Made by a program: the position numbers and the translations under genes. Shown one piece after another: positions 1 to 64,000 of a stretch of 64,000 nucleotides of DNA (position 1 is its first letter; every line of letters begins with the position of its first letter). Source of the DNA: an uncultured Flavobacteriales bacterium (GTDB lineage Bacteria; Bacteroidota; Bacteroidia; Flavobacteriales; BACL11); contig CAJQIZ010000031.1 in NCBI GenBank assembly GCA_905478555.1, positions 1 through 64,000 on the forward strand, in the 5' to 3' direction. The notes under the pieces were generated by a model that worked only from the letters and a program-made list of their open reading frames with translations, was not told the origin of the DNA and ran no database searches.

Positions 1-147
1 TAATGACCATCCAGGAGTTACAGATGAGCTATCAGAGAAATTTAAAGTTCCTGACCCTCCATTGTCAGAAATTGGATTTGAATTACACTGCGCTTGTACA
101 TTTATAAAAGCTATTGCAGTAAAGAGTATTAGTATTAATTTTTTCAT
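1..147 (-). CDS. N-terminus of a secreted protein, cut by the window edge
   Basis: Reading the minus strand from ATG at 147 gives 49 codons with no stop up to the window edge. The first 19 or so residues (MKKLILILFTAIAFINVQAQ) are a textbook signal peptide: two lysines, a hydrophobic core and a VQAQ cleavage region. The visible mature part begins CNSNPISDNGG and is rich in Ser, Gly and Thr, as in adhesin-like or type IX-secreted proteins, but too little is visible to name a family. Export to the periplasm or beyond is inferred only from the signal peptide. Confidence 0.7.
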   Translation of the reverse strand, partial: MKKLILILFTAIAFINVQAQCNSNPISDNGGSGTLNFSDSSSVTPGWSL

Positions 148-365
148 AGTTTTACGATTTAAAATATTTTTTATTATTGTCTTAAGTTATTTAACACTGC
201 AAAAATATATAGTTTTTTGCAGATTACAATTTATTTTAAGTTAAAAAATTATAAGTTCAACAATAATATATAGAAATTTTAACCTAGAAAAACACTTACA
301 CATTCAAGTCGCTTAATTTATAAAAAATATTGAAATTAGGATCGAGAGGCCACCAAAATATAAAT

Positions 366-381
366 CCACTCATTTGAGTGG
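366..381. terminator. Hairpin terminator
   Basis: CCACTCA-tt-TGAGTGG is a perfect 7-bp stem with T-rich flanks on both sides. It lies in the 326-base gap between the secreted protein (start 147) and the GNAT-like gene (stop 474), downstream of the latter on the minus strand. Apart from this and the next hairpin I see nothing in the gap. Confidence 0.5.
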
Positions 382-420
382 GTTTTAATTTGCTATTAAT
401 TATCAAAATATATGTTTGAA

Positions 421-441
421 AAATCAGAAGAAATCTGATTT
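421..441 (-). terminator. Hairpin terminator of the GNAT-like gene
   Basis: AAATCAGA and TCTGATTT form an 8-bp stem around a 5-base loop, about 30 bases past the stop codon of the minus-strand gene ending at 474, and run into T-rich sequence on the minus strand. Confidence 0.5.
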
Positions 442-473
442 AAGATTAGTAATTGTGATGAAGGACAATTCAT

Positions 474-1511
474 TTATTTTTTAAAAGGATTTCTTTTTAT
501 CCAATTTTTAATCGTAAGTCTATTAAATATCGGTTTAAGTATAAAATTCAAATATTTATTTTTTACCTTAATATATACATAAGATTTAATTGGTATTGCC
601 CCAAAATTACTCTTAAATTCGTTAGCTGTTCTCCCAAAAACAACTTTATTCATTTTATTCTTTATTGCATTATTAATAGTCTCGATTAATATCCTCCCAT
701 ATATAGGTAAAGTTATATTTAACGACTTATCAAATCCTGCATAGTATGAATATAGAGTTTTATCTTGATGAAATTCAGATGAAAAAGCAACAATATCATT
801 ATTGATAAAATAACCGTAAACTTTAAAAATATCTTTTTTAAGCAATAAACAAAAAGAATTCGTATTAAATAAAGGACCACTAAATCTAGATTCATTTATC
901 ACCTGAGAAAATAAATCCTGAATATTGTCAGCATAAAATACTAAATCATCAGAATTCAAAGATTTAACTTCCAATTTACTAGTAGAATTAAAAATTTTTT
1001 TAACTTTATATCGATATTTCTTTTTTAGATCAGAAATATAATCATCTATCACATTCCACTTATCTCTTATTTCTAGAACCATTTCTTCCTCTACCTCAAT
1101 TTTAGAGAATTCATCCTTTGCAGCTCTAATATTCTTAAATACGAAATCTGGAATAATTAATAAAGAATAATTATGATTAAGGGCAAAAAGAAATTCTTTA
1201 AGATCAATCTGTTTGTTAGATATAAATGCTGGTATATTAGTAAGAAATGAATTTGTAAGATAAAGAACATCTAATTTTATAAATTTTATAAAGAATCCTA
1301 ATAACTTATTATTGATATAATTTGCAGTTTTATCAAAATTTAGTTCGAAAATATGAGCATATAACCTTATGCGTATATCAATAACAAATAAGTGTTTAAT
1401 TTTTGGGTGATTAATATAAAAAATCTCTAAGAAAGAACTGTGAAGAAAGTCACTTGATTTAACACTATCCCACTCCTCCTTTGCTTTATTTATATTAGTA
1501 ATTACTTTCAA
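474..1511 (-). CDS. GNAT/FemAB-like acyltransferase family protein
   Basis: The 345-residue protein has no signal peptide. Its C-terminal half (about residues 165-345) looks like the FemAB/BioF2-like fold of the GNAT superfamily: a Lys-rich helix (DLKKKYRYKVKK), then the AFSSEFHQDKTLYSYYAGFD strand region and a tail GRTANEFKSNFGAIP followed by a YVYIKVKN strand, the usual order in peptidoglycan-bridge and related transferases. These families move an acyl or aminoacyl group to an amine. The substrate cannot be read from the sequence. The gene follows the metallophosphoesterase by 4 bases, so the two are probably one transcript. The family call rests on pattern recall only. Confidence 0.5.
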   Translation of the reverse strand: MKVITNINKAKEEWDSVKSSDFLHSSFLEIFYINHPKIKHLFVIDIRIRLYAHIFELNFDKTANYINNKLLGFFIKFIKLDVLYLTNSFLTNIPAFISNKQIDLKEFLFALNHNYSLLIIPDFVFKNIRAAKDEFSKIEVEEEMVLEIRDKWNVIDDYISDLKKKYRYKVKKIFNSTSKLEVKSLNSDDLVFYADNIQDLFSQVINESRFSGPLFNTNSFCLLLKKDIFKVYGYFINNDIVAFSSEFHQDKTLYSYYAGFDKSLNITLPIYGRILIETINNAIKNKMNKVVFGRTANEFKSNFGAIPIKSYVYIKVKNKYLNFILKPIFNRLTIKNWIKRNPFKK

Positions 1512-1515
1512 TAAC

Positions 1516-2751
1516 TTAAACCTTTGACCTAATATTCAACACTGATATGTCTGGCATTATACCCACCCTTCCAGCATATCCTAAATGACCTAAACCCCTA
1601 TTAACATATATTTGATTACCTGCAATTTTATATAATCCAGCCCATTCTTTATATCTAAACTTTGCTGGACTCCATTTAAATCCTGGAATTTCAATACCAA
1701 ATTGCATTCCATGAGTATGACCAGATAATTGTAAATCAATATCATAATCACTTTTAAGAACTACTTCTTTCCAATGAGAAGGATCATGTGAGAGCAATAT
1801 AGTGGGAAGACTATCATCAACAATATTCATTGCAGTATCTAAATCTCCATCTTTATTAAAATTACCAGCACCCCAATTTTCAACACCAACGATATTAAAT
1901 TTATTTTCAGCTTTAGAAATAACTCTTGATTCATTTAATAATAAATCAAAACCACTCTCCTTTTCAAGTTCTAATAATTTTTTAAAATTAGTTTTCCATT
2001 CTTGTGAATCTCTCTTTAGCATTACATAATCACAATAATCATGATTACCTAAAATTGATATTTTACCATCTTTTGATTTTATCTTTTTTAATGAATCAAT
2101 ATAAGGAATTGCTTCTTCATGATAATTATTAACCAAATCTCCTGTAAAAACTACCAAATCAGCATTTTCAGCATTAATCATTTCGACAGCTTCATTAAAC
2201 TTATCAATATTATTAAAACTCCCTAAATGAAGATCTGATATATGAATAATTTTATAATTATTAAGTGCAACTGGCCAATCTTTAATGAAAATATCCTGAT
2301 AATTCTTTTTAAAATTATACCTACCCCATTTCATTCCAATTAATAAAGTAGAAAATAAAACTCCTGAAAAAAGCAGCGCAGATTTTTTTAAGAAATCTAA
2401 CCTCTTCACATCATGAATGTGAGAATCAACATTAAAAAGAGTTATGATAATCTTAAATATTCTTAAAACATCATCAATGATTAATGGAACGGAGCCAATT
2501 AATTTAGAAATAAATAAAATTGCAAAGAAACTCGAATAAATAACATTATTATTAAGACGAACAGATGGAGTTGTATTACTATATGTATTTACAACATAAA
2601 TAATTACAATATATATAGATATAGATAAAAACCAATACAATAGTTTGTAAAAAATAGTGTTATTGAAGAATTTATCTATTATTGATAGAGTGCCTAAATA
2701 AAAGTAAATATCTATCAAAAAAAGAAAGAAAATTATAGCAAATAACTTCAT
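1516..2751 (-). CDS. Membrane-anchored metallophosphoesterase (YkuE/YaeI type)
   Basis: 411 residues. The N-terminal about 140 residues hold four or five hydrophobic segments. The C-terminal half is a calcineurin-like phosphoesterase with its metal motifs in order: DLHLGS (after IIHIS), GDLVNN, GNHDYCD, a lone H in LLSHDPSHW, and GHTHG. These bind two metals and hydrolyse phosphate esters; YkuE-type relatives are often linked to nucleotide-lipid or phospholipid hydrolysis at the membrane, but the substrate here is unknown. The -7-like element TAGTTTTG lies only 5 bases before the ATG. The gene is first of a pair with the GNAT-like gene downstream. Confidence 0.85.
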   Translation of the reverse strand: MKLFAIIFFLFLIDIYFYLGTLSIIDKFFNNTIFYKLLYWFLSISIYIVIIYVVNTYSNTTPSVRLNNNVIYSSFFAILFISKLIGSVPLIIDDVLRIFKIIITLFNVDSHIHDVKRLDFLKKSALLFSGVLFSTLLIGMKWGRYNFKKNYQDIFIKDWPVALNNYKIIHISDLHLGSFNNIDKFNEAVEMINAENADLVVFTGDLVNNYHEEAIPYIDSLKKIKSKDGKISILGNHDYCDYVMLKRDSQEWKTNFKKLLELEKESGFDLLLNESRVISKAENKFNIVGVENWGAGNFNKDGDLDTAMNIVDDSLPTILLSHDPSHWKEVVLKSDYDIDLQLSGHTHGMQFGIEIPGFKWSPAKFRYKEWAGLYKIAGNQIYVNRGLGHLGYAGRVGIMPDISVLNIRSKV

Positions 2752-2892
2752 TTTGCAAAACTAAGATTTTTATACATAAAATATGATATAATTAGTACAA
2801 TAGTTTCTTAAAAAGAAATTAAAAATATATAGATTAAGTATATTTAGAATTCTAAATAATTTAAAAAATATTTGACTGACAAATTAAAGGAC

Positions 2893-3336
2893 TCAATATA
2901 AAGGTATAAATAAAATACTTAAAGAATTGACGCAATGCCTAATATTCTTATCTGTTAAACCTTCACCCTCAAAAATATGACCTAGATGTCCATTGCAATT
3001 TGAGCAACATATTTCAATACGCTTCATTCCTAAACTATAATCCTGTTTTCGAATTAGTGCCTTATCAATTTCATCATCAAATGATGGCCATCCACAATTA
3101 GATTTAAATTTTGAATCTGAGTTAAATAAAGGATTATTACAAGCCTTACACACATACATTCCTTTATCAGTATTATCAAGATAATTACCTGACCATGCTC
3201 TCTCGGTGCCCTTATTAACAATAATCTCTCTTTCCTCTAATGTTAGATCATCAAAATAATTAGCAGATTTAATCTCTATCTGCTGAGCGATTAAAGCAAA
3301 TGGTAAACAAAATAATATAAGTAATATGTTTTTAAT
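2893..3336 (-). CDS. msrB: Methionine-R-sulfoxide reductase MsrB, exported, with no normal start codon
   Basis: The C-terminal 88 residues are a plain MsrB domain that reduces the R epimer of methionine sulfoxide: zinc pairs CKAC and CSNC, the CGWPSFDD block, HLGHIFEGEG and the catalytic Cys in RHCVNS. The first ATG (3159) would cut the fold and lose the conserved Trp of ERAWSG. The frame stays open upstream to 3351 and encodes a signal peptide (IKNILLILFCLPFALIAQQ) and the family's usual NYFDDLTLEEREIIVNKGTE stretch, yet has no ATG, GTG or TTG. Likely starts are ATT at 3336 or ATA at 3351. Either a rare start codon is used, the start codon has mutated, or the base call is wrong. It is probably periplasmic. 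Confidence 0.8.
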   Translation of the reverse strand: MKNILLILFCLPFALIAQQIEIKSANYFDDLTLEEREIIVNKGTERAWSGNYLDNTDKGMYVCKACNNPLFNSDSKFKSNCGWPSFDDEIDKALIRKQDYSLGMKRIEICCSNCNGHLGHIFEGEGLTDKNIRHCVNSLSILFIPLY

Positions 3337-3340
3337 TAAT

Positions 3341-3512
3341 CTATTTTTTATTTAGTATCAGTTCATATTCTTTAAACCTATTTTCTAGTATTGGACGAGT
3401 TATTGGTTCAGTGTTGAAATATAATAGAAGGCAAGGTTTTATTTTTTTATATGACTCAACATATTCATAATCTACTAATTCTCTTTTTAATTTGATTATG
3501 ATAAGGAGACAT
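3341..3512 (-). pseudogene. Small frameshifted gene upstream of msrB
   Basis: ATG at 3512 starts MSPYHNQIKKR, then the frame ends at a stop after about 15 codons. Shifting frame near 3480 gives a continuous protein-like run, ELVDYEYVESYKKIKPCLLL, then YFNTEPITRPILENRFKEYE and LILNKK, ending at TAG 3343-3341. The second frame has no start codon of its own. Joined, the parts make a protein of about 57-58 residues whose composition is coding-like, so one indel has probably disrupted it, or the assembly has an error in an A-rich stretch. Family not recognised. It ends 5 bases before the likely msrB start and could have been its operon partner. Confidence 0.45.
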
Positions 3513-3540
3513 AGATTTATTTTATTGCAATAGAATAGAA

Positions 3541-3729
3541 CTATTGCTCTAATGATGTATTATTTTCATTAATAAAATCTATCTTTTCAAGAATATCATT
3601 AGCTTCTTTTTCTAACTTATCACTTTCTTTGCGATTTGTTTTAGATAAAACATATGCTTTTTCCTTAATCTTCTTATATAGATCTGTTAATTTCTCTTTC
3701 TCTGATTTTTTTTTAAATAATCCAAACAT
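3541..3729 (-). CDS. Lacal_2735 family small protein
   Basis: 62 residues starting MFGLFKKKSEKEKL, the hallmark of this small cytosolic Bacteroidota family, followed by a predicted coiled coil (LYKKIKEKAYVLSKTNRKES to KLEKEANDILEKI). A longer start at 3753 adds only MHYKKYYK, which is not typical of the family. Function is unknown. The 290 bases upstream (to 4044) hold nothing that I can recognise. Confidence 0.75.
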   Translation of the reverse strand: MFGLFKKKSEKEKLTDLYKKIKEKAYVLSKTNRKESDKLEKEANDILEKIDFINENNTSLEQ

Positions 3730-4044
3730 TTTATAGTATTTTTTATAGTGCAAATTTACAGAAAAATTATGAATAAACAGAAAAATGTAAATTAACAGGA
3801 TTACACCCTAAACTCTATTTACATGATTACAGTAAGTTTCAATACTGAAAGTTGTTCCGCTTTTCACACCGATAATTAAAAATTTGGTAAATCAGAACTA
3901 ACATCTCTAATAACCATCTGATATCCTAACAAGATATTGTTGTTATTATTTCATATTGTGTTTTGATTTTAGTAATAGGTTTATATGTTTAAAAGAATTG
4001 TAATGAATGATTCTGAACCATATTTAATAACGCACCGCATGTTC

Positions 4045-5781
4045 CTATATTCTACTTTGGTAAGTAAATAAATCAAAATACCGTCCCTTACTTTTTATCA
4101 GAGCATCATGATTACCTTGTTCTGCAATTTCACCATGTTCAATAACTAATATTTGATTGGCTTGTCTAATGGTACTCAATCTGTGAGCAATAACAAAAGT
4201 AGTTCTCCCTTTCATTAATTCTGCTAAACTTTTTTGAATTAAAGATTCACTTTCTGTATCTAAATTAGATGTTGCTTCATCTAAAATTAGTATTCTAGGA
4301 TTTGCCAATACCGCTCTTGCAATAGCAATTCTTTGCCTTTGTCCTCCTGAAAGTTTTACTCCCCTTTCTCCAATTAAAGAATCTAATCCATCATCAAATT
4401 GATCCGTAAACTCATTTACATAAGCTGCTTTCACCGCTTCTAACACATGCTTTTCACTCGCATTAGGTCTTGGAAAAAGAATATTTTCTCTTATAGTTCC
4501 TTCAAACAAAAAATCATCTTGCAATACCACCCCCAACTGACTTCTAAAAGAAGTTAGAGTTACCTTTGAAATATCATTGCCATCTATAGTAATAATACCA
4601 GAATCAGGATTAACAAAACTAGCCACCAAACTTGCAAGGGTAGATTTACCTGAACCTGAAGAACCGACCAAAGCAGTAACTGATCCTTTATTCGCTTTAA
4701 AACTTACATTATGAACCACCTCTTTTCCTTTTTCATAAGAAAAAGAAACATCCGTAAATTCTACATCACCAATAATTTCTTTGAGATCAATAGTTCTACA
4801 CCCATTATTTGCTTCCGATTGCATATTCATGATTTCCTCCGTTCTATCTAAACCTGCAAATGCCTCAGTAAGCTGGCTCCCAATATTACTCATCTGAACA
4901 ATAGGAGCAACCATAAAACCAATTAATAAAGTAAAGGCTAAAAAATCACCAGTAGTTAGCGTTCCCTCAATAATCATAGCGCCTCCCATACCCATAATAC
5001 CTACAGAAGCTAAGCCCAAAAGCAATGCAGAGGAACTCGTCATAATTGCTGTTGCCGTCAAACTCTTTTTTACATTTTGAAATAAGCGATCTACTCCTTT
5101 TTCAAAACTTATGTTTTCTTGTTCTTCAGCATTAAATCCTTTTATGACTCTCACTCCATTCAAAGTTTCTGTTAACCTACCTTTAACCTCAGCATTTATC
5201 ACTCCTCTTTTCCTAAAAATAGGACGAATATAACCGAAAGCTTTTAAAGCAACAATTGCAAAAACAAAAATTGGAGCAAGTACAAAAAGAGTCATCTTTG
5301 GGCTAATATCTATCAATAAAAATAACGAGATAATTGCAGTAATTGTCCCTCCAAATAATTGCACTAATCCTGTACCAACTAAGTTTCTCACTCCCTCTAC
5401 ATCACTCATAATTCTGGAGACCAAAGCACCTGATTTATTATTATCAAAATAAGAAATAGGCAATGAGAGTATTTTTTTTTGCACTTTAGCTCTTAACTTG
5501 GAAATTAATAATTGCGCTTCAACACTCAACAATCTTGTTAAAACAAAAGAAGTAATTGCCTGAATAAAGATAGCCCCAGCAACAATCATTACCATATTCA
5601 TTAATGCATCCATATCTTGGTTTGGAATTATTTCATCTAATAGTTCTTTACTTTTTAAAGGCAATACAAGGCTTGATAATCGGCTAATTACAATAAGGAT
5701 TAGACCTATAAATAAAATTCCTTTTCTTGGCCAAATAAATTCTTTAAACGCTTGTAGTACAGTTACTTTTTGTTTTTTCAT
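4045..5781 (-). CDS. MsbA-like ABC exporter, fused permease and ATPase
   Basis: 578 residues: an N-terminal type IV exporter domain with six membrane helices (about 1-320), then an ATPase domain with Walker A GSSGSGKST, Q-loop VLQDDFLFEG, signature LSGGQRQRIAIARA, Walker B ILILDEATSNLD and the H-loop in VIAHRLST. Such half-transporters act as homodimers and flip lipids, lipid A precursors or hydrophobic drugs across the inner membrane. It stands alone: a terminator at 5827 separates it from the acyl gene cluster, so a role in exporting that product is possible but not shown. Substrate not assignable; MsbA is only the closest general type. Confidence 0.9.
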   Translation of the reverse strand: MKKQKVTVLQAFKEFIWPRKGILFIGLILIVISRLSSLVLPLKSKELLDEIIPNQDMDALMNMVMIVAGAIFIQAITSFVLTRLLSVEAQLLISKLRAKVQKKILSLPISYFDNNKSGALVSRIMSDVEGVRNLVGTGLVQLFGGTITAIISLFLLIDISPKMTLFVLAPIFVFAIVALKAFGYIRPIFRKRGVINAEVKGRLTETLNGVRVIKGFNAEEQENISFEKGVDRLFQNVKKSLTATAIMTSSSALLLGLASVGIMGMGGAMIIEGTLTTGDFLAFTLLIGFMVAPIVQMSNIGSQLTEAFAGLDRTEEIMNMQSEANNGCRTIDLKEIIGDVEFTDVSFSYEKGKEVVHNVSFKANKGSVTALVGSSGSGKSTLASLVASFVNPDSGIITIDGNDISKVTLTSFRSQLGVVLQDDFLFEGTIRENILFPRPNASEKHVLEAVKAAYVNEFTDQFDDGLDSLIGERGVKLSGGQRQRIAIARAVLANPRILILDEATSNLDTESESLIQKSLAELMKGRTTFVIAHRLSTIRQANQILVIEHGEIAEQGNHDALIKSKGRYFDLFTYQSRI

Positions 5782-5826
5782 CTTTTAATTTCTAATGCAA
5801 CAAAATTACACATTCATAAACAAAAA

Positions 5827-5850
5827 AACCTCTTGAATTCTCAAGAGGTT
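5827..5850 (-). terminator. Terminator at the end of the acyl gene cluster
   Basis: AACCTCTTGA-attc-TCAAGAGGTT is a perfect 10-bp stem, flanked by A7 on one side and TTTTAAAA on the other. It follows the stop of the acyltransferase gene (5895) on the minus strand and precedes the ABC exporter start, so it closes the cluster that begins at 11108. Confidence 0.75.
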
Positions 5851-5894
5851 TTAAAAGTATCAAATATAGTGTTTCTACAACTCCTCTACCATCA

Positions 5895-7028
5895 TCATAT
5901 TGATTTTAAAAGGTTTCTTTTTCTTTTTTTATTCATCACTGATCCTATAAATGTATATCTCACAAAATACTCATATGTAATCATACTAATTGTAAATGCA
6001 CCGAGAAATACAATCAGAAATTTTAGTAAGACAGGGATAGATAACGGTAGAATAATAATCTGTAGAATAACCACAATTGGCATGTTTGAAAGATAGACCC
6101 AATAAGAAGAATCTGTTATGTATCTCAAGTATTTAGAATCTTTTAAATTAAGACAACTACAATAGCCCCACAAACCTAAAACGAGCAAATAAATAGCACT
6201 ACACGAAAATAATATTGCTCCCAACCTTATTAATAAATAATATTCTATATCTGTATTTTCAAACCAAATTTGAGGAACAATAGCCCCTATAGAAAAAAGG
6301 AACCCTAAAGACAATAAGTATTTAATATTTCTCTTTATATCATCTAATAATTGAGGAGTATTATAAGAAATACATCCAATTAAAAAGAATACAAAAAAAT
6401 GCACCAAAGAAGGGATTTCTGGAACTAAGGTTAACGGATTTTCTACTATCCACCTTTCCATAAACAACATACATAATGAAGAAATAGACACTCCAACCAA
6501 CACTAGTTTAAAAATAGAATTCACCTTTATTTTAAGAATTATTCTCTTAAACAAAATAGTAAATATATAAAAGAAAATTAAATAATATAAAAACCATAAA
6601 TGTGCAATAGGAAAGAAATTTTCAATCCCTAAAGCCCAACCACTAATATAAGATTGTTTTAAAATATCAAAGTGAAGAAAACTAAATCCAACATGATCAC
6701 TCAAACTAAATAAGGATAATACAATTGGAACTAAAACTATCAAACCTAATAGAAAAGGAAGGACAATTCTTTTAAATCTATTTAATATTATTATTGGAAC
6801 TGTACTTCTCCTCAGTTCCATAGCAAACATAAATCCTGAAATCATAAAAAATAATTCCATAACAAATAAATGATTCACAAAGATTGTAATATCAAAAAAC
6901 CAAGAGCTCTTATCATCCACTGGCCACATAGGTGCAGCGGTTATCATATAAGGAACAGAAGCATGAATAAAACATCTTATGATATTTGCAAAGTTTCTTA
7001 AGTAATCTATGTAAATTATTCTATTCAT
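5895..7028 (-). CDS. Acyltransferase 3 family integral membrane protein
   Basis: 377 residues with about ten hydrophobic segments. The N-terminus IDYLRNFANIIRCFIHASVP matches the start of acyltransferase-3 (OafA/NodX-like) proteins, although the usual catalytic His of the R-x-x-A-x-x-x-V-x-x-H pattern falls here in CFIHA. FFMISGFMFAMELRR is the conserved second-helix block. These enzymes move acetyl or other acyl groups onto sugars, lipids or peptides at the inner membrane. The ATG starts one base after the ketosynthase stop at 7029, so translation is coupled. In context it may decorate the cluster's product. Confidence 0.8.
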   Translation of the reverse strand: MNRIIYIDYLRNFANIIRCFIHASVPYMITAAPMWPVDDKSSWFFDITIFVNHLFVMELFFMISGFMFAMELRRSTVPIIILNRFKRIVLPFLLGLIVLVPIVLSLFSLSDHVGFSFLHFDILKQSYISGWALGIENFFPIAHLWFLYYLIFFYIFTILFKRIILKIKVNSIFKLVLVGVSISSLCMLFMERWIVENPLTLVPEIPSLVHFFVFFLIGCISYNTPQLLDDIKRNIKYLLSLGFLFSIGAIVPQIWFENTDIEYYLLIRLGAILFSCSAIYLLVLGLWGYCSCLNLKDSKYLRYITDSSYWVYLSNMPIVVILQIIILPLSIPVLLKFLIVFLGAFTISMITYEYFVRYTFIGSVMNKKRKRNLLKSI

Positions 7029-8024
7029 TTAATATCGAAATAAAGAGGCTCCTATTGAAAATCCAGCAGAAGTACCTAATAGTAAACATAAATCACCTCT
7101 TTTTAATTTTTTATTTTCTATGCACTGATGAATAACCAAAGGAATAGATGCTGCGACACAATTTCCATGATTCTCCAAATTACTCATTACTTTATTATTA
7201 TCTAAATTATACAGATTTTTAAATAACTCCATACCAACTTTAGAAGTTTGATGAGGAATGACAATATCTACATCCTCCATAGTATAATCTAAATCTTCAA
7301 AGAATTCATCAGTAAAAGACTTCATTTCTTTTTTTGCCAACTTTAATAACTTCATACCGTCCATCTTAAACGAATGTAATTCTTCATCATAAGGATTATC
7401 TTTAAAGAAATATTTATTACCTCCACCTTCTATTATTGTATGATAAACACCCTCAGTATATGTCTTCATTGCACCTTTCACAAAAAAAGATTCACTATTT
7501 TTATCACAACTCAATATAACTGCAACTGCTGCATCACCAAACAAAGTTAAGGTTTCAGGATTATTAGGGTTAAGTCCTTTAGATCCTATTTCTGAAGCAA
7601 CAATAATTATATTTTTATACTGATAATTATCCATCATCTTAGATGCAATATCAAAGCTGGTAACAAAACTCAAACAGGTAGTGTCAATATCTATAGTTGG
7701 AATGTTATATTTTAACCCTTCTTTTAACTCACTTTTTGTAATACTCGATTGATTGGGTAATGGGTAGTCAAAAGTAGCTCCTGCCGCGATAATTAAATCA
7801 ATATCTGAAAGTTTTAAATTTGAATTCTCCAATGCAGATTCAATGGCTCTTGCTCCCATGTATCCATTAGACTCAAAAGTAGCATGGTATCTACTTCTGA
7901 CTCCAGAATATCTCTCTGACCAACCTTTTGATAGATTGTGTTTTTCTTCTATTTCAGATGAACTAACAGATTTCGGTAGGTATTTTCCGCTAGCAATTAT
8001 CTTAATATTTCTATTTGTTTTCAT
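7029..8024 (-). CDS. Beta-ketoacyl-ACP synthase III family enzyme (FabH/OleA-like)
   Basis: 331 residues of thiolase fold. The KAS III triad is visible: Cys117 in DTTCLSF, His258 in IPHQTSKVG, Asn288 in NHGNCVAASIP. FGDAAVAVIL and the LGTSAGFSIGA tail are also typical. Housekeeping FabH would start chains from acetyl-CoA; this copy instead lies in a cluster with an adenylating enzyme, a hydrolase and an OleD-like dehydrogenase, which suggests a secondary condensation of acyl thioesters as in OleA. Which acyl groups are used cannot be read. It overlaps the F390-like gene by 14 bases (8011-8024). Confidence 0.85.
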   Translation of the reverse strand: MKTNRNIKIIASGKYLPKSVSSSEIEEKHNLSKGWSERYSGVRSRYHATFESNGYMGARAIESALENSNLKLSDIDLIIAAGATFDYPLPNQSSITKSELKEGLKYNIPTIDIDTTCLSFVTSFDIASKMMDNYQYKNIIIVASEIGSKGLNPNNPETLTLFGDAAVAVILSCDKNSESFFVKGAMKTYTEGVYHTIIEGGGNKYFFKDNPYDEELHSFKMDGMKLLKLAKKEMKSFTDEFFEDLDYTMEDVDIVIPHQTSKVGMELFKNLYNLDNNKVMSNLENHGNCVAASIPLVIHQCIENKKLKRGDLCLLLGTSAGFSIGASLFRY

Positions 8025-9294
8025 TTTTTATTCTTCTTTTTTTATCTCCAATTTTATGAGGGGAGATATCCATTTTATTAATAGTGAAATCTATAACATT
8101 ATACACTTCAAATCTTTTAACTAAAGCTGATTTTGCCAGTAAATAAGAACCTTTAAAATCACTTTCTACATATAACATTATGGTTATATTATCTTTCTGA
8201 ATAACAGCATAATCTTTAATTCTTTCATCTGCAAGAACAATTTCTCTTCTAATAATATCTGGGAAAATAGAAACCATTTTATTCTCATTATCCACCAACT
8301 CAATTACATCATCTGACCTACCTTCAATACTCTCAATTGCTAAAAAATTACTTCCACATTTACAATTTTTCTTTTCCGTAATAATATCATTCAATTCATA
8401 CCTTACAACAGGCTGACACTTTCTTAACAAGTCTGTAATAATAGGGTGAAATCTAGTTCTTTCTTCATCAATATATTTCTTTTCAATTATTAAGAAATCC
8501 TCATTAAAATGAAGAACTCCTTCTGAGCAACTGCTCGCTAAAAAACCTTCTGTACATTGATATACTTCATCCAATTTAACTTGAAATATACTCTCAAAAT
8601 AAGTTCTATCTTCATTAGTTAGTACCTCTGCAACAGAAATAACCTTTCTTGGGTTTATCTTTAATTCTCCATTCACTTTTTTCTTAGATAGTACCATCAA
8701 TACTGATGGCTGAGCAATTAAGATATCAGGTTGAAGATTATTTAATCTTTCAATATGAGAATCTATGTTTTGGAATATATCAAAAAAATTAAAACTAACT
8801 TTTCTGGACTTAGCAGATTCGTATAATTTATTATTTGCCCTAAGAAAAAACGCAATTTCAACCTCTGTAAAAGAAAAACCAATAACCCTATCTATCATAT
8901 AAGCAACCCAATTTGCTCTTTCAGTTTCGCTTACTAAAAACATTCCTCTATTTCCACTTGTCCCAGTTGAAAGACCAACCGAAACATTATTTATCATTGG
9001 AGAAAAATCTCTTGAAAGTTCTGATCTTTCAGCAATTTCAGACGCTTGTTTATAGGTTATTCCGCAAGTATTAATTGCATTAAAATTTTCCATAAATAAA
9101 GATTTATTTATGATTGGCAATTCAAAGAAATTTGAACTATAAACATTAAAGAACTCATAGAATTTTGAAGACTTAAGATTTTTAAGAAAGAAAAAAGTAT
9201 TTATTTTCTTGTACCACTTACTAGAATAAAGTCCTGTTAATTTCTCCAATTTTACTTTAATTAAGAAATATATTATTTTAATTTTAAAGAACAT
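8011..9294 (-). CDS. F390 synthetase-like adenylate-forming enzyme
   Basis: 427 residues, shorter than typical acyl-CoA ligases and like the PaaK/coenzyme-F390-synthetase branch. Motifs in order: phosphate-binding loop LSTGTSGNRG (near residue 110), YQCTEGFLAS (A5-like), and EGRSDDVIEL (A8-like). A Cys pair KNCKCGS precedes the last motif. It should activate a carboxylic acid as acyl-adenylate and perhaps pass it to a thiol, amine or hydroxyl. F390 itself is an archaeal cofactor, so that name only marks the family. It overlaps both neighbours (start inside the MBL gene end, stop inside the ketosynthase start), which points to strict co-expression. Confidence 0.75.
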   Translation of the reverse strand: MFFKIKIIYFLIKVKLEKLTGLYSSKWYKKINTFFFLKNLKSSKFYEFFNVYSSNFFELPIINKSLFMENFNAINTCGITYKQASEIAERSELSRDFSPMINNVSVGLSTGTSGNRGMFLVSETERANWVAYMIDRVIGFSFTEVEIAFFLRANNKLYESAKSRKVSFNFFDIFQNIDSHIERLNNLQPDILIAQPSVLMVLSKKKVNGELKINPRKVISVAEVLTNEDRTYFESIFQVKLDEVYQCTEGFLASSCSEGVLHFNEDFLIIEKKYIDEERTRFHPIITDLLRKCQPVVRYELNDIITEKKNCKCGSNFLAIESIEGRSDDVIELVDNENKMVSIFPDIIRREIVLADERIKDYAVIQKDNITIMLYVESDFKGSYLLAKSALVKRFEVYNVIDFTINKMDISPHKIGDKKRRIKNENK

Positions 9295-10132
9295 CCATAT
9301 CTATTTTATTTGAAACTAAATTATCGGTTGTTTTACTGCAATGAGTAGGAATAATTATTACCTCAGGATATTTTTTATGAAAAAAAGTGACCTTATTTAA
9401 ACTATCCTTATAGTCTTTCCAAGAATCAAAAAACAATCGAACTATAGGATTAGGCAACTTACCCTTTTTGTAAGCTCTCTCATCCCAGCAAGAATCTGCT
9501 ACTAAAAAATATTTCTTTTTATTAGTTTTCACTACCATTCCAATCTGCCCTGCAGCATGCCCTGGTAAATCATATATCACCACAGAATTATCCTGAAATA
9601 GATCATAACTAACTCCAAAAATATCATCTGAATATTGAGCAGCAAAATCTTCAATAAAAACCAATCTATTTTCAATATCATTAGGGATTAAATCCTTTAA
9701 TATACCTTTGGAAAAAGCAAAGAAATCACTTATTTCTTTTACTTGTTGATACGCTTTTTTAGTGCAGTAAATCGTTGCATTATTAAAATCTTTTAACCCT
9801 CCAACATGATCTGCATGAAAATGAGAAATAACAATATGTTTTATCTCAGAGGTTTTTAAACCAATTAATTTTAATTGATTTTTTATTTCATCCGATTCTG
9901 AAACTACTACCTTAGTTGCATTTGCATAAATTCTATTAGGATATTTTTCAGTAGCCTCATAAAACCTTCTTGTATATCCAGTGTCAAACAATATCCAACC
10001 TTCTTCAGGATGATGTAAAATCCCAAATAAAGCATGAAATTTTATCAATTTATTTTCATCCCCTTTCACCACATGTTGTGCACTTGCAAAACAATGTCCG
10101 GCATAGTTTAAATATAGTTTAATTTTTTTCAT
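9284..10132 (-). CDS. MBL-fold metallo-hydrolase
   Basis: Metallo-beta-lactamase fold. The zinc motif HFHADHVGG is intact, with further ligands in GHAAGQIG and ADSCWDE and a final THCSK. The order and spacing resemble quorum-quenching lactonases and thioesterase-like members. In this cluster it sits where OleB or a thioesterase would act, so release of an acyl thioester or opening of a lactone is a fair guess but is not shown. ATG 10132 (MKKIKLYLNYAGHCFA) is preferred over 10162, because the extra ten residues lie wholly inside the upstream gene. It overlaps both neighbours by 11-14 bases. Confidence 0.8.
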   Translation of the reverse strand: MKKIKLYLNYAGHCFASAQHVVKGDENKLIKFHALFGILHHPEEGWILFDTGYTRRFYEATEKYPNRIYANATKVVVSESDEIKNQLKLIGLKTSEIKHIVISHFHADHVGGLKDFNNATIYCTKKAYQQVKEISDFFAFSKGILKDLIPNDIENRLVFIEDFAAQYSDDIFGVSYDLFQDNSVVIYDLPGHAAGQIGMVVKTNKKKYFLVADSCWDERAYKKGKLPNPIVRLFFDSWKDYKDSLNKVTFFHKKYPEVIIIPTHCSKTTDNLVSNKIDMDVL

Positions 10133-11108
10133 TTTCTTTATACCAATTAATAAATTCTTCAATCGATTCTTCTGTAGTAATCACAGGATTATAGTTCAAT
10201 AAATTTTCTGCTTTCGACACATCTAAAGTGAAACTTTTAGACAAAACACCAACACTATATCTGGTAAGAGAAGGTTCTTTCTTAGTAATCCACCTTGACA
10301 CCCATTCCATAAGAAATGCAGCGAAATAAGCCACTCTGAAATTTACAGTTTTATTTACTTGTTCTTTTCCAATTCCTTTCAGAACAGAATTAATAGAAGT
10401 CCACAAACTTACCGGATTTCTATCTGTAATATTATAAGCATTATTCAATGCCTTATCAGCAGCATTCATGGATAAAATAATTGATTCTACTACATTATTA
10501 ACTGAAGTTAAATCTACTTTATTCTCCCCATTCCCAATAATTTTTAACCTCCCATCAGAATGAGCTTTTATCAATCTAGGCATAATTACAGTATCTCCTC
10601 TACCAATAATTGCTCTTGGTCTAAGAATAATATAATTCAGATTTGAATTTTCAAGTAACACCTCTGCCTCTCTTTTAGTTTTGGAATAATTATTTACAAA
10701 CCTTGTAGGAAGAGGATCCTTTTCTTTCACCATTATTCTGTCCTCACCATTATAATAAATACTTGGAGTGGAGACATAAATAAACCGTTTCACCCCTAAA
10801 ATTTTAGAAGAACTAATTATATGTTTTTGGGTTAATACATTTGCTAAATAAAAATCATCTTCCGACCCCCAAGGAGAGGATAAGGAAGCGGTATTAATAA
10901 CAATATCTATATCTTTTAAAATAGTACTTACAAATAACTTATCTTTTAAATCTCCTAAAACATATTCCACTTTAGGATTCAATATTTCACGAGATTTCCG
11001 CAAACTCCTACCAGTAGCAACTATCTTCCGCACATTAGATAATTGCACTAATCTCTCAAGAGTTCTAAATCCTAAAAAACCTGTAGCACCTGTTAATAAT
11101 ATATTCAT
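10119..11108 (-). CDS. NAD(P)-dependent epimerase/dehydrogenase, OleD/3-beta-HSD-like
   Basis: 329-residue extended short-chain dehydrogenase. The Rossmann motif GATGFLG starts at residue 7, the catalytic Ser region is YVSTPSIY, and the catalytic pair is YSKTK. RPRAIIGRGD fits the 3-beta-hydroxysteroid dehydrogenase/OleD branch rather than sugar epimerases. OleD reduces a 2-alkyl-3-ketoacid formed by OleA, and the OleA-like gene is three genes downstream. The gene heads a five-gene run in which every junction overlaps or abuts. A TATTTTTG -7 element and the palindromic site at 11135 lie directly upstream. Confidence 0.8.
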   Translation of the reverse strand: MNILLTGATGFLGFRTLERLVQLSNVRKIVATGRSLRKSREILNPKVEYVLGDLKDKLFVSTILKDIDIVINTASLSSPWGSEDDFYLANVLTQKHIISSSKILGVKRFIYVSTPSIYYNGEDRIMVKEKDPLPTRFVNNYSKTKREAEVLLENSNLNYIILRPRAIIGRGDTVIMPRLIKAHSDGRLKIIGNGENKVDLTSVNNVVESIILSMNAADKALNNAYNITDRNPVSLWTSINSVLKGIGKEQVNKTVNFRVAYFAAFLMEWVSRWITKKEPSLTRYSVGVLSKSFTLDVSKAENLLNYNPVITTEESIEEFINWYKENEKN

Positions 11109-11112
11109 GTTA

Positions 11113-11120
11113 CAAAAATA
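11113..11120 (-). promoter_or_regulatory. -7 promoter element of the five-gene acyl operon
   Basis: On the minus strand this reads TATTTTTG, a match to the Bacteroidota TAnnTTTG element, 4 bases before the ATG at 11108. Transcription would start at or very near the start codon. The palindrome at 11141-11153 falls about 20 bases upstream of it, where an upstream promoter element or a regulator would lie. Confidence 0.5.
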
Positions 11121-11134
11121 AAGTGTTAGTATTT

Positions 11135-11157
11135 ATTTGTTATGCTAAGCATAGTAT
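11135..11157. promoter_or_regulatory. Palindromic operator-like site, copy 1
   Basis: A 23-base block identical to the one at 14289-14311. Its core is the 13-base palindrome TATGCT-A-AGCATA (11141-11153). It lies in the 57-base gap between the exporter stop and the dehydrogenase start, next to the -7 element. The symmetry and promoter position suggest binding of a dimeric regulator (inference); no regulator gene is in the cluster. Confidence 0.6.
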
Positions 11158-11165
11158 ATTTCATT

Positions 11166-13238
11166 CTACAAATATTTACGGATGATCATTGGTAAATAAA
11201 TCAAATCAAAAATTAAAGCCAGTATGGCAGATATTATAGTAAGTAGACTCAATTGATAAACAGATTTAAAATCGGAAATTAATAATGGAAGTAGACTAAC
11301 TATTACTATAATAGTAGTTTTTACCACTGCCCGTGCTGTTGTACTTAACGATTCATTTATAGCTTCTGATTTAGATAAACCTCTTTTCATATTAAACCTA
11401 AAGGAACTTAGAATATGAATAGAATCGTCAACAACAAGACCAAATATAATAGCAAATATAAATGCATTGGATAAACTCAAATAAAAACCTGTAAAGGACA
11501 TTATACCTATACAAACTAATATCGGAAATATATTAGGAATTAAAGCAATGAAAAAATATCGGAAATTAAAATCATTCAATATAAAAAAGAGTAGCCCTAT
11601 TATTAATATAGCAATAAAAAGTCCATATAGAATTTCATAAGTTAGTATGTTACTAACTTGGTCAAACAGATATCCTCTACCTCCTACTTTCAAATTCAGA
11701 TTTAGCTCTTTTGCTTTATCCTTTATTCTAATAACCTTTATAAGACTTTTATTTGCCCCAATATCCTGCATTCTAGATCTAATTCTATACCCATCTTTTG
11801 TGAGTTTATGATACAAATTTTTACTGATTTTATCTTTATTTTGAAATATCCCATCAATAGAAAAATCTAGAAAGAAACCCTGAGAAATAATATACTTTTC
11901 TAATTGAATTATTTTATCTATATCAATATCTTCATTATTTTCTAAATTAAAAACTACAGGTTTATATCCACCAAAATCATCATTAAAAAACTGCATCTCT
12001 TTATATACTACTGACTTCTTATTTAACTCGTCCGTAGCATAATTATTCACTTCATAGTTATAAACTCCAAAAGCAGCCAATCCTGTCATAATAATCAACA
12101 GCACAGTAAGTTTCCAATTGTATTTTAAATGAATTATTTTATAAAGAAAATCATTTAACTTCTCATCTCGTTTAGAATTCAAAGATCCTATTTTTTCAAT
12201 TTTATCCACACAAATAGCATAAAAAATAAGAACAATAAATAAGGAAACTAAAACACCTATGGTAGTAGCAATTCCGAATCTTAAAATGGGAAGCACATCT
12301 GAAAAACAAAAACTCAGAAACCCTACAGAAGTAGTGAAAGAAGTTAATGCAACTGGAATACCAACTTTACGAATTTGATTAACAAAATATTCTTTTTTAT
12401 TCTTGGGATTAAATCGGTTATTCAGCAAATGCATCATATCCGAAATACAAACAATAAAGATAATTGCTGGCATTATTATCATTATTAATTCTATCCCTCC
12501 AAATAAAAGATGAGAAAAATAAAAACTAATAGTTACACTAAACAGAACGCTCAGCAAGGTCAACACTACAAATCTTAAATTTGAAGTGAAAAACCAAAGC
12601 ACCAAACAACATAAAATTGCACTTAATAAAATTACAAATAACAACTCCTCCTTCACCTTACTTTGTATATATAATTCATTTCTGGTTTGCCCTGAAACAT
12701 ATACTTTTTTAGAAGAGTCCTCAAAAGAATTTTTTAATATTTCAATAAATTGCTGATTTTGTTGATGGTTAAGACTATCTTTTGTTTCCACTAAAAAAAG
12801 TGTTTTTCTAAAATCAGAAGACAAATACGAACTCTTCTTTTCCCTAATTCTTTCCAAATATTTTTCATATCCTATACTGTTTTTAAGATTAAGAATATTA
12901 TAAGATATCGGCATCAAACCTGTGTTAATAACTCTTTTATCATTGAAAATACTTCTTATTTCCTTCACATATTCATTTTCTTCTAACTGTTCTTGTAAAG
13001 TATTAAGAGCTAAAAACTCATCAAATGAAATGGAATCAGGATACTCTAATCCTACTAAAAACAAGTTTTTATCATTGTTTGATTTGGAATAGTCTACCTC
13101 AACATCTTCTGCATATTTCAACATCCTTTCTGATTCAGAATAAATATTGGTGTTTTGCAATTGAGTAATAGATAAAATGAACAAGAATACAATAAAACTA
13201 AATATAACATATTTATATTTCCAGATAAATGATATCAT
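11166..13238 (-). CDS. RND/MMPL family exporter
   Basis: 690 residues with the RND duplication: helix 1, a periplasmic domain, then five or six helices, repeated once. Each half carries an acidic residue and His in the fourth helix, CISDMMHLLNN and GLVVDDSIHILSS, the latter being the MMPL-type proton-relay pattern. Length fits two-domain lipid or hopanoid exporters (MmpL/HpnN group) more than the 1000-residue AcrB group. Placed between the cupin gene (3-base gap) and the acyl operon, it most likely exports the cluster's lipid-like product from the inner membrane. Substrate is inferred from context only. Confidence 0.85.
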   Translation of the reverse strand: MISFIWKYKYVIFSFIVFLFILSITQLQNTNIYSESERMLKYAEDVEVDYSKSNNDKNLFLVGLEYPDSISFDEFLALNTLQEQLEENEYVKEIRSIFNDKRVINTGLMPISYNILNLKNSIGYEKYLERIREKKSSYLSSDFRKTLFLVETKDSLNHQQNQQFIEILKNSFEDSSKKVYVSGQTRNELYIQSKVKEELLFVILLSAILCCLVLWFFTSNLRFVVLTLLSVLFSVTISFYFSHLLFGGIELIMIIMPAIIFIVCISDMMHLLNNRFNPKNKKEYFVNQIRKVGIPVALTSFTTSVGFLSFCFSDVLPILRFGIATTIGVLVSLFIVLIFYAICVDKIEKIGSLNSKRDEKLNDFLYKIIHLKYNWKLTVLLIIMTGLAAFGVYNYEVNNYATDELNKKSVVYKEMQFFNDDFGGYKPVVFNLENNEDIDIDKIIQLEKYIISQGFFLDFSIDGIFQNKDKISKNLYHKLTKDGYRIRSRMQDIGANKSLIKVIRIKDKAKELNLNLKVGGRGYLFDQVSNILTYEILYGLFIAILIIGLLFFILNDFNFRYFFIALIPNIFPILVCIGIMSFTGFYLSLSNAFIFAIIFGLVVDDSIHILSSFRFNMKRGLSKSEAINESLSTTARAVVKTTIIVIVSLLPLLISDFKSVYQLSLLTIISAILALIFDLIYLPMIIRKYL

Positions 13239-13241
13239 ATT

Positions 13242-14282
13242 CTATTTTTTATTGTTCATATATTTAAATATTCTAGCAAAATCTGTTCTGTTTTTTGTTG
13301 CCATCCAAATAGGGGGATTTACAGAAAGAATAGTAAGTAATGTCTGCATAAAACTCATCTTAAAGCTATCAGATGGACTAAACCATCTAAAACCAACACC
13401 TATTGAATTGTTTAGGTTTGTAACATGATGCCACCAAGAAGGAGGATTAAATAAAACATCTCCCGATTTTAGTTCACACTCCCAAGTTTCAAGATATTTT
13501 GCATTTGGAAAAGTTTTAAAATCAGGATTATCGGGATTAAACATGCTATGAAAATAAGGTGTTCTCGTAATAGGTGGATCTAAAATAATATCATTTTCTG
13601 GAGGATATAAATACCAATGTTTATTGCCGTATACTTGAGTAAATAAATTATGTTCACTTGCAGCATGTAAACTTGTCTTTGTCCCCTTTCCACCTATAAA
13701 TACTTGAAATGTTTTCCCAGAACTAATTGTGTTTCTCATATTGTACAGCCATTTCCAATCAAAACCCTCTATAAGCTCTGGATGGTCATAAAGTATTCTA
13801 TTAAACCGACTATATTTTGAAGAATCCCCTTCTTTCATGGCATTTAAAACATCTTTTAAAGTCGTTTCTTCTACATTATAATTCACATCTGTCATGTCCT
13901 GTGTAGAAGCATTAAATATAGACACCTTATCATCACAATAATTTTCTAACAACCAATCGGGGGACCACTTTTTCACACACTCCCAATCTTTTGCTTTTCC
14001 CTCCATCACAACAGGAATACCTTTAGAGATATAATTCTTTTTAAGATCATAATCTGAAATATTTCTTACTCTATCAACCTTTTTTAAAATACCAATTACT
14101 TTTTTTTCTTGAAAGTTAGCAGTAGCTAAAGAGGAAACTCTTTTTCTTTGATTAATAAATCTATTGGATGGAACTTGATTCCCAAATAAATGATCTGCAA
14201 ATCTCCAAAACTGATATTCAGCAAGATGTTTATGTTTTATTTCAGTCAATGATTTAATTATTTTAACAAAAATAAAAAACAT
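13242..14282 (-). CDS. Cupin/JmjC-type oxygenase-like protein with HxA instead of HxD
   Basis: 346 residues. Residues 190-300 are a cupin_8/JmjC core like that of FIH-type hydroxylases: FQVFIGGKG, then LHAASEHNLFTQVYGNKHW, LYPP, SGDVLFNPPSWWHHVTNL and VGFRWF. The first iron His is 206 and the distal His is in WWHH (285/286). The position normally held by Asp (HxD) is Ala208. Lys221 matches the 2-oxoglutarate-binding Lys. Loss of the carboxylate is the hallmark of Fe/2OG halogenases, or may mean lost catalysis. It heads the two-gene unit with the exporter and has its own copy of the palindromic site 7 bases before the ATG. Confidence 0.8.
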   Translation of the reverse strand: MFFIFVKIIKSLTEIKHKHLAEYQFWRFADHLFGNQVPSNRFINQRKRVSSLATANFQEKKVIGILKKVDRVRNISDYDLKKNYISKGIPVVMEGKAKDWECVKKWSPDWLLENYCDDKVSIFNASTQDMTDVNYNVEETTLKDVLNAMKEGDSSKYSRFNRILYDHPELIEGFDWKWLYNMRNTISSGKTFQVFIGGKGTKTSLHAASEHNLFTQVYGNKHWYLYPPENDIILDPPITRTPYFHSMFNPDNPDFKTFPNAKYLETWECELKSGDVLFNPPSWWHHVTNLNNSIGVGFRWFSPSDSFKMSFMQTLLTILSVNPPIWMATKNRTDFARIFKYMNNKK

Positions 14283-14288
14283 AATTTA

Positions 14289-14311
14289 ATTTGTTATGCT
14301 AAGCATAGTAT
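14289..14311. promoter_or_regulatory. Palindromic operator-like site, copy 2
   Basis: Same 23 bases as at 11135-11157, in the same orientation relative to the downstream gene. The 13-base palindrome TATGCTAAGCATA is at 14295-14307, and the cupin ATG follows 7 bases after the block. Its closeness to the start would let a bound protein block transcription or initiation. I found no further copy in the window by eye. Confidence 0.6.
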
Positions 14312-14374
14312 TTAAAAAAATACTCAAAACCTTCTTACAAAAATTCAATATTTTTTTAAGTAAAATTCTACCTA

Positions 14375-14398
14375 AACACACTCAATTGAGTAGGTTTA
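14375..14398 (-). terminator. Hairpin downstream of the DUF4377-like gene
   Basis: AAAC/GTTT plus ACTCAATTGAGT make an interrupted hairpin 6 bases past the stop at 14404. The sequence resembles the hairpin at 366 (CACTCA/TGAGTG). No strong U-run follows on the minus strand. Confidence 0.4.
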
Positions 14399-14403
14399 TT
14401 CTA

Positions 14404-14940
14404 TCAAAAATTCACTAATCGAATTCTTTTTGCATTAACAAACTGGAAGTTACCTCTAAAATAAATTTCATTATTAATTTTTTTGATAAAATATTCTTGT
14501 AACTTTTTTGGGATTTCAATCTCTACTTTATCCATATAAAGATAAGTACTATCATTTAATTGACTTAAAGTATAATTATCAATATCATTTTCTTCTAATT
14601 TAGAATAATACCTCAAGGGATCTATAGACATCATAAATGTTACAGAATCAGGAACCTCTTCTTTAGAAATCACTTTCAATAAATTGTAATCATAGCGTGT
14701 CCCATCAGAAAGTGGACTTACTTCAATTTCTTTTACTCTTAAAGTATAATAATATCCCCATTCAAAATCAAACCCATCAATAAACTCTGCTTCAGATTCA
14801 GGAGAGTCCATTACTAATCTTTTAAAGTGCTCATAATTCTGAGTATACATAAAAGGTTTAATGGTAATAGTTTTATATAGCACCTTCTGACTAAAAAGGA
14901 ATAGTGGAGTGAATAATAATATAATACCTATTTTTTTCAT
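14404..14940 (-). CDS. Secreted DUF4377-like protein
   Basis: 178 residues with a signal peptide (MKKIGIILLFTPLFLFSQ). The central part, FIDGFDFEWGYYYTLRVKEIE, followed by YNLLKVISKEE, resembles DUF4377 domains, which are small secreted or lipoprotein beta-rich domains of unknown function. The rest of the protein is not recognised. It sits alone between the patatin gene and the acyl cluster and lacks the cluster's operator, so I do not count it as part of that system. Confidence 0.55.
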   Translation of the reverse strand: MKKIGIILLFTPLFLFSQKVLYKTITIKPFMYTQNYEHFKRLVMDSPESEAEFIDGFDFEWGYYYTLRVKEIEVSPLSDGTRYDYNLLKVISKEEVPDSVTFMMSIDPLRYYSKLEENDIDNYTLSQLNDSTYLYMDKVEIEIPKKLQEYFIKKINNEIYFRGNFQFVNAKRIRLVNF

Positions 14941-14969
14941 AAAACAAACTTATACATTAAGTAATCTAT

Positions 14970-15824
14970 TTATCGAAAGTAAGTATTTAAGAAATCCATA
15001 CCTTTTTCTAAACCCGCATGATAATCTTGTGTTAAATCTTCTACACTAGTTCCTACTACATTTGATTTTAAAAAATTATCAGGAAATATCTGTAATATCT
15101 CTAAATTTTCATGTTTTTCTGTTAAGAAATCTACCGATTCATTATACTCAATATCTTCTTTAAAAAAGACATCTCTTACTTTATGGTTATTCTTCCACCA
15201 ATATCCAGCAACTAATCCCAGGTAACTTAATCCGCTAACTTTATAACCTAAAGGGTTTGGCCTTATAACAATTATTTTAGTTGCCCCAAAATTAGCAGCC
15301 GATTTAGCTGGTATTGAATCAGACCATGCTCCATCCATAAAACTTACACCATCAATTTCGCAAGAGCCTTTAGTAAAGAAAGGTAATGAAGAAGTTGCTT
15401 GCAAACATTTATAGAAATTCTTTTTATTAGGTTCTAAATAAACAGCTTCTCCATCTGCTAAATTTGTAGCTACAATATAAAATTGTTTATCTTCTGTAGA
15501 TGATTTAATGGATTGAAAATCTATAGGATTATTTTTTTTGGCATATTTTGTTAAAAAATTTAAATCCATATATCCATGTTCCGAAAGAGCATGCTTATAA
15601 CTTAAAAATTTCTCATTTACAGACACATCTTTCGATAATGAAAAATAGGATTTGTATTGACTAGATACATAATAAGACAAACACATTGCTCCACTAGAAA
15701 CACCGATATAAATATCAAAAGGATTAAATTTATTTATTAGAAATGCATCTAAAACCCCAGCCGAAAAAACTGATTTAAATCCACCTCCCTCAATTACTAA
15801 TGCTATTTTTTCTATATCTTTCAT
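14970..15824 (-). CDS. Patatin-like phospholipase family protein
   Basis: 284 residues from ATG 15824. Patatin hallmarks: the oxyanion loop EGGGFKSVFSAGVL near residue 12, the nucleophile elbow GVSSGA, and the catalytic Asp in FMDGAWSDSIP. It should hydrolyse acyl esters of lipids with a Ser-Asp dyad; the closest general type is the RssA/YjjU group of cytosolic or membrane-associated hydrolases. A start at 15920 would add 32 Cys- and Leu-rich residues that precede the usual patatin start, so I reject it. The neighbour on the opposite strand is a kinase-like gene. Confidence 0.85.
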   Translation of the reverse strand: MKDIEKIALVIEGGGFKSVFSAGVLDAFLINKFNPFDIYIGVSSGAMCLSYYVSSQYKSYFSLSKDVSVNEKFLSYKHALSEHGYMDLNFLTKYAKKNNPIDFQSIKSSTEDKQFYIVATNLADGEAVYLEPNKKNFYKCLQATSSLPFFTKGSCEIDGVSFMDGAWSDSIPAKSAANFGATKIIVIRPNPLGYKVSGLSYLGLVAGYWWKNNHKVRDVFFKEDIEYNESVDFLTEKHENLEILQIFPDNFLKSNVVGTSVEDLTQDYHAGLEKGMDFLNTYFR

Positions 15825-16071
15825 ATTATAATTAAAAAATAAAAGTAAGACTAATAAATAGAATAAACAATTACATTTGTAGAATAATGTATAATAAACT
15901 CTTCTATTATTAAGATTCATTGTTATTGTTGTTTCTAGCTAATTAATAATTATGAAGGATTAAAAAATCTGGAATATCAATTTGGAAAAACTAACACCCA
16001 ATAACAGGAAAGGGATTAAATGCAGAACATTTTAGATGGTCAGCCGCTCACCTAATTCTATTAATATCACA

Positions 16072-17040
16072 ATGAAAAATATAATTCAACTTATGGCAGG
16101 AAATGTGGAAATAACAACAACAGAAAAAGATATAAAAAATACACTAACATATTATGATTTAGGGAATTTTATATCCTATGAAAATCTATCGTTTGGTTAT
16201 TCTAACGAAAACTTTAAGGTGACTACTTCAAAGGGAAATGTTTTATTTCGCTTATACAAACAGCAGTCTGAAGAAAATGTAAAGAAAGAGATGTTATTGA
16301 TGAGTGCTTTGAAAAAAATTGACTTTCCCACTGCATATCCTTTAGATGATAATGAGGGTAGATATATCCATCCAATTAATAATTACAGCAGTTTATTCTT
16401 TCAGTTTATGGAAGGGAAACATCCTGAGTTAAATAGTAACACAGCAGGAGAGGTTGGCAAAGCAATTGGGACACTTTCTATTCTATCAGTAAAAGATATT
16501 TACAAAAAAGAAAACTCTATATCAATTGAAAATTGTTTAGACATCATTCAGGAATTTCCAAAAGCAAAATATCAATATCCAGAAATATTTGAATATTTTA
16601 AAGAGCAAACCAACTATTTGAAAAATTATATCTCTAACGAATTGCCTAAAGGAATTGTTCATGGAGATTGTTTTGCAGATAACACAATATTTAATGGTGA
16701 TAAATTAAAAGCAATTATTGACTTTGAGGAGTTTTGTTATGAGACTTTGATTTATGACTTAGGCATGACTATTAACGGATTCTGTTTTAAAGATAACAAT
16801 CTTCAAAATGATTTAATGCTATCATTGAAACATGAATATGAATGCCTAAGGAAATTAACTGATAAAGAAAACGAATTACTGCCTTATTACATTCAATGGG
16901 CAGCTCATGGTATGTTGTATTGGCATTTACGAAACAACATGCTTTATACTTTCAATCCAACTCAAGTAGAGAGAGTAAGAGAACTAATGAATAGAGTTAA
17001 AAACCTTAGAAAGATTAATATAAACAAAAATAATAGATAA
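16072..17040 (+). CDS. APH/homoserine-kinase-type phosphotransferase
   Basis: 322 residues from ATG 16072. A protein-kinase-like small-molecule kinase: N-lobe strands SNENFKVTTSKGNVLFRLYK with the ATP-site Lys or Arg, FQFMEG linker, catalytic loop IVHGDCFADN (HGDxxxxN) and metal-binding AIIDFEEFCYE. This layout is shared by aminoglycoside phosphotransferases, choline kinases and ThrB2-type homoserine kinases; the substrate cannot be chosen between them here. The longer start at 16036 adds residues not typical of the family. It is monocistronic and divergent from the patatin gene. Confidence 0.75.
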   Translation: MKNIIQLMAGNVEITTTEKDIKNTLTYYDLGNFISYENLSFGYSNENFKVTTSKGNVLFRLYKQQSEENVKKEMLLMSALKKIDFPTAYPLDDNEGRYIHPINNYSSLFFQFMEGKHPELNSNTAGEVGKAIGTLSILSVKDIYKKENSISIENCLDIIQEFPKAKYQYPEIFEYFKEQTNYLKNYISNELPKGIVHGDCFADNTIFNGDKLKAIIDFEEFCYETLIYDLGMTINGFCFKDNNLQNDLMLSLKHEYECLRKLTDKENELLPYYIQWAAHGMLYWHLRNNMLYTFNPTQVERVRELMNRVKNLRKININKNNR

Positions 17041-17066
17041 CAAATATTGAATTCCTATTTTAAATT

Positions 17067-17082
17067 AATGAGATTACTCATT
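17067..17082. terminator. Weak hairpin between convergent genes
   Basis: AATGAG-atta-CTCATT followed by TTCTTTCTT on the plus strand, 27 bases past the kinase stop and between two convergent genes. The stem has only 6 bp, so confidence is low. Confidence 0.35.
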
Positions 17083-17156
17083 TCTTTCTTCACAATTTTT
17101 TAATTTAAATGTTCCTTTATTAATTCTTTTTTATGAACATAATGGACTGATTTAAC

Positions 17157-18236
17157 TTATTCACACATGAAGTCACTAATTAAGGAGTGAAAATGGTGTA
17201 CCCCTTTTTCCATTGATGGAGAGAACCTACCATGATTATAAAATCTAGAGGCAACTCCTTTTTGTACTTTTTGCACCACTTCTTCATCTTCTAATTCTAC
17301 CTTGTCTAAATCTGCTCCGGCTCCCAAATCCAATTTACTTTCGTCCCATACATATGATTTAAATATTACTTTTGTTTTATTTGTAGATACTGGATGTATA
17401 ATATTAACAGAAAGTCCCCAAGGATAGAAATTGAGCATTATATTCGGGAAAATCCAGAAATAATAGGCAGCAATATTTTTTCCATAATCTTTTGAATCTT
17501 TTGGTAAATCAAAACAATCCTCCCCTTCTTTACCATAACCAATCTGCAGATTAGAGTAATTAAAAGTTTCTACATCATAATTGTTATAATCCAAAACAGA
17601 CGTTAAATCTTTATGTATAAATGGAATATGAAAACCCTCCAAATAATTATCGCAATACAAAGCCCAATTTGCATCTACCATATATGTTTTCGATAGATCT
17701 TGCTTATATTTAAAATCTGAAATTGGCATCCACCCCACTCTTTCATCAACATCTATTAGTAGTTCTTGAAAATTAATTTCTGGATGTAGAGAGGTGAAAA
17801 TAAACTGATTCCATTTGGAAGAAGGAACCTTGGTTAAATGATCCTGCTGAGAAGGGAAATTTTTCATTCCCTCTGATTTTGGCATAAATAGAAACTTTCC
17901 ACAACTATCAAATTGTTTCCCATGATAAGCACAAACAATATTCTTTTTTACTACACAAGGTTCGTCAATCAGAATATTACCCCTGTGTGTACACACATTA
18001 GAATAACAATTTATCAAACCCTCTTTCTTTATTAAGAAAAGTGGCTCTTCAATAAAGTTCTCTATAAAAGAAAATGGAAAAGCACTTCTATCTGTTTTCA
18101 AATTGCTTTCATCCGTTATTAGCTGCCAACTTTTTGAAAAAATACCTTCCTTCAATTTCTCAAACATCTCATCAGATGAGTAGAAATCTGCTGTGAGTGT
18201 AGATGCTTCTGTTATATCTTTATTTATTTTTTTCAT
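17157..18236 (-). CDS. Rieske-type oxygenase, catalytic alpha subunit
   Basis: 359 residues. The Rieske [2Fe-2S] ligands are CTHRG (C-x-H) and CAYHG (C-x-x-H), 17 residues apart within residues 80-110. The mononuclear iron site is seen as DNYLEGFHIPFIH (E..H...H). Length and motifs fit ring-hydroxylating or choline/carnitine-monooxygenase-like enzymes. No reductase or ferredoxin gene is next to it, so electrons must come from elsewhere, and the substrate is not assignable. It stands alone on the minus strand, divergent from the M43 protease. Confidence 0.85.
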   Translation of the reverse strand: MKKINKDITEASTLTADFYSSDEMFEKLKEGIFSKSWQLITDESNLKTDRSAFPFSFIENFIEEPLFLIKKEGLINCYSNVCTHRGNILIDEPCVVKKNIVCAYHGKQFDSCGKFLFMPKSEGMKNFPSQQDHLTKVPSSKWNQFIFTSLHPEINFQELLIDVDERVGWMPISDFKYKQDLSKTYMVDANWALYCDNYLEGFHIPFIHKDLTSVLDYNNYDVETFNYSNLQIGYGKEGEDCFDLPKDSKDYGKNIAAYYFWIFPNIMLNFYPWGLSVNIIHPVSTNKTKVIFKSYVWDESKLDLGAGADLDKVELEDEEVVQKVQKGVASRFYNHGRFSPSMEKGVHHFHSLISDFMCE

Positions 18237-18307
18237 ATTTGTAAAGATAGAAATCTTTGAGATTTTAAATCCAATTATTTTTTCTTATTTTTACCAAAAT
18301 CTTAAAT

Positions 18308-19468
18308 ATGAGAAAACTAATTATTTTATTTTTTTGTATTCCGCAATTTATCTTTTCACAGAGCCATAACTGCAGAACACAAGATAGAATCAACTCCGAC
18401 TTTCCTTCTTGGGAAGAAAGAAAAATGATGCAAATAATAAGAGATAACATCTCCAATATAAGCACTGAAAAACTACAAGACACTTTACTTATCATCCCAA
18501 CAGTAGTCCATATTATTCATTATAATGGAAATGGGGATATTTCCGATTTGCAAGTAGAAGATGGCATAAGAGTTATTAATGAAGATTTCAGGAGAATGAA
18601 TGCAGATACTATAAATGGAAATCCTGATTTTTTTCCTTTTACTGCTGATTGTAAAATAGAGTTTCGTTTGGCTCAGATAGACCCAAATGGAAGTCCCACA
18701 ACAGGAATTACAAGAACCGATACTAATATTATTCCTCATCCTGAACCTACAGATGCAAATTTTAACAATGTAAAATATGCCATTAATTGGCCTTCCCATA
18801 TGTACTTTAATATTTGGCTAACCAGACATATTTATGCTGGGACAAATGGATATGCTCAATATCCAGGAACTGTTTTTACCTATGGTGGGCCATGGGAAAC
18901 TTACGGAGCAGTAATCCGGTCTAACCAATGGGGAACAATTGAAGCTGCCGCCTCTGATGGCAGAACTGCTACGCACGAATTGGGACATTGTTTGGGATTG
19001 TACCATACCTTTTTGAGCTATTCTGCAACATGCGGATCAGATTGCGATACTACTGGAGATGAAGTTTGCGATACTCCTCCAACACTTCCATCTAACGGAT
19101 GTACTACAGCAAACCAGTGTTCCAACGACATGATGGGACCTTCTCCGTTTACACAAGATATGACAGATCAATTGGAAAATTACATGAGTTACAATTCATG
19201 TCAGAATATGTTTTCGGTGGGACAAAAAAATAGGATGAGAGGATTTCTCACTGCTTTAGACACGCTTAATGGATTGTATTTGAACGACAACCTTATTGCG
19301 ACTGGACTGAAACAAACCACCGCTATTACTGAATTAGAAAACAATGAAAACAGGAAACTCCTAAAAATAATAGATGTTTTGGGTAGAGAAACAAAACCCA
19401 AAACAAATACACGCCTATTTTATATTTACGAAAACGGAATTGTAGAAAAGAAAATTATCATAGAATAA
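18308..19468 (+). CDS. M43 (cytophagalysin-like) secreted zinc metalloprotease with T9SS tail
   Basis: 386 residues: signal peptide MRKLIILFFCIPQFIFSQS, a pappalysin-family domain with zinc site HELGHCLGLYH (residues about 224-234), the Cys-rich CGSDCDTTGDEVCDTPP segment and the Met-turn in NYMSYNSC. The C-terminal about 45 residues (KLLKIIDVLGRETKPK to VEKKIIIE) are a type A type IX secretion sorting domain, so the enzyme crosses the outer membrane and is attached or released. It digests extracellular peptides or proteins. Its stop overlaps the start of the DUF6122 gene by one base. Confidence 0.92.
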   Translation: MRKLIILFFCIPQFIFSQSHNCRTQDRINSDFPSWEERKMMQIIRDNISNISTEKLQDTLLIIPTVVHIIHYNGNGDISDLQVEDGIRVINEDFRRMNADTINGNPDFFPFTADCKIEFRLAQIDPNGSPTTGITRTDTNIIPHPEPTDANFNNVKYAINWPSHMYFNIWLTRHIYAGTNGYAQYPGTVFTYGGPWETYGAVIRSNQWGTIEAAASDGRTATHELGHCLGLYHTFLSYSATCGSDCDTTGDEVCDTPPTLPSNGCTTANQCSNDMMGPSPFTQDMTDQLENYMSYNSCQNMFSVGQKNRMRGFLTALDTLNGLYLNDNLIATGLKQTTAITELENNENRKLLKIIDVLGRETKPKTNTRLFYIYENGIVEKKIIIE

Positions 19469-19788
19469 TGCAACAATTCGTTCTTCACTACGGGCTTCAT
19501 TTTTTATTTCCCTCTTTAATTGCTTTGGTTTTCTTCAGAAACGAATGGAAGAAATCCTACCTCATCATGATTGCTACTATGATAGTAGATTTGGACCACC
19601 TTTTAGCAAACCCCATCTTTGACCCTAACAGATGTAGTATAAACTTTCACCCCTTACACAGCTATTACGCAATAGGAATTTATTGTATTATGCTTGCATT
19701 CCCTAAACTAAGAATAGTTGCAATTGGCCTATTATTACATATGATTACTGATTATCTAGATTGTAATTTTCATTTACTCCATCTTTAA
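19468..19788 (+). CDS. DUF6122 family membrane protein
   Basis: 106 residues with three or four hydrophobic segments. Conserved His and Asp residues lie at membrane edges: LHYGLHFLFPS, VDLDHLLANPIFDPNRC, FHPLHSYYA and LHMITDYLDC. This pattern matches the Bacteroidota DUF6122 family, which resembles the LexA-binding/YdjM-like metal-dependent membrane hydrolases. The function is not known. Start ATG overlaps the protease stop, so the two are probably co-translated. Confidence 0.75.
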   Translation: MQQFVLHYGLHFLFPSLIALVFFRNEWKKSYLIMIATMIVDLDHLLANPIFDPNRCSINFHPLHSYYAIGIYCIMLAFPKLRIVAIGLLLHMITDYLDCNFHLLHL

Positions 19789-19854
19789 TTTATCCATTTA
19801 AATTCAGAATAAATATCTAGTATACCACTTTTACATCTATTACTTTCTTTTTAG

Positions 19855-19862
19855 TATTTTTG
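19855..19862 (+). promoter_or_regulatory. -7 promoter element of the paaG-like operon
   Basis: TATTTTTG matches TAnnTTTG, 21 bases before ATG 19884. A TTG at 19860 that would extend the gene lies inside this element, which supports the ATG as start. Confidence 0.5.
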
Positions 19863-19883
19863 TATCTTAAATTTTTATTAAAA

Positions 19884-20654
19884 ATGATAAAATACGAACT
19901 TATTGAAGGAGTAGGTAAAATCACCTTAAACCGAGCAGAAAAATACCATTCCTTTGTAAGAGACATGGCCTTTCAATTGCAAGATGTACTAGATAGATGT
20001 AAAGAAGATGAAAACGTAAGAGCAATTTTAATTACTGCAGAAGGAAAGGCATTTTGTGCAGGGCAAGACTTAGGAGAAGCTACTGACCCAAATGGTCCAG
20101 AATTAACTCAGATTGTACAAGAACACTATAATCCAATAATCAGAAAAATCAGAAATATAAAGAAACCAGTTGTAGCAGCAGTAAATGGAGTTGCTGCAGG
20201 TGCAGGTGCTTCCATTGCTATTTGTTGTGACATTGTTGTATCTACCGAAAGTGCGTCTTTCATTCAAGCTTTTAGTAAAATAGGTCTGATTCCAGATAGT
20301 GCGGGAACCTTCTTTCTACCAAGACTCGTAGGAATGCAAAAAGCAACTGCACTTATGATGACTGCAGAATCAGTTTCCGCAAAAGATGCAGAGGAGATGG
20401 GAATGATTTACAAAGTATTTCCGGACGATAAGTTTGTAGAAGAAAGTTGGAAATTAGTAAGTAAACTGGCTAAGATGCCAACTAAAGGATTAGGTCTTAC
20501 CAAACAATTATTAAATGCTTCTTACTCTAATAATTTAGAAGAACAACTTGAAATGGAAGATAAATGCCAAACTATTGCAGGAAATTCCTCTGACTTTAAA
20601 GAAGGAGTAAACGCATTTTTAGAAAAGAGAAAAGCAAATTTTAAAGGAGAATAA
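19884..20654 (+). CDS. paaG: Enoyl-CoA hydratase/isomerase, PaaG-like
   Basis: 256-residue crotonase. Oxyanion-hole motifs AFCAGQDLGEAT and the GAGASIAICCDIV turn are intact. AFSKIGLIPDSAGTFFLPRL with Asp in place of the hydratase Glu is typical of PaaG, the isomerase that converts ring-epoxide phenylacetyl-CoA to the oxepin. The thiolase that follows one base later fits the lower phenylacetate pathway. No other paa gene is in the window, so general beta-oxidation use cannot be ruled out. Confidence 0.75.
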   Translation: MIKYELIEGVGKITLNRAEKYHSFVRDMAFQLQDVLDRCKEDENVRAILITAEGKAFCAGQDLGEATDPNGPELTQIVQEHYNPIIRKIRNIKKPVVAAVNGVAAGAGASIAICCDIVVSTESASFIQAFSKIGLIPDSAGTFFLPRLVGMQKATALMMTAESVSAKDAEEMGMIYKVFPDDKFVEESWKLVSKLAKMPTKGLGLTKQLLNASYSNNLEEQLEMEDKCQTIAGNSSDFKEGVNAFLEKRKANFKGE

Positions 20655-20655
20655 A

Positions 20656-21858
20656 ATGACATATATTATTGATGCAGTACGAACTCCGATAGGGAATTTT
20701 GGAGGGACACTAAAAGATGTAAGAACAGATGATTTGGGAGCTATCCCAATTAAAGAATTGGTGAAAAGAACAGGAATTAACTCCAATAAAATTGATGATG
20801 TAATATTAGGTTGCGCTAATCAAGCAGGAGAAGACAACAGAAATGTGGCTCGTATGTCCTTACTATTAGCAGGCTTACCATTTACAGTTCCTGGAGAAAC
20901 AGTAAATAGATTATGTGCTTCTGGGATGTCGGCTGTAATACATGCACATAGAGCTATTTGTGCTGGAGATGGAGATCTATTTATTGCTGGTGGAGTAGAA
21001 AACATGACAAGAGGACCATGGGTAATCTCTAAAGTTTCTAAGCCGTTTGGACGAGATGCACAAATGCATGATTCCTCTTTTGGATGGAGATTTGTGAACA
21101 AAAAGATGACAGCATTATATGGAGTGGATGGAATGGGAAATACGGCAGAAAACTTAGCAGAAAAATATAATATTTCCCGTGAAGACCAAGATTTATTTGC
21201 TTTCAATTCCCAAATGAAAGCTGCAAAAGCACAAAGTACAGGTAGATTTAAAGAAGAAATAGTAGAAGTAGAAATTCTACAAAGAAAGAAAGATCCAATC
21301 GTATTTAGTAAAGATGAATTTATCAGATCAAATACTACTACTGAAATATTAGGAAAATTAAGAGCTGCATTTAAAAAAGAAGGAGGAGGAACAGTTACTG
21401 CAGGAAATGCTTCAGGATTAAATGATGGAGCAGCCGCTATGTTATTAGCTTCTGAAAAAGGGATGAAAGAAAATAACCTCACTCCTCTTGCTAAAATTGT
21501 AAGCTCTGCAGTTGTAGGTGTTGAACCTAGAATAATGGGAATTGGTCCTGTAATGGCATCCAAAAAAGCCCTTGAAAAAGCAGGATTAACAATGAAAGAC
21601 ATGGATATAATTGAATTAAATGAGGCTTTTTCTGCTCAGGCACTAGCTTGTATTCGTGAGTGGGGACTTAAAGATAATGACCCAAGAATAAACCCAAATG
21701 GTGGAGCAATTGCCTTAGGACACCCACTAGCAGTAAGCGGTACAAGAATTTTACACACTGCTGCTATCGAATTGAAAAAACAAAATAAAAAGTATGCTTT
21801 AATCACTATGTGTATCGGCGTTGGACAAGGATATGCAACTATTATAGAAAAAATTTAA
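20656..21858 (+). CDS. Thiolase, 3-oxoadipyl-CoA type (PaaJ/PcaF-like)
   Basis: 400-residue degradative thiolase. The nucleophilic Cys is in NRLCASGM, the His in GHPLAVSGTRI, and the second Cys in MCIGVGQG. GPVMASKKALEKAGL and ELNEAFSAQALAC are the usual conserved blocks. The start TYIIDAVRTPIGNFGGTLKDV closely resembles PaaJ/PcaF proteins, which cleave 3-oxoadipyl-CoA to succinyl-CoA and acetyl-CoA. It is in an operon with the PaaG-like gene and upstream of the M23 peptidase by two bases. Confidence 0.85.
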   Translation: MTYIIDAVRTPIGNFGGTLKDVRTDDLGAIPIKELVKRTGINSNKIDDVILGCANQAGEDNRNVARMSLLLAGLPFTVPGETVNRLCASGMSAVIHAHRAICAGDGDLFIAGGVENMTRGPWVISKVSKPFGRDAQMHDSSFGWRFVNKKMTALYGVDGMGNTAENLAEKYNISREDQDLFAFNSQMKAAKAQSTGRFKEEIVEVEILQRKKDPIVFSKDEFIRSNTTTEILGKLRAAFKKEGGGTVTAGNASGLNDGAAAMLLASEKGMKENNLTPLAKIVSSAVVGVEPRIMGIGPVMASKKALEKAGLTMKDMDIIELNEAFSAQALACIREWGLKDNDPRINPNGGAIALGHPLAVSGTRILHTAAIELKKQNKKYALITMCIGVGQGYATIIEKI

Positions 21859-21860
21859 AA

Positions 21861-22766
21861 ATGAAAAATATAATCCTATTCATCCACTTAATATCATTAA
21901 CTTCTTTATTTTCTCAGAATGTAGAAATGGTATTTTCGAAAGATATATTCATTTCAGAAGACCTATCTGGTACCATAAAATTATTTGATAATGGAGTACC
22001 CACATTCACTCCATTTGATAAAGAAATTACAGATAATCACTTTAATGAAATAAAATCGCAATTCATTTCAGATACAATGAAGATTTTTTCAGAATACTGG
22101 AGTAATTCAAGAATATATCCATATAAAAACATAGACTTATCCGTTATGAAAGATACTCTAACCTTTCATTTCAACTCAGATAACTTCTACTGCACCCCTA
22201 CAAGTCATCTTTATTCTGCTTTCGGACCTAGAAGAGGGAGACAACATAAAGGAATTGACACAGACTTAAATACTGGAGATACACTCCGTTCAGTTTTTGA
22301 TGGAAAAGTAAGATATGCTGAATATGTTTCCGGATTTGGAAATCTTGTTATTGTTAGACATTTTAACGGATTAGAAACTTATTACGCTCACCAAAGTAAA
22401 ATAATAGTAAAAATAAATGAAATGGTAAAAGCGGGGGACGTTTTAGGATTAGGAGGAGAAACAGGAAATGCATTAGGTCCACATTTACATTTTGAAATAC
22501 GATACATGGACAATGCTTTTAATCCAGAAAAAGTAATTGACTTAAAAAATAGATGCCTTAAAATCAACGAATTAATATTAACAAAGGAAGATTTTGCATG
22601 GAAGAAACAATGGAGAGAAAGTAAGTATCATAAAGTTAAATCTGGAGACACCCTTGGTCATATTTCAACAAAGTATAACACTTCAATAAAGAAAATTCTT
22701 AAAATTAATAAATCTCTTAAATCCTCTTCTATACTCCAGATTGGACAAAAAATAAGGGTAAGGTAA
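21861..22766 (+). CDS. Secreted M23 peptidase with C-terminal LysM domain
   Basis: 301 residues from ATG 21861: signal peptide (MKNIILFIHLISLTSLFSQ), a lysostaphin-type M23 domain at about 100-215 with HKGIDTD (zinc His and Asp), ETYYAHQSKI and GPHLHFEIR, then a LysM repeat at about 255-301 (YHKVKSGDTLGHISTKYNTS to LQIGQKIRV). It cuts peptidoglycan cross-links in the periplasm, with LysM holding it to glycan strands. The ATG lies two bases after the thiolase stop, so it may be read through from the paa-like pair although the functions are unrelated. Confidence 0.9.
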   Translation: MKNIILFIHLISLTSLFSQNVEMVFSKDIFISEDLSGTIKLFDNGVPTFTPFDKEITDNHFNEIKSQFISDTMKIFSEYWSNSRIYPYKNIDLSVMKDTLTFHFNSDNFYCTPTSHLYSAFGPRRGRQHKGIDTDLNTGDTLRSVFDGKVRYAEYVSGFGNLVIVRHFNGLETYYAHQSKIIVKINEMVKAGDVLGLGGETGNALGPHLHFEIRYMDNAFNPEKVIDLKNRCLKINELILTKEDFAWKKQWRESKYHKVKSGDTLGHISTKYNTSIKKILKINKSLKSSSILQIGQKIRVR

Positions 22767-22771
22767 TTTTA

Positions 22772-23989
22772 TTAATTTTTGATAATCAGCATCTGATTCT
22801 GATCAGAAGCATCTCTCCAATGATAACCTAAAGAGAAAGGGAGATCAATAGAACCTTTTCTATATTCTCTTTCCAGATCTTTTTGATATAAGATATCATA
22901 ATTTTTATCAAAATCAGCAATTGGTTTAACATAGGAACCATAGCATTTCACCGTCCAGTTTTCATTATTAACATGTTTAAATGGTAAACCTGTATCATCT
23001 TGAAAAATTGTTAAACTTTTGTTTAGTACAATCTCTCTAATCTTCTGAAAAGATTTATAATGCATTAAATATGAAGCTGACTTTACAAAAGTATTACAAC
23101 CTCTCATATTATTTAAAAAAATAAGTAATTCTGGGTTCTCCTCTTCAAATCCATCATCAGAGATATCACAACTAAAGTAAGTTAATTTTTTAACTATTTT
23201 TTCTCCTTTCTTAACAAAATGAAACCTAACACCATCTAACCCTTTTTCTTTCAGTTTAACTTCTACTTCTCCATCTTTATTAATTGTCACTCTTTCCATT
23301 TTCACAATCTGATGTTCTGTTCTAGATAAAAACCAATACAATGAAGTTAAAACACCTGATATTTTTTCTTCTTTCTTGATATCTAACTTCATATGTTTTG
23401 TAATGAAATAACTTCTTAAATAAATATCTCTTAAAAAGTTATTTGTATTCTCAAGATACCTTCTTGTTGAACCGGAACTAATCTCCTCCCAATAAGGCAT
23501 CTTACCAACATCTTCTAAAGCAAGTAATATATACTCATTTGAATTTGGATACAGATAATTTACATGAAGAAAATCTGGACCTGAAAAAGGATAAAAAACT
23601 AATGAAGTATCTGTATCGGATCCAATAAAAGAGGATGAACTCCAATTATTCATTTTATCTAATCTTCTATATTTAATTTTATCAAAATCTTCATTAATAT
23701 CATCACTAAACTCATTCCAAAATTTCTCATCTACAGATAGAATTGTATCAAAATAAGATTTATTTTTTCCTGAAATAAAATCAGCAAGATTTGTTTGATA
23801 GATATCAATTTCAACATCTTTTACTTCTTCAATAACTGATACTTGGTAAAAACTAGAATCAATAATTGATGTATCTTTCTCTATTACTTGTGAAGAAATA
23901 GATTTATTTATCTTTGATTCTGAAACATTACAAGATGGAAAAGAAAATGTTGAATGAAATAAAACTACTGCAATTAACTTATAATTCAT
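22772..23989 (-). CDS. Putative lipoprotein of unknown function
   Basis: 405 residues. The N-terminus MNYKLIAVVLFHSTFSFPSC is a signal peptide with a possible lipobox ending in Cys20, followed by a Ser/Lys/Ile linker. The remainder is charged and rich in aromatic residues (for example GYHWRDASDQNQMLI near the end); I recognise no family. It is convergent with the M23 gene (5 bases between the stops) and divergent from the SPOR/L,D-transpeptidase-like lipoprotein, with 37 bases between start codons, so a shared promoter region and a cell-envelope role are plausible. Confidence 0.6.
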   Translation of the reverse strand: MNYKLIAVVLFHSTFSFPSCNVSESKINKSISSQVIEKDTSIIDSSFYQVSVIEEVKDVEIDIYQTNLADFISGKNKSYFDTILSVDEKFWNEFSDDINEDFDKIKYRRLDKMNNWSSSSFIGSDTDTSLVFYPFSGPDFLHVNYLYPNSNEYILLALEDVGKMPYWEEISSGSTRRYLENTNNFLRDIYLRSYFITKHMKLDIKKEEKISGVLTSLYWFLSRTEHQIVKMERVTINKDGEVEVKLKEKGLDGVRFHFVKKGEKIVKKLTYFSCDISDDGFEEENPELLIFLNNMRGCNTFVKSASYLMHYKSFQKIREIVLNKSLTIFQDDTGLPFKHVNNENWTVKCYGSYVKPIADFDKNYDILYQKDLEREYRKGSIDLPFSLGYHWRDASDQNQMLIIKN

Positions 23990-24026
23990 GATTTTTTAAT
24001 AAATTTACACAAACATACAAAAAAAA

Positions 24027-25880
24027 ATGATTAGAAACATATTCAAGGTCTTGATACTAACCATACTATTGTTTTCATGCAAGACTTCATATGACGAAGG
24101 ATACTCTTTACAATGTAATAAGAATCAAATACAAGAAGAAACAGAAGAAATTCTAAGAAAAAAACAAGAATATATAGATTCATGCTATCAATCTGTAATT
24201 TCACTAAACACAATAGATAATTACACATCATTTCTTAAAGTATTCCCAATAGATATTTATTCAGAAGAAATAAAGAATAAAAGGAGGAAATTATTTTTAC
24301 AAAAAGAACAAGTTGAAGAATCTCAATTTAATATTGAGAAAATAATAAAAGAAAATCCTTGTTATATTCCTATCTACAAAAATATTGACTACTTAAGAAA
24401 TAAGAATATAGAATTAGAGAATCTCTACAATTCAGTTCTTGACTCCATGAATCCATATAGAAATAGATTTATAGTTGGAGATTTAAATACTTTAAACAAA
24501 GATGGAGAATCTAAAGGAATAAAGGAAAAATTCTTTAACATTAATGAAGGATGGGAATTTAAAGAATTATTCGAATTTGCAATAACAAATAATATACCAA
24601 CAGATTCCATTTCAATTATTGATCCAACAAAAATAAAAACTATTATTCCTAATTTAAAGGAGCAAAAGAAAATAAAAAAACAACTATTACTTTACAATAA
24701 CTATGTAAATAAGGTAGGAAGATACCTTGAAGATGAAATAGAAAAAGAATATAGCTCTTATGGAGGTTATAGATATACAGGTCAGAAGTTATGCTTCTGT
24801 GAAATCTCAGAGGATACTATTTTGTTAATTGCAGAACATATCACTTCCGCAAGGGGGAAAACTAGACATAGGACTAGTACAGATAGTATTACAGGGATAT
24901 CTACATATGAATATTCAGAAGCATTCCCAATTGGAGAACAAAGGAAGTATTATGCTGCACACAACAGAATCACAATTAGAAATTGGGAAACTAGCAGGAA
25001 ATATAATAAATCAGACATCTACAGAGATAGTTTATTAGGGGGAGGGAATTCAAGAGTAACATTTTTTGATGAAAAATCACAACTACCAAATTTTATGTTA
25101 ATTGACCCAGATCCAACTTATCCAGGAGCTATGAAAATGAATGGAATTCATGAGGGAAGTCTATCGAACATGAGTAGGTGCATGTTAGGAACTCCACAAA
25201 GTTTAGGTTGTTTTCGTACCACAGACTATGGTTCAAAATTTTGCAGATGGTGGATACCTAGATTTGCAAATCTATTTATTTATTTTGATGAGGAGAGATA
25301 CACAAATAGAGAATTACCTGAAAATGAAATGAATGGAATTAAACTTCCATTTGGAAATAGGAAAGAAGGCAACCTATTTAGGGTATGGGTTAACAAAAAC
25401 TATCCAAATTACGCAAAAAAAATAGACTTAGAAGAGGATGGATCATGTAGTAATTGTTTTGTACAAGCTGCATGGGAGGAATTCTATAGAGAATATCTTA
25501 AGACTAAAGAAGGAAAAAAGTTAGACTTTACACCACCACCAAAAACCATTTCTGAAAATGATGAGAAAGAAGAAATAATAGAGATATTAGAGCGAGAGAT
25601 TGTTACAAAACATGATAAAATAGATCTTACTCAATTTGACATAATAGAAGAGTATTATATTATTATTGGTTGCTTTAATGAAGTGAAAAATGCAACATCA
25701 TATGGGGAAAAATTTAGAAATAAAGGACACAATATTTCTGTGTTTTATAACATTAGTGCACAATGTCATTTTGTATCAATTGGACCCTACCAAAACAAAC
25801 AAAAATCTCTTTCTGAATTACCTTCAATCCAAAAAAATATTGATAGAGAAGCTTGGATTTACACAAAGATAGTTAAGTAA
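24027..25880 (+). CDS. Lipoprotein with L,D-transpeptidase-like site and SPOR domain
   Basis: 617 residues. MIRNIFKVLILTILLFSC is a lipoprotein signal (lipobox LFSC). Residues 30-140 are helical and Lys/Glu-rich. Residues 365-415 contain MNGIHEG (His375) and TPQSLGCFRTTDYG (Cys395, Arg397), the HxG...S-x-G-C-x-R pattern of YkuD-type L,D-transpeptidases. Residues about 545-617 (YYIIIGCFNEVKNATSYGEK to IGPYQNKQKSLSEL) look like a SPOR domain, which binds denuded glycan at division sites. I infer an outer- or inner-membrane lipoprotein that modifies peptidoglycan. The spacing to the classic YkuD core is loose, so catalysis is unproven. Confidence 0.65.
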   Translation: MIRNIFKVLILTILLFSCKTSYDEGYSLQCNKNQIQEETEEILRKKQEYIDSCYQSVISLNTIDNYTSFLKVFPIDIYSEEIKNKRRKLFLQKEQVEESQFNIEKIIKENPCYIPIYKNIDYLRNKNIELENLYNSVLDSMNPYRNRFIVGDLNTLNKDGESKGIKEKFFNINEGWEFKELFEFAITNNIPTDSISIIDPTKIKTIIPNLKEQKKIKKQLLLYNNYVNKVGRYLEDEIEKEYSSYGGYRYTGQKLCFCEISEDTILLIAEHITSARGKTRHRTSTDSITGISTYEYSEAFPIGEQRKYYAAHNRITIRNWETSRKYNKSDIYRDSLLGGGNSRVTFFDEKSQLPNFMLIDPDPTYPGAMKMNGIHEGSLSNMSRCMLGTPQSLGCFRTTDYGSKFCRWWIPRFANLFIYFDEERYTNRELPENEMNGIKLPFGNRKEGNLFRVWVNKNYPNYAKKIDLEEDGSCSNCFVQAAWEEFYREYLKTKEGKKLDFTPPPKTISENDEKEEIIEILEREIVTKHDKIDLTQFDIIEEYYIIIGCFNEVKNATSYGEKFRNKGHNISVFYNISAQCHFVSIGPYQNKQKSLSELPSIQKNIDREAWIYTKIVK

Positions 25881-25994
25881 ATAATGTGCAGTTTATAAAA
25901 TAGATGTTGGAAAATTATCTTTTTTAACATACTTTTATAGAACATTATAAGAAAAGAAATAATCAAAATTGCAGTAATGATTAATATAACATTC

Positions 25995-27299
25995 TTATTC
26001 TTTTATCCTTAAAATCCTGTACAATACGTATCCTGAGAATAAAGTAATTGAAACTCCAGCAAGAATCCAAATATCTGAAGAAACAAGATGATAAATCATC
26101 CATAGATTTATTATAGAAAATAAATATGAAATTATATTTCCGAATGGAACTTTATATATATTTAAATTCACTCCATCTTGCTCACGCCATCTTAAAATAG
26201 GCACTGCTAAGACTACTAATATAGAAAATAGTGATAAACAAACACCTATATATTTAACAATCCACTCAAAGGAAGCTGTATGTAACATGATTACTGGTAA
26301 AATCATTAATCCAATTATTGCAATATAAGGGGACTGATATCTATTACTTTTACTTAATATCTTAAGAGTATTATAATCCTTGCCTATTCTCTCTAAAACA
26401 GAAGGTCCAGCAATCATCATTGAACTTAATGAAGCCACTAAAGCAACTCCAAATAAAAGAGAAAGTATAGGGGCATATTTTGGAAACACCGATTCTAGTA
26501 AGATATTACCTATATCTACTTTTCCTTCTAATTCAGTTAGTTCAACAGAATATAAGAATGCCGTATTTAATAACAAGTATACAACACTAACAACTAACGT
26601 TCCCACTATAAGTGAATAAGGAATGTTTCGTACTGGATCTTCAATTTTAGACGCAAAATATACTGAAGCATTCCAACCAGAAAAAGAGAAACATACATAA
26701 ACTAAAGAAATTGCGAACTCTGAACTGAAAATTAGATCCCAATCGTTATATCCATTCTTCAATGGGTTAAACACAATAGTTGATGGATTGAAGTCAGAAA
26801 AAAACACCATTAAAAACGGAGAAAGAATCAAAGCAGAAATTAATACTATCTTAAGCCTTGTTATTGCATTTTGGAATAAAGAACCACTTTTAATTCCTAA
26901 AAGATGAATACAACCTACTATAATAATAATTAGCGTAGCTATCCATGATTCTGATAATTGGATGAATTTTGTTGTATATGATCCTATAGCTAATGCAACA
27001 GCTGCAATTGGAGCAGAGAAACCAACTATAAAACTTACCCATCCAGCTGTAAAGCCTAAACCATTAGAATATATCTTTGAAAGATAGTTATACTCTCCTC
27101 CTGAACCAGGGATTCTAGTTGAAATCTCCGCATATGCAATAGCTCCAAATAGTGAAATAAGAGCACCTACAGCCCATAACACCATTATACTAAACCATGA
27201 GGGAATACTACCAACTTGAAATCCTAGAGAAGTGAATACTCCTGTTCCAATCATATTTGCTATTACAACATTAATAGCAACATTTCTATTATATTTCAT
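25995..27299 (-). CDS. APC-superfamily amino acid permease
   Basis: 434 residues, about 12 membrane helices. The start IGTGVFTSLGFQVGSIPSWF and the block ISTRIPGSGGEYNYLSKIYS are hallmarks of the amino acid-polyamine-organocation family (the G-[TS]-G substrate loop and the GGEY motif), as in LAT/AdiC-like transporters. It imports or exchanges an amino acid at the inner membrane; specificity cannot be read. It stands alone on the minus strand. Confidence 0.88.
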   Translation of the reverse strand: MKYNRNVAINVVIANMIGTGVFTSLGFQVGSIPSWFSIMVLWAVGALISLFGAIAYAEISTRIPGSGGEYNYLSKIYSNGLGFTAGWVSFIVGFSAPIAAVALAIGSYTTKFIQLSESWIATLIIIIVGCIHLLGIKSGSLFQNAITRLKIVLISALILSPFLMVFFSDFNPSTIVFNPLKNGYNDWDLIFSSEFAISLVYVCFSFSGWNASVYFASKIEDPVRNIPYSLIVGTLVVSVVYLLLNTAFLYSVELTELEGKVDIGNILLESVFPKYAPILSLLFGVALVASLSSMMIAGPSVLERIGKDYNTLKILSKSNRYQSPYIAIIGLMILPVIMLHTASFEWIVKYIGVCLSLFSILVVLAVPILRWREQDGVNLNIYKVPFGNIISYLFSIINLWMIYHLVSSDIWILAGVSITLFSGYVLYRILRIKE

Positions 27300-27383
27300 T
27301 AAAAAAAATAAAACAGTAATTATATATACTGTTGATTAAAATTTTAGTAAGGTTTTTTCTTTTCGTTTTAAGATTTTACAATT

Positions 27384-28184
27384 TTACAAAAAAATATTTT
27401 CTTTATATACAGTGTTACCAAAAACTTTCTCAACCGCTTCTCTTCCTTCGAATCCAAGAGAAATGGAAAATTTATTTACATATAAATTAATGTGTGCGTC
27501 TACAACTTCTTTTTCCAATTCTTGTGAATGAAGTTGCACATATTCTGCAGAAGCATCTCTATTTTCAAAAGCATATTCAACAGATTTTCGGAGAACTCTC
27601 TGTATCTTCTTTTGCAAATCAATATCTAAATTTCTTTTTACTACAATTCCTCCCAAAGGGATAGGTAATTTAGTTTTTCCCTCCCAAAACTCCCCTAAAT
27701 CACTCACCTTTTCCAATCCTTTATCCTTATAGGTAAATCTATTTTCATGTATAATAAGTCCAGCATCCACCTGTTCATTTAACACATCACTTTCAATATC
27801 CGAAAAAAGTGATTCCACCTTATTTTTATATTCAGGGAAAGCAATTTCCAATAACATATTTGCTGTAGTGTACTTTCCAGGAATCGCAATCTTGCTTTTT
27901 CTAGTCAGAATAGTATTTGGTTTCTTAATTAAAAGTGGCCCACAATTTGTTCCTAATGCAGAACCGCTATCTAATAAAATATAATTCTCTACACAATGTG
28001 TAAATGCATTATAACTCAATTTTGTAACATCTAACTTGCCTTTAAATGCCCATTTATTAAGTTGTGATACATCTGCAAAAACAACTTCAAATTCTAATCC
28101 TTCAGTGTCAATTTTATGATGAACTAAAGCGTCAAAAATAAAGGTATCGTTCGGACAAGGAGAAAATCCTAAAGTTAAGTTCAT
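27384..28184 (-). CDS. mqnD: 1,4-dihydroxy-6-naphthoate synthase
   Basis: 266 residues from ATG 28184. A periplasmic-binding-protein-like fold with the MqnD signatures GFSPCPNDTFIFDAL, DVTKLSYNAF, SGSALGTNCGPLL, AGLIIHENRFTY and LPIPLGG. It turns cyclic dehypoxanthine futalosine into 1,4-dihydroxy-6-naphthoate in the futalosine menaquinone route. The ATG overlaps the mqnB stop (ATGA), giving coupled translation; the longer start at 28247 runs inside mqnB and is rejected. The partner genes mqnA, mqnC and mqnE are not in the window. Confidence 0.93.
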   Translation of the reverse strand: MNLTLGFSPCPNDTFIFDALVHHKIDTEGLEFEVVFADVSQLNKWAFKGKLDVTKLSYNAFTHCVENYILLDSGSALGTNCGPLLIKKPNTILTRKSKIAIPGKYTTANMLLEIAFPEYKNKVESLFSDIESDVLNEQVDAGLIIHENRFTYKDKGLEKVSDLGEFWEGKTKLPIPLGGIVVKRNLDIDLQKKIQRVLRKSVEYAFENRDASAEYVQLHSQELEKEVVDAHINLYVNKFSISLGFEGREAVEKVFGNTVYKENIFL

Positions 28185-28759
28185 ATATCTAAAATTATTT
28201 TTTTTACTGCAGTATTCAAATTTTTTATTGCCAATGACAAGTCCCAATTCTCCTTATTTCTTTTTTCTACTTTATTAGAAATAGACCTTATTTGTATACA
28301 GGAAATTTCAAATTTATTACAGACCATAAAGCATGCCGCACCTTCCATAGTTTCTACATCCGGATTTAATCGACCAACAACTTCAGAGATAGATTTTACA
28401 TTTCCATGAACAGTATTTACCGTAATTCCTTTTACCTTTTTAAGATCAGTTTTTCCTATTACCTTAAATGTATTGTCCATTTCAAAGTCAGAAAATTCTA
28501 AAAAACTATCCCCATATTCAAATCCTATTTCAGAGAAAACATCTTCTACAATCTCTACTATATCACCTACTTCAATATCCGAATTAAAGGAGCCTGCCAC
28601 CCCCATATTCACTACTAAATCATAATTATTTTGCAATAATTCCTCAGTAAGAGAAAAGGTAGTATTTATCATTCCAACCCCCGTAATTAATACTTCCTGA
28701 CTACTAAAAAAATCAATGTTTACTTCTTGTTTAGTAGCGGCAACTAATAGTATCTTCAT
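28181..28759 (-). CDS. mqnB: Futalosine hydrolase
   Basis: 192 residues of the nucleoside phosphorylase/MTAN fold: [33 protein letters not shown] and the catalytic/ribose-binding [14 protein letters not shown] with the Glu-x-Glu-like site. Pairing with mqnD fixes the call as the hydrolase that removes hypoxanthine from futalosine, rather than 5-methylthioadenosine nucleosidase. It is transcribed away from folE; a TATATTTG element lies 5 bases upstream of the start. Confidence 0.9.
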
Positions 28760-28763
28760 TTGG

Positions 28764-28795
28764 CAAATATACTACCTTTTCTTTTGGTATATTTG
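28764..28795. promoter_or_regulatory. Face-to-face -7 elements for mqnB-mqnD and folE
   Basis: TATATTTG occurs on the minus strand at 28764-28771 (for mqnB, start 28759) and on the plus strand at 28788-28795 (for folE, start 28815). Both match TAnnTTTG exactly and are only 16 bases apart, so the two promoters overlap and may compete for polymerase. Confidence 0.55.
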
Positions 28796-28814
28796 CATCC
28801 TATTTTATAAAAAA

Positions 28815-29378
28815 ATGAGTGATACCTATAATAAAAATTTAGCAGAAAAAATTAAATCTGTTTTATCCGAAATTGGAGAAAATCCAAATAGAGAAGGATT
28901 ATTAAAAACTCCGGAAAGAGTTGCAAAATCAATGGAGTTTCTAACAAATGGATACAACTTAAATCCTTCTGAAATTCTTAAATCAGCAATGTTTAAGGAG
29001 GAATACAGTCAAATGGTTTTGGTGAAAGATATTGAATTATATTCCATGTGTGAGCACCATATGTTACCTTTTTTCGGAAAGGCTCACATTGCCTATATTC
29101 CAAACGGGCAGATTGTTGGATTGAGTAAAATACCAAGAATTGTAGATGTGTTTTCTAGAAGACTACAAGTTCAAGAACGGCTAACAGATGAGATAAAAGA
29201 TTGTTTACAAGAAACACTAAACCCGAAAGGAGTAGCAATAGTAATTGAAGCTCAACACCTTTGCATGCAAATGAGAGGAGTACAGAAACAACATTCCTCT
29301 ACTACAACATCTGCATTTTCTGGCATATTTATGTCAGATGAGAAAACAAGATCAGAGTTTATGAATTTAATAAAATAA
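28815..29378 (+). CDS. folE: GTP cyclohydrolase I
   Basis: 187 residues from ATG 28815. Motifs: [15 protein letters not shown], the zinc site [38 protein letters not shown], and [11 protein letters not shown] with the second zinc Cys. It converts GTP to dihydroneopterin triphosphate, the first step of folate synthesis. An upstream start at 28716 lies inside the mqnB coding region on the other strand and is rejected. fabD follows 4 bases later. The other folate genes in the window are folK, folA and thyA. Confidence 0.96.
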
Positions 29379-29382
29379 CACA

Positions 29383-30264
29383 ATGAAAGCATATGTATTT
29401 CCTGGACAAGGTACCCAATTCGCTGGAATGGGGAAAGATCTTTATGACAACTCATCTTATGCAAAACAAATGTTTGATACAGCAAACGATATTTTAGGAT
29501 TTTCTATTACCGATATTATGTTTGGTGAAGACGCAGAAGCCTTAAAACAAACAAAAGTAACCCAACCAGCAATCTTTTTACACTCCGTAATCTTAGCCAA
29601 AGTTTTAAGTACTAACTTTAAACCTGAAATGGTTGCAGGGCATTCTTTAGGAGAATTTTCAGCATTAGTGTCAGCAGGTTATTTATCTTATGAAGATGGT
29701 CTTTCACTTGTTTCTAAAAGAGCATTAGCCATGCAAAAAGCATGCGAACAAAATCCATCAACAATGGCAGCTGTTTTAGGATTAGAAAATGAAGTAGTAG
29801 AGAAAATCTGCAATGAGATTGAAGAAGTAGTTGTCCCTGCAAACTACAACTGCCCTGGTCAGTTAGTAATTTCTGGAAGTAACGAAGGAATAGATATTGC
29901 TTGTAAAAAACTCACCCAAGCAGGAGCTAGAAGAGCTTTGAAACTTCCTGTTGGAGGAGCATTCCACTCCCCACTTATGGAACCTGCAAGAGCAATATTA
30001 GAACAAGCTATTGATGAAACTAATTTTTCAAATGGAATTTGCCCCATTTACCAAAATGTAACTGCATTAGCAATTACTAATCCGGAAGAAATTAAAAGAA
30101 ACTTAAAAAAACAACTTACATCATCTGTTCTTTGGACCCAAACAATGCAACAAATGATGGAAGACGGATTATTATCTGTAACAGAAGTTGGTCCTGGTAA
30201 AGTATTGCAAGGTTTGTTTAAAAAAGTAGATAGAAAAATACAAACTGAGAGTGCTTCTCTATAA
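29383..30264 (+). CDS. fabD: Malonyl-CoA:ACP transacylase
   Basis: 293 residues. Motifs: FPGQGTQFAGMGKDL at the N-terminus, the catalytic Ser in GHSLGEFSALV, a QKACEQNPSTMAAVLGL block, the second catalytic residue in GGAFHSPLMEPA and TEVGPGKVLQGL at the end. It loads malonyl groups on acyl carrier protein for fatty acid synthesis in the cytosol. It is downstream of folE and convergent with the CpsB-like phosphatase, with a 6-base overlap of the ends. Confidence 0.96.
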   Translation: MKAYVFPGQGTQFAGMGKDLYDNSSYAKQMFDTANDILGFSITDIMFGEDAEALKQTKVTQPAIFLHSVILAKVLSTNFKPEMVAGHSLGEFSALVSAGYLSYEDGLSLVSKRALAMQKACEQNPSTMAAVLGLENEVVEKICNEIEEVVVPANYNCPGQLVISGSNEGIDIACKKLTQAGARRALKLPVGGAFHSPLMEPARAILEQAIDETNFSNGICPIYQNVTALAITNPEEIKRNLKKQLTSSVLWTQTMQQMMEDGLLSVTEVGPGKVLQGLFKKVDRKIQTESASL

Positions 30265-30996
30265 GGAAGAGTTTAATAATTTTCCTGAATCAAGAAGTTG
30301 ATGCCATAAAGGGTTTGTAAAACACCTCTTTAATTCTTCAGCTTGCCTCATATTATGGCAGTCTGTACCAACAAAAGAAATCAAATTTTCTTTTATTAAT
30401 GTTGCGGATTGCTTTTTAACTTCAGGAGAATAAAATCCTGTTATTGAAAGTAAATTTAATTGTAAAAAAACTCCTTTACTAACAAGCTTCTTATAGTCTT
30501 TAATGGTGTAGTACAAATATCGTTCAGGATGAGCAAGTACTACATTGTAGCCTTGTAGTTGTAATTTAAAAATGATATCTTCCATATTTTTTGGAGCCTC
30601 AATAAATGGGAATTCAATCAGAATATAATTAGATCCAAAAACTAAGAACTCTTTTTTACCTATCTCATTCTGAAATTCGAAATCTACATAATATTCGGAA
30701 GCAGCCTCAAGCAGAATTTTATTATTTAACTCTTGTAATTTTTGTTGTACTTTTTCTTTCCCACTATTAATGATTTCATTAGTGTTTTTATATACATCAC
30801 TCATGGTATGAGGAGTTGTAATTAGTTTAGAAAACCCTAAATCCTGCAAAGCAGAAATTAATTTTAAGGATTCTTCTAAGGTTTGCGCACCATCATCAAT
30901 TGCGGGAATTAAGTGAGAATGAACATCTGTTTTTAGAACAGAAAAATCAATTGGAAGAAGTTTATTTTTCCCGAATTTTGAAAACCATTTTATCAT
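30259..30996 (-). CDS. CpsB/YwqE-type protein-tyrosine phosphatase (PHP domain)
   Basis: 245 residues. A PHP-type metal site: DVHSHLIPAIDDGAQTLEES, TTPHTMSD, LIEFPF, LAHPERYLYY and the last GTDCHN. These belong to the CapC/CpsB/YwqE family of manganese-dependent phosphatases that reset tyrosine kinases controlling polysaccharide export. It overlaps rfbB by 4 bases, which fits a role in sugar polymer synthesis. Confidence 0.88.
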   Translation of the reverse strand: MIKWFSKFGKNKLLPIDFSVLKTDVHSHLIPAIDDGAQTLEESLKLISALQDLGFSKLITTPHTMSDVYKNTNEIINSGKEKVQQKLQELNNKILLEAASEYYVDFEFQNEIGKKEFLVFGSNYILIEFPFIEAPKNMEDIIFKLQLQGYNVVLAHPERYLYYTIKDYKKLVSKGVFLQLNLLSITGFYSPEVKKQSATLIKENLISFVGTDCHNMRQAEELKRCFTNPLWHQLLDSGKLLNSSL

Positions 30997-32045
30997 AATC
31001 CGTATTGCTCTGAATAATATTTCTGATAATCTCCAGATGTAATGTTATCCATCCAGTCTTCATTTTCTAAATACCATTTTATTGTTTTATGTAAACCTTC
31101 TTCAAACTGAAGTGAAGGTTCCCATCCTAATTCGTTTTTCAGTTTGGTAGCGTCAATAGCATACCTTTTATCATGACCTGGTCTATCTGTTACATATGTA
31201 ATAAGCCCTTCTGCTGTTCCTTCTGGATTATCTAAGAATTCATCCATCTGCTTGCACATAACTTTAATTAAATCAATATTAGTCCACTCATTAAAACCAC
31301 CAATATTATAAGTTTCTGCATTTCTAGCTTTATGATAAATAACATCAATAGCCTTAGCATGATCTACCACATATAACCAATCCCTTGTAAATAATCCATC
31401 TCCATAAACTGGTAAAGATTTAGAATGTTTTATATTATTGATAAAAAGTGGAAGTAATTTTTCTGGAAACTGATTTGGTCCATAATTGTTAGAACAATTA
31501 GATATAACATAGGGCATACCATAAGTATTTCCGTAAGCTCTTACAAAATGATCGGAACTTGCTTTTGAAGAGGAGTAAGGTGATTGAGGATCGTAAGAAG
31601 TAGTTTCTAAAAATAAATCAGTATCCCCTAAACTTCCATACACCTCATCAGTAGATACATGATAAAATAATTTTCCTTCTTCATTTCCTTTCCAAAGGTT
31701 TTTTGCTGCATTTAATAAGTTTACGGTTCCTACAACATTGGTCATAATAAATTCCATAGGCTTTGTAATAGACCTATCTACATGAGATTCTGCTGCCAAA
31801 TGTATCACTCCATCAAAATTATATTTTTCGAATAAGCCCTCTACAAAATCTTTATCTACAATATCTCCTTTCTCAAAGAGATAATTATCAGAATCGGCAA
31901 TATCAATTAAATTCTCTAAATTACCTGCATAGGTCAATTTATCTAGGTTTACAATTCTATAATCAGAATATTTATTTACAAATAATCTGATTACATGAGA
32001 ACCTATAAATCCTGCTCCACCGGTAATTAATATTGTTTTTTTCAT
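30993..32045 (-). CDS. rfbB: dTDP-glucose 4,6-dehydratase
   Basis: 350 residues. Extended SDR with the Rossmann loop GGAGFIGSH, HLAAESHVDRSI, the active-site run VSTDEVYGSLGDTD and YSSSKASSDHFVRAY (YxxxK), and SNCSNNYGP. RDWLYVVDHAKA and YNIGGFNEWTNI are typical of RfbB/RmlB. It makes dTDP-4-keto-6-deoxyglucose for rhamnose and other deoxysugars of LPS or capsule. rmlA, rmlC and rmlD are not in the window. Confidence 0.95.
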   Translation of the reverse strand: MKKTILITGGAGFIGSHVIRLFVNKYSDYRIVNLDKLTYAGNLENLIDIADSDNYLFEKGDIVDKDFVEGLFEKYNFDGVIHLAAESHVDRSITKPMEFIMTNVVGTVNLLNAAKNLWKGNEEGKLFYHVSTDEVYGSLGDTDLFLETTSYDPQSPYSSSKASSDHFVRAYGNTYGMPYVISNCSNNYGPNQFPEKLLPLFINNIKHSKSLPVYGDGLFTRDWLYVVDHAKAIDVIYHKARNAETYNIGGFNEWTNIDLIKVMCKQMDEFLDNPEGTAEGLITYVTDRPGHDKRYAIDATKLKNELGWEPSLQFEEGLHKTIKWYLENEDWMDNITSGDYQKYYSEQYGL

Positions 32046-32064
32046 TTTTTGTTTATATTTCTGG

Positions 32065-32072
32065 CAAATATA
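32065..32072 (-). promoter_or_regulatory. -7 promoter element of rfbB
   Basis: Minus strand TATATTTG, an exact TAnnTTTG match, 19 bases upstream of the rfbB ATG at 32045. Confidence 0.5.
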
Positions 32073-32141
32073 AATAATTATCAGTTAACTAAATCGTTAG
32101 TTAAAAATAAAGAAACTGTAAATTAGCCAAAAATTAACTCC

Positions 32142-32876
32142 ATGAAAAAATACCTTGTTCTAATATTATCATTTTATGTTCTTAATTTACACTCTCAAGA
32201 GATAGACATAAGTAGTAAAACAATTCAATTTGACTTTACTTACCAATCCCCTATTACGGGAATGTCAATAGATTATGGAAACAATTCGGCTATCGGTTTA
32301 TCTTATTTAACTAACAAAAATGATTTATTATTTGGTTTAGATGCCAACTTCATGTTTGGAAACAATGTGAAAAATGACAGTATTTTACAATTAATAGGTG
32401 TTGATAACCTACTTTTAATAAATGCAAATGGAGAATTAGATGAAGTATTATTATACGAAAGAGGGGCAAATACTCATCTTCTTTTTGGAAAGTCTTTCCG
32501 TTTTGAAGAAAAACATTTATCAGGAATTTATGCTTACGGAGGTCTTGGTTACTTACAGTACAAAACACGATTAGAAACTAATAAAACTTATTTACCTCAG
32601 ATTGATGAGGAGTACATAAAAGGGTATGACAACTTTACTAACGGAATCAGTACAAAAATATGTGTTGATTTTATGCATTTTGATAAAAAAACATCAGTAA
32701 ACTATCATATAGGATTAGAGTTTTTAAACGCATTTACAAAAAACAGACGAGCGTATAATTTTTCTGAAGGAGCTGTAATTGACAATAGCTTAAAAATAGA
32801 TCAATTAATTGGCTTCAAATTTGGAATCATTATCCCAATACAAAGAAACAATGAAGAAAAATTTCATTACAACTAA
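32142..32876 (+). CDS. Secreted protein, likely outer-membrane beta-barrel
   Basis: 244 residues with signal peptide MKKYLVLILSFYVLNLHSQ. Alternating polar/aromatic stretches such as IQFDFTYQSPITGMSIDYGN, YAYGGLGYLQYKTRL and IGFKFGIIIPIQ, with Gly-rich turns, look like the beta-strands of a small outer-membrane barrel. No family name can be given. The stop codon is followed directly by the waaA ATG (32877), so the two are co-translated; an envelope role alongside LPS core synthesis is a fair inference. Confidence 0.65.
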   Translation: MKKYLVLILSFYVLNLHSQEIDISSKTIQFDFTYQSPITGMSIDYGNNSAIGLSYLTNKNDLLFGLDANFMFGNNVKNDSILQLIGVDNLLLINANGELDEVLLYERGANTHLLFGKSFRFEEKHLSGIYAYGGLGYLQYKTRLETNKTYLPQIDEEYIKGYDNFTNGISTKICVDFMHFDKKTSVNYHIGLEFLNAFTKNRRAYNFSEGAVIDNSLKIDQLIGFKFGIIIPIQRNNEEKFHYN

Positions 32877-34067
32877 ATGAGATTTACTTATAATACATTA
32901 ATAGCAATATATCAGATGGGAATTTGGGTCTATTCCTTTTTTGATAATAAAGCAAATGATATTATAAAAGGGCAAAGAGATTTAATAAAAAAAATTAAAA
33001 AAGAAACAAAAAATCAGAATAATATTGTTCACTTTCATGCATCATCATTAGGTGAATTTGAACAAGGAAAATCAGTAATAAAAGAATATAAAAAGAAGTA
33101 TCCCAATCATAAAATACTACTTACCTTTTATTCTCCATCTGGATATAATATTATTAAAAATAGTCCTATAGCTGACTGGGTATTTTACCTTCCACACGAC
33201 AAAAAAAAGAATGCTATCTTCTTTTCTGAAGTTATAAAACCAATAAAAGTTATTTTTATAAAATACGAATTTTGGTTCAACTATATAATTGAATATAATA
33301 AACAAAATATTCCTATTTATTTTATCTCTACTACATTCCGAAAGAATCAATATTTTTTTAAATGGTACGGAAAATGGTTTGCTAAACAATTACGAAAAGT
33401 AAATCAGTTCTATGTTCAAAACACTACAACTATAGAATTATTGAAGTCCATTAAAATAACACAAGCTACAGTATGCGGAGATAGTCGATTTGATACCGTT
33501 ATTGAAAATTCAAATCAGGAATATAAAAATGAAATTATTGAAAAATTCTGCAATAAAAAGAAGGTTCTTGTTGCTGGATCTACATGGGAGAAAGATGAAG
33601 AGATTTTGAATAATATATGCGAATTATTAAACTATAAACTAATAATCGCACCACACGAAATGAATTCTATTTCTGAACTTAAAAAACTACCCAATTCTAT
33701 ATTATTATCTGAGTCATCTTGTAGTAATATATCTACAAAAAACATCCTTATTATTGACCAAATAGGGATTCTATCAAAGATATATAAATATGCAAATATT
33801 ACATATGTAGGAGGAGGTTTTGGAAAAGGAATACACAATACTTTAGAAGCTGCCGTTTACAACAAAGGGGTAATAATCGGACCAAACTTTCATAAATTTG
33901 AAGAAGCAAAAGAAATGATATCATTGGGTATTATTAAATCTATTTCAACAAATAAAGAACTAATAACAAGTATACAATATTTTGAAAAACAGGATATTGA
34001 AGAAAAAACTACACCTTATTTCAAATCTAAATCTGGTGCTGCAATCAAAATATGTAATAGTATATAA
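32877..34067 (+). CDS. waaA: 3-deoxy-D-manno-octulosonic acid (Kdo) transferase
   Basis: 396 residues, GT30 family. An N-terminal hydrophobic anchor (LIAIYQMGIWVYSFF) is followed by HFHASSLGEFEQGK, TFYSPSGYNI, FIKYEFWFNYI, VAGSTWEKDEE, IAPHE and the C-terminal nucleotide-binding block YVGGGFGKGIHNTLEAA. It transfers Kdo from CMP-Kdo to lipid A at the inner-membrane face. Length is slightly short of the enterobacterial enzyme, as is usual in Bacteroidota. Confidence 0.93.
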   Translation: MRFTYNTLIAIYQMGIWVYSFFDNKANDIIKGQRDLIKKIKKETKNQNNIVHFHASSLGEFEQGKSVIKEYKKKYPNHKILLTFYSPSGYNIIKNSPIADWVFYLPHDKKKNAIFFSEVIKPIKVIFIKYEFWFNYIIEYNKQNIPIYFISTTFRKNQYFFKWYGKWFAKQLRKVNQFYVQNTTTIELLKSIKITQATVCGDSRFDTVIENSNQEYKNEIIEKFCNKKKVLVAGSTWEKDEEILNNICELLNYKLIIAPHEMNSISELKKLPNSILLSESSCSNISTKNILIIDQIGILSKIYKYANITYVGGGFGKGIHNTLEAAVYNKGVIIGPNFHKFEEAKEMISLGIIKSISTNKELITSIQYFEKQDIEEKTTPYFKSKSGAAIKICNSI

Positions 34068-34077
34068 ATCTAAATTG

Positions 34078-34085
34078 TATATTTG
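34078..34085 (+). promoter_or_regulatory. -7 promoter element of the lipoprotein at 34101
   Basis: TATATTTG, 15 bases before ATG 34101. An alternative start at 34083 lies within this element, so 34101 is the better start. Confidence 0.5.
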
Positions 34086-34100
34086 CTAAAATTAATAATC

Positions 34101-34913
34101 ATGAAAATAAAAATTTACATCACCACAATAGTCTTATCTATCCTTACTCTATCCTCTTGTCAGGAAGACAATATTATTGAAACAGGAACAGTAAGTTCTC
34201 AAGACTATTTATTTGCAGAAAATATATTTAATGATGTAGGGAGAATTGTAGAAGATGCTTTTATAGATAATGGAGAAAGCAAATCTTGTCCTAGTTACTC
34301 TATTTTTAATTCTGACTCATCAGATACAGATACTATTATTTTAGATTTTGGAGATGGAATCCCAGATGATTGCTTAAGTTATGGTAAAGAAAGAAGAGGG
34401 AAAATAATCATTACTTACACAGGCAAATACAGAGATTCTTTATCTGTAATCACTACCACTTTTGATCATTATTATGTAAATAACAATTGGATACATGGAG
34501 AAAGAATTGTAACCAATAATGGAAGAAATACAGAAGGAAATGTAAACATTACTATTCAAGTAATAGAAGCTAGTATTACAGGAAATGGAACTATCAACTG
34601 GGAGTCAACTAGAAACAGAGAATGGATTACAGGTTATAGCACTTTTAATAACCCCTATGATGACAGTTATATTATTTCAGGGAATGCAAATGGAAACAGT
34701 AGTAATGGTCAGAAATTTGAAATTACTATAACTAAAGATTTATATGTTGATCTGTCTTGTTTAATACAAAATAGTTGCATTATTACTAGTGGTGAAGTAG
34801 AGTTAATTCCTAATGGATTTAGTAAAAGAATAATCAATTATGGAGATAGTATTTGTGATTGCAACTATACTGTAACTCTAAATGGAACAGACTATTTTGT
34901 AGTAAGTAATTAA
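34101..34913 (+). CDS. Putative lipoprotein of unknown function
   Basis: 270 residues from ATG 34101. [20 protein letters not shown] is a lipoprotein signal with lipobox LSSC. The mature part ([20 protein letters not shown], then [23 protein letters not shown]) has the pattern of a small Bacteroidota lipoprotein family whose role I do not know; long beta-rich stretches with Thr/Asn repeats follow, and three Cys near the end (CIITSGE, CDCNYT) might form a disulfide. It is convergent with clpX (4-base overlap of the ends). Confidence 0.65.
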
Positions 34914-36139
34914 GCTGCTCTTAGTTTTACTAAAGTAGAATTATCTAATTTACTTTTCGCATAAGAGAGTGTGAGTTTAAATGATTTTTTCTGTTTTTCT
35001 GATGGCAAATCAAACATTGCATCTAACATTATCGCTTCACAAATAGATCTCAATCCTCTAGCTCCTAACTTATATTCAATTGCTTTTTCTACAATTAAAT
35101 CTAAAGCTTTCTTATCAACAGTAAACTCAACATCATCCATTTTAAACAATTTAGTATATTGTTTGATAATAGAGTTTTTAGGTTCAGTAAGTATCATTTT
35201 TAAAGTATCTGCATCTAACGGATTTAGATAAGATAAAACTGGCATTCTACCAATAAGTTCTGGTATTAATCCGAAACTCTTTAAGTCTTGTGGAAGAATA
35301 TACTGCATTAAATTATCCTTTTCTACTTTATCCTTCTTATTAGAAGAATAACCTATTGATTGTGTGTTTAATCTCTTTGAAATATGTTGTTGAATTCCAT
35401 CAAATGCTCCTCCACTAATAAATAAAATATCTTTAGTGTCTACAGCAATCATTTTCTGATCAGGATGTTTTCTACCACCTTGAGGAGGAACATTTACAAT
35501 TGTACCTTCTAGTAATTTTAACATTGCTTGTTGTACTCCTTCTCCACTTACATCTCTTGTTATAGAAGGATTATCACTTTTTCTTGCAATTTTATCTACC
35601 TCATCAATAAACACAATACCTCTTTGCGCATGTTCTAAATTATAATCTGCCGATTGAAGTAACCTTGTTAAAATACTTTCAACATCTTCTCCAACATAAC
35701 CTGCTTCTGTTAAAACAGTAGCATCTGCAATACAAAAAGGAACTTTTAATAATTTTGCAATTGATTTAGCAAGTAAAGTTTTACCAGTTCCTGTTTCTCC
35801 CACTAACATGATATTTGATTTTTCAATCTCTACCTCATCTTTAGTAGTGTCTGGTTGTAAAATTCTTTTATAATGATTATAAACCGCTACAGATAAAACT
35901 TTTTTAGCTTGTTCTTGTCCTATAACATACTCATCCAGATGAACTTTTATTTCCTGTGGTTTTAAAATTCTTGCAGATGCATCTAATGTATCTTCTGTAG
36001 GAGATTCAACTTCTAAGATATCATAAGCTTGTTCAATACATCTATCACAAATATGAGCAGTAATTCCTGCAATTAATATATCTGTATCTTGTTTATTCTT
36101 TCCGCAAAAAGAACATTTTACACCCTCCTTATTATTCAT
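34910..36139 (-). CDS. clpX: ATP-dependent Clp protease ATP-binding subunit ClpX
   Basis: 409 residues. N-terminal zinc-binding domain CSFCGK...CDRCIEQ (residues 9-37), AAA+ domain with Walker A GETGTGKT, pore loop GYVGEDVE, Walker B FIDEVDK, an [11 protein letters not shown]-type loop region, and the sensor-2 GARGLRSI. It unfolds tagged proteins and feeds them to ClpP. The start overlaps the clpP stop by one base, so clpP-clpX is one operon with tig at its head. Confidence 0.97.
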
Positions 36140-36810
36140 TATTTTCTAACTAAAACCTCATCAATCATACCATAATCTTTTGCTTCCTGAGCGGTCATCC
36201 AGTAATCTCTATCCCCATCTGCCCAAACTTTATCAAAGTCTGTACCAGAATGATTAGAGATAATCTCGTAAAGTTCCTTTTTCAATTTCTGAATTTCTCT
36301 AGCAGTAATTTCAATATCAGAAGCTTGACCACTTGCACCACCTAAAGGTTGATGAATCATTACTCTAGAATGTTTTAATGCTGTTCTTTTGCCTGTAGCA
36401 CCTGCAGTAAGTAAAACTGCACCCATTGAAGCTGCCATACCTGTACAAATTGTAGAAACATCAGGATTAATATACTGCATTGTATCGTAGATACCTAAAC
36501 CAGCATATACACCACCACCTGGAGTATTCAAGTAAATTCTAATCTCTCTCTCTGCATCTGCAGATTCTAAAAATAGAAGTTGTGCTTGTATAATATTTGC
36601 AACATAATCGTTAATAGGAAGTCCTAAAAAGATAATTCTATCCATCATTAATCTGGAAAAAACATCCATAGAAGCAACATTCATCTGTCTTTCTTCAATA
36701 ATAGTAGGTGAAATATAATTCCCTTGTATAGAACTGAATTCATCTAGGTGAAGACTACTAATCCCCATATGTTTTGTTGCGTATTTTCTAAACTCGTTTG
36801 AATAATCCAT
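36139..36810 (-). CDS. clpP: ATP-dependent Clp protease proteolytic subunit
   Basis: 223 residues. Catalytic Ser in [13 protein letters not shown], His in [11 protein letters not shown] and the Asp in [20 protein letters not shown] region; the N-terminal [20 protein letters not shown] matches ClpP. It forms the 14-mer barrel that degrades proteins delivered by ClpX. It lies 6 bases after tig. Confidence 0.97.
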
Positions 36811-36816
36811 AATATT

Positions 36817-38169
36817 TTATTTTTCTGACGCTAATTTAACAAAATCATCATAAGAAATAGCTTTTTCTGTAAGTTTGAAGTTCTCTTTATATAAAGCTAA
36901 AGTTTTTACATCATATAATTGGTCGTAAACTTTCTTTCTTTCGTCTTCTTTCATCAGAACATTTGCAACAATTTCATTCATTTTATCTTCATCAGGAACT
37001 GGTTGACCATATTGACCCATTTGCATAGCTATTAAAGATCTTGTATGATCTTCTACTTCTTCTGCAGATACCTTTACATCAAAGTTTTCTAAAATATTAT
37101 TTTCAATTAATTGCCATCTCAAAGATTTAGAATACATATCGTATTCCTTTTCAATTTGTTCTAATGTCACTTCTTCCTTAGAAGTATGTACTAACCATCT
37201 TTTAAGAAACTCATCTGGCATGTCGAACTTTGTATTGTCTAATAAATAAGTAACAATATCATTCTTTAACATTCTATCACTTTCCCCTACATACGATTTT
37301 TCAGCATCTTCTTTTATCTTAGCTTTAAATTCCTTTTCTGTTTTTACAGTACCTTTTTCAAATACCTTATCAAAAAGTTCCTCATTAAAATCAGCCGCTA
37401 ACATTGTAGTTATTGTATTTACTGTAAATTGAAATTCTTCTGAAGTTAAATTATGTAATTCTTCATGAGAAATATTTAACATAGCTCCTAAATCAGAATG
37501 ATTTGTGAACGCCTTCATTACATTAATCTTAAAACTATCTCCAACTTTCTTTCCGAAAAATTCTTTCTTAATTTTCTTATCTGAAATATAATCGGAAGCA
37601 ACAGTTGCACTGTTTTTAATTCCGTTTTCCATTAAGTTTCCATCAACATCTAACTGTACAATCTCACACATCATTAAATCTCCTGCTGAAGTAGTTTCAG
37701 GGTTAGACATTTTACCATATCTTTTAGCAATATCATTAGAATACTTATCTACTAATGTAGAGTCTGCTTCAATTTTATAACTATTTACTTTATCCTTTTT
37801 AGTTATTTTTATATCTAAATCTGGAGAAATACCTATTTCAAATTCAAAATTAAAAGTAGTGTCATTTTCCCAATCTACTTCCTGACCTTCTTTTGGCATT
37901 GGAGAACCTAAAACTTTCACTTTTTCATCTGAGATGTATTTATACAACTCATTTTGAAGTAATTTATTTACTTCATCCACTAAAACAGGAGTAGCATATT
38001 GTTTTTTAATCATTCCTGCAGGAACTTTCCCTTTTCTGAAACCAGGAATCTCGGCATTTTTTCGGTAATCAGATAAAACCTGAGCTACTTTTTCTTGATA
38101 ATCTTCAGGGTTTACCACTACTTTTAAAACCGCTTGTAAACTATTAATTTTTTCTTGTGTAATTTTCAT
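36817..38169 (-). CDS. tig: Trigger factor chaperone
   Basis: 450 residues. The ribosome-binding loop is recognisable as IPGFRKGKVPAGMIKKQY near residue 37 (GFRxGKxP). The middle part is a divergent FKBP-like domain and the C-terminal 200 residues are a helical arm with FDMPDEFLKRWL. It binds nascent chains at the ribosome exit. Gene order tig-clpP-clpX is the conserved one. The long C-terminus without strong PPIase motifs is usual in Bacteroidota. Confidence 0.93.
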   Translation of the reverse strand: MKITQEKINSLQAVLKVVVNPEDYQEKVAQVLSDYRKNAEIPGFRKGKVPAGMIKKQYATPVLVDEVNKLLQNELYKYISDEKVKVLGSPMPKEGQEVDWENDTTFNFEFEIGISPDLDIKITKKDKVNSYKIEADSTLVDKYSNDIAKRYGKMSNPETTSAGDLMMCEIVQLDVDGNLMENGIKNSATVASDYISDKKIKKEFFGKKVGDSFKINVMKAFTNHSDLGAMLNISHEELHNLTSEEFQFTVNTITTMLAADFNEELFDKVFEKGTVKTEKEFKAKIKEDAEKSYVGESDRMLKNDIVTYLLDNTKFDMPDEFLKRWLVHTSKEEVTLEQIEKEYDMYSKSLRWQLIENNILENFDVKVSAEEVEDHTRSLIAMQMGQYGQPVPDEDKMNEIVANVLMKEDERKKVYDQLYDVKTLALYKENFKLTEKAISYDDFVKLASEK

Positions 38170-38266
38170 AATTAAATTATTGTTAAAATGGTCGGCAAAA
38201 GTACAATATTTAACTGATTATAAAGTGAAAATGATTATTTTATTCAGAAGATAAATACATGAAAAT

Positions 38267-38298
38267 AAAAAAAGCCCACTTTTCAGTGAGCTTTTTTG
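38267..38298 (-). terminator. Terminator after tRNA-Leu(UAG)
   Basis: On the minus strand AGCTCAC-tgaaaa-GTGGGCT followed by TTTTTTT, starting right after the tRNA 3' end at 38299. A classic intrinsic terminator with one G-T wobble. Confidence 0.8.
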
Positions 38299-38380
38299 TG
38301 CGGATGAAGGGACTCGAACCCACACGCCTTGCGGCACTAGATCCTAAGTCTAGCGCGTCTACCAATTCCGCCACATCCGC
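38299..38380 (-). tRNA. tRNA-Leu(UAG)
   Basis: The minus strand folds into an 82-base cloverleaf: acceptor GCGGATG/CATCCGC, a long variable arm typical of Leu, anticodon loop CTTAGGA with anticodon TAG, and T-loop GGTTCGAGTCC. The discriminator is A and no CCA is encoded. The following terminator and a -7 element upstream support an independent transcript. Confidence 0.95.
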
Positions 38381-38394
38381 TAAAAATCGGTTCG

Positions 38395-38402
38395 CAAAGA
38401 TA
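38395..38402 (-). promoter_or_regulatory. -7 promoter element of tRNA-Leu(UAG)
   Basis: Minus strand TATCTTTG (TAnnTTTG), 14 bases upstream of the tRNA 5' end. Confidence 0.45.
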
Positions 38403-38435
38403 TTATTTTTTATTAGTTGAAATAAAAAATTCAAT

Positions 38436-38443
38436 TATATTTG
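38436..38443 (+). promoter_or_regulatory. -7 promoter element of the DUF3127 gene
   Basis: TATATTTG, 33 bases before the ATG at 38477. Confidence 0.5.
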
Positions 38444-38476
38444 CATTATAATATTTAATAAATAAAATACACAATA

Positions 38477-38842
38477 ATGAGCTTATCAGTAAAAGGATCT
38501 ATCAAACAAAAACTAGAATTAGAACAAGGAACAAGCAAAGCAGGGAAAGAATGGAAATCACAATCATTTGTAGTAAATACAGGAGCACAATACAACCCAG
38601 ACGTTTGTTTTAAACTATTTGGAGAAGAGAAAATACAAATGTTAGAGAGTGTAAATGATGGAGATGAGGTAGAAGTTGCATTTAATTTATCCTCAAGAGA
38701 ATGGAATGGAAAATGGTTTACATCTGCAGATGCTTGGAAAATTGACAAAGTACAATCAGGAAACTCTGCACAAACTGTAGATGATTCTGAAGTACCTGTT
38801 TTTGAAAACAACCAAACAGAAGAGGACGACTTACCTTTCTAA
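38477..38842 (+). CDS. DUF3127 / single-stranded-DNA-binding-like protein
   Basis: 121 residues. The core (SVKGSIKQKLELEQGTSKAG, then EWKSQSFVV, VCFKLFGEEKIQML, GDEVEVAFNLSSREWNGKWF, DAWKID) is an OB-fold-like DUF3127 domain, small and common in Bacteroidota. The C-terminus ends TEEDDLPF, the acidic -DDLPF tip that in SSB docks partner proteins. A role in single-stranded DNA or RNA metabolism is inferred from these features; it is not the main ssb gene. Confidence 0.85.
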   Translation: MSLSVKGSIKQKLELEQGTSKAGKEWKSQSFVVNTGAQYNPDVCFKLFGEEKIQMLESVNDGDEVEVAFNLSSREWNGKWFTSADAWKIDKVQSGNSAQTVDDSEVPVFENNQTEEDDLPF

Positions 38843-38856
38843 AAAAACTATAAAAA

Positions 38857-38881
38857 AAGGAGAACTATGGTTCTCCTTTTT
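38857..38881. terminator. Bidirectional terminator
   Basis: AAGGAGAAC-tat-GGTTCTCCTT with T/A runs on both sides (AAAAAAA before, TTTTTT after), between the convergent DUF3127 gene and folA. The stem has about nine base pairs. Confidence 0.8.
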
Positions 38882-39385
38882 TCATTTCTTTTCCAAAACA
38901 AGGAAAGAATAATCGTATTTATTCTTCTCATCCGAAAAGTGATCTTCCCTGTTTATTTCTTTCCAATCAGAATCTAATTCCGGAAAAAAAGTATCTCCAT
39001 CAAAGGTGTGGTGTATTTTAGTAAGGAAAATTCTATCTACTAAGTTTTGTTCTAAAGCAATTTTATAAATCTGACCACCACCAATAATAAAAGGTTCTGT
39101 ATCTCCATTTATTTTGGAGATCTCTAAAGATGCCTCTAAAGAATTCACTACCAAACATCCCTCTGCTTTATAGTCAGACTGTCTGGTGATGACTACATTT
39201 GTTCGCTTAGGTAAAGGCCTGTATTTATGAGGAATAGATTCAAAGTTTTTACGACCCATTATCACATGATGACCTAGAGTAGTTTCTTTGAAAAACTTCA
39301 TATCCTTTGGTAAATGCCAAATCAGATCATTATCTTTTCCAATCACTCCATTTTCGGACACCGCTACTATTAAAGAGACTCTCAT
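38882..39385 (-). CDS. folA: Dihydrofolate reductase
   Basis: 167 residues. NGVIGKDNDLIWHLPKDMKFFKETT holds the substrate Asp/Trp motifs, HVIMGRKNFESIP the nucleotide site, and PFIIGGGQIY the second conserved Gly stretch. It reduces dihydrofolate to tetrahydrofolate with NADPH, the partner of thymidylate synthase two genes upstream. It overlaps the saccharopine-type gene by one base. Confidence 0.95.
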   Translation of the reverse strand: MRVSLIVAVSENGVIGKDNDLIWHLPKDMKFFKETTLGHHVIMGRKNFESIPHKYRPLPKRTNVVITRQSDYKAEGCLVVNSLEASLEISKINGDTEPFIIGGGQIYKIALEQNLVDRIFLTKIHHTFDGDTFFPELDSDWKEINREDHFSDEKNKYDYSFLVLEKK

Positions 39386-40488
39386 TAGATTTTAATTACT
39401 TTATATTCCACTCCTCTTTCTGAAAGGTAATTCCTGACAAATTCAAAATGTCCTCCCAAGTATTCTGGAGGTGAAATTCCAACTTTCTCATACTCTCCAT
39501 TTACAACTAGGTTAGCAACTGCAGTACAAGTAAATCCTGTTGTCCTAGCCATAGAGATGGTGTCATTATCAAAGCGATCTAATAAGTTGTATTGATAACT
39601 TACTTCCTGTCCATTTTCTACTCCCTTCATAATAATACGCATGACAGTAAAGTCTTTATCTCCTTTTTTCATTTCCCATTTCGGGAATAATAATTTGGCA
39701 GTCATATCTACAGGTCGAACCATAGTCCCGTTTATTTCTAGTTCCTCATAGGAGAAAAAACCACTTGCACGCAAGACTTTCAAATACTCAACACAACCTG
39801 GGTAGCGCAAAGTTTTCTCAATCATATTTGGCACATGTGCCATGGTTTTAATCAAACTTCTTAGTCCATCAGAATTCCAACTTTCTAAAGTTCCAATCTC
39901 ATCAAACTCTATAAGTTCAGTATCTGACAGTGCTTCTTTGGTAATCATTTGGCTATTCTGTACATAACGAGCTGGACGAATGTATTCTTCAATCACATCA
40001 ATAGGTGAAAATACCGCTTGGTACTCGTAAGGCCATTCTCTTTTTTCAGGTAATCCACCAACCAAACATTCGTAATCCGTAATTTCCATTTTTGAATCAT
40101 GATGACCAAAGATGATATTTCCCATCCCTGGAGCTACACCACAGTCCATCACTGCAACAACTCCTTTTTCTTTTGCTAATTCATCTAACCCAAAAGGATC
40201 TTCAGAGTAAAAAGAAATATCTACAATATTTTTGCCAGCCTCTATGACATCCTTCATCATTTTATAACCCATAAAACCTGGTACTGCACCTACCACTAAA
40301 TCAAAATCTTTTATCAGGTTTTGTAAAGTTTCTGTGTTGGCAACATCAGTACAAATAGTGTTGATACCTTCTAACTTATCTAAGTTTTTTTGTGAAATAT
40401 CTACTGAGGTGACATTGTGTTGTTTTGCTAAATCTTTAGCCATTACACCTCCAACTAATCCTGCTCCTAATACTATTATATTTGCCAT
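39385..40488 (-). CDS. Saccharopine dehydrogenase family oxidoreductase
   Basis: 367 residues. N-terminal Rossmann domain with GAGLVGGVMAKDLA, a VVGAVPGF and CGVAPGMGNIIFG stretch in the middle, then the saccharopine-dehydrogenase C-terminal region (TAKLLFPKWEMKKGDKDFTV). The single-domain length and the DCGVAPGMGN block resemble lysine 6-dehydrogenase-like members, but the substrate is not settled. It sits between thyA and folA with one-base overlaps at both ends, an odd guest in a one-carbon operon. Confidence 0.8.
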   Translation of the reverse strand: MANIIVLGAGLVGGVMAKDLAKQHNVTSVDISQKNLDKLEGINTICTDVANTETLQNLIKDFDLVVGAVPGFMGYKMMKDVIEAGKNIVDISFYSEDPFGLDELAKEKGVVAVMDCGVAPGMGNIIFGHHDSKMEITDYECLVGGLPEKREWPYEYQAVFSPIDVIEEYIRPARYVQNSQMITKEALSDTELIEFDEIGTLESWNSDGLRSLIKTMAHVPNMIEKTLRYPGCVEYLKVLRASGFFSYEELEINGTMVRPVDMTAKLLFPKWEMKKGDKDFTVMRIIMKGVENGQEVSYQYNLLDRFDNDTISMARTTGFTCTAVANLVVNGEYEKVGISPPEYLGGHFEFVRNYLSERGVEYKVIKI

Positions 40489-41282
40489 TATATTGCCACT
40501 TTTCCTTTAATGTGTGGGTGAAATTCATAATCGACTAACTCAAAATCATCAATAGTGAAATCAAAAATACTTTTCACCTTTGGATTAATTTTCATTTTTG
40601 GTAATGCTTTTGTATCTCTACTTAATTGCAATTCTGTTTGCTCAAAATGATTGGTGTAAATATGTGCATCTCCTAAAGTGTGTACAAAATCACCTACTGC
40701 CAGATTGCAGACTTGTGCCATCATCATAGTAAGTAAAGCGTAAGAAGCAATATTGAATGGTACACCCAAAAAGATATCGGCACTTCTTTGATACAATTGA
40801 CAAGAGAGTTTTCCATCCGCTACATAAAATTGAAAAAACGCATGACAAGGAGGTAAGGCCATTTGCTCAATCTCCCCAACATTCCAAGCACTTACAATAA
40901 TTCTTCTGCTATCAGGGTTGTTTTTTAACGCCTCTACTACTTGACTTATTTGGTCAATATGTTTTCCGTCAGGTGATGGCCAACTTCTCCATTGATATCC
41001 GTATACATGACCTAAATCGCCATTTTCATCTGCCCATTCATCCCATATACGGACTCCATTTTCTTTTAGGTATTTTATATTAGTATCTCCTTTTAAAAAC
41101 CAAAGCAATTCATGAATGATAGATTTTAAATGCACCTTTTTAGTAGTAATACACGGAAATCCTTCCGACAAATCGAAACGCATTTGATGACCAAAAACAC
41201 TTTTAGTTCCTGTTCCTGTTCTATCTGATTTTAGAGCGCCTTCCTTCATCACGCGTGTCATTAAATCTAAGTATTGTTTCAT
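40488..41282 (-). CDS. thyA: Thymidylate synthase
   Basis: 264 residues, the same length as the classic enzyme. [50 protein letters not shown], the catalytic Cys in [32 protein letters not shown] and HIYTNH are intact. It methylates dUMP with methylene-THF, giving dTMP and dihydrofolate, which the folA product recycles. It is the first gene of the thyA-sdh-folA run. Confidence 0.97.
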
Positions 41283-41298
41283 TTATTCAATAATTATT

Positions 41299-42588
41299 TT
41301 AAATTAACATCCCAACAATTACAGCTGTAAATAAGGAAGCCAATGTTCCTCCAATTAGAGCTAAAAAACCTAGATTTGCAAGATCTCCTTTTCTTTTTGG
41401 AGCTAGTGCTCCTATTCCTCCAATTTGTATTCCTATAGAAGCAAAGTTGGCAAAACCACACAATATATATGTTGCTATAATTATTGATTTTTCTTCTTTA
41501 AATAAGCCGTTATTTTTCATTTCTCCTAAAGACATATATCCAAAGAATTCATTTAATACTGTTTTTTCTCCTAACAACTGACCTACTAAAAACATATCTT
41601 CCTTACATACTCCCATCAGCCATGCAATAGGAGCTCCAATATAGCCTAAAATCATATTAAAAGATAGTTCAGAATATCTAGTATTTTCTGCAATCCAAAA
41701 ATTTAAATCAGTCCAAACACCAACTTTAAACAAAATATAATTTGCCATATACATAAGTGCAGTAAACACTAAAAGCATGGCCCCTACATTTATCGCTAAC
41801 TTCAAACCATCTGTTGTACCTTGAGATATCGCTTCTAATTCGTTAGACACTTCCCCTCCCACATTCACTTCTAAAGTAGAATTAAACTTTTCTTTTTCTG
41901 GCAACAACATTTTTGCTGCAACCACAGCTGCAGGTGCCGACATAACAGATGCCATTATTAAATGTATTGCAAATTCCTCCCCTAACATACCAATAAATGC
42001 AGCTAAAACTCCTCCGGCAATTGTAGCCATACCCCCACTCATTAAGCATAACATTTCCGACTTTGTCATCTTATCTAGATAAGGTTTGACTAGTAAAGGA
42101 GCTTCCGTTTGTCCTAGAAAAATATTTCCTGCAGCAGCAACACTTTCTGGACCCGATAGTTTTAAAGTCTTTTTCATAACCCAAGCAAAACCATAAACAA
42201 TTCTTGGTAAAATCCGCCAATAATAAAATAAGGAAGTAAGTGCAGAGAAAAATATTACCGTAGGCAAAACCTGAACAGCAAATATATATCCCCAAGATTC
42301 AGAGTAATCCATTAAATTTCCAAATAAAAACTCAGAACCTTTATTTGTAAAGTCTATGATTTTAGTAAACCCCTTAGATATAAAACTAAATATAGAATAA
42401 ACAAAAGGTACTTTTAAAATAAGGATTGCGAAAAGTAACTGAATCCCCAAGCCCTTTACTACTAATTTCCAATCAATTCCTTTTCGGTCTCGGCTAAATA
42501 AAAAAGCAATTACTAATAGAGAGAAAATTCCTAAAACTCCTCTTAAAAGGGATTCCAAAGAAAAACCTGAAGTCTGAATTATATTCAT
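41299..42588 (-). CDS. Concentrative nucleoside transporter (NupC/CNT family)
   Basis: 429 residues, 9-11 hydrophobic segments. Motifs for the CNT family: the G-x-x-Q-x-E-x-P block (GNIFLGQTEAPLLVKPYL), the SGGMATIAGGVLAAFIGM re-entrant loop, SAPAAVVAAKMLLPE and GFANFASIGIQIGGIGALAPKR. It imports nucleosides with Na+ or H+. It lies next to thyA and in the same strand as the etf genes; it supplies substrates for the deoxynucleoside kinases elsewhere in the window. Confidence 0.92.
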   Translation of the reverse strand: MNIIQTSGFSLESLLRGVLGIFSLLVIAFLFSRDRKGIDWKLVVKGLGIQLLFAILILKVPFVYSIFSFISKGFTKIIDFTNKGSEFLFGNLMDYSESWGYIFAVQVLPTVIFFSALTSLFYYWRILPRIVYGFAWVMKKTLKLSGPESVAAAGNIFLGQTEAPLLVKPYLDKMTKSEMLCLMSGGMATIAGGVLAAFIGMLGEEFAIHLIMASVMSAPAAVVAAKMLLPEKEKFNSTLEVNVGGEVSNELEAISQGTTDGLKLAINVGAMLLVFTALMYMANYILFKVGVWTDLNFWIAENTRYSELSFNMILGYIGAPIAWLMGVCKEDMFLVGQLLGEKTVLNEFFGYMSLGEMKNNGLFKEEKSIIIATYILCGFANFASIGIQIGGIGALAPKRKGDLANLGFLALIGGTLASLFTAVIVGMLI

Positions 42589-43173
42589 CTATTTTCTTTT
42601 ATTTATTTCATCTCTCAACTTAGAAGCCAACTCATAATCTTCCTCCTCAATAGCAGATTTCATTTGCTTATTCAATTCTCCTAAAGATAAAGTGTCTAAA
42701 ATATTTTTTGTTACTTCTAAGTCTTCAGAATTATCGTCTTTATATCCTGCAAAATCATCTGTAAGTACAAATCCTGCTTCTTTCAAAATATCTTCATAAG
42801 TAAAGATAGGACAACCCATTCTTATTGCAATTGCAATTGCATCTGAAGTACGAGCATCTAATTCAATCTCTTCTTCTCCATCCATAAAACAGAAAAAGGA
42901 AGCGTGAAAAACACCTTCCTTTAAAGTATGAATAACTACCCTACTTACCGTTATATGAAAATTATTAGTTATTGATTTTATTATATCATGAGTTAATGGA
43001 CGTTCTGGCTTTCTATTACTTTCTAAAAATATAGCAATAGAACCAGCATTACAAGGGCCAATAACAATAGGTAATTTCCTTTCTCCCGCAATCTCCCTCA
43101 GTAATAAAACATAAGAGTTTTTATTGGAACTACTTGGTTCTAACCTATCAATATCTAATTGTACTAAATTCAA
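42589..43173 (-). CDS. Bifunctional nuclease (BFN/DUF151) domain protein with UVR motif
   Basis: 194 residues. Residues 1-130 form the DUF151 BFN domain (LPIVIGPCNAGSIAIFLE, RPLTHDIIKSI, DARTSDAIAIAIRMGCPIFT). The last 35 residues are a UvrB/UvrC helical hairpin motif (LNKQMKSAIEEEDYELASKL, RDEINKR). DUF151 proteins have nuclease activity in plants and bacteria, but the role in this lineage is not clear. It abuts the transporter by one base and follows etfA. Confidence 0.88.
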   Translation of the reverse strand: MNLVQLDIDRLEPSSSNKNSYVLLLREIAGERKLPIVIGPCNAGSIAIFLESNRKPERPLTHDIIKSITNNFHITVSRVVIHTLKEGVFHASFFCFMDGEEEIELDARTSDAIAIAIRMGCPIFTYEDILKEAGFVLTDDFAGYKDDNSEDLEVTKNILDTLSLGELNKQMKSAIEEEDYELASKLRDEINKRK

Positions 43174-43176
43174 AAC

Positions 43177-44121
43177 TTAATTTTTAATTTTTTTAATTTC
43201 TTCTATCAATTTAGGAATTACTTCAAAAGCATCTCCAACTATTCCGTAATCTGCAGCTTTAAAGAAAGGAGCTTCCGGATCTGTATTAATTGCAACCATT
43301 ACCTTAGAGGAATTAACCCCCGCCAAGTGTTGAATTGCTCCTGAAATACCAATAGCAATATACAAATCAGCTGCTACCGCCTTTCCAGTTTGACCAACGT
43401 GTTCTGAATGAGGCCTCCAACCAATATCGGAAACTGGTTTAGAACATGCTGTTGCTGCTCCTAGCAAATCTGCTAATTCTTCTATCATACCCCAATTTTC
43501 AGGATCTTTTAACCCTCTACCTGCAGAAACAACAATCTCAGCTTCAGAAATAGAAATTTTTCCACTTGCAGTTTCTTGTCCTTTAAATGAAATGGATCCT
43601 TTTTCAGAAAAATCGGAAATCTCAATATTACAATCTACGGCATGTTCTATTACACCAAATGAATTTGGAGCAATACAAATAATAGTTTTTTCTGTATTTG
43701 ATTCTGTAACTTCAATCGCTTTTGAAGAAAATGATTTTCTACTCACACAAATAGAATCACTTTCTGTGATAGAGATAACATTTGTAATACAAGCGGCATT
43801 TAACTTAATTGATAATCTTGGAGCAATCATTTTAGAAGTAAGTGTATTGGAAAAGACTAACACATTTGCAGAATCAGATAAGTCAGCAATAACTTTAGAA
43901 GCAGCTTGATTATCTCCTTTATTAACATTAGGAATACTAATAATATTAGAAGCTCCATAAGCAGATAATTTATTTAACTCCTCATCTAAAACTTCTTCTA
44001 ATGAAACTGCAATCACATCCGTTTCTAAAATTTCAGATGTTCTGTAAGCGTAAGAAACTGCTTCAAAAGTACTTTTTCTAAAACGACCATTCCAACTCTC
44101 TGCATAAACTAAAACTGACAT
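43177..44121 (-). CDS. etfA: Electron transfer flavoprotein alpha subunit
   Basis: 314 residues. The C-terminal FAD domain holds SAGRGLKDPENWGMIEELAD, LGAATACSKPVSDIGWRP, HVGQTGKAVAADLYIAIGIS and GAIQHLAGVN, the standard EtfA blocks; the N-terminal half is the adenine-nucleotide-alpha-hydrolase-like domain. It carries electrons from acyl-CoA dehydrogenases to the quinone pool through EtfB. It lies 11 bases after etfB. Confidence 0.96.
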   Translation of the reverse strand: MSVLVYAESWNGRFRKSTFEAVSYAYRTSEILETDVIAVSLEEVLDEELNKLSAYGASNIISIPNVNKGDNQAASKVIADLSDSANVLVFSNTLTSKMIAPRLSIKLNAACITNVISITESDSICVSRKSFSSKAIEVTESNTEKTIICIAPNSFGVIEHAVDCNIEISDFSEKGSISFKGQETASGKISISEAEIVVSAGRGLKDPENWGMIEELADLLGAATACSKPVSDIGWRPHSEHVGQTGKAVAADLYIAIGISGAIQHLAGVNSSKVMVAINTDPEAPFFKAADYGIVGDAFEVIPKLIEEIKKIKN

Positions 44122-44132
44122 TTTTTTATTCT

Positions 44133-44879
44133 TTAAATTACTTTAGCTTCATTTTGAAGCAAATTTACTAATTCCGATACATTATCTGCATCTACTAACT
44201 TACAAATTCCTTTCTCTTCAGGTTTATCAAAACTAATTGTATTAGTATGTAACATTGTAGAAATAGGTTCAATAACAGTTAAAGGTTTTGATCTAGATTG
44301 CATAATACCTCTCATATTTGGTATTCTTAGTTCACTTTCTTCTACCAAACCTTTTTGACTTCCGATAATTATGGGCAAATTAACAGAAATCATCTCCTTT
44401 CCTCCATCAATCTCTCTAATTAATTTCACATCATCACCATCAATTTCCATATCTATACAAGCATTAACAAATGGTAATCCTAATATTTCCGCAATCATTC
44501 CAGGAACTACTCCTCCATTATAATCACTTGACTCTCTGCCAGCAATTATTAAATCAAAATTATTTTCTTGAATATAATTTGCAATTTCTGTTGCAGTAGA
44601 AAAACTATCTATTGCAGACATATTTACCCTAACTGCATAATCAGCACCAATCGCTAAAGTCTTTCTCATTACGGGTTCAACAGTAGCATTTCCAACAGTT
44701 ATTATTGTCACCTTTCCTCCTGTTGATTCTTTGATCATCATAGCTTTTGTAAGCCCAAACTCATCATAAGGATTAATTACAAACTGAATACCATTTGAAT
44801 CAAATTTAGTATTATTATCTGTAAAATTAATTTTAGATGTTGTATCGGGAACACTACTAATACAAACTAATATATTCAT
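44133..44879 (-). CDS. etfB: Electron transfer flavoprotein beta subunit
   Basis: 248 residues. ISSVPDTTSKINF, VINPYDEFGLTKAM, the AMP-site region IAGRESSDYNGGVVPGMIAE and the recognition loop LPIIIGSQKGLVEESELRIP match EtfB. Partner of etfA downstream; together they accept electrons from fatty acid and amino acid dehydrogenases. It is divergent from hppA. Confidence 0.96.
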   Translation of the reverse strand: MNILVCISSVPDTTSKINFTDNNTKFDSNGIQFVINPYDEFGLTKAMMIKESTGGKVTIITVGNATVEPVMRKTLAIGADYAVRVNMSAIDSFSTATEIANYIQENNFDLIIAGRESSDYNGGVVPGMIAEILGLPFVNACIDMEIDGDDVKLIREIDGGKEMISVNLPIIIGSQKGLVEESELRIPNMRGIMQSRSKPLTVIEPISTMLHTNTISFDKPEEKGICKLVDADNVSELVNLLQNEAKVI

Positions 44880-44987
44880 CTCTATTACTTTTATTTAATT
44901 TAGATTGCAAATCTAATAAAAATGATGTTTTAATAGGTATAAAAAACAATAAAAACAAATTGATATTCGCACTCTCAATAAAAATAC

Positions 44988-44995
44988 TATTTTTG
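44988..44995 (+). promoter_or_regulatory. -7 promoter element of hppA
   Basis: TATTTTTG (TAnnTTTG) 36 bases before the hppA ATG in the etfB-hppA divergent region. An A-rich stretch precedes the ATG. Confidence 0.45.
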
Positions 44996-45031
44996 CAAAC
45001 ATTTTAAAAACAAATTAATTAAAAAAAAAAT

Positions 45032-47395
45032 ATGGAATCAATGATGATTTACATGCCGATAGTAATGGCAATTTTAGGACTGATATACATGACAGTCAAA
45101 AAATCTTGGGTAATGAAACAAGATGCAGGAGATGGAAAGATGAAAGAAATTTCAGATCACATTTATGAAGGAGCTTTAGCATTTTTAAAAGCAGAATACA
45201 GACTATTAACAATATTTGTTATCGGAGTTAGTATTTTACTATTTATAGTATCAACAATCGTTCCATCTACACATTGGCTTATTGTTATAGCATTTGTAGT
45301 TGGTGCCTTCTTTTCTGCATTAGCAGGAAATATGGGAATGAAAATTGCTACTAAAACAAATGTAAGAACAACACAAGCTGCTAGAACAAGTTTACCACAA
45401 GCATTAAAAGTTTCTTTTGGAGGTGGAACAGTTATGGGACTTGGTGTTGCAGGTTTATCTGTTTTAGGATTAACATTGTTCTTTATTTGTTTCTACCATT
45501 ATTTTATGGGAGGAGAATGGACAAATACTGATGACATGACTGTTGTATTAGAAACTTTAGCTGGGTTCTCATTAGGGGCTGAGTCTATCGCTTTATTCGC
45601 AAGAGTTGGTGGAGGTATTTATACAAAGGCTGCTGATGTTGGAGCTGATTTAGTTGGAAAGGTTGAAGCTGGAATACCTGAAGATGACCCAAGAAACCCT
45701 GCTACTATTGCAGATAATGTTGGAGATAATGTTGGAGATGTAGCAGGAATGGGAGCCGATTTATTCGGATCGTATGTTGCAACAATTTTAGCAGCTATGG
45801 TATTAGGAAATTATATAATTGCATCGAACGACATCTCTATATTTGATGAGTTTGGTTCTATGGGACCTATCTTATTACCAATGTCAATTGCTGGTATCGG
45901 AATTGTTATTTCATTATTAGGAACTATGATTGTTTCTATTAAAAATAATGACGCTAAAGAAACAGAAGTAATGGGAGCTTTAAATAAAGGAAATTGGATT
46001 TCAATTGCTTTAGTTGCTGTTTCTTGTTATGTTTTAGTTACATGGATGTTACCAGAAACTATGAAAATGAATTTCTTTGAAACTGGTGGTAATGTATCAA
46101 AAGATATTACTGCTATGAGAGTATTCTATGCAACCATAGTAGGTTTAATTGTTGGTGCTGTTATTTCTTCAGTTACAGAATACTATACTGGATTAGGTAA
46201 AAAACCAATCTTAAATATTGTAGAAAAATCTGCTACTGGAGCAGGAACAAATATTATTGCAGGATTAGCAACAGGGATGATTTCTACTTTCCCAACTGTT
46301 ATTTTATTTGCAATGGCAATCTGGTCTTCTTATGCGTTTGCAGGATTTTATGGAGTTGCAATGGCTGCTTCAGCAATGATGGCAACAACTGCAATGCAAT
46401 TAGCTATTGATGCTTTTGGTCCTATTGCTGATAATGCAGGTGGTATTGCAGAAATGAGTGAGCAAGATCCTATTGTTAGAGAAAGAACAGATATTTTAGA
46501 TTCAGTAGGAAACACAACGGCTGCAACTGGTAAAGGATTTGCTATTGCTTCAGCTGCATTAACTTCATTAGCTTTATTTGCTGCCTATGTTACCTTTACA
46601 GGTATTGATGGTATTAACATCTTTAAAGCACCTGTTTTAGCTATGTTATTTATTGGAGCTATGGTTCCTGTTGTGTTCTCTGCATTAGCTATGAATGCTG
46701 TTGGAAAAGCGGCTATGGAAATGGTATATGAAGTAAGAAGACAATTTAGAGAAATCCCTGGAATTATGGAGGGAACAGGAAAACCTGAATATGATAAATG
46801 TGTTGCAATTTCTACAGAGGCTTCTTTAAGAGAGATGATGCTTCCTGGAATTTTAACTATTGGACTTCCTTTAGTTATAACCTTCTTTCCAATGTTATTT
46901 GGAATGGATAGATTAATGATTGCTGAAATGTTAGGAGGATATATGGCTGGAGTTACTGTTTCTGGTGTATTATGGGCCATCTTTCAAAACAATGCTGGTG
47001 GAGCTTGGGATAATGCTAAGAAATCATTTGAAGCTGGAGTGATGATTAACGGAGAAATGACTCATAAAGGTTCTGCCGCTCATGAAGCTGCAATTACTGG
47101 AGATACTGTTGGTGATCCTTTTAAGGACACTTCAGGTCCTTCAATGAACATCTTAATTAAACTTACTTGTTTAATTGGTTTAGTAATCGCTCCTATCTTA
47201 GGAGATGGACACGAAAACACTAATGATGTAAGTACAACTACAAATACAGAAAACACTATTTCTGCAGAAGGAACTGAAGATACTGATGTAAAAGAAACAA
47301 AGGAAATCAATACGGATACAAATAACACTTCAATAACTGAAGAAAATAACGAAAACTATTCTGATAATGAAGAATTAAATATCAATTTAAACTAA
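45032..47395 (+). CDS. hppA: Membrane-bound ion-translocating pyrophosphatase
   Basis: 787 residues with about 15-16 membrane helices. Substrate motifs: DVGADLVGKVEAGIPEDDPR, NPATIADNVGDNVGDVAGMG, and ALNKGNW; later DNAGGIAEMSE and GDTVGDPFKDTSGPSMNI. GNTTAATGKGF has Ala where K+-independent enzymes have Lys, pointing to a K+-dependent pump, of H+ or Na+. After the last helix an acidic, Thr/Asn/Glu-rich tail of about 55 residues replaces the usual short C-terminus. It couples pyrophosphate hydrolysis to ion pumping across the inner membrane. A small lipoprotein gene follows 18 bases later. Confidence 0.96.
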   Translation: MESMMIYMPIVMAILGLIYMTVKKSWVMKQDAGDGKMKEISDHIYEGALAFLKAEYRLLTIFVIGVSILLFIVSTIVPSTHWLIVIAFVVGAFFSALAGNMGMKIATKTNVRTTQAARTSLPQALKVSFGGGTVMGLGVAGLSVLGLTLFFICFYHYFMGGEWTNTDDMTVVLETLAGFSLGAESIALFARVGGGIYTKAADVGADLVGKVEAGIPEDDPRNPATIADNVGDNVGDVAGMGADLFGSYVATILAAMVLGNYIIASNDISIFDEFGSMGPILLPMSIAGIGIVISLLGTMIVSIKNNDAKETEVMGALNKGNWISIALVAVSCYVLVTWMLPETMKMNFFETGGNVSKDITAMRVFYATIVGLIVGAVISSVTEYYTGLGKKPILNIVEKSATGAGTNIIAGLATGMISTFPTVILFAMAIWSSYAFAGFYGVAMAASAMMATTAMQLAIDAFGPIADNAGGIAEMSEQDPIVRERTDILDSVGNTTAATGKGFAIASAALTSLALFAAYVTFTGIDGINIFKAPVLAMLFIGAMVPVVFSALAMNAVGKAAMEMVYEVRRQFREIPGIMEGTGKPEYDKCVAISTEASLREMMLPGILTIGLPLVITFFPMLFGMDRLMIAEMLGGYMAGVTVSGVLWAIFQNNAGGAWDNAKKSFEAGVMINGEMTHKGSAAHEAAITGDTVGDPFKDTSGPSMNILIKLTCLIGLVIAPILGDGHENTNDVSTTTNTENTISAEGTEDTDVKETKEINTDTNNTSITEENNENYSDNEELNINLN

Positions 47396-47413
47396 TTATT
47401 AAAATTACATATT

Positions 47414-47905
47414 ATGAAAAATTTATTAAACATTTTAGGATCTCTTTTACTTTCTATTACTATCACTTCATGTGTTAGTGAAAAAGAAGAATCAGTTGAA
47501 ACTAAAACAGAAAATCAAGTAGTTAACTTTGATCCATTAGAAATGAAAATTCAATCAAAATTGAAAGATTTTTTAGTAGAAGGAGATGGTATAATTCATA
47601 GTTTAATTTTTGATTCAGAATCTATCAGACTATCTGGAGAGCCAATAGACAGTGAAACAATTATTAATGAATTTGTATTAAACATACAAGAAACTTCTTG
47701 CTCAGTTAAAGGAAACGGAAATGCTCCAACTTTAAATGCTGGGAAAAGCGGTTACAAACTTTCATCTGATGTAGATTTTGTAGTTGGGGAGAACAACTAC
47801 CCAACTAACGTACATTACAATGCTGAAGAAAATGAGATAAATGGAGTATTAGAAATCAATTTAGAAGGGACGGTCATACAGATGACCTTTAAAGGAAGAA
47901 AGTAA
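47414..47905 (+). CDS. Small lipoprotein of unknown function
   Basis: 163 residues. MKNLLNILGSLLLSITITSC is a signal with lipobox TSC, then a Glu/Lys-rich linker and a beta-rich domain (KLKDFLVEGDGIIHSLIFDS, DFVVGENNYPTNVHYNAEEN, LEINLEGTVIQMTFKGRK). No family recognised. It lies 18 bases after hppA and before a terminator, so probably shares its transcript. Confidence 0.65.
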   Translation: MKNLLNILGSLLLSITITSCVSEKEESVETKTENQVVNFDPLEMKIQSKLKDFLVEGDGIIHSLIFDSESIRLSGEPIDSETIINEFVLNIQETSCSVKGNGNAPTLNAGKSGYKLSSDVDFVVGENNYPTNVHYNAEENEINGVLEINLEGTVIQMTFKGRK

Positions 47906-47928
47906 AAACAACACAAATATTTATAAAA

Positions 47929-47954
47929 AAACCATTCAAGAAATTGAATGGTTT
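47929..47954. terminator. Bidirectional terminator
   Basis: AAACCATTCAA-gaaa-TTGAATGGTTT with TTTT after and A-run before, between the lipoprotein gene (stop 47905) and the convergent deoxynucleoside kinase (stop 47977). An 11-bp perfect stem. Confidence 0.85.
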
Positions 47955-47976
47955 TTTTATGACTTATAACGATATA

Positions 47977-48591
47977 TTAAAACAGACCATTAATTTCTGC
48001 ATCAATCTTTTCTATAATAGAACCTAAATCTTCTTCATTCTCTGAAAAATTAATATTATCTACATCAATAATAAGCAATTTTCCACTATCATAACTCTCA
48101 ATCCAAGCTTCATATCTATCATTTAACTGAGTTAAATAATCTAAACGAATACTATTTTCATAATCTCTACCTCTTTTCTGAATTTGTTCTACTAAAGTAG
48201 GAACAGAAGCTCTTAAATAAATAAGTAAATCTGGACCATCTACTAATGAATCCATTAAACTAAATAATTCCTTGTAATTATCAAAATCTCTAGATGACAT
48301 TAAACCCATAGAATGCAAGTTAGGAGCAAAAATAAAAGCATCTTCATATATTGTACGATCCTGAATAAAGTCTTTGTCTGATTTCTTAATATCAATAATC
48401 TGACGAAATCTACTATTTAAGAAGAAGACCTGAAGATTAAAACTCCATCTCTGCATCTCTTTATAAAAATCATTAAGATAAGGATTATTCTCTACATCTT
48501 CAAAATGAGGACTCCACTTATAGTGCTTTGCTAATTTTGTAGTAAGAGTTGTTTTACCACTTCCAATATTCCCAGCTATAGCTACATGCAT
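47977..48591 (-). CDS. Deoxynucleoside kinase (dGK/dAK-like), copy 1
   Basis: 204 residues. P-loop AGNIGSGKTTLT, the ED and ENNPYLNDFYKEM acceptor region, QDRTIYEDAFIF (DRS-like) and the lid RGRDYE. Phosphorylates deoxynucleosides for salvage. A second paralogue is at 53318. The two share the P-loop and RGRDYE lid but differ elsewhere (QDRTIYED here against TEFRISDY there), so they may have different base preference. Confidence 0.9.
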   Translation of the reverse strand: MHVAIAGNIGSGKTTLTTKLAKHYKWSPHFEDVENNPYLNDFYKEMQRWSFNLQVFFLNSRFRQIIDIKKSDKDFIQDRTIYEDAFIFAPNLHSMGLMSSRDFDNYKELFSLMDSLVDGPDLLIYLRASVPTLVEQIQKRGRDYENSIRLDYLTQLNDRYEAWIESYDSGKLLIIDVDNINFSENEEDLGSIIEKIDAEINGLF

Positions 48592-48665
48592 GTTTTTAAA
48601 ATTTTTGATAAAAATAAGAAACTTTATTGTTTTTTCCCAAATTACTTTATCAGATAGAAATAATG

Positions 48666-50183
48666 TTAATAAGTTGTATCCATCAACAATATTTCATTAA
48701 AAATACTTGAGGAATCATCTAACCTAGGAACCTTATACTGACCTCCTAATCTATCAGAATTCTTTAACCAATTGTAAAATAAATACTTTTTAGCTACATA
48801 TACTTCTAAAGGCAGCAATACAAAACTACCAGTTCTCTTTGCATCATAATCAGAATTTAAATTTCTCAAAATGTCATCTAAATCTGTTTGAAAATTAAGA
48901 ATAGAGATGGGAGGGATGTTAAACTCAATAATCCACTTATGAAATGCTACTCCTTTTTCAATAAAAATAGCAGTAGCTATAAAATCAGAAACAGAACAAT
49001 TATATTTCTTACAACATAAATCTATTCCAAGTTCAGCATTTTCAATTACAAGTTCTTCTCCTACTGCATTCAAAAAACTTTTAGTCCTCCCTACTATTTT
49101 TATTCTATATGGATATAAAGAAGTAAACCGAATAGTATCCCCAACAATATACCTCCATAAACCTGCATTAGTTGAAATCACTATTACATAAACCTCATCT
49201 ATTTTAACTTCTGACAAAGGTATCGCTATTCTCTCTCCATTATTATAATTAGAAAGTGGAATAAATTCATAAAATATGCCATAATCTAACATGAGTAATA
49301 AGTCCTTCTTATCTTTCTGATCCTGAATAGCAAAAAATCCTTCAGAAGCATTATAAGCTTCTAAATAATTCATATTATTAGTAGGAATTAATTTTTCAAA
49401 CTGAGATTTATAAGGACTAAAATTAACACCACCATGCATGTATAATTCTAGATTAGGCCAAATTTCTAAGATATTATTAGAACCCGACTTCTCTAACATC
49501 TTATTCATTAGCACTAAAACCCAAGAAGGAACACCAGTAATATTAGTAACATCTTCCTCTAAAGCCTGATTACATATCAACTCCAGTTTAGTTTCCCAAT
49601 CTTTTAACAATGCAGTTTTTAAATCAGGAACTCGGTGCATATTTACCCAAAATGGGAAATTATTAATTAAAATTGCAGATAAATCTCCATCAGTAAAACT
49701 ATGTAAACTATCTTTTTCTTGAGAACCACCCAGCATGAGCCCTTTTCCATTATATACATTTGTATTAGGGAAACTATTACAATATAGCGATAACATATCT
49801 TTCCCTCCTTTAAAATGGCAATCTTCTAAAGAATCAATACTAATAGGAATATACTTACTTTTATTATTTGTAGTTCCAGAGGACTTAGCAAACCATTTTA
49901 CTTCTCCTGGCCATAAAACATCTTTCTCTCCAATTCTTATTTTTTCAATATATGGAAACAATTCTTCATAGGTTCTGATAGGTATATTTTTACAGAACTC
50001 TAAATAATTATAAATGGACTTAAAACCATGTTCCTCACCAAACTGAGAATATCTACCTTTTTCCACTAAACTCCTAAATACTTCACCCTGCATCTGAACG
50101 GGATGTTTTCTAAACAAATCTATTTGATGAATTCTTTTTTTGATAACCCAGGAAAGAATTGAATTTTTAAAAGGGAGATTCAT
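48666..50183 (-). CDS. GH3-family adenylating enzyme
   Basis: 505 residues of the GH3 (auxin-responsive promoter) family of acyl-adenylate enzymes. Motifs: AKSSGTTNNKSKYIPIS (P-loop, about residue 100), LEAYNASEGFFAIQD and LWRYIVGDTIRFTSLYPYRI (adenylate grip), GRTKSFLNAVGEELVIENAE (hinge). In plants GH3 joins acyl acids to amino acids; bacterial members have unknown substrates. It is divergent from the DUF2797 gene with 41 bases between starts. Confidence 0.88.
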   Translation of the reverse strand: MNLPFKNSILSWVIKKRIHQIDLFRKHPVQMQGEVFRSLVEKGRYSQFGEEHGFKSIYNYLEFCKNIPIRTYEELFPYIEKIRIGEKDVLWPGEVKWFAKSSGTTNNKSKYIPISIDSLEDCHFKGGKDMLSLYCNSFPNTNVYNGKGLMLGGSQEKDSLHSFTDGDLSAILINNFPFWVNMHRVPDLKTALLKDWETKLELICNQALEEDVTNITGVPSWVLVLMNKMLEKSGSNNILEIWPNLELYMHGGVNFSPYKSQFEKLIPTNNMNYLEAYNASEGFFAIQDQKDKKDLLLMLDYGIFYEFIPLSNYNNGERIAIPLSEVKIDEVYVIVISTNAGLWRYIVGDTIRFTSLYPYRIKIVGRTKSFLNAVGEELVIENAELGIDLCCKKYNCSVSDFIATAIFIEKGVAFHKWIIEFNIPPISILNFQTDLDDILRNLNSDYDAKRTGSFVLLPLEVYVAKKYLFYNWLKNSDRLGGQYKVPRLDDSSSIFNEILLMDTTY

Positions 50184-50224
50184 TATAAATGTGTAATTTT
50201 AATGCTATAAAAATACAAAAAATT

Positions 50225-51046
50225 ATGAGGATAGATACCCTAAAAAAGATGGATACTGATTTACAAGATGTTGTACAATATACTCTTGACATTCATGGTG
50301 AAACTCATAATATGAACAATTATATTGGTAAAAATATAAAGATTGAATGGAGTGGAGATGTAATTTGTAGTTGCAAAAAAGTAATGAAAAAATTCTATCG
50401 TTCAGGTTTCTGTTACCAATGTTACTGGGACTCTCCAATGGCATCTCAAAGTATTTTTAAACCAGAATTATGTACGGCTCATTTAGGAATTGAAGAAAGA
50501 GATTTGGAATGGGAAAAAGAATTTCAAATCGCTCCTCATTATGTATACTTAGCAAACTCTAGTGGAATTAAAGTAGGAATTACAAGAGGTAGCCAAGGGG
50601 TGATAAGATGGATGGACCAAGGAGCAAGCCAAGCAATATTACTTGCAGAAGTACCAAACAGAAGGTTTTCAGGAGATATTGAAGTTTCCTTAAAGCGTTT
50701 TGTCGCGGATGTAACCAATTGGAGAAAGATGCTATCTGGCACTCCTGATTTTGTAGATTTAGTACAATTAAAAGAGGAACTCTCCCTACATGTACCAGAA
50801 GAATTGAAACAATATATTTTACCAAACAATACGGTAACCGAAATAAAATATCCTGTAAGAAAATATCCCACCAAAATTAAAAGTGTGAAATTAGAGCGTA
50901 CTCCAATTATTGAAGGGGAACTAATGGGAATAAAAGGACAATACCTACTATTAGATGAGGATAGAGTATTTAATATTCGTTCTCATGAAGGATTTATCTC
51001 TAAATTCTCTCATCAAGAAATAGCAAAACAAGGGTTATTATTTTAA
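50225..51046 (+). CDS. DUF2797 domain protein
   Basis: 273 residues from ATG 50225 (MRIDTLKKMDTDLQDVVQ). Two Cys pairs, ICSCKKVMKKFYRSGFCYQC, could bind zinc; the region VYLANSSGIKVGITRGSQGV, RWMDQGASQAILLAEVPNR follows. This arrangement matches DUF2797, an uncharacterised family with a GIY-YIG-like feature (KVGITR) that suggests an endonuclease fold. The end overlaps the convergent sppA stop by nine bases. Confidence 0.8.
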   Translation: MRIDTLKKMDTDLQDVVQYTLDIHGETHNMNNYIGKNIKIEWSGDVICSCKKVMKKFYRSGFCYQCYWDSPMASQSIFKPELCTAHLGIEERDLEWEKEFQIAPHYVYLANSSGIKVGITRGSQGVIRWMDQGASQAILLAEVPNRRFSGDIEVSLKRFVADVTNWRKMLSGTPDFVDLVQLKEELSLHVPEELKQYILPNNTVTEIKYPVRKYPTKIKSVKLERTPIIEGELMGIKGQYLLLDEDRVFNIRSHEGFISKFSHQEIAKQGLLF

Positions 51047-52768
51047 TTCCATTATAAAAGGTAATCGTGCCTGAATTTTATCTTTTGAATTTAAAAAATC
51101 TAACTGATTAATAGTTTCTTCAGATATATTTAAGAATTCCGGAAGTATAATTTTATGTTCCATAGAGAATCCTTTTAGTAATTCCTTTATGTGATCTGTT
51201 TTCTTTGGAAGTGTAATAATTCTGTAATCCTCTAATTCTGCTAACTCAGCAGCGCTTACAATTGCAGCTTCCAATCCTCCTAGTTCATCAATAAGTCCGA
51301 TAGAAAGAGCGTCTACTCCACTCCAAATTCTACCCTGTCCTATTTCATCAACTTGTTGCTTTGTAATTCCTCTCCCTTCCGAAACATGAGTGATAAATGT
51401 TTCATAAATATCTTCTACTGAATTCTGAATGACACTAACCTCTTCATCACTTAATCTTCTGTATCCCATACCTATATCAGAATGTTTATGAGTCTTTACC
51501 GTTTCAATATAAATACCTAATTTCTCATTCAAAAACTTCTTGGTATTCGGGACTATTCCAAATACACCAATAGATCCTGTAAGTGTACTATTATTTGCAA
51601 AAATTCTATCAGCATTACAAGCAATATAATAACCTCCACTTGCTGCATAGTCACCCATAGAAACTACAATCTTTTTCTTCTGTTTTGCCAAGTTTATCTC
51701 CCTCCAAATGATTTCTGAAGCTAAAGCGCTTCCTCCTGGAGAATTTACTCTTAAAACTATCGCTTTTACATTCTCGTCTTCAGATGCTTCTTTAATTGCT
51801 TCTACAGTAGTTTCGGAACCAATAGTATTATAACTTCCTTTCCCAGTATTAATAGCTCCTGTTGCATAAATAATAGCGATTTTATTATTGCTAACAGAAG
51901 TTTTAGGGTTCTTGACTTTCATATAATCTGTTAGAGTGATTTCATTGTCCGATAAATCTTCTAATTCTGACAAAAATTCATCTTCATAAAAAATCTCATC
52001 AATAATTTTTCTATCTAAACATTTTATTGATGAACTCAAATCCATATTATTTATCATTATATGAATCTCTTCTGAAGAAATTCCTTCTCTTGCAGTTGCA
52101 ATACCATCAATCATATAATCAGAAAGAGAATTTACGAATTTCTCCAATTGATCTCTATTTTCCTTGCTCATTTGATTGTACATGAATGGTTCTACAGCTC
52201 CTTTGAATTTTCCATGTCGGATAATTTGAGCTTCAATACCTAATTTGTCCATCAATCCTTTATAAAACATAACTCCAATACTCAATCCTTTTAACTCAAT
52301 GATTCCCTCAGGGTTTAATGCTATTTTTTCTGAAACAGATGCTAAATAATAAGCAGCCTGATTATAACTATCTGCATAAGAATAAATAAATTTTCCGCTT
52401 TCTTTAAATTCCAATAACTTATTTCTAATTTCTTCAATCTGAGAAAAACCAGCGTTCACTGATGAAAAATTCAAATAGATTCCTTTGATCTTATCATCAT
52501 TTTTTGCTTTTTCAATGTTATCTAAAATATCTTTAAACTCTACACTTTCTTGCGGTGAAAAATCCATAATATTTATAGCATCAAATGGATTCCCTGAAGT
52601 TTGATCTAAAATCTGATCGTTAAATTCAATCTTCAAAACTGAATTATCTTTTACAATAATTTCCTGTTCTGCTTTCGGAATAAGTATTGCGACTAATATT
52701 AAAAATAAAACTACTAACAGAATTAAAGAAAGTAGTCTGGAAAATGTGCTTTTTAGGAAGTTTTTCAT
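51038..52768 (-). CDS. sppA: Signal peptide peptidase SppA, 67K type
   Basis: 576 residues: one N-terminal membrane helix (LLSLILLVVLFLILVAILIP), then two ClpP-like domains. The catalytic Lys comes from the N-terminal domain (RHGKFKGAVEPF) and the Ser from the C-terminal one (MGDYAASGGYYIAC); RVNSPGGSA is the second conserved block. It degrades leftover signal peptides in the inner membrane. Divergent from folK. Confidence 0.95.
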   Translation of the reverse strand: MKNFLKSTFSRLLSLILLVVLFLILVAILIPKAEQEIIVKDNSVLKIEFNDQILDQTSGNPFDAINIMDFSPQESVEFKDILDNIEKAKNDDKIKGIYLNFSSVNAGFSQIEEIRNKLLEFKESGKFIYSYADSYNQAAYYLASVSEKIALNPEGIIELKGLSIGVMFYKGLMDKLGIEAQIIRHGKFKGAVEPFMYNQMSKENRDQLEKFVNSLSDYMIDGIATAREGISSEEIHIMINNMDLSSSIKCLDRKIIDEIFYEDEFLSELEDLSDNEITLTDYMKVKNPKTSVSNNKIAIIYATGAINTGKGSYNTIGSETTVEAIKEASEDENVKAIVLRVNSPGGSALASEIIWREINLAKQKKKIVVSMGDYAASGGYYIACNADRIFANNSTLTGSIGVFGIVPNTKKFLNEKLGIYIETVKTHKHSDIGMGYRRLSDEEVSVIQNSVEDIYETFITHVSEGRGITKQQVDEIGQGRIWSGVDALSIGLIDELGGLEAAIVSAAELAELEDYRIITLPKKTDHIKELLKGFSMEHKIILPEFLNISEETINQLDFLNSKDKIQARLPFIMELK

Positions 52769-52848
52769 AATTAAAATTTAAGAGTATAAAATTACAAAAA
52801 AAAATCTAATCATTTGTTTGCTATTCATATATTTGAAATTCAATTTTT

Positions 52849-53334
52849 ATGAATATAATTTACATACAGATAGGTAGTAATATGGGAAATAGGATTTCCT
52901 ATATCGAGAGAAGTATGCAAGAAATTGAACAAGAAATAGGAGAAGTTATTTGCAGTTCTAAAATATATGAAAGTAGTCCTTGGGGAGTAACAAATCAAAA
53001 TAATTTCTTGAATAGCGTAATAAAAGTTCAAACTAAATATTCTGCAGAAATTGTTTTAAAAAAATTACAAGCAATAGAAAAGAAACTAGGAAGAGTGAGA
53101 AAAGAAAAATGGGGTGAAAGAAAGATAGATATAGATATTTTATTCTTCAATTCTGAGATAATAAATACAGAAAATTTAAAAGTTCCACACCCCTACATTC
53201 AAGATAGAAGATTTGTTTTAGTACCTCTATCTGAAATTGCTATAAATTATAATCATCCTGTTTTACAAAAAGACATATTTACATTATTTAAAGAATGCAC
53301 TGATACAGAAAAAGTTTATGAATATGCAATTTAA
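52849..53334 (+). CDS. folK: 2-amino-4-hydroxy-6-hydroxymethyldihydropteridine pyrophosphokinase
   Basis: 161 residues. GSNMGNRISYIERSMQEIEQ, SKIYESSPWGVTNQNNFLNSV, RKEKWGERKIDIDILFFN and VPHPYIQDRRFVLVPLSEIA are the full set of HPPK motifs. It transfers pyrophosphate from ATP to the pterin before folP. The next gene starts inside its last codons (53318), giving translational coupling to a deoxynucleoside kinase. Confidence 0.96.
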   Translation: MNIIYIQIGSNMGNRISYIERSMQEIEQEIGEVICSSKIYESSPWGVTNQNNFLNSVIKVQTKYSAEIVLKKLQAIEKKLGRVRKEKWGERKIDIDILFFNSEIINTENLKVPHPYIQDRRFVLVPLSEIAINYNHPVLQKDIFTLFKECTDTEKVYEYAI

Positions 53335-53962
53335 TTTTATTGTAATAGAAGGGAATATTGGTAGTGGAAAAACGAGCCTTAGCAAAAAAATTGCAAACAA
53401 TTTTAACGGAAAGTTAATTTTAGAAGAATTTGCAGATAACCCATTCTTACCAAAATTTTATAAAGAAGCAGAAAGAAATGCCTTTCCGTTAGAGCTATCG
53501 TTTATGGCAGAAAGATTTCAGCAATTAAGTGGAGAGAAAAGTAAAGCTGATTTATTTACAGAATTTCGAATTTCAGATTATTCATTTTTTAAGTCCACCC
53601 TTTTTGCACAAAACAATCTCAAAGAAGATGAACTCAACCTCTTTAAGCAACTGTATCATATTATGTTCTCTTCTGTAAGGAAACCAGATCTATTAGTTTA
53701 TCTACACTCGAAAGTAGAAAGATTACAAGAAAATATAAAGAAAAGAGGAAGAGATTACGAACAAAACATAAAAGATGAATATCTGAAAAATATTGAAGAA
53801 AAATATTTTGATTATCTAAAAAAACAAAATGATTTTCCAGTATTAATATTAGATGTTTCTGAAGCAGACTTTATAGAAGATGAGAAAATATACCAACAAA
53901 TAATTTGGGAAATACAACACTTTGATAAGAGTGAAAAAATAAAGAAATTAATTTTAAGATAA
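53318..53962 (+). CDS. Deoxynucleoside kinase, copy 2
   Basis: 214 residues. P-loop EGNIGSGKTSLSKK, EEFADNPFLPKFYKEAERNA, RISDYSFFKST and the lid KRGRDYE. Same family as the gene at 47977. Two starts, 53318 and 53324 (MNMQFN), are possible; both lie in the folK 3' end. It is convergent with the sulfotransferase, with stops overlapping by 9 bases. Confidence 0.9.
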   Translation: MNMQFNFIVIEGNIGSGKTSLSKKIANNFNGKLILEEFADNPFLPKFYKEAERNAFPLELSFMAERFQQLSGEKSKADLFTEFRISDYSFFKSTLFAQNNLKEDELNLFKQLYHIMFSSVRKPDLLVYLHSKVERLQENIKKRGRDYEQNIKDEYLKNIEEKYFDYLKKQNDFPVLILDVSEADFIEDEKIYQQIIWEIQHFDKSEKIKKLILR

Positions 53963-54853
53963 CCAATTACTCAAATCCTTATCTATTAGTTTTTCTAATT
54001 TTAGTATTTCTTCTCTATAGTATTTATCTGTTAATTCTTTTCTCAAAACAGAATCTAACTTTTTAGTATCCTTATATACCGATTTAAAAAGTAAATTCAC
54101 AATAAAAGTTGGGAGATAATCAGAAATTGCAAATTTTGGCATCAAATTATAATACCTCATCTTTTTCAGAATAAAACCTAAAATTCCCTTTGGATTTCCA
54201 GAAACATTTGATTTTTTTGAAACATCAATTTCAATATTCTCATCTACATTCAGAAATTTAAAAATATCTTTTAGAGTTTCTTTGGGATTTTTCACTAAAT
54301 CTTCAAACAAATAAACCTTTATATTTTCTTTAGGAAAAAGATTATAATACCGTTTTAACTGAACAGAATAAAACCCTTTCTGAATGTAATGATACAAAGG
54401 ACTCCAATTATCGCTTATTCTTTCCTTTTCTATTTTAATTGCATGTTCAAATGAATTTACATTTTCTCTATCCGCTCTTTTAGTATGCAAAAAATTAGAA
54501 TAAGCCCTATCAGTAGGTTGTCGTAAAATGGCTATAATTTTTACATCCGGAAGATGTTCTTTTATTAAATAAGGAGCCTTTTCATTGTAGATATAAGCAG
54601 GAGAAGCTTCACCAATTGAAGATTCATTTTCAACCGAACTAAACATAGAAAAATAATCCAATAAAGAATTTACTTTTTTACTCTTACTACCTAGCACTTT
54701 AAAATCTGTATTCTGATTAAAGTTATTAAAGAACATTGGTTCTTTAACTTTAGTCATGAAAATATCAGGGTGTTGTTTTAGATAGGTACATATAGATGTT
54801 GTAGCCGCTTTCATGGCACCGATTATAATAAAATTTGGTTTCTTTTCTTCCAT
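53954..54853 (-). CDS. PAPS-dependent sulfotransferase family protein
   Basis: 299 residues. The PAPS 5'-phosphosulfate loop is IIGAMKAATTSICTYLKQHP near residue 11, KEPMFFNNF follows, and the 3'-phosphate loop is AILRQPTDRAYSNF near residue 115. FEDLVKNPKETLKDIFKFLN is typical of heparan-type and bacterial sulfotransferases. It moves sulfate onto a hydroxyl of a sugar, lipid or peptide; the acceptor is not known. No other sulfation gene is near. Confidence 0.85.
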   Translation of the reverse strand: MEEKKPNFIIIGAMKAATTSICTYLKQHPDIFMTKVKEPMFFNNFNQNTDFKVLGSKSKKVNSLLDYFSMFSSVENESSIGEASPAYIYNEKAPYLIKEHLPDVKIIAILRQPTDRAYSNFLHTKRADRENVNSFEHAIKIEKERISDNWSPLYHYIQKGFYSVQLKRYYNLFPKENIKVYLFEDLVKNPKETLKDIFKFLNVDENIEIDVSKKSNVSGNPKGILGFILKKMRYYNLMPKFAISDYLPTFIVNLLFKSVYKDTKKLDSVLRKELTDKYYREEILKLEKLIDKDLSNWLS

Positions 54854-54867
54854 TTGACTTTATACAA

Positions 54868-54893
54868 AAGAACCCCAAATAAATGGGGTTCTT
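54868..54893. terminator. Terminator between sulfotransferase and TPR lipoprotein genes
   Basis: AAGAACCCCA-aataaa-TGGGGTTCTT, a perfect 10-bp stem, 23 bases past the stop of the minus-strand TPR lipoprotein gene (54916) and before the sulfotransferase start. Confidence 0.8.
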
Positions 54894-54915
54894 AAAGTTG
54901 TTTCAATATGATGTT

Positions 54916-56589
54916 TTATTTTGTAAGAGAGATAAATTTCTCATGTTCTCTGTAGTTCACAAATTCTAAATCATTTATAGCTTCTATTTTATACAACTCA
55001 GAATTCTGAAGAGCTTTTTCTAAATTTGCAAATAACATAGTTTCGTTTCCTGCTCTTGCACCTGCAATTGCATTTAAGTAATAACAAGCATCAGTAATTT
55101 CGTTACAACTAGAATTACTATTTCCATTTAGGATACTTGCAAGTGCCGCATTATAAGAGTTACCTCTTAATGCAGCTGTAGCAGATCTGTAATCACCTTG
55201 TCTGATATCTAAAATAGCTTGGTTAGTAGCATTTGTATTTGCTTTATCAAATAATTTTTGAGCTTTATTTAATTCTCCATTCCAAGAAGCAATAATTCCT
55301 AAATTAGTAAGAACTGATGATGTATTCGCTCCACCATTTTCTTTTGATTTATTTAAGTAAATTAGTGCATTTTTAGAATCTCCATTATTTAAATACGAAA
55401 CAGCAATATTGTTATACGCTCTCCAGTCGTTATGTAAACTAATAGCAGAATTTAAAATATTCAAACTATAAGAAGAGTTCTCTTCTAGAGTAGCAGAGTA
55501 CAACAATTCTTCCACAGATAATTCTGAAGGGTTTGTGGTTGAAAGTAATACAATTTCTTCTCTTGTTCTTTTTGGTTCGTAAGAATTTATTGTTATCTCT
55601 GATTTTCTTAAGTATTGTAAAACATCTCCTTCTAAAGCATCATACACCTGAGACATATCTTCTAACAACTCTCCTCTTTCCTTCAATGTTTTTTCTTTAT
55701 TTCTGTTTGACAAACTTAATATAGTACTCTTTTCAGCAATTACAGAATTCTGAACTAAATCATTAAATCCATCCCAATCTGCACCAGCAGAAGAGATAAT
55801 ATATTTCGAATCATCAGAAGAACCATCTGCTTTCCATCTTTTTAATAAAGATTTAGTATAATTAAGAGTAATGATGTTTCTGTCATCAGAAAGATCTGTA
55901 TTTACTTTTTCTGTGCCTTCAGGTGAGGCAGAAGATTTAACAACAAATGACTCCGTTTTATAACCTGATTTTATAAATTCTTGTAATTTCTTCACATCAG
56001 CATCACTCTTTTCAGTAGTACGGATATTACTTTTATTTACTAAGAAATAGATAGTAGCTGTTTCTGATAAAATTGTTTCTTCATCATAACCATGATTCGC
56101 AATTGCCACAATTTCATCATTAGCAACTCTCTGTGAAGTAGAGATAACTCCACTAGCAATAGTTACAGGTCCTAAAACCTTACTATCATCTTCCAAACTA
56201 GCAACTGCTCTTAATTCCAAAGTAGAATTATTCATATCTTGATTATACACAATTCTATCTGAGTAAGTAAAATCACCACCCGATTCAAAGAAGATAGTAG
56301 TTTCACCACCAGTAGCTTGCTCCCCTTGTAGAATGACTGATTTTAATTTTGATTCTACCAAATTATTATCAATTATAACAGGAGTGATTTCTACTATAGC
56401 TTTTTTAGCAAAGTATTTTTCCGGAAAATTTCCAGTTAACTCAACCGTCACTTCTCCCCCATGAACCTCTAATACTTTTGGTGTTTGCTCATAGATAACT
56501 TTATCATAATCAGAAGACATCTTTTCAAGTCCGCATCCAAAAAATGACATTATAATCGAAGCGGATAAAAATATTTTAATATTATTCAT
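54916..56589 (-). CDS. TPR-repeat lipoprotein
   Basis: 557 residues. Signal peptide with lipobox MSFFGCGLEK. Residues about 30-150 form a beta-rich domain (EVHGGEVTVELTGNFPEKYF, then ITPVIIDNN), and residues about 200-250 contain YKTESFVVKSSASPEGTEKV (OmpA-like spacing). The C-terminal part has TPR-like helices (WRAYNNIAVSYLNNGDSKNA, LTNLGIIASWNGELNKAQKL). This architecture is common in outer-membrane lipoproteins that assemble OmpA-type complexes; the precise role is not known. A -7 element lies upstream at 56613. Confidence 0.8.
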   Translation of the reverse strand: MNNIKIFLSASIIMSFFGCGLEKMSSDYDKVIYEQTPKVLEVHGGEVTVELTGNFPEKYFAKKAIVEITPVIIDNNLVESKLKSVILQGEQATGGETTIFFESGGDFTYSDRIVYNQDMNNSTLELRAVASLEDDSKVLGPVTIASGVISTSQRVANDEIVAIANHGYDEETILSETATIYFLVNKSNIRTTEKSDADVKKLQEFIKSGYKTESFVVKSSASPEGTEKVNTDLSDDRNIITLNYTKSLLKRWKADGSSDDSKYIISSAGADWDGFNDLVQNSVIAEKSTILSLSNRNKEKTLKERGELLEDMSQVYDALEGDVLQYLRKSEITINSYEPKRTREEIVLLSTTNPSELSVEELLYSATLEENSSYSLNILNSAISLHNDWRAYNNIAVSYLNNGDSKNALIYLNKSKENGGANTSSVLTNLGIIASWNGELNKAQKLFDKANTNATNQAILDIRQGDYRSATAALRGNSYNAALASILNGNSNSSCNEITDACYYLNAIAGARAGNETMLFANLEKALQNSELYKIEAINDLEFVNYREHEKFISLTK

Positions 56590-56612
56590 TTTATTAATTT
56601 TATTATTTCATG

Positions 56613-56620
56613 CAAATATA
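56613..56620 (-). promoter_or_regulatory. -7 promoter element of the TPR lipoprotein gene
   Basis: Minus strand TATATTTG, 23 bases upstream of the ATG at 56589. Confidence 0.5.
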
Positions 56621-56706
56621 TAATTAATGATATTAAAAATAAGAGACTGTAACTTAATATTTATTAGGATATTAACATATTTATTAATACAAAAAAAGTT
56701 AAATTT

Positions 56707-57101
56707 GAAGAATTTTTTAAAAACATGACCAGAAATTTACTTACAATGTATCTATTTTACAAGAGGAAGTTACTTTATCAACTCTTCCAATTTAAGAAGA
56801 ATAGCGACTATTGCTATGATTATGGACAACAATCCTTAGAAAAGATTAAATGTAATTGGGAATACGGACAAAACGGATCAACAAATAGCAATCAAAATCT
56901 GTCCCTAAAAAGATTTCAAGAGTTAATAAAAATTTATCAGAAAATTTTGGTGTTGAAAAAAATAGATTTGAAAGCATTAGTAAAGGAGAAGAATATAATC
57001 TTGCTACAGAAATAACTTCTCAGCATTCCCAAACAACAATACATTATCAGAGATCAACAGAAGAGTTGATTTTAAAATTATTGATTAACTTTATAAAATA
57101 A
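56707..57101 (+). pseudogene. Decayed OmpA-family C-terminal domain
   Basis: Three frames spliced together rebuild an OmpA/MotB peptidoglycan-binding domain. Frame B gives IYFTRGSYFINSSNLRRIAT, IAMIMDNNP, a TAG stop, then KRLNVIGNTDKT. Frame A gives GSTNSNQNLSLKRFQELIK. Frame C gives NLSENFGVEKNRFESISKGE and EYNLATEITSQHSQTTIHYQ, ending at TAA 57099-57101. At least two frameshifts and one nonsense codon interrupt it, and no upstream part exists (a stop precedes it). An intact-looking 96-residue ORF (56725-57015) is only one of these frames. It sits directly behind the TPR lipoprotein gene, itself OmpA-like, and its end overlaps the methyltransferase gene. Confidence 0.7.
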
Positions 57102-57605
57102 GTCCCACAATACTACCCCAATACTAACTGATATATTTAAGGAATGTTTAGTTCCGATTTGAGGTATTTCTATACATACATCACATAAATCAACAACAGA
57201 CTGTTGTACCCCATTTACTTCATTACCAAACACAACAACTAAAGGTTTTTCTGTTGATTTAAAATTATTTAGCATTACTGAATTCGATACTTGTTCTATA
57301 GCACAAACTAAATAACCTTCCTTCCTTAACTTCAATACTACCTCATCTGTTTTCTCCGCATGTTCCCATTCCACAGAGTTAGTAGATCCTAATGCCGATT
57401 TACGAATTTCTTTATTTGGAGGAGTAGAGGTAATGCCACACAAATATATTTTCTCAATACGAAATGCATCTGAAGTACGAAATGCAGAACCTACATTTAA
57501 AGCGGACCTTACATTATCAAGAACTACAATAATTGGAGTTTTTTTTGAATTTTTAAAGTTATCAACACTTATTCTTTCTAATTCGCTATTTTTTAACTTA
57601 CGCAT
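57078..57605 (-). CDS. SpoU/TrmH-family RNA 2'-O-methyltransferase
   Basis: 175 residues. SPOUT knot with the three motifs: [18 protein letters not shown] (motif 1), [18 protein letters not shown] (motif 2) and [20 protein letters not shown] (motif 3, SAM binding). It methylates a ribose in tRNA or rRNA; TrmH, TrmL or RlmB cannot be told apart. Divergent from mutS, with a 37-base gap. Confidence 0.9.
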
Positions 57606-57609
57606 ATAT

Positions 57610-57617
57610 TATATTTG
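57610..57617 (+). promoter_or_regulatory. -7 promoter element of mutS
   Basis: TATATTTG, 25 bases upstream of the TTG start at 57643, in the gap between the methyltransferase gene and mutS. Confidence 0.5.
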
Positions 57618-57642
57618 TAATTGCAAAATTACAACAATTAAA

Positions 57643-60246
57643 TTGGCAAAAAAGAAAAATAAAGAAAGAAAGGAAACTCCATTAATGACACAGTTTAATG
57701 GAATAAAAGCGAAACACCCAGATGCGCTTTTACTTTTCCGGGTAGGAGATTTCTACGAAACATTCGGAGCAGACGCCATTAAAGCATCAAAAATATTAGG
57801 GATAACACTTACTAGCCGAGCAAATGGATCGTCAAAAATTGAACTAGCCGGATTTCCACATCACTCTATTGACACTTATCTACCAAGATTAGTTAGATCG
57901 GGACAAAGAGTCGCTATTTGCGATCAGTTAGAAGACCCTAAAGCAACAAAAAATATTGTAAAAAGAGGAGTAACAGAATTAGTAACTCCTGGAGTATCTT
58001 ACAGAGACACGATAAGCGATCAGAATAGTAATAACTTTTTAGCAGCCGTTTCTTTAGGAGAAAATAATATAGGTGTTTCTTTTTTAGACAATTCAACCGG
58101 AGAATTCCTTGTTACAGAAGGAAAAGTAGATTACATTGACAAACTTCTACAATCTTTCTCTCCATCTGAAATTATTTTTGAAAAGAGTAAGAGAAGAGAA
58201 TTTGAAGATAAATTTGGAGATGGCTTCTTCACTCAAATGATTGATGATTGGGTATTTACTGAAGATTATAGTGAAGAATTATTATTGAATCAATTTAGCA
58301 CTAAATCTTTAAAAGGATTTGGAATAGAGAAACTAGAGGCTGGAACTATTTCTGCAGGTGCGGTTTTACATTACTTAAAAGAAACCCATCATCATTTAAC
58401 AAAACATATTTCAACTATAAGCAGAATAGAACAAGAAAAATATGTTTGGATGGATAGGTTTACCATCCGAAACCTAGAGTTATTTTATTCCTCTAATGAA
58501 AATGCAAAAACACTAATTGATATTTTAGATTTTACACTTTCTGCAATGGGAAGTAGAATGATAAAAAGATGGGTAGCATTACCACTAAAAGAAAAAAAAC
58601 AAATAGATAGAAGGTTAGAAATTGTTCAATTCATATTGAATAATAAAGATTTTAAAGATGTTTTAGAAGAACACATAAAGAGTATTGGAGATTTAGAACG
58701 ACTTATTTCAAAAGTATCTACATCTAGAGTTTCTCCTAGAGAATGTAATCAGTTAAAAATTGCTTTACACAGCATACATCCTATAAAAGAATCTTGTAAA
58801 AACAGCAATAATAACAATATAAAAATAATTGGAGAACAGTTAAATGCATGTAAAACTATATCTAAAAGAATAGAAAATACTATTACAGATAATCCTCCAG
58901 CATTAGTGAATAAGGGTAATATAATAAAAAAAGGAGTAAATACTGGATTAGATGAGTTAAGACAACTATCTAAATCTGGAAAAGATTATTTACAACAAAT
59001 ACTCGAAAGAGAAACAGAAAGAACAGGAATACCATCTTTAAAAATATCTTTCAATAATGTTTTCGGATATTATTTGGAAGTTAGAAACATACACAAAGAA
59101 AAGGTACCTGAAGAATGGATTAGAAAACAAACCTTAGTTAGTGCGGAAAGGTATATAACGGAAGAACTAAAGGAATATGAAAGTAAAATACTTTCTTCAG
59201 AAGGGAAAATATTAGAATTAGAAACAAGACTATACCAAGATTTAGTGAATAGCTTGTCGGAATATGTAGTAGCAATACAAATCAATTCTCAACTTATTTC
59301 ACAATTAGATTGTTTTTATTCTTTCGCTACTATTGCAAAAAACAATAAGTACCACAAGGCTACTATTTCAGAAAATACTAATATTCTGATAAAAAAAGGA
59401 AGACATCCGGTGATTGAACAACAATTAAAATCAGGGGAAATCTACATACCTAATGATGTTCAATTAGACAGGGAGAATCAGCAAATAATGATGATTACAG
59501 GACCTAATATGTCTGGAAAATCAGCATTATTAAGACAAACAGCATTAATTGTACTAATGGCACAAATAGGAAGTTTTGTTCCAGCAGAAGCTGCTGAAAT
59601 TGGAATTGTAGATAAAATTTTTACTCGAGTAGGAGCTTCCGACAATATATCTATGGGAGAATCTACTTTTATGGTAGAGATGAATGAAACAGCAAGTATT
59701 CTTAATAATTTATCAGAAAGAAGTTTAATACTATTAGATGAAATTGGAAGGGGTACTTCTACCTATGATGGAGTTTCTATAGCATGGGCAATTGCTGAAT
59801 ATTTACACGAACACAATTGCAAAGCAAAAACCTTATTCGCTACGCATTATCATGAGTTAAATGATATGACAGGACAATTTAAAAGAATAAAAAACTTTAA
59901 TGTATCAGTAAAAGAGATCGGAAAAAAAATTATATTTATCCGTACCTTAATGGAAGGAGGATCAGAACATAGCTTTGGTATACATGTAGCTAAAATGGCA
60001 GGAATGCCAAAACAAATTATTGAAAAGAGTGAACAGATACTAAAAAAGTTAGAGAATAGTAGGACAAAAGAAGATAATAAGAACACTATTAGCAATAAAA
60101 ATGAGATGCAATTGAGCTTTTTTCAACTAGACGACCCTACTTTAATACAGATAAGAGATGAGATAATTGATATAGATATTAACACTTTAACACCAGTAGA
60201 AGCTCTCATGAAACTAAATGAAATAAAAAAACTAATAGGAAAATAA
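57643..60246 (+). CDS. mutS: DNA mismatch repair ATPase MutS
   Basis: 867 residues from TTG 57643. Mismatch-binding domain I has the Phe-x-Glu motif in RVGDFYETF near residue 40; the C-terminal ATPase has the P-loop [15 protein letters not shown], Walker [14 protein letters not shown] and the helix-turn-helix region [11 protein letters not shown]. The start is a choice: TTG yields [15 protein letters not shown] ahead of [20 protein letters not shown], a typical Lys-rich MutS N-terminus, and lies after the -7 element; the ATG at 57685 (853 residues) would drop it. A longer frame from 57433 reads through the divergent gene and is rejected. Confidence 0.95.
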
Positions 60247-60254
60247 AAAAAAAG

Positions 60255-60284
60255 TTGGCAGAAACGAATATTTAATTAAATTTG
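60255..60284 (+). promoter_or_regulatory. Promoter of the tRNA-Gly/tRNA-Leu pair
   Basis: TTG (60255-60257), 19 bases, then TAAATTTG (60277-60284): the Bacteroidota consensus TTG-N19-TAnnTTTG with exact spacing, 10 bases before the tRNA-Gly start. Confidence 0.7.
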
Positions 60285-60294
60285 CCGACCTAAT

Positions 60295-60366
60295 GCGAGT
60301 GTAGCTCAGGGGTAGAGCATCACCTTGCCAAGGTGAGGGTCGTGGGTCCGAATCCCATCACTCGCT
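60295..60366 (+). tRNA. tRNA-Gly(GCC)
   Basis: 72-base cloverleaf: acceptor GCGAGTG/CACTCGC, D-arm with TAGCTCAGGGGTAGAGC, anticodon stem CACCT/AGGTG with loop TGCCA (anticodon GCC), T-arm GGGTCCGAATCCC. Discriminator T. No CCA encoded. Cotranscribed with the following tRNA-Leu. Confidence 0.95.
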
Positions 60367-60389
60367 CTTAGTTTTTAAAACACACATCC

Positions 60390-60473
60390 GCCCGGGTGGT
60401 GGAATTGGTAGACACGTTGGACTTAAAATCCAATGAACGTAAGTTCGTACGGGTTCAAGTCCCGTCCCGGGTA
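60390..60473 (+). tRNA. tRNA-Leu(UAA)
   Basis: 84-base cloverleaf: acceptor GCCCGGG/CCCGGGT (one G-T), D-arm GTGGTGGAATTGGTAGACAC, anticodon stem TTGGA/TCCAA with loop CTTAAAA (anticodon TAA), long variable arm and T-arm CGGGTTCAAGTCCCG. Discriminator A. The serine recombinase coding region on the other strand enters its 3' end, so this tRNA is the insertion site of the mobile element. Confidence 0.95.
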
Positions 60474-62014
60474 CATAGCGGGAGATAGTCGAAAGATTGT
60501 CTCTCGTTTTTGTTTTTATACCCTCCTAAATCACTGATATTCTGATATATAAAATCAAACCCTTTATTTAAAATTGGTGTTCGATACTTCTTATTTTCAA
60601 AAATTAGTTTTGAACCAAATATCGAACACAGTATCTTTTGTTTAGTAAAAACATCTGCTTTTGAATAGAAATCTCCCAAGTTTTCTAAAGCGTAAACCCC
60701 AAAGTTTATAAAGTCAGCAGTATTGTCTGTTCCTTTAGTTTCTAATTTCTGCTTCTCTGCTTCCAAATGCAATAAATTTTCATTCAATTCTTTCTTTGCA
60801 CTCTTATAAGTTTCATTATCTATTATATCCTCAATTAGTTTGTTTAAAAGCAATTTATCTTTTGCTTTTAAGTTATTGATGTTATCATTTTTTCTTTTGA
60901 TAATTGCCTTTTTGCTTGACTCTGAATCACTAAACCTTTCAACTAAAATGCTTTTAAATAATCTACTTACATCTTTATTAGGTTTCAACTTGTTAAAGTA
61001 TTTATACAGTGCCAAATGAGCATCCTTTATTGTGAATCTTGTTTTACAACCTGACCTTGTTTCACAATGATAATAATAATAAATATTACCATTCTTGCTT
61101 CTTGAACCGCTCCCTGTTAGATTTCGACTACATTTAGGACATTCTAAATGACCTCTAAGTGGAAGGTTTTCATTTACTGTTGATGGTTTCCTTTTGTATC
61201 TACTTCTTATTCCTAACTGTTCTTGCATCATTTCATATGTATCAAGTGTGATTAGAGGAGTATGTAAAGCATCAACTATCTGTTCTGCCTCATCCTTATA
61301 TGATGGTACAATTATTTTTCCTGCATAAACAATTTGTTTTAGCATTCTACTTAATGTACTTCTTGTAAGTGCAAGAGGTTTATACTTTTCAGATTTTAGT
61401 AATTCATTTTGTGAAATTATACCAAGTGAAAAATCAGTAAACATTTCTTTAACCAATGGAGATAGTTCAGGGCAGGGTTGCATAAGAACTTTCCCAAACG
61501 GATCTCTTCCTTTTACATAGCCTTTAGGTTGCATATTTATCCATCTTCCTTCTAATAATGCTCTTCTGTTTCCTTCTTTTACTCTTTCGCTTCTAATCCT
61601 ATTATCTATTTCGGGCATACCTAAATTTATAAGCAACATAAGAAGTTGCGTACTTTGTTCGTGCTCAATCCAATTTTCAATACTATTTATTTCAATACCC
61701 ATACTCTTAAACAATTCTATTTGCTGAAGAGCCTCTAATGTGTTTCTTGAAAACCTATCCCATCTATGAACTAACAAATAGTCAGTCTTTTTTTTATTTT
61801 TAATGGTATATTCAAGTAACTTCACATATTCGGGTCTATTAAAATTCTTTGCTGAAAAATCCTCAACAAAGATACAATCTACATCTACATTATTTTTAAT
61901 ACAGAAACCCTCCAACCGTGCTTTCTGGTCAGACAAACTGTGTCCGTGGTCTTTTTGTTCAGTAGTACTAACTCTTGTATATAGAATTGCTCGTTTCCCT
62001 TTTAAATTTTTCAT
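60455..62014 (-). CDS. Large serine recombinase (site-specific integrase)
   Basis: 519 residues from ATG 62014. N-terminal resolvase domain with nucleophile Ser in AILYTRVSTTEQ and VHRWDRFSRN; then the recombinase domain (about 165-285), a zinc ribbon CPKCSRNL...CETRSGC (305-335) and a long coiled coil (about 370-430). Large serine recombinases integrate DNA at an att site without host help. The last residues TRDGT and the stop TGA are encoded by the antisense of the tRNA-Leu T-arm, and the codons before them pass through the terminator hairpin at 60479. A 36-base longer start (62050) is possible but lies in the small upstream gene. Confidence 0.9.
   Translation of the reverse strand: MKNLKGKRAILYTRVSTTEQKDHGHSLSDQKARLEGFCIKNNVDVDCIFVEDFSAKNFNRPEYVKLLEYTIKNKKKTDYLLVHRWDRFSRNTLEALQQIELFKSMGIEINSIENWIEHEQSTQLLMLLINLGMPEIDNRIRSERVKEGNRRALLEGRWINMQPKGYVKGRDPFGKVLMQPCPELSPLVKEMFTDFSLGIISQNELLKSEKYKPLALTRSTLSRMLKQIVYAGKIIVPSYKDEAEQIVDALHTPLITLDTYEMMQEQLGIRSRYKRKPSTVNENLPLRGHLECPKCSRNLTGSGSRSKNGNIYYYYHCETRSGCKTRFTIKDAHLALYKYFNKLKPNKDVSRLFKSILVERFSDSESSKKAIIKRKNDNINNLKAKDKLLLNKLIEDIIDNETYKSAKKELNENLLHLEAEKQKLETKGTDNTADFINFGVYALENLGDFYSKADVFTKQKILCSIFGSKLIFENKKYRTPILNKGFDFIYQNISDLGGYKNKNERQSFDYLPLCTRDGT
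60479..60511 (+). terminator. Terminator of the tRNA pair
   Basis: A 12-bp stem (CGGGAGATAGTC with GATTGTCTCTCG, three wobbles) around a GAAA loop, followed by TTTTT, 6 bases after tRNA-Leu. It lies in the 3' end of the recombinase gene on the other strand, so tRNA termination and the recombinase C-terminus share sequence. Confidence 0.75.
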
Positions 62015-62147
62015 CTTGTCTTTGTTTTGTTTCGTAAATAATATCAGCAAACTGATATAATGACTTTCTAATTTCTTTTGTTTCTTCTATTGTATATTTT
62101 TTTTCGTTATTATTTAATAGTTCATAACACTTTTCTATTGACAACAT
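61968..62147 (-). CDS. Small 59-residue protein overlapping the recombinase start
   Basis: Minus strand ATG 62147 encodes MLSIEKCYELLNNNEKKYTI, then EETKEIRKSLYQFADIIYET and KQRQDEKFKRETSNSIYKS. It is a charged, predicted helical protein and its start is upstream of the recombinase, whose first 47 bases it overlaps in another frame. Small genes of similar look are common just upstream of serine recombinases in Bacteroidota, so an accessory role in the recombinase system is possible, but this comparison is from memory only. No domain recognised. Confidence 0.55.
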   Translation of the reverse strand: MLSIEKCYELLNNNEKKYTIEETKEIRKSLYQFADIIYETKQRQDEKFKRETSNSIYKS

Positions 62148-62223
62148 CTATTTGTTTAATGTTGTATTCCGCCTTTTTTGAGGTTTAAGAATCCTTTGTT
62201 TTTATTATCGGTTTATTCTCCCG

Positions 62224-63135
62224 TTAGAGTTTATTATGTTTTGTTATAATTATCTTCCTTTTTTCTCCGTTTTCAGGGCTAAATTTAATTTCATCTTTTT
62301 TATGTTTTAGATATAAATCAACCATACTGAGTTTATCATCTACTAAATATTCAACTTGAGTTGATTTAAGTTTTTGTTGCTTTAAGATTACTTTAACAGA
62401 AACCACTTTTTCTTCTCTAATTTGGTTGATTATTTCTTGCTCTTGTTCCGTGTAAATATTTTCATTTTTTAATTGTTGATTTAATCCAAGTTCTGCAAGG
62501 ATTTTATTAAATGAAATATAAATATGAGTACCATTAACGCACTGGCGGAACCTTGGAATAAACTCCTGCAAGTTCTCCATCCAAAGTATAACCTCTTCTT
62601 TATCTGTTATTAATAAGCCTGTGCTGCTTCTTATTAGTAACGCATAAAGCAAAAGGATGTCAAATGTGGAAATGGAGTTTATGTCTTCAAATATACTTTT
62701 AAAACCTCTTTTTTGTATTCTATTTATATATCCCTCTATTGCCTCTCTCTCTTTCGGTTTTTGCTTTTTCAATATTTCAGATAGTTCTTCTAAGTTATTT
62801 TCTACCTCATTAAAAGCCTTCTCTTTTTTAATGGATTGTTTTAATGATAAAATTGTTGCAATTGAGACTCCAAACTTTCTTAATTTTTCAATTGTCTTCA
62901 ACCAAAATATTTCAGAAAGCGTAAACCTTGCCATTATATTTTTGGAAGATTTCTCTTCTTCCTCAAATAATAGGTTACTTTTTCTCCAATGACTTACAAC
63001 TCTTGTTGAGATTCCAATATCACTTAGTTTATATTTTTTCTTAGTTATCTCGTTAAACACTAAATGGACATCCTCACATTTTAGTATAATTTCAATGCTT
63101 TTATTGAGTAATATTTGAGAATCTGTCTTTTTCAT
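62224..63135 (-). CDS. MerR-like DNA-binding regulator of the element
   Basis: 303 residues. Residues 33-55 (KKYKLSDIGISTRVVSHWRK) look like a MerR-type winged helix, followed by RFTLSEIFWLKTIEKLRKFG, the usual second half of such a domain. The remaining 200 residues are helical and not recognised. A regulator is supported by its position: it faces the small-gene operon across a compact divergent promoter region. It may control the element's early genes or excision; direction of control is unknown. Confidence 0.65.
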   Translation of the reverse strand: MKKTDSQILLNKSIEIILKCEDVHLVFNEITKKKYKLSDIGISTRVVSHWRKSNLLFEEEEKSSKNIMARFTLSEIFWLKTIEKLRKFGVSIATILSLKQSIKKEKAFNEVENNLEELSEILKKQKPKEREAIEGYINRIQKRGFKSIFEDINSISTFDILLLYALLIRSSTGLLITDKEEVILWMENLQEFIPRFRQCVNGTHIYISFNKILAELGLNQQLKNENIYTEQEQEIINQIREEKVVSVKVILKQQKLKSTQVEYLVDDKLSMVDLYLKHKKDEIKFSPENGEKRKIIITKHNKL

Positions 63136-63158
63136 AGCATATAATATGTATTAATACA

Positions 63159-63216
63159 CAAATGTAACAATTAAATTTAAATATAACATAAATGTAATAG
63201 AATTAATGTATATTTG
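63159..63216. promoter_or_regulatory. Divergent control region of the element
   Basis: Minus strand TACATTTG at 63159-63166 (for the regulator, start 63135) and plus strand TATATTTG at 63209-63216 (for the small-gene operon, first start 63248). Both are followed by TG-rich sequence and form inverted copies of TTTGTGT, with ATAAATGTAATAG and CAAATGTAACA near-repeats between them: a likely binding site for the regulator. Confidence 0.5.
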
Positions 63217-63247
63217 TGTGAATATATTATTAAGAAAAACATATAAA

Positions 63248-63598
63248 ATGCAAGTAATTTGTCCATTTACCAATCAGAAATTCACTCCAAGAAGAACTAA
63301 TCAGAAGTTTTTAAACTCTGAGTCAAGAATCGATTATCATAATGCAGTGGCTAAAAAGGATAGGAGAAATAAACTACCTATTTTAAATGCCCTTAAAAAT
63401 AACTATAACATACTTTCATCAAATTTGGATTCAAACAAAGAGGTTGTTAGAAGTAAAGAATTTTTAAGAGGAGCGGGATTTGATTTTAAACAAATGACAT
63501 CTTTTCAGAATATTGAAGAAATAAATACGGCTGTATTATTTGATTTAGGATATCAATTAACTGTGAAAGGGAATTATAGGATAATTAGATGTGGATAA
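63248..63598 (+). CDS. Small protein of the mobile element, unknown function
   Basis: 116 residues from ATG 63248. MQVICPFTNQKFTPRRTNQK has one Cys-Pro start and many Lys/Arg/Asn residues; the middle is basic (RIDYHNAVAKKDRRNK) and the end is beta-rich. It might bind nucleic acid, but I recognise no family. The start 63206 would place it in the promoter and is rejected. The next gene begins 8 bases before its stop. Confidence 0.55.
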   Translation: MQVICPFTNQKFTPRRTNQKFLNSESRIDYHNAVAKKDRRNKLPILNALKNNYNILSSNLDSNKEVVRSKEFLRGAGFDFKQMTSFQNIEEINTAVLFDLGYQLTVKGNYRIIRCG

Positions 63599-63782
63599 AG
63601 CACTTGAGATTTTAAATAGAAGTGAGTTACAATGCATCCCTAATGAAATTACGATTACCGATAAGACGAACGGGTCGTACTCTTCTTTTATTAGTATTGG
63701 CTTTATTGTTGTATTGACTTGTGTATTACTAAAAATAATGAAAGATGCAGACGAAAGAAGATTTCCAGAAACAAGCAGTTAA
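63591..63782 (+). CDS. Small membrane protein of the element
   Basis: 63 residues with a GTG start that overlaps the previous stop. A hydrophobic segment FISIGFIVVLTCVLLKI (about 33-49) is followed by a charged end (KDADERRFPE), so it is a probable single-span membrane protein. No family is recognised. The next gene overlaps its last 38 bases. Confidence 0.5.
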   Translation: MDKALEILNRSELQCIPNEITITDKTNGSYSSFISIGFIVVLTCVLLKIMKDADERRFPETSS

Positions 63783-63927
63783 AGAAATACTCTCGAGTGA
63801 TTATGTGAGATTTACTCTTTATGGAGTAGGTGCTATTGCACTTGTTTATGTTAGTGGCATTATAATGAAGGTCGTAGGTAATACTGCTAATTCATATAAT
63901 TTTATGTCTAATGCATTAAAGCAATGA
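63745..63927 (+). CDS. Small membrane protein of the element
   Basis: 60 residues. A charged helix (EDFQKQAVKEILSSDYVRF) is followed by one membrane segment (YGVGAIALVYVSGIIMKVVG) and a short polar end. Starts inside the preceding gene and its TGA overlaps the next ATG (ATGA), a compact phage-like arrangement. No family recognised. Confidence 0.5.
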   Translation: MQTKEDFQKQAVKEILSSDYVRFTLYGVGAIALVYVSGIIMKVVGNTANSYNFMSNALKQ

Positions 63928-64000
63928 AAGTAGCCTTGTATAATAGGGTTTCTACTGCAAAGCAGACAACCGAAAACCAAAAGATAAGATTAGTCGAATT
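63924..64000 (+). CDS. Start of a second serine recombinase, cut by the window edge
   Basis: 25 codons visible: MKVALYNRVSTAKQTTENQK, then IRLVE. The YxRVST motif with its Ser and the QxxENQ run identify a resolvase/invertase N-terminus. It differs clearly from the recombinase at 60455 (ILYTRVSTTEQ...), so the element carries two. It could be a resolvase, an invertase or a second integrase. Confidence 0.75.
   Translation, partial: MKVALYNRVSTAKQTTENQKIRLVE

Follow-up and report, generated by a model that had tools for sequence, protein, structure and literature searches.

Four genes, encoding an OleD-like reductase, an MBL-fold hydrolase, an F390 synthetase-related ligase, and a KAS III ketosynthase, form a conserved cassette that recurs across at least four bacterial phyla. 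In the window (i.e., the whole 64,000-nucleotide stretch analyzed here), which derives from a marine-type Bacteroidota genome (1.79 Mb in 44 contigs; 99% complete), the cassette lies within a set of seven genes. As the best explanation of the region, we propose, with moderate confidence, that a specialized lipid-type pathway is built around this cassette and that the cassette has been widely exchanged. The observations that support such a pathway include that the accessory genes surrounding the cassette in other genomes are of lipid or tailoring types and that a promoter element of the window genes is shared with a desaturase operon and a phospholipid synthesis block. The cassette includes no dedicated acyl carrier protein, which counts against this proposal. 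The enzyme families suggest a lipid-like product.

Gene layout and spread of the cassette

An open reading frame check of the window located all seven genes on the minus strand, and Pfam and NCBIfam assignments agree with the families and positions given in the initial annotation (Table 1). They are transcribed in the order cupin, MMPL, OleD-like, MBL, F390-related, KAS III, and AT3. The set had been regarded as a single seven-gene cluster. The five genes from OleD-like to AT3 do overlap or abut their neighbors, but the cupin and MMPL genes have their own promoter, and the set is therefore two adjacent operons. Gaps of 57 and 3 bases separate MMPL from the OleD-like and cupin genes, respectively, and the set ends, ahead of an MsbA-like ABC gene, in an inverted repeat followed by a run of T. 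The MBL open reading frame spans 9284-10162; alignment with L153, a locus from another genus of the same family, places the probable true start at the ATG at 10132. The cupin gene has its probable start at the TTG at 14249. Upstream of the cupin operon, on the same strand, lies a gene for a patatin-like phospholipase with a DUF6363 domain (14970-15920). A Rieske gene at 17157-18236 was considered and left out of the cluster because it is just 21-27% like the Rieske genes flanking the cassette elsewhere.

Table 1. Genes and sequence elements of the two operons, in window coordinates
Feature	Position	Strand	Basis
AT3-type membrane acyltransferase	5895..7028	-	Pfam PF01757; orthologues beside cassette in L075 and L153
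KAS III, cassette-type ketosynthase (331 aa; C117/H258/N288)	7029..8024	-	Pfam/NCBIfam, tree, motifs
F390 synthetase-related protein (TIGR02304), PaaK-fold adenylating ligase	8011..9294	-	NCBIfam score, model, motifs
MBL-fold hydrolase, AttM/AiiA lactonase-like (HxHxDH, H202, D223; longer-ORF numbering)	9284..10132	-	Pfam/NCBIfam, motifs
OleD-like NAD(P)-dependent reductase, 3beta-HSD/SDR type (Y141xxxK145)	10119..11108	-	Pfam/NCBIfam, motifs
MMPL/HAE3-type RND transporter, 3 bases after cupin gene	11166..13238	-	Pfam/NCBIfam
Cupin_8/JmjC-like Fe(II)/2OG enzyme (H206-x-A208 replacing HxD)	13242..14282	-	Pfam, alignments, orthologues in L075 and L153
Composite promoter element TATGCTTAGCATA-N20-TATTTTTG, before OleD-like gene	11113..11153	-	Pattern search
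Composite promoter element TATGCTTAGCATA-N20-TATTTTTG, before cupin gene	14267..14307	-	Pattern search
Intrinsic-terminator-like inverted repeat 3' of AT3 gene	5829..5860	-	Read from sequence

An alignment of six ligase sequences was scanned against 84,980 species genomes, and the best 80 of 267 relatives were kept. All four cassette genes lie on one strand within 6 kb at 70 of these 80 loci, a linkage figure that is partly conditioned on the ligase because the ligase was the search bait. Only two arrangements occur among the 70 complete loci, namely, OleD-MBL-F390-KSIII (n = 37) and KSIII-OleD-MBL-F390 (n = 33). The same neighborhoods were recovered in a separate search of 296 Bacteroidota genomes with the curated family TIGR02304. 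Gene order is thus strongly conserved, and the original view of an acyl condensation cluster with lipid-type tailoring genes is supported by the cassette.

Hosts of the cassette come from Bacteroidota, Bacillota, Campylobacterota, and Pseudomonadota and include Flavobacteriales, Cytophagales, Balneolaceae, Paenibacillus, Bacillus, Lysinibacillus, Sulfuricurvum, and Sulfurospirillum, a list that annotated plasmids extend to Pontibacillus, Ketogulonicigenium, and Paraburkholderia. The cassette is rare in the order to which the window belongs (otherwise 2 of 246 genomes). Its core is present in 672 of 5,426 complete Escherichia coli genomes (12%), where it occupies the interval from narI to the tRNA-Tyr/purU region, accompanied by a PAP2 gene and by genes for a fatty acid hydroxylase and a desaturase; in strain LF82, for example, the four-gene core and these three genes occupy L133:12001-18882, from narI to tRNA-Tyr. 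Accessory genes near the cassette elsewhere encode fatty acid hydroxylases, desaturases, sulfotransferases, Rieske proteins, PAP2 proteins, and an ATP-grasp protein with an acetyltransferase-like partner. Neither this occurrence in several phyla and in E. coli nor the family-wide composite promoter described below figured in the initial annotation. Such a fixed cassette, found in four or more phyla and in roughly one in eight complete E. coli genomes, points to a common metabolite, no description of which was found in the literature searched (largely non-subscription journals), and tractable hosts such as Bacillus open the cassette to direct test. The F390-like gene reported in work on ladderanes (PMC2649909) was considered as a parallel and rejected, as it sits in a different kind of cluster.

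The condensing enzyme and the proposed pathway

The catalytic motifs of the four cassette enzymes are intact, and all four look functional. The KAS III triad was correctly identified at the outset and is invariant in all 67 cassette KAS III proteins. The metal ligands of the hydrolase are likewise invariant (62 MBLs), and its score against the AHL lactonase (AttM/AiiA) equivalog is 82 bits, below the cutoff of 390. Tyr141 and Lys145 of the reductase are conserved in 58 of 59 proteins. The ligase is a full-length member of TIGR02304 (415.9 bits; cutoff, 251.9), in agreement with the F390-like adenylating enzyme originally named, and its motifs GxSxGT(S/T)G, YQCTEG, D288, R291, and K418 are invariant or nearly so among 90 homologues. 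A structure model from a 40-sequence alignment (pLDDT, 90.5) has PaaK-like ligases as its best PDB matches (E values of 1e-17 to 1e-20). The family score, the adenylation motifs, and the predicted fold together indicate a PaaK-like adenylate-forming enzyme; no assigned function for TIGR02304 was found in the papers searched.

By sequence, the window KAS III is not the housekeeping FabH. It reaches 181 bits against the FabH model TIGR00747 (cutoff, 292), and a separate FabH, on another contig of the same genome, scores 363 bits. Neither of the two outcomes that the initial annotation named as fatal to the cluster idea, a housekeeping ketosynthase and an unconserved gene order, was therefore obtained. 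Its closest PDB relatives are MxnB (189 bits) and CorB (183 bits), followed by FabH (140 bits). In a maximum likelihood tree, a check proposed in the initial annotation, the 67 cassette ketosynthases form one group (support, 94/85) that joins MxnB/CorB (100/100) apart from FabH, as a sister and not nested within them; this tree includes no OleA sequence, a family search of 99 Bacteroidota genomes having returned none and its control having matched nowhere, and OleA was judged by profile scores and the glutamate column only. OleA and PpyS need a glutamate base (in OleA, E117 from the partner subunit, followed by Pro; in PpyS, E105), and the same column holds Val in MxnB and CorB (PMC4578411, PMC7064751). 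The cassette ketosynthases have Ile (n = 41) or Leu (n = 26) at this position, and the next Pro is invariant. They therefore share the Cys-His-Asn triad with OleA but not its base, and they share with MxnB/CorB both the closest sequence kinship and a hydrophobic residue at that column. The window protein scores only 93 bits against NF006720 (PRK09258), which we take to be the OleA-type model, versus 302 bits against PRK07204.

These results bear on the OleA-type reading of the earlier analysis, in which the cassette would carry out an Ole-pathway condensation. The reductase does match the OleD equivalogs NF042422 and NF042423 (183 and 190 bits), and the combination of ketosynthase, reductase, and adenylating enzyme follows the logic of OleA/D/C and of lipstatin (PMC7064751). 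However, both reductase scores are far below the cutoff of 580, the ligase is of the PaaK type and not the OleC type, OleB is absent, the OleA-type profile is outscored, and, because no cassette ketosynthase has the glutamate base, an OleA-type mechanism is unsupported. We judge this reading unlikely. The OleA likeness holds for the overall pathway logic only (condense, reduce, and adenylate), and the condensing step is probably MxnB/CorB-like or FabH-like.

If it were FabH-like, the step could be one of decarboxylative priming, in which the ligase would supply an unusual starter acyl-CoA and the ketosynthase would couple this to malonyl-ACP; the normal fatty acid synthase would then extend the chain, and AT3 would attach the unusual fatty acid to a surface glycan or lipid. 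The FabH-like fold and triad, the missing glutamate base, and the presence of an AT3 family member all fit this scheme, and aromatic or short acids are frequent substrates of PaaK-type ligases. It seems improbable nonetheless, as the ketosynthase group is nearer to MxnB/CorB than to FabH and the scheme has no need of a separate OleD-like reductase or MBL hydrolase. A degradative or detoxifying module, in which the ligase would activate an exogenous acid for breakdown by the other enzymes, is far less credible still: PaaK and MBL lactonases also occur in catabolism and some plasmids carry the cassette, but KAS III enzymes build C-C bonds, and the neighboring genes are for tailoring and acyl transfer and not for beta-oxidation.

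In the lipid-type pathway that we favor, the ligase would activate a carboxylic acid as an acyl-AMP, with CoA, a carrier protein, or a nucleophile as the acceptor. KAS III would join an acyl group to a second activated acyl group; given that the OleA-type base is missing, this second group may be a beta-ketoacyl or a malonyl thioester. The keto group thus formed would be reduced by the OleD-like enzyme, and the MBL hydrolase may cleave a thioester or lactone for product release or editing. AT3 and the HxA cupin would tailor the product in the organism of the window, and MMPL may carry it across the membrane.

Accessory genes and the composite promoter

In two other genomes, too, the AT3 and cupin genes adjoin the cassette. 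In L153, OleD-MBL-F390-KSIII-AT3-cupin are contiguous on one strand, with an AT3 orthologue 49% identical to that of the window; in L075, AT3 (67% identical) and the cupin (75%) lie beside the cassette in divergent orientation. The MMPL gene, which had been counted as the exporter of the set, is not a conserved part of it. Its Pfam domains score 64.7 bits (cutoff, 20.5), with the HAE3 subfamily model under its own cutoff. Of the 52 family genomes, 26 have relatives, and those inspected lie in a different context. In G442, MMPL and the cassette are on different contigs. Export by MMPL is thus a guess from position. The MMPL orthologues at L211:5618-9659, L212:6680-10706, and L213:6071-10101 lie between SDR-like and DNA photolyase-like genes (assigned by Pfam in L211 and by homology in the others).

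The cupin, initially called an oxygenase, does belong to a Cupin_8/JmjC-like Fe(II)/2OG family; it aligns with JMJD5 and FIH and keeps the proximal His206, the distal His285, and the 2OG Lys221. The facial-triad Asp, the usual iron ligand, is replaced by Ala in the cupins of the window, L075, and L153, which makes plain hydroxylation doubtful. Eighteen further close Bacteroidota homologues carry HxA (14), HxE (3), or HxS (1), and five distant homologues carry HxD. Some homologues form tandem arrays next to paired KAS III genes and sulfotransferase genes; at L191:4282-13897, for example, a cluster of five HxA/HxE-type cupin_8 genes adjoins a pair of KAS III genes and one for a sulfotransferase. 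Ala or Gly at the triad carboxylate, with chloride filling the vacant site, is the hallmark of Fe/2OG halogenases (PMC5350257). The window cupin, with Ala for Asp and two retained His residues, has this pattern and may be a halogenase; altered hydroxylation or lost activity would be the alternatives, given the HxE members within the cupin group. A structure model from a two-sequence alignment (pLDDT, 32) was unusable. A bolder proposal, which we consider unlikely, is that these cupins form an unrecognized JmjC/cupin_8-type Fe(II)/2OG halogenase lineage widespread in Bacteroidota, which with the cassette would yield a new halogenated two-chain lipid or signal, and that in E. coli, Bacillus, and Paenibacillus the core cassette produces a family of metabolites not yet described. 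If the HxA cupins are halogenases, they would represent a new branch of a small, useful enzyme class.

The 21-base site reported before both gene groups was confirmed as exact copies at 11137-11157 and 14291-14311, with about 0.01 chance matches expected when up to three mismatches are allowed. Its sequence context indicates that the site is half of a composite promoter, in which the palindrome TATGCNNNGCATA is followed after 20 bases by TAnnTTTG, the consensus of the Bacteroidota -7 box. The spacing was exactly 20 bases, on one strand only, in 13 of 13 sites first examined, and the composite TATGCNNNGCATA-N20-TAnnTTTG occurs in 42 of 52 family genomes (1 to 6 copies each; reversed control, 0 matches). 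Further copies are found at G000:C1:5389, C2:764, and C9:46328. Across the family, the element also stands ahead of a fatty acid desaturase operon, Asp/Arg hydroxylase genes, a phospholipid synthesis block (CDP-alcohol transferase/cytidylyltransferase/acyltransferase), and other genes, and it offers a route to a regulator of membrane lipid genes in these Bacteroidota. With its center 27 bases upstream of the -7 box, the palindrome covers the usual -33 region, a placement that fits the binding of an activator; the two window copies would drive expression. The OleD-like ATG lies about 4 bases past the -7 box in both the window (11108-11120) and L153 (2376-2387), so that transcripts would be leaderless if the box is used.

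A MerR-type regulator with a B12-binding_2 domain (LitR/CarH-like) is encoded at L153:8632-9528, convergent with the cupin gene. Light control through such a regulator was considered and dropped because the genome of the window has no homologue at an E value of ≤1e-8 and no palindrome occurs close to the MMPL-photolyase loci.

Comparison with known systems

The cupin and the SyrB2-type halogenases come from different 2OG subfamilies. What they have in common is Ala in place of the Asp ligand, a feature of these halogenases (PMC5350257). JMJD5 and FIH share its family, proximal and distal His, and 2OG Lys, but they retain the Asp. The PaaK-like proteins BT_0428, PaaK1/2, NatL2, AjiA1, and ClxA are the best fold matches of the ligase, but identities are only 14-18%, and the substrate pocket is not comparable.

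The cassette resembles the Ole pathway (OleA/B/C/D) and the lipstatin Lst operon in combining a KAS III, a 3beta-HSD-type reductase, and an adenylating enzyme in one operon. It differs from both in having a PaaK-type ligase for OleC/LstC and an MBL hydrolase for OleB, in its ketosynthase without the OleA Glu, and in a reductase far under the OleD equivalog cutoff. MxnB and CorB, the chain-fusing KAS III enzymes of myxopyronin and corallopyronin, are the nearest solved structures and have the same triad and no OleA-type Glu; theirs, however, is the last step of large PKS pathways and forms an alpha-pyrone, whereas the ketosynthase described here is accompanied by no PKS but by a reductase, a hydrolase, and a ligase.
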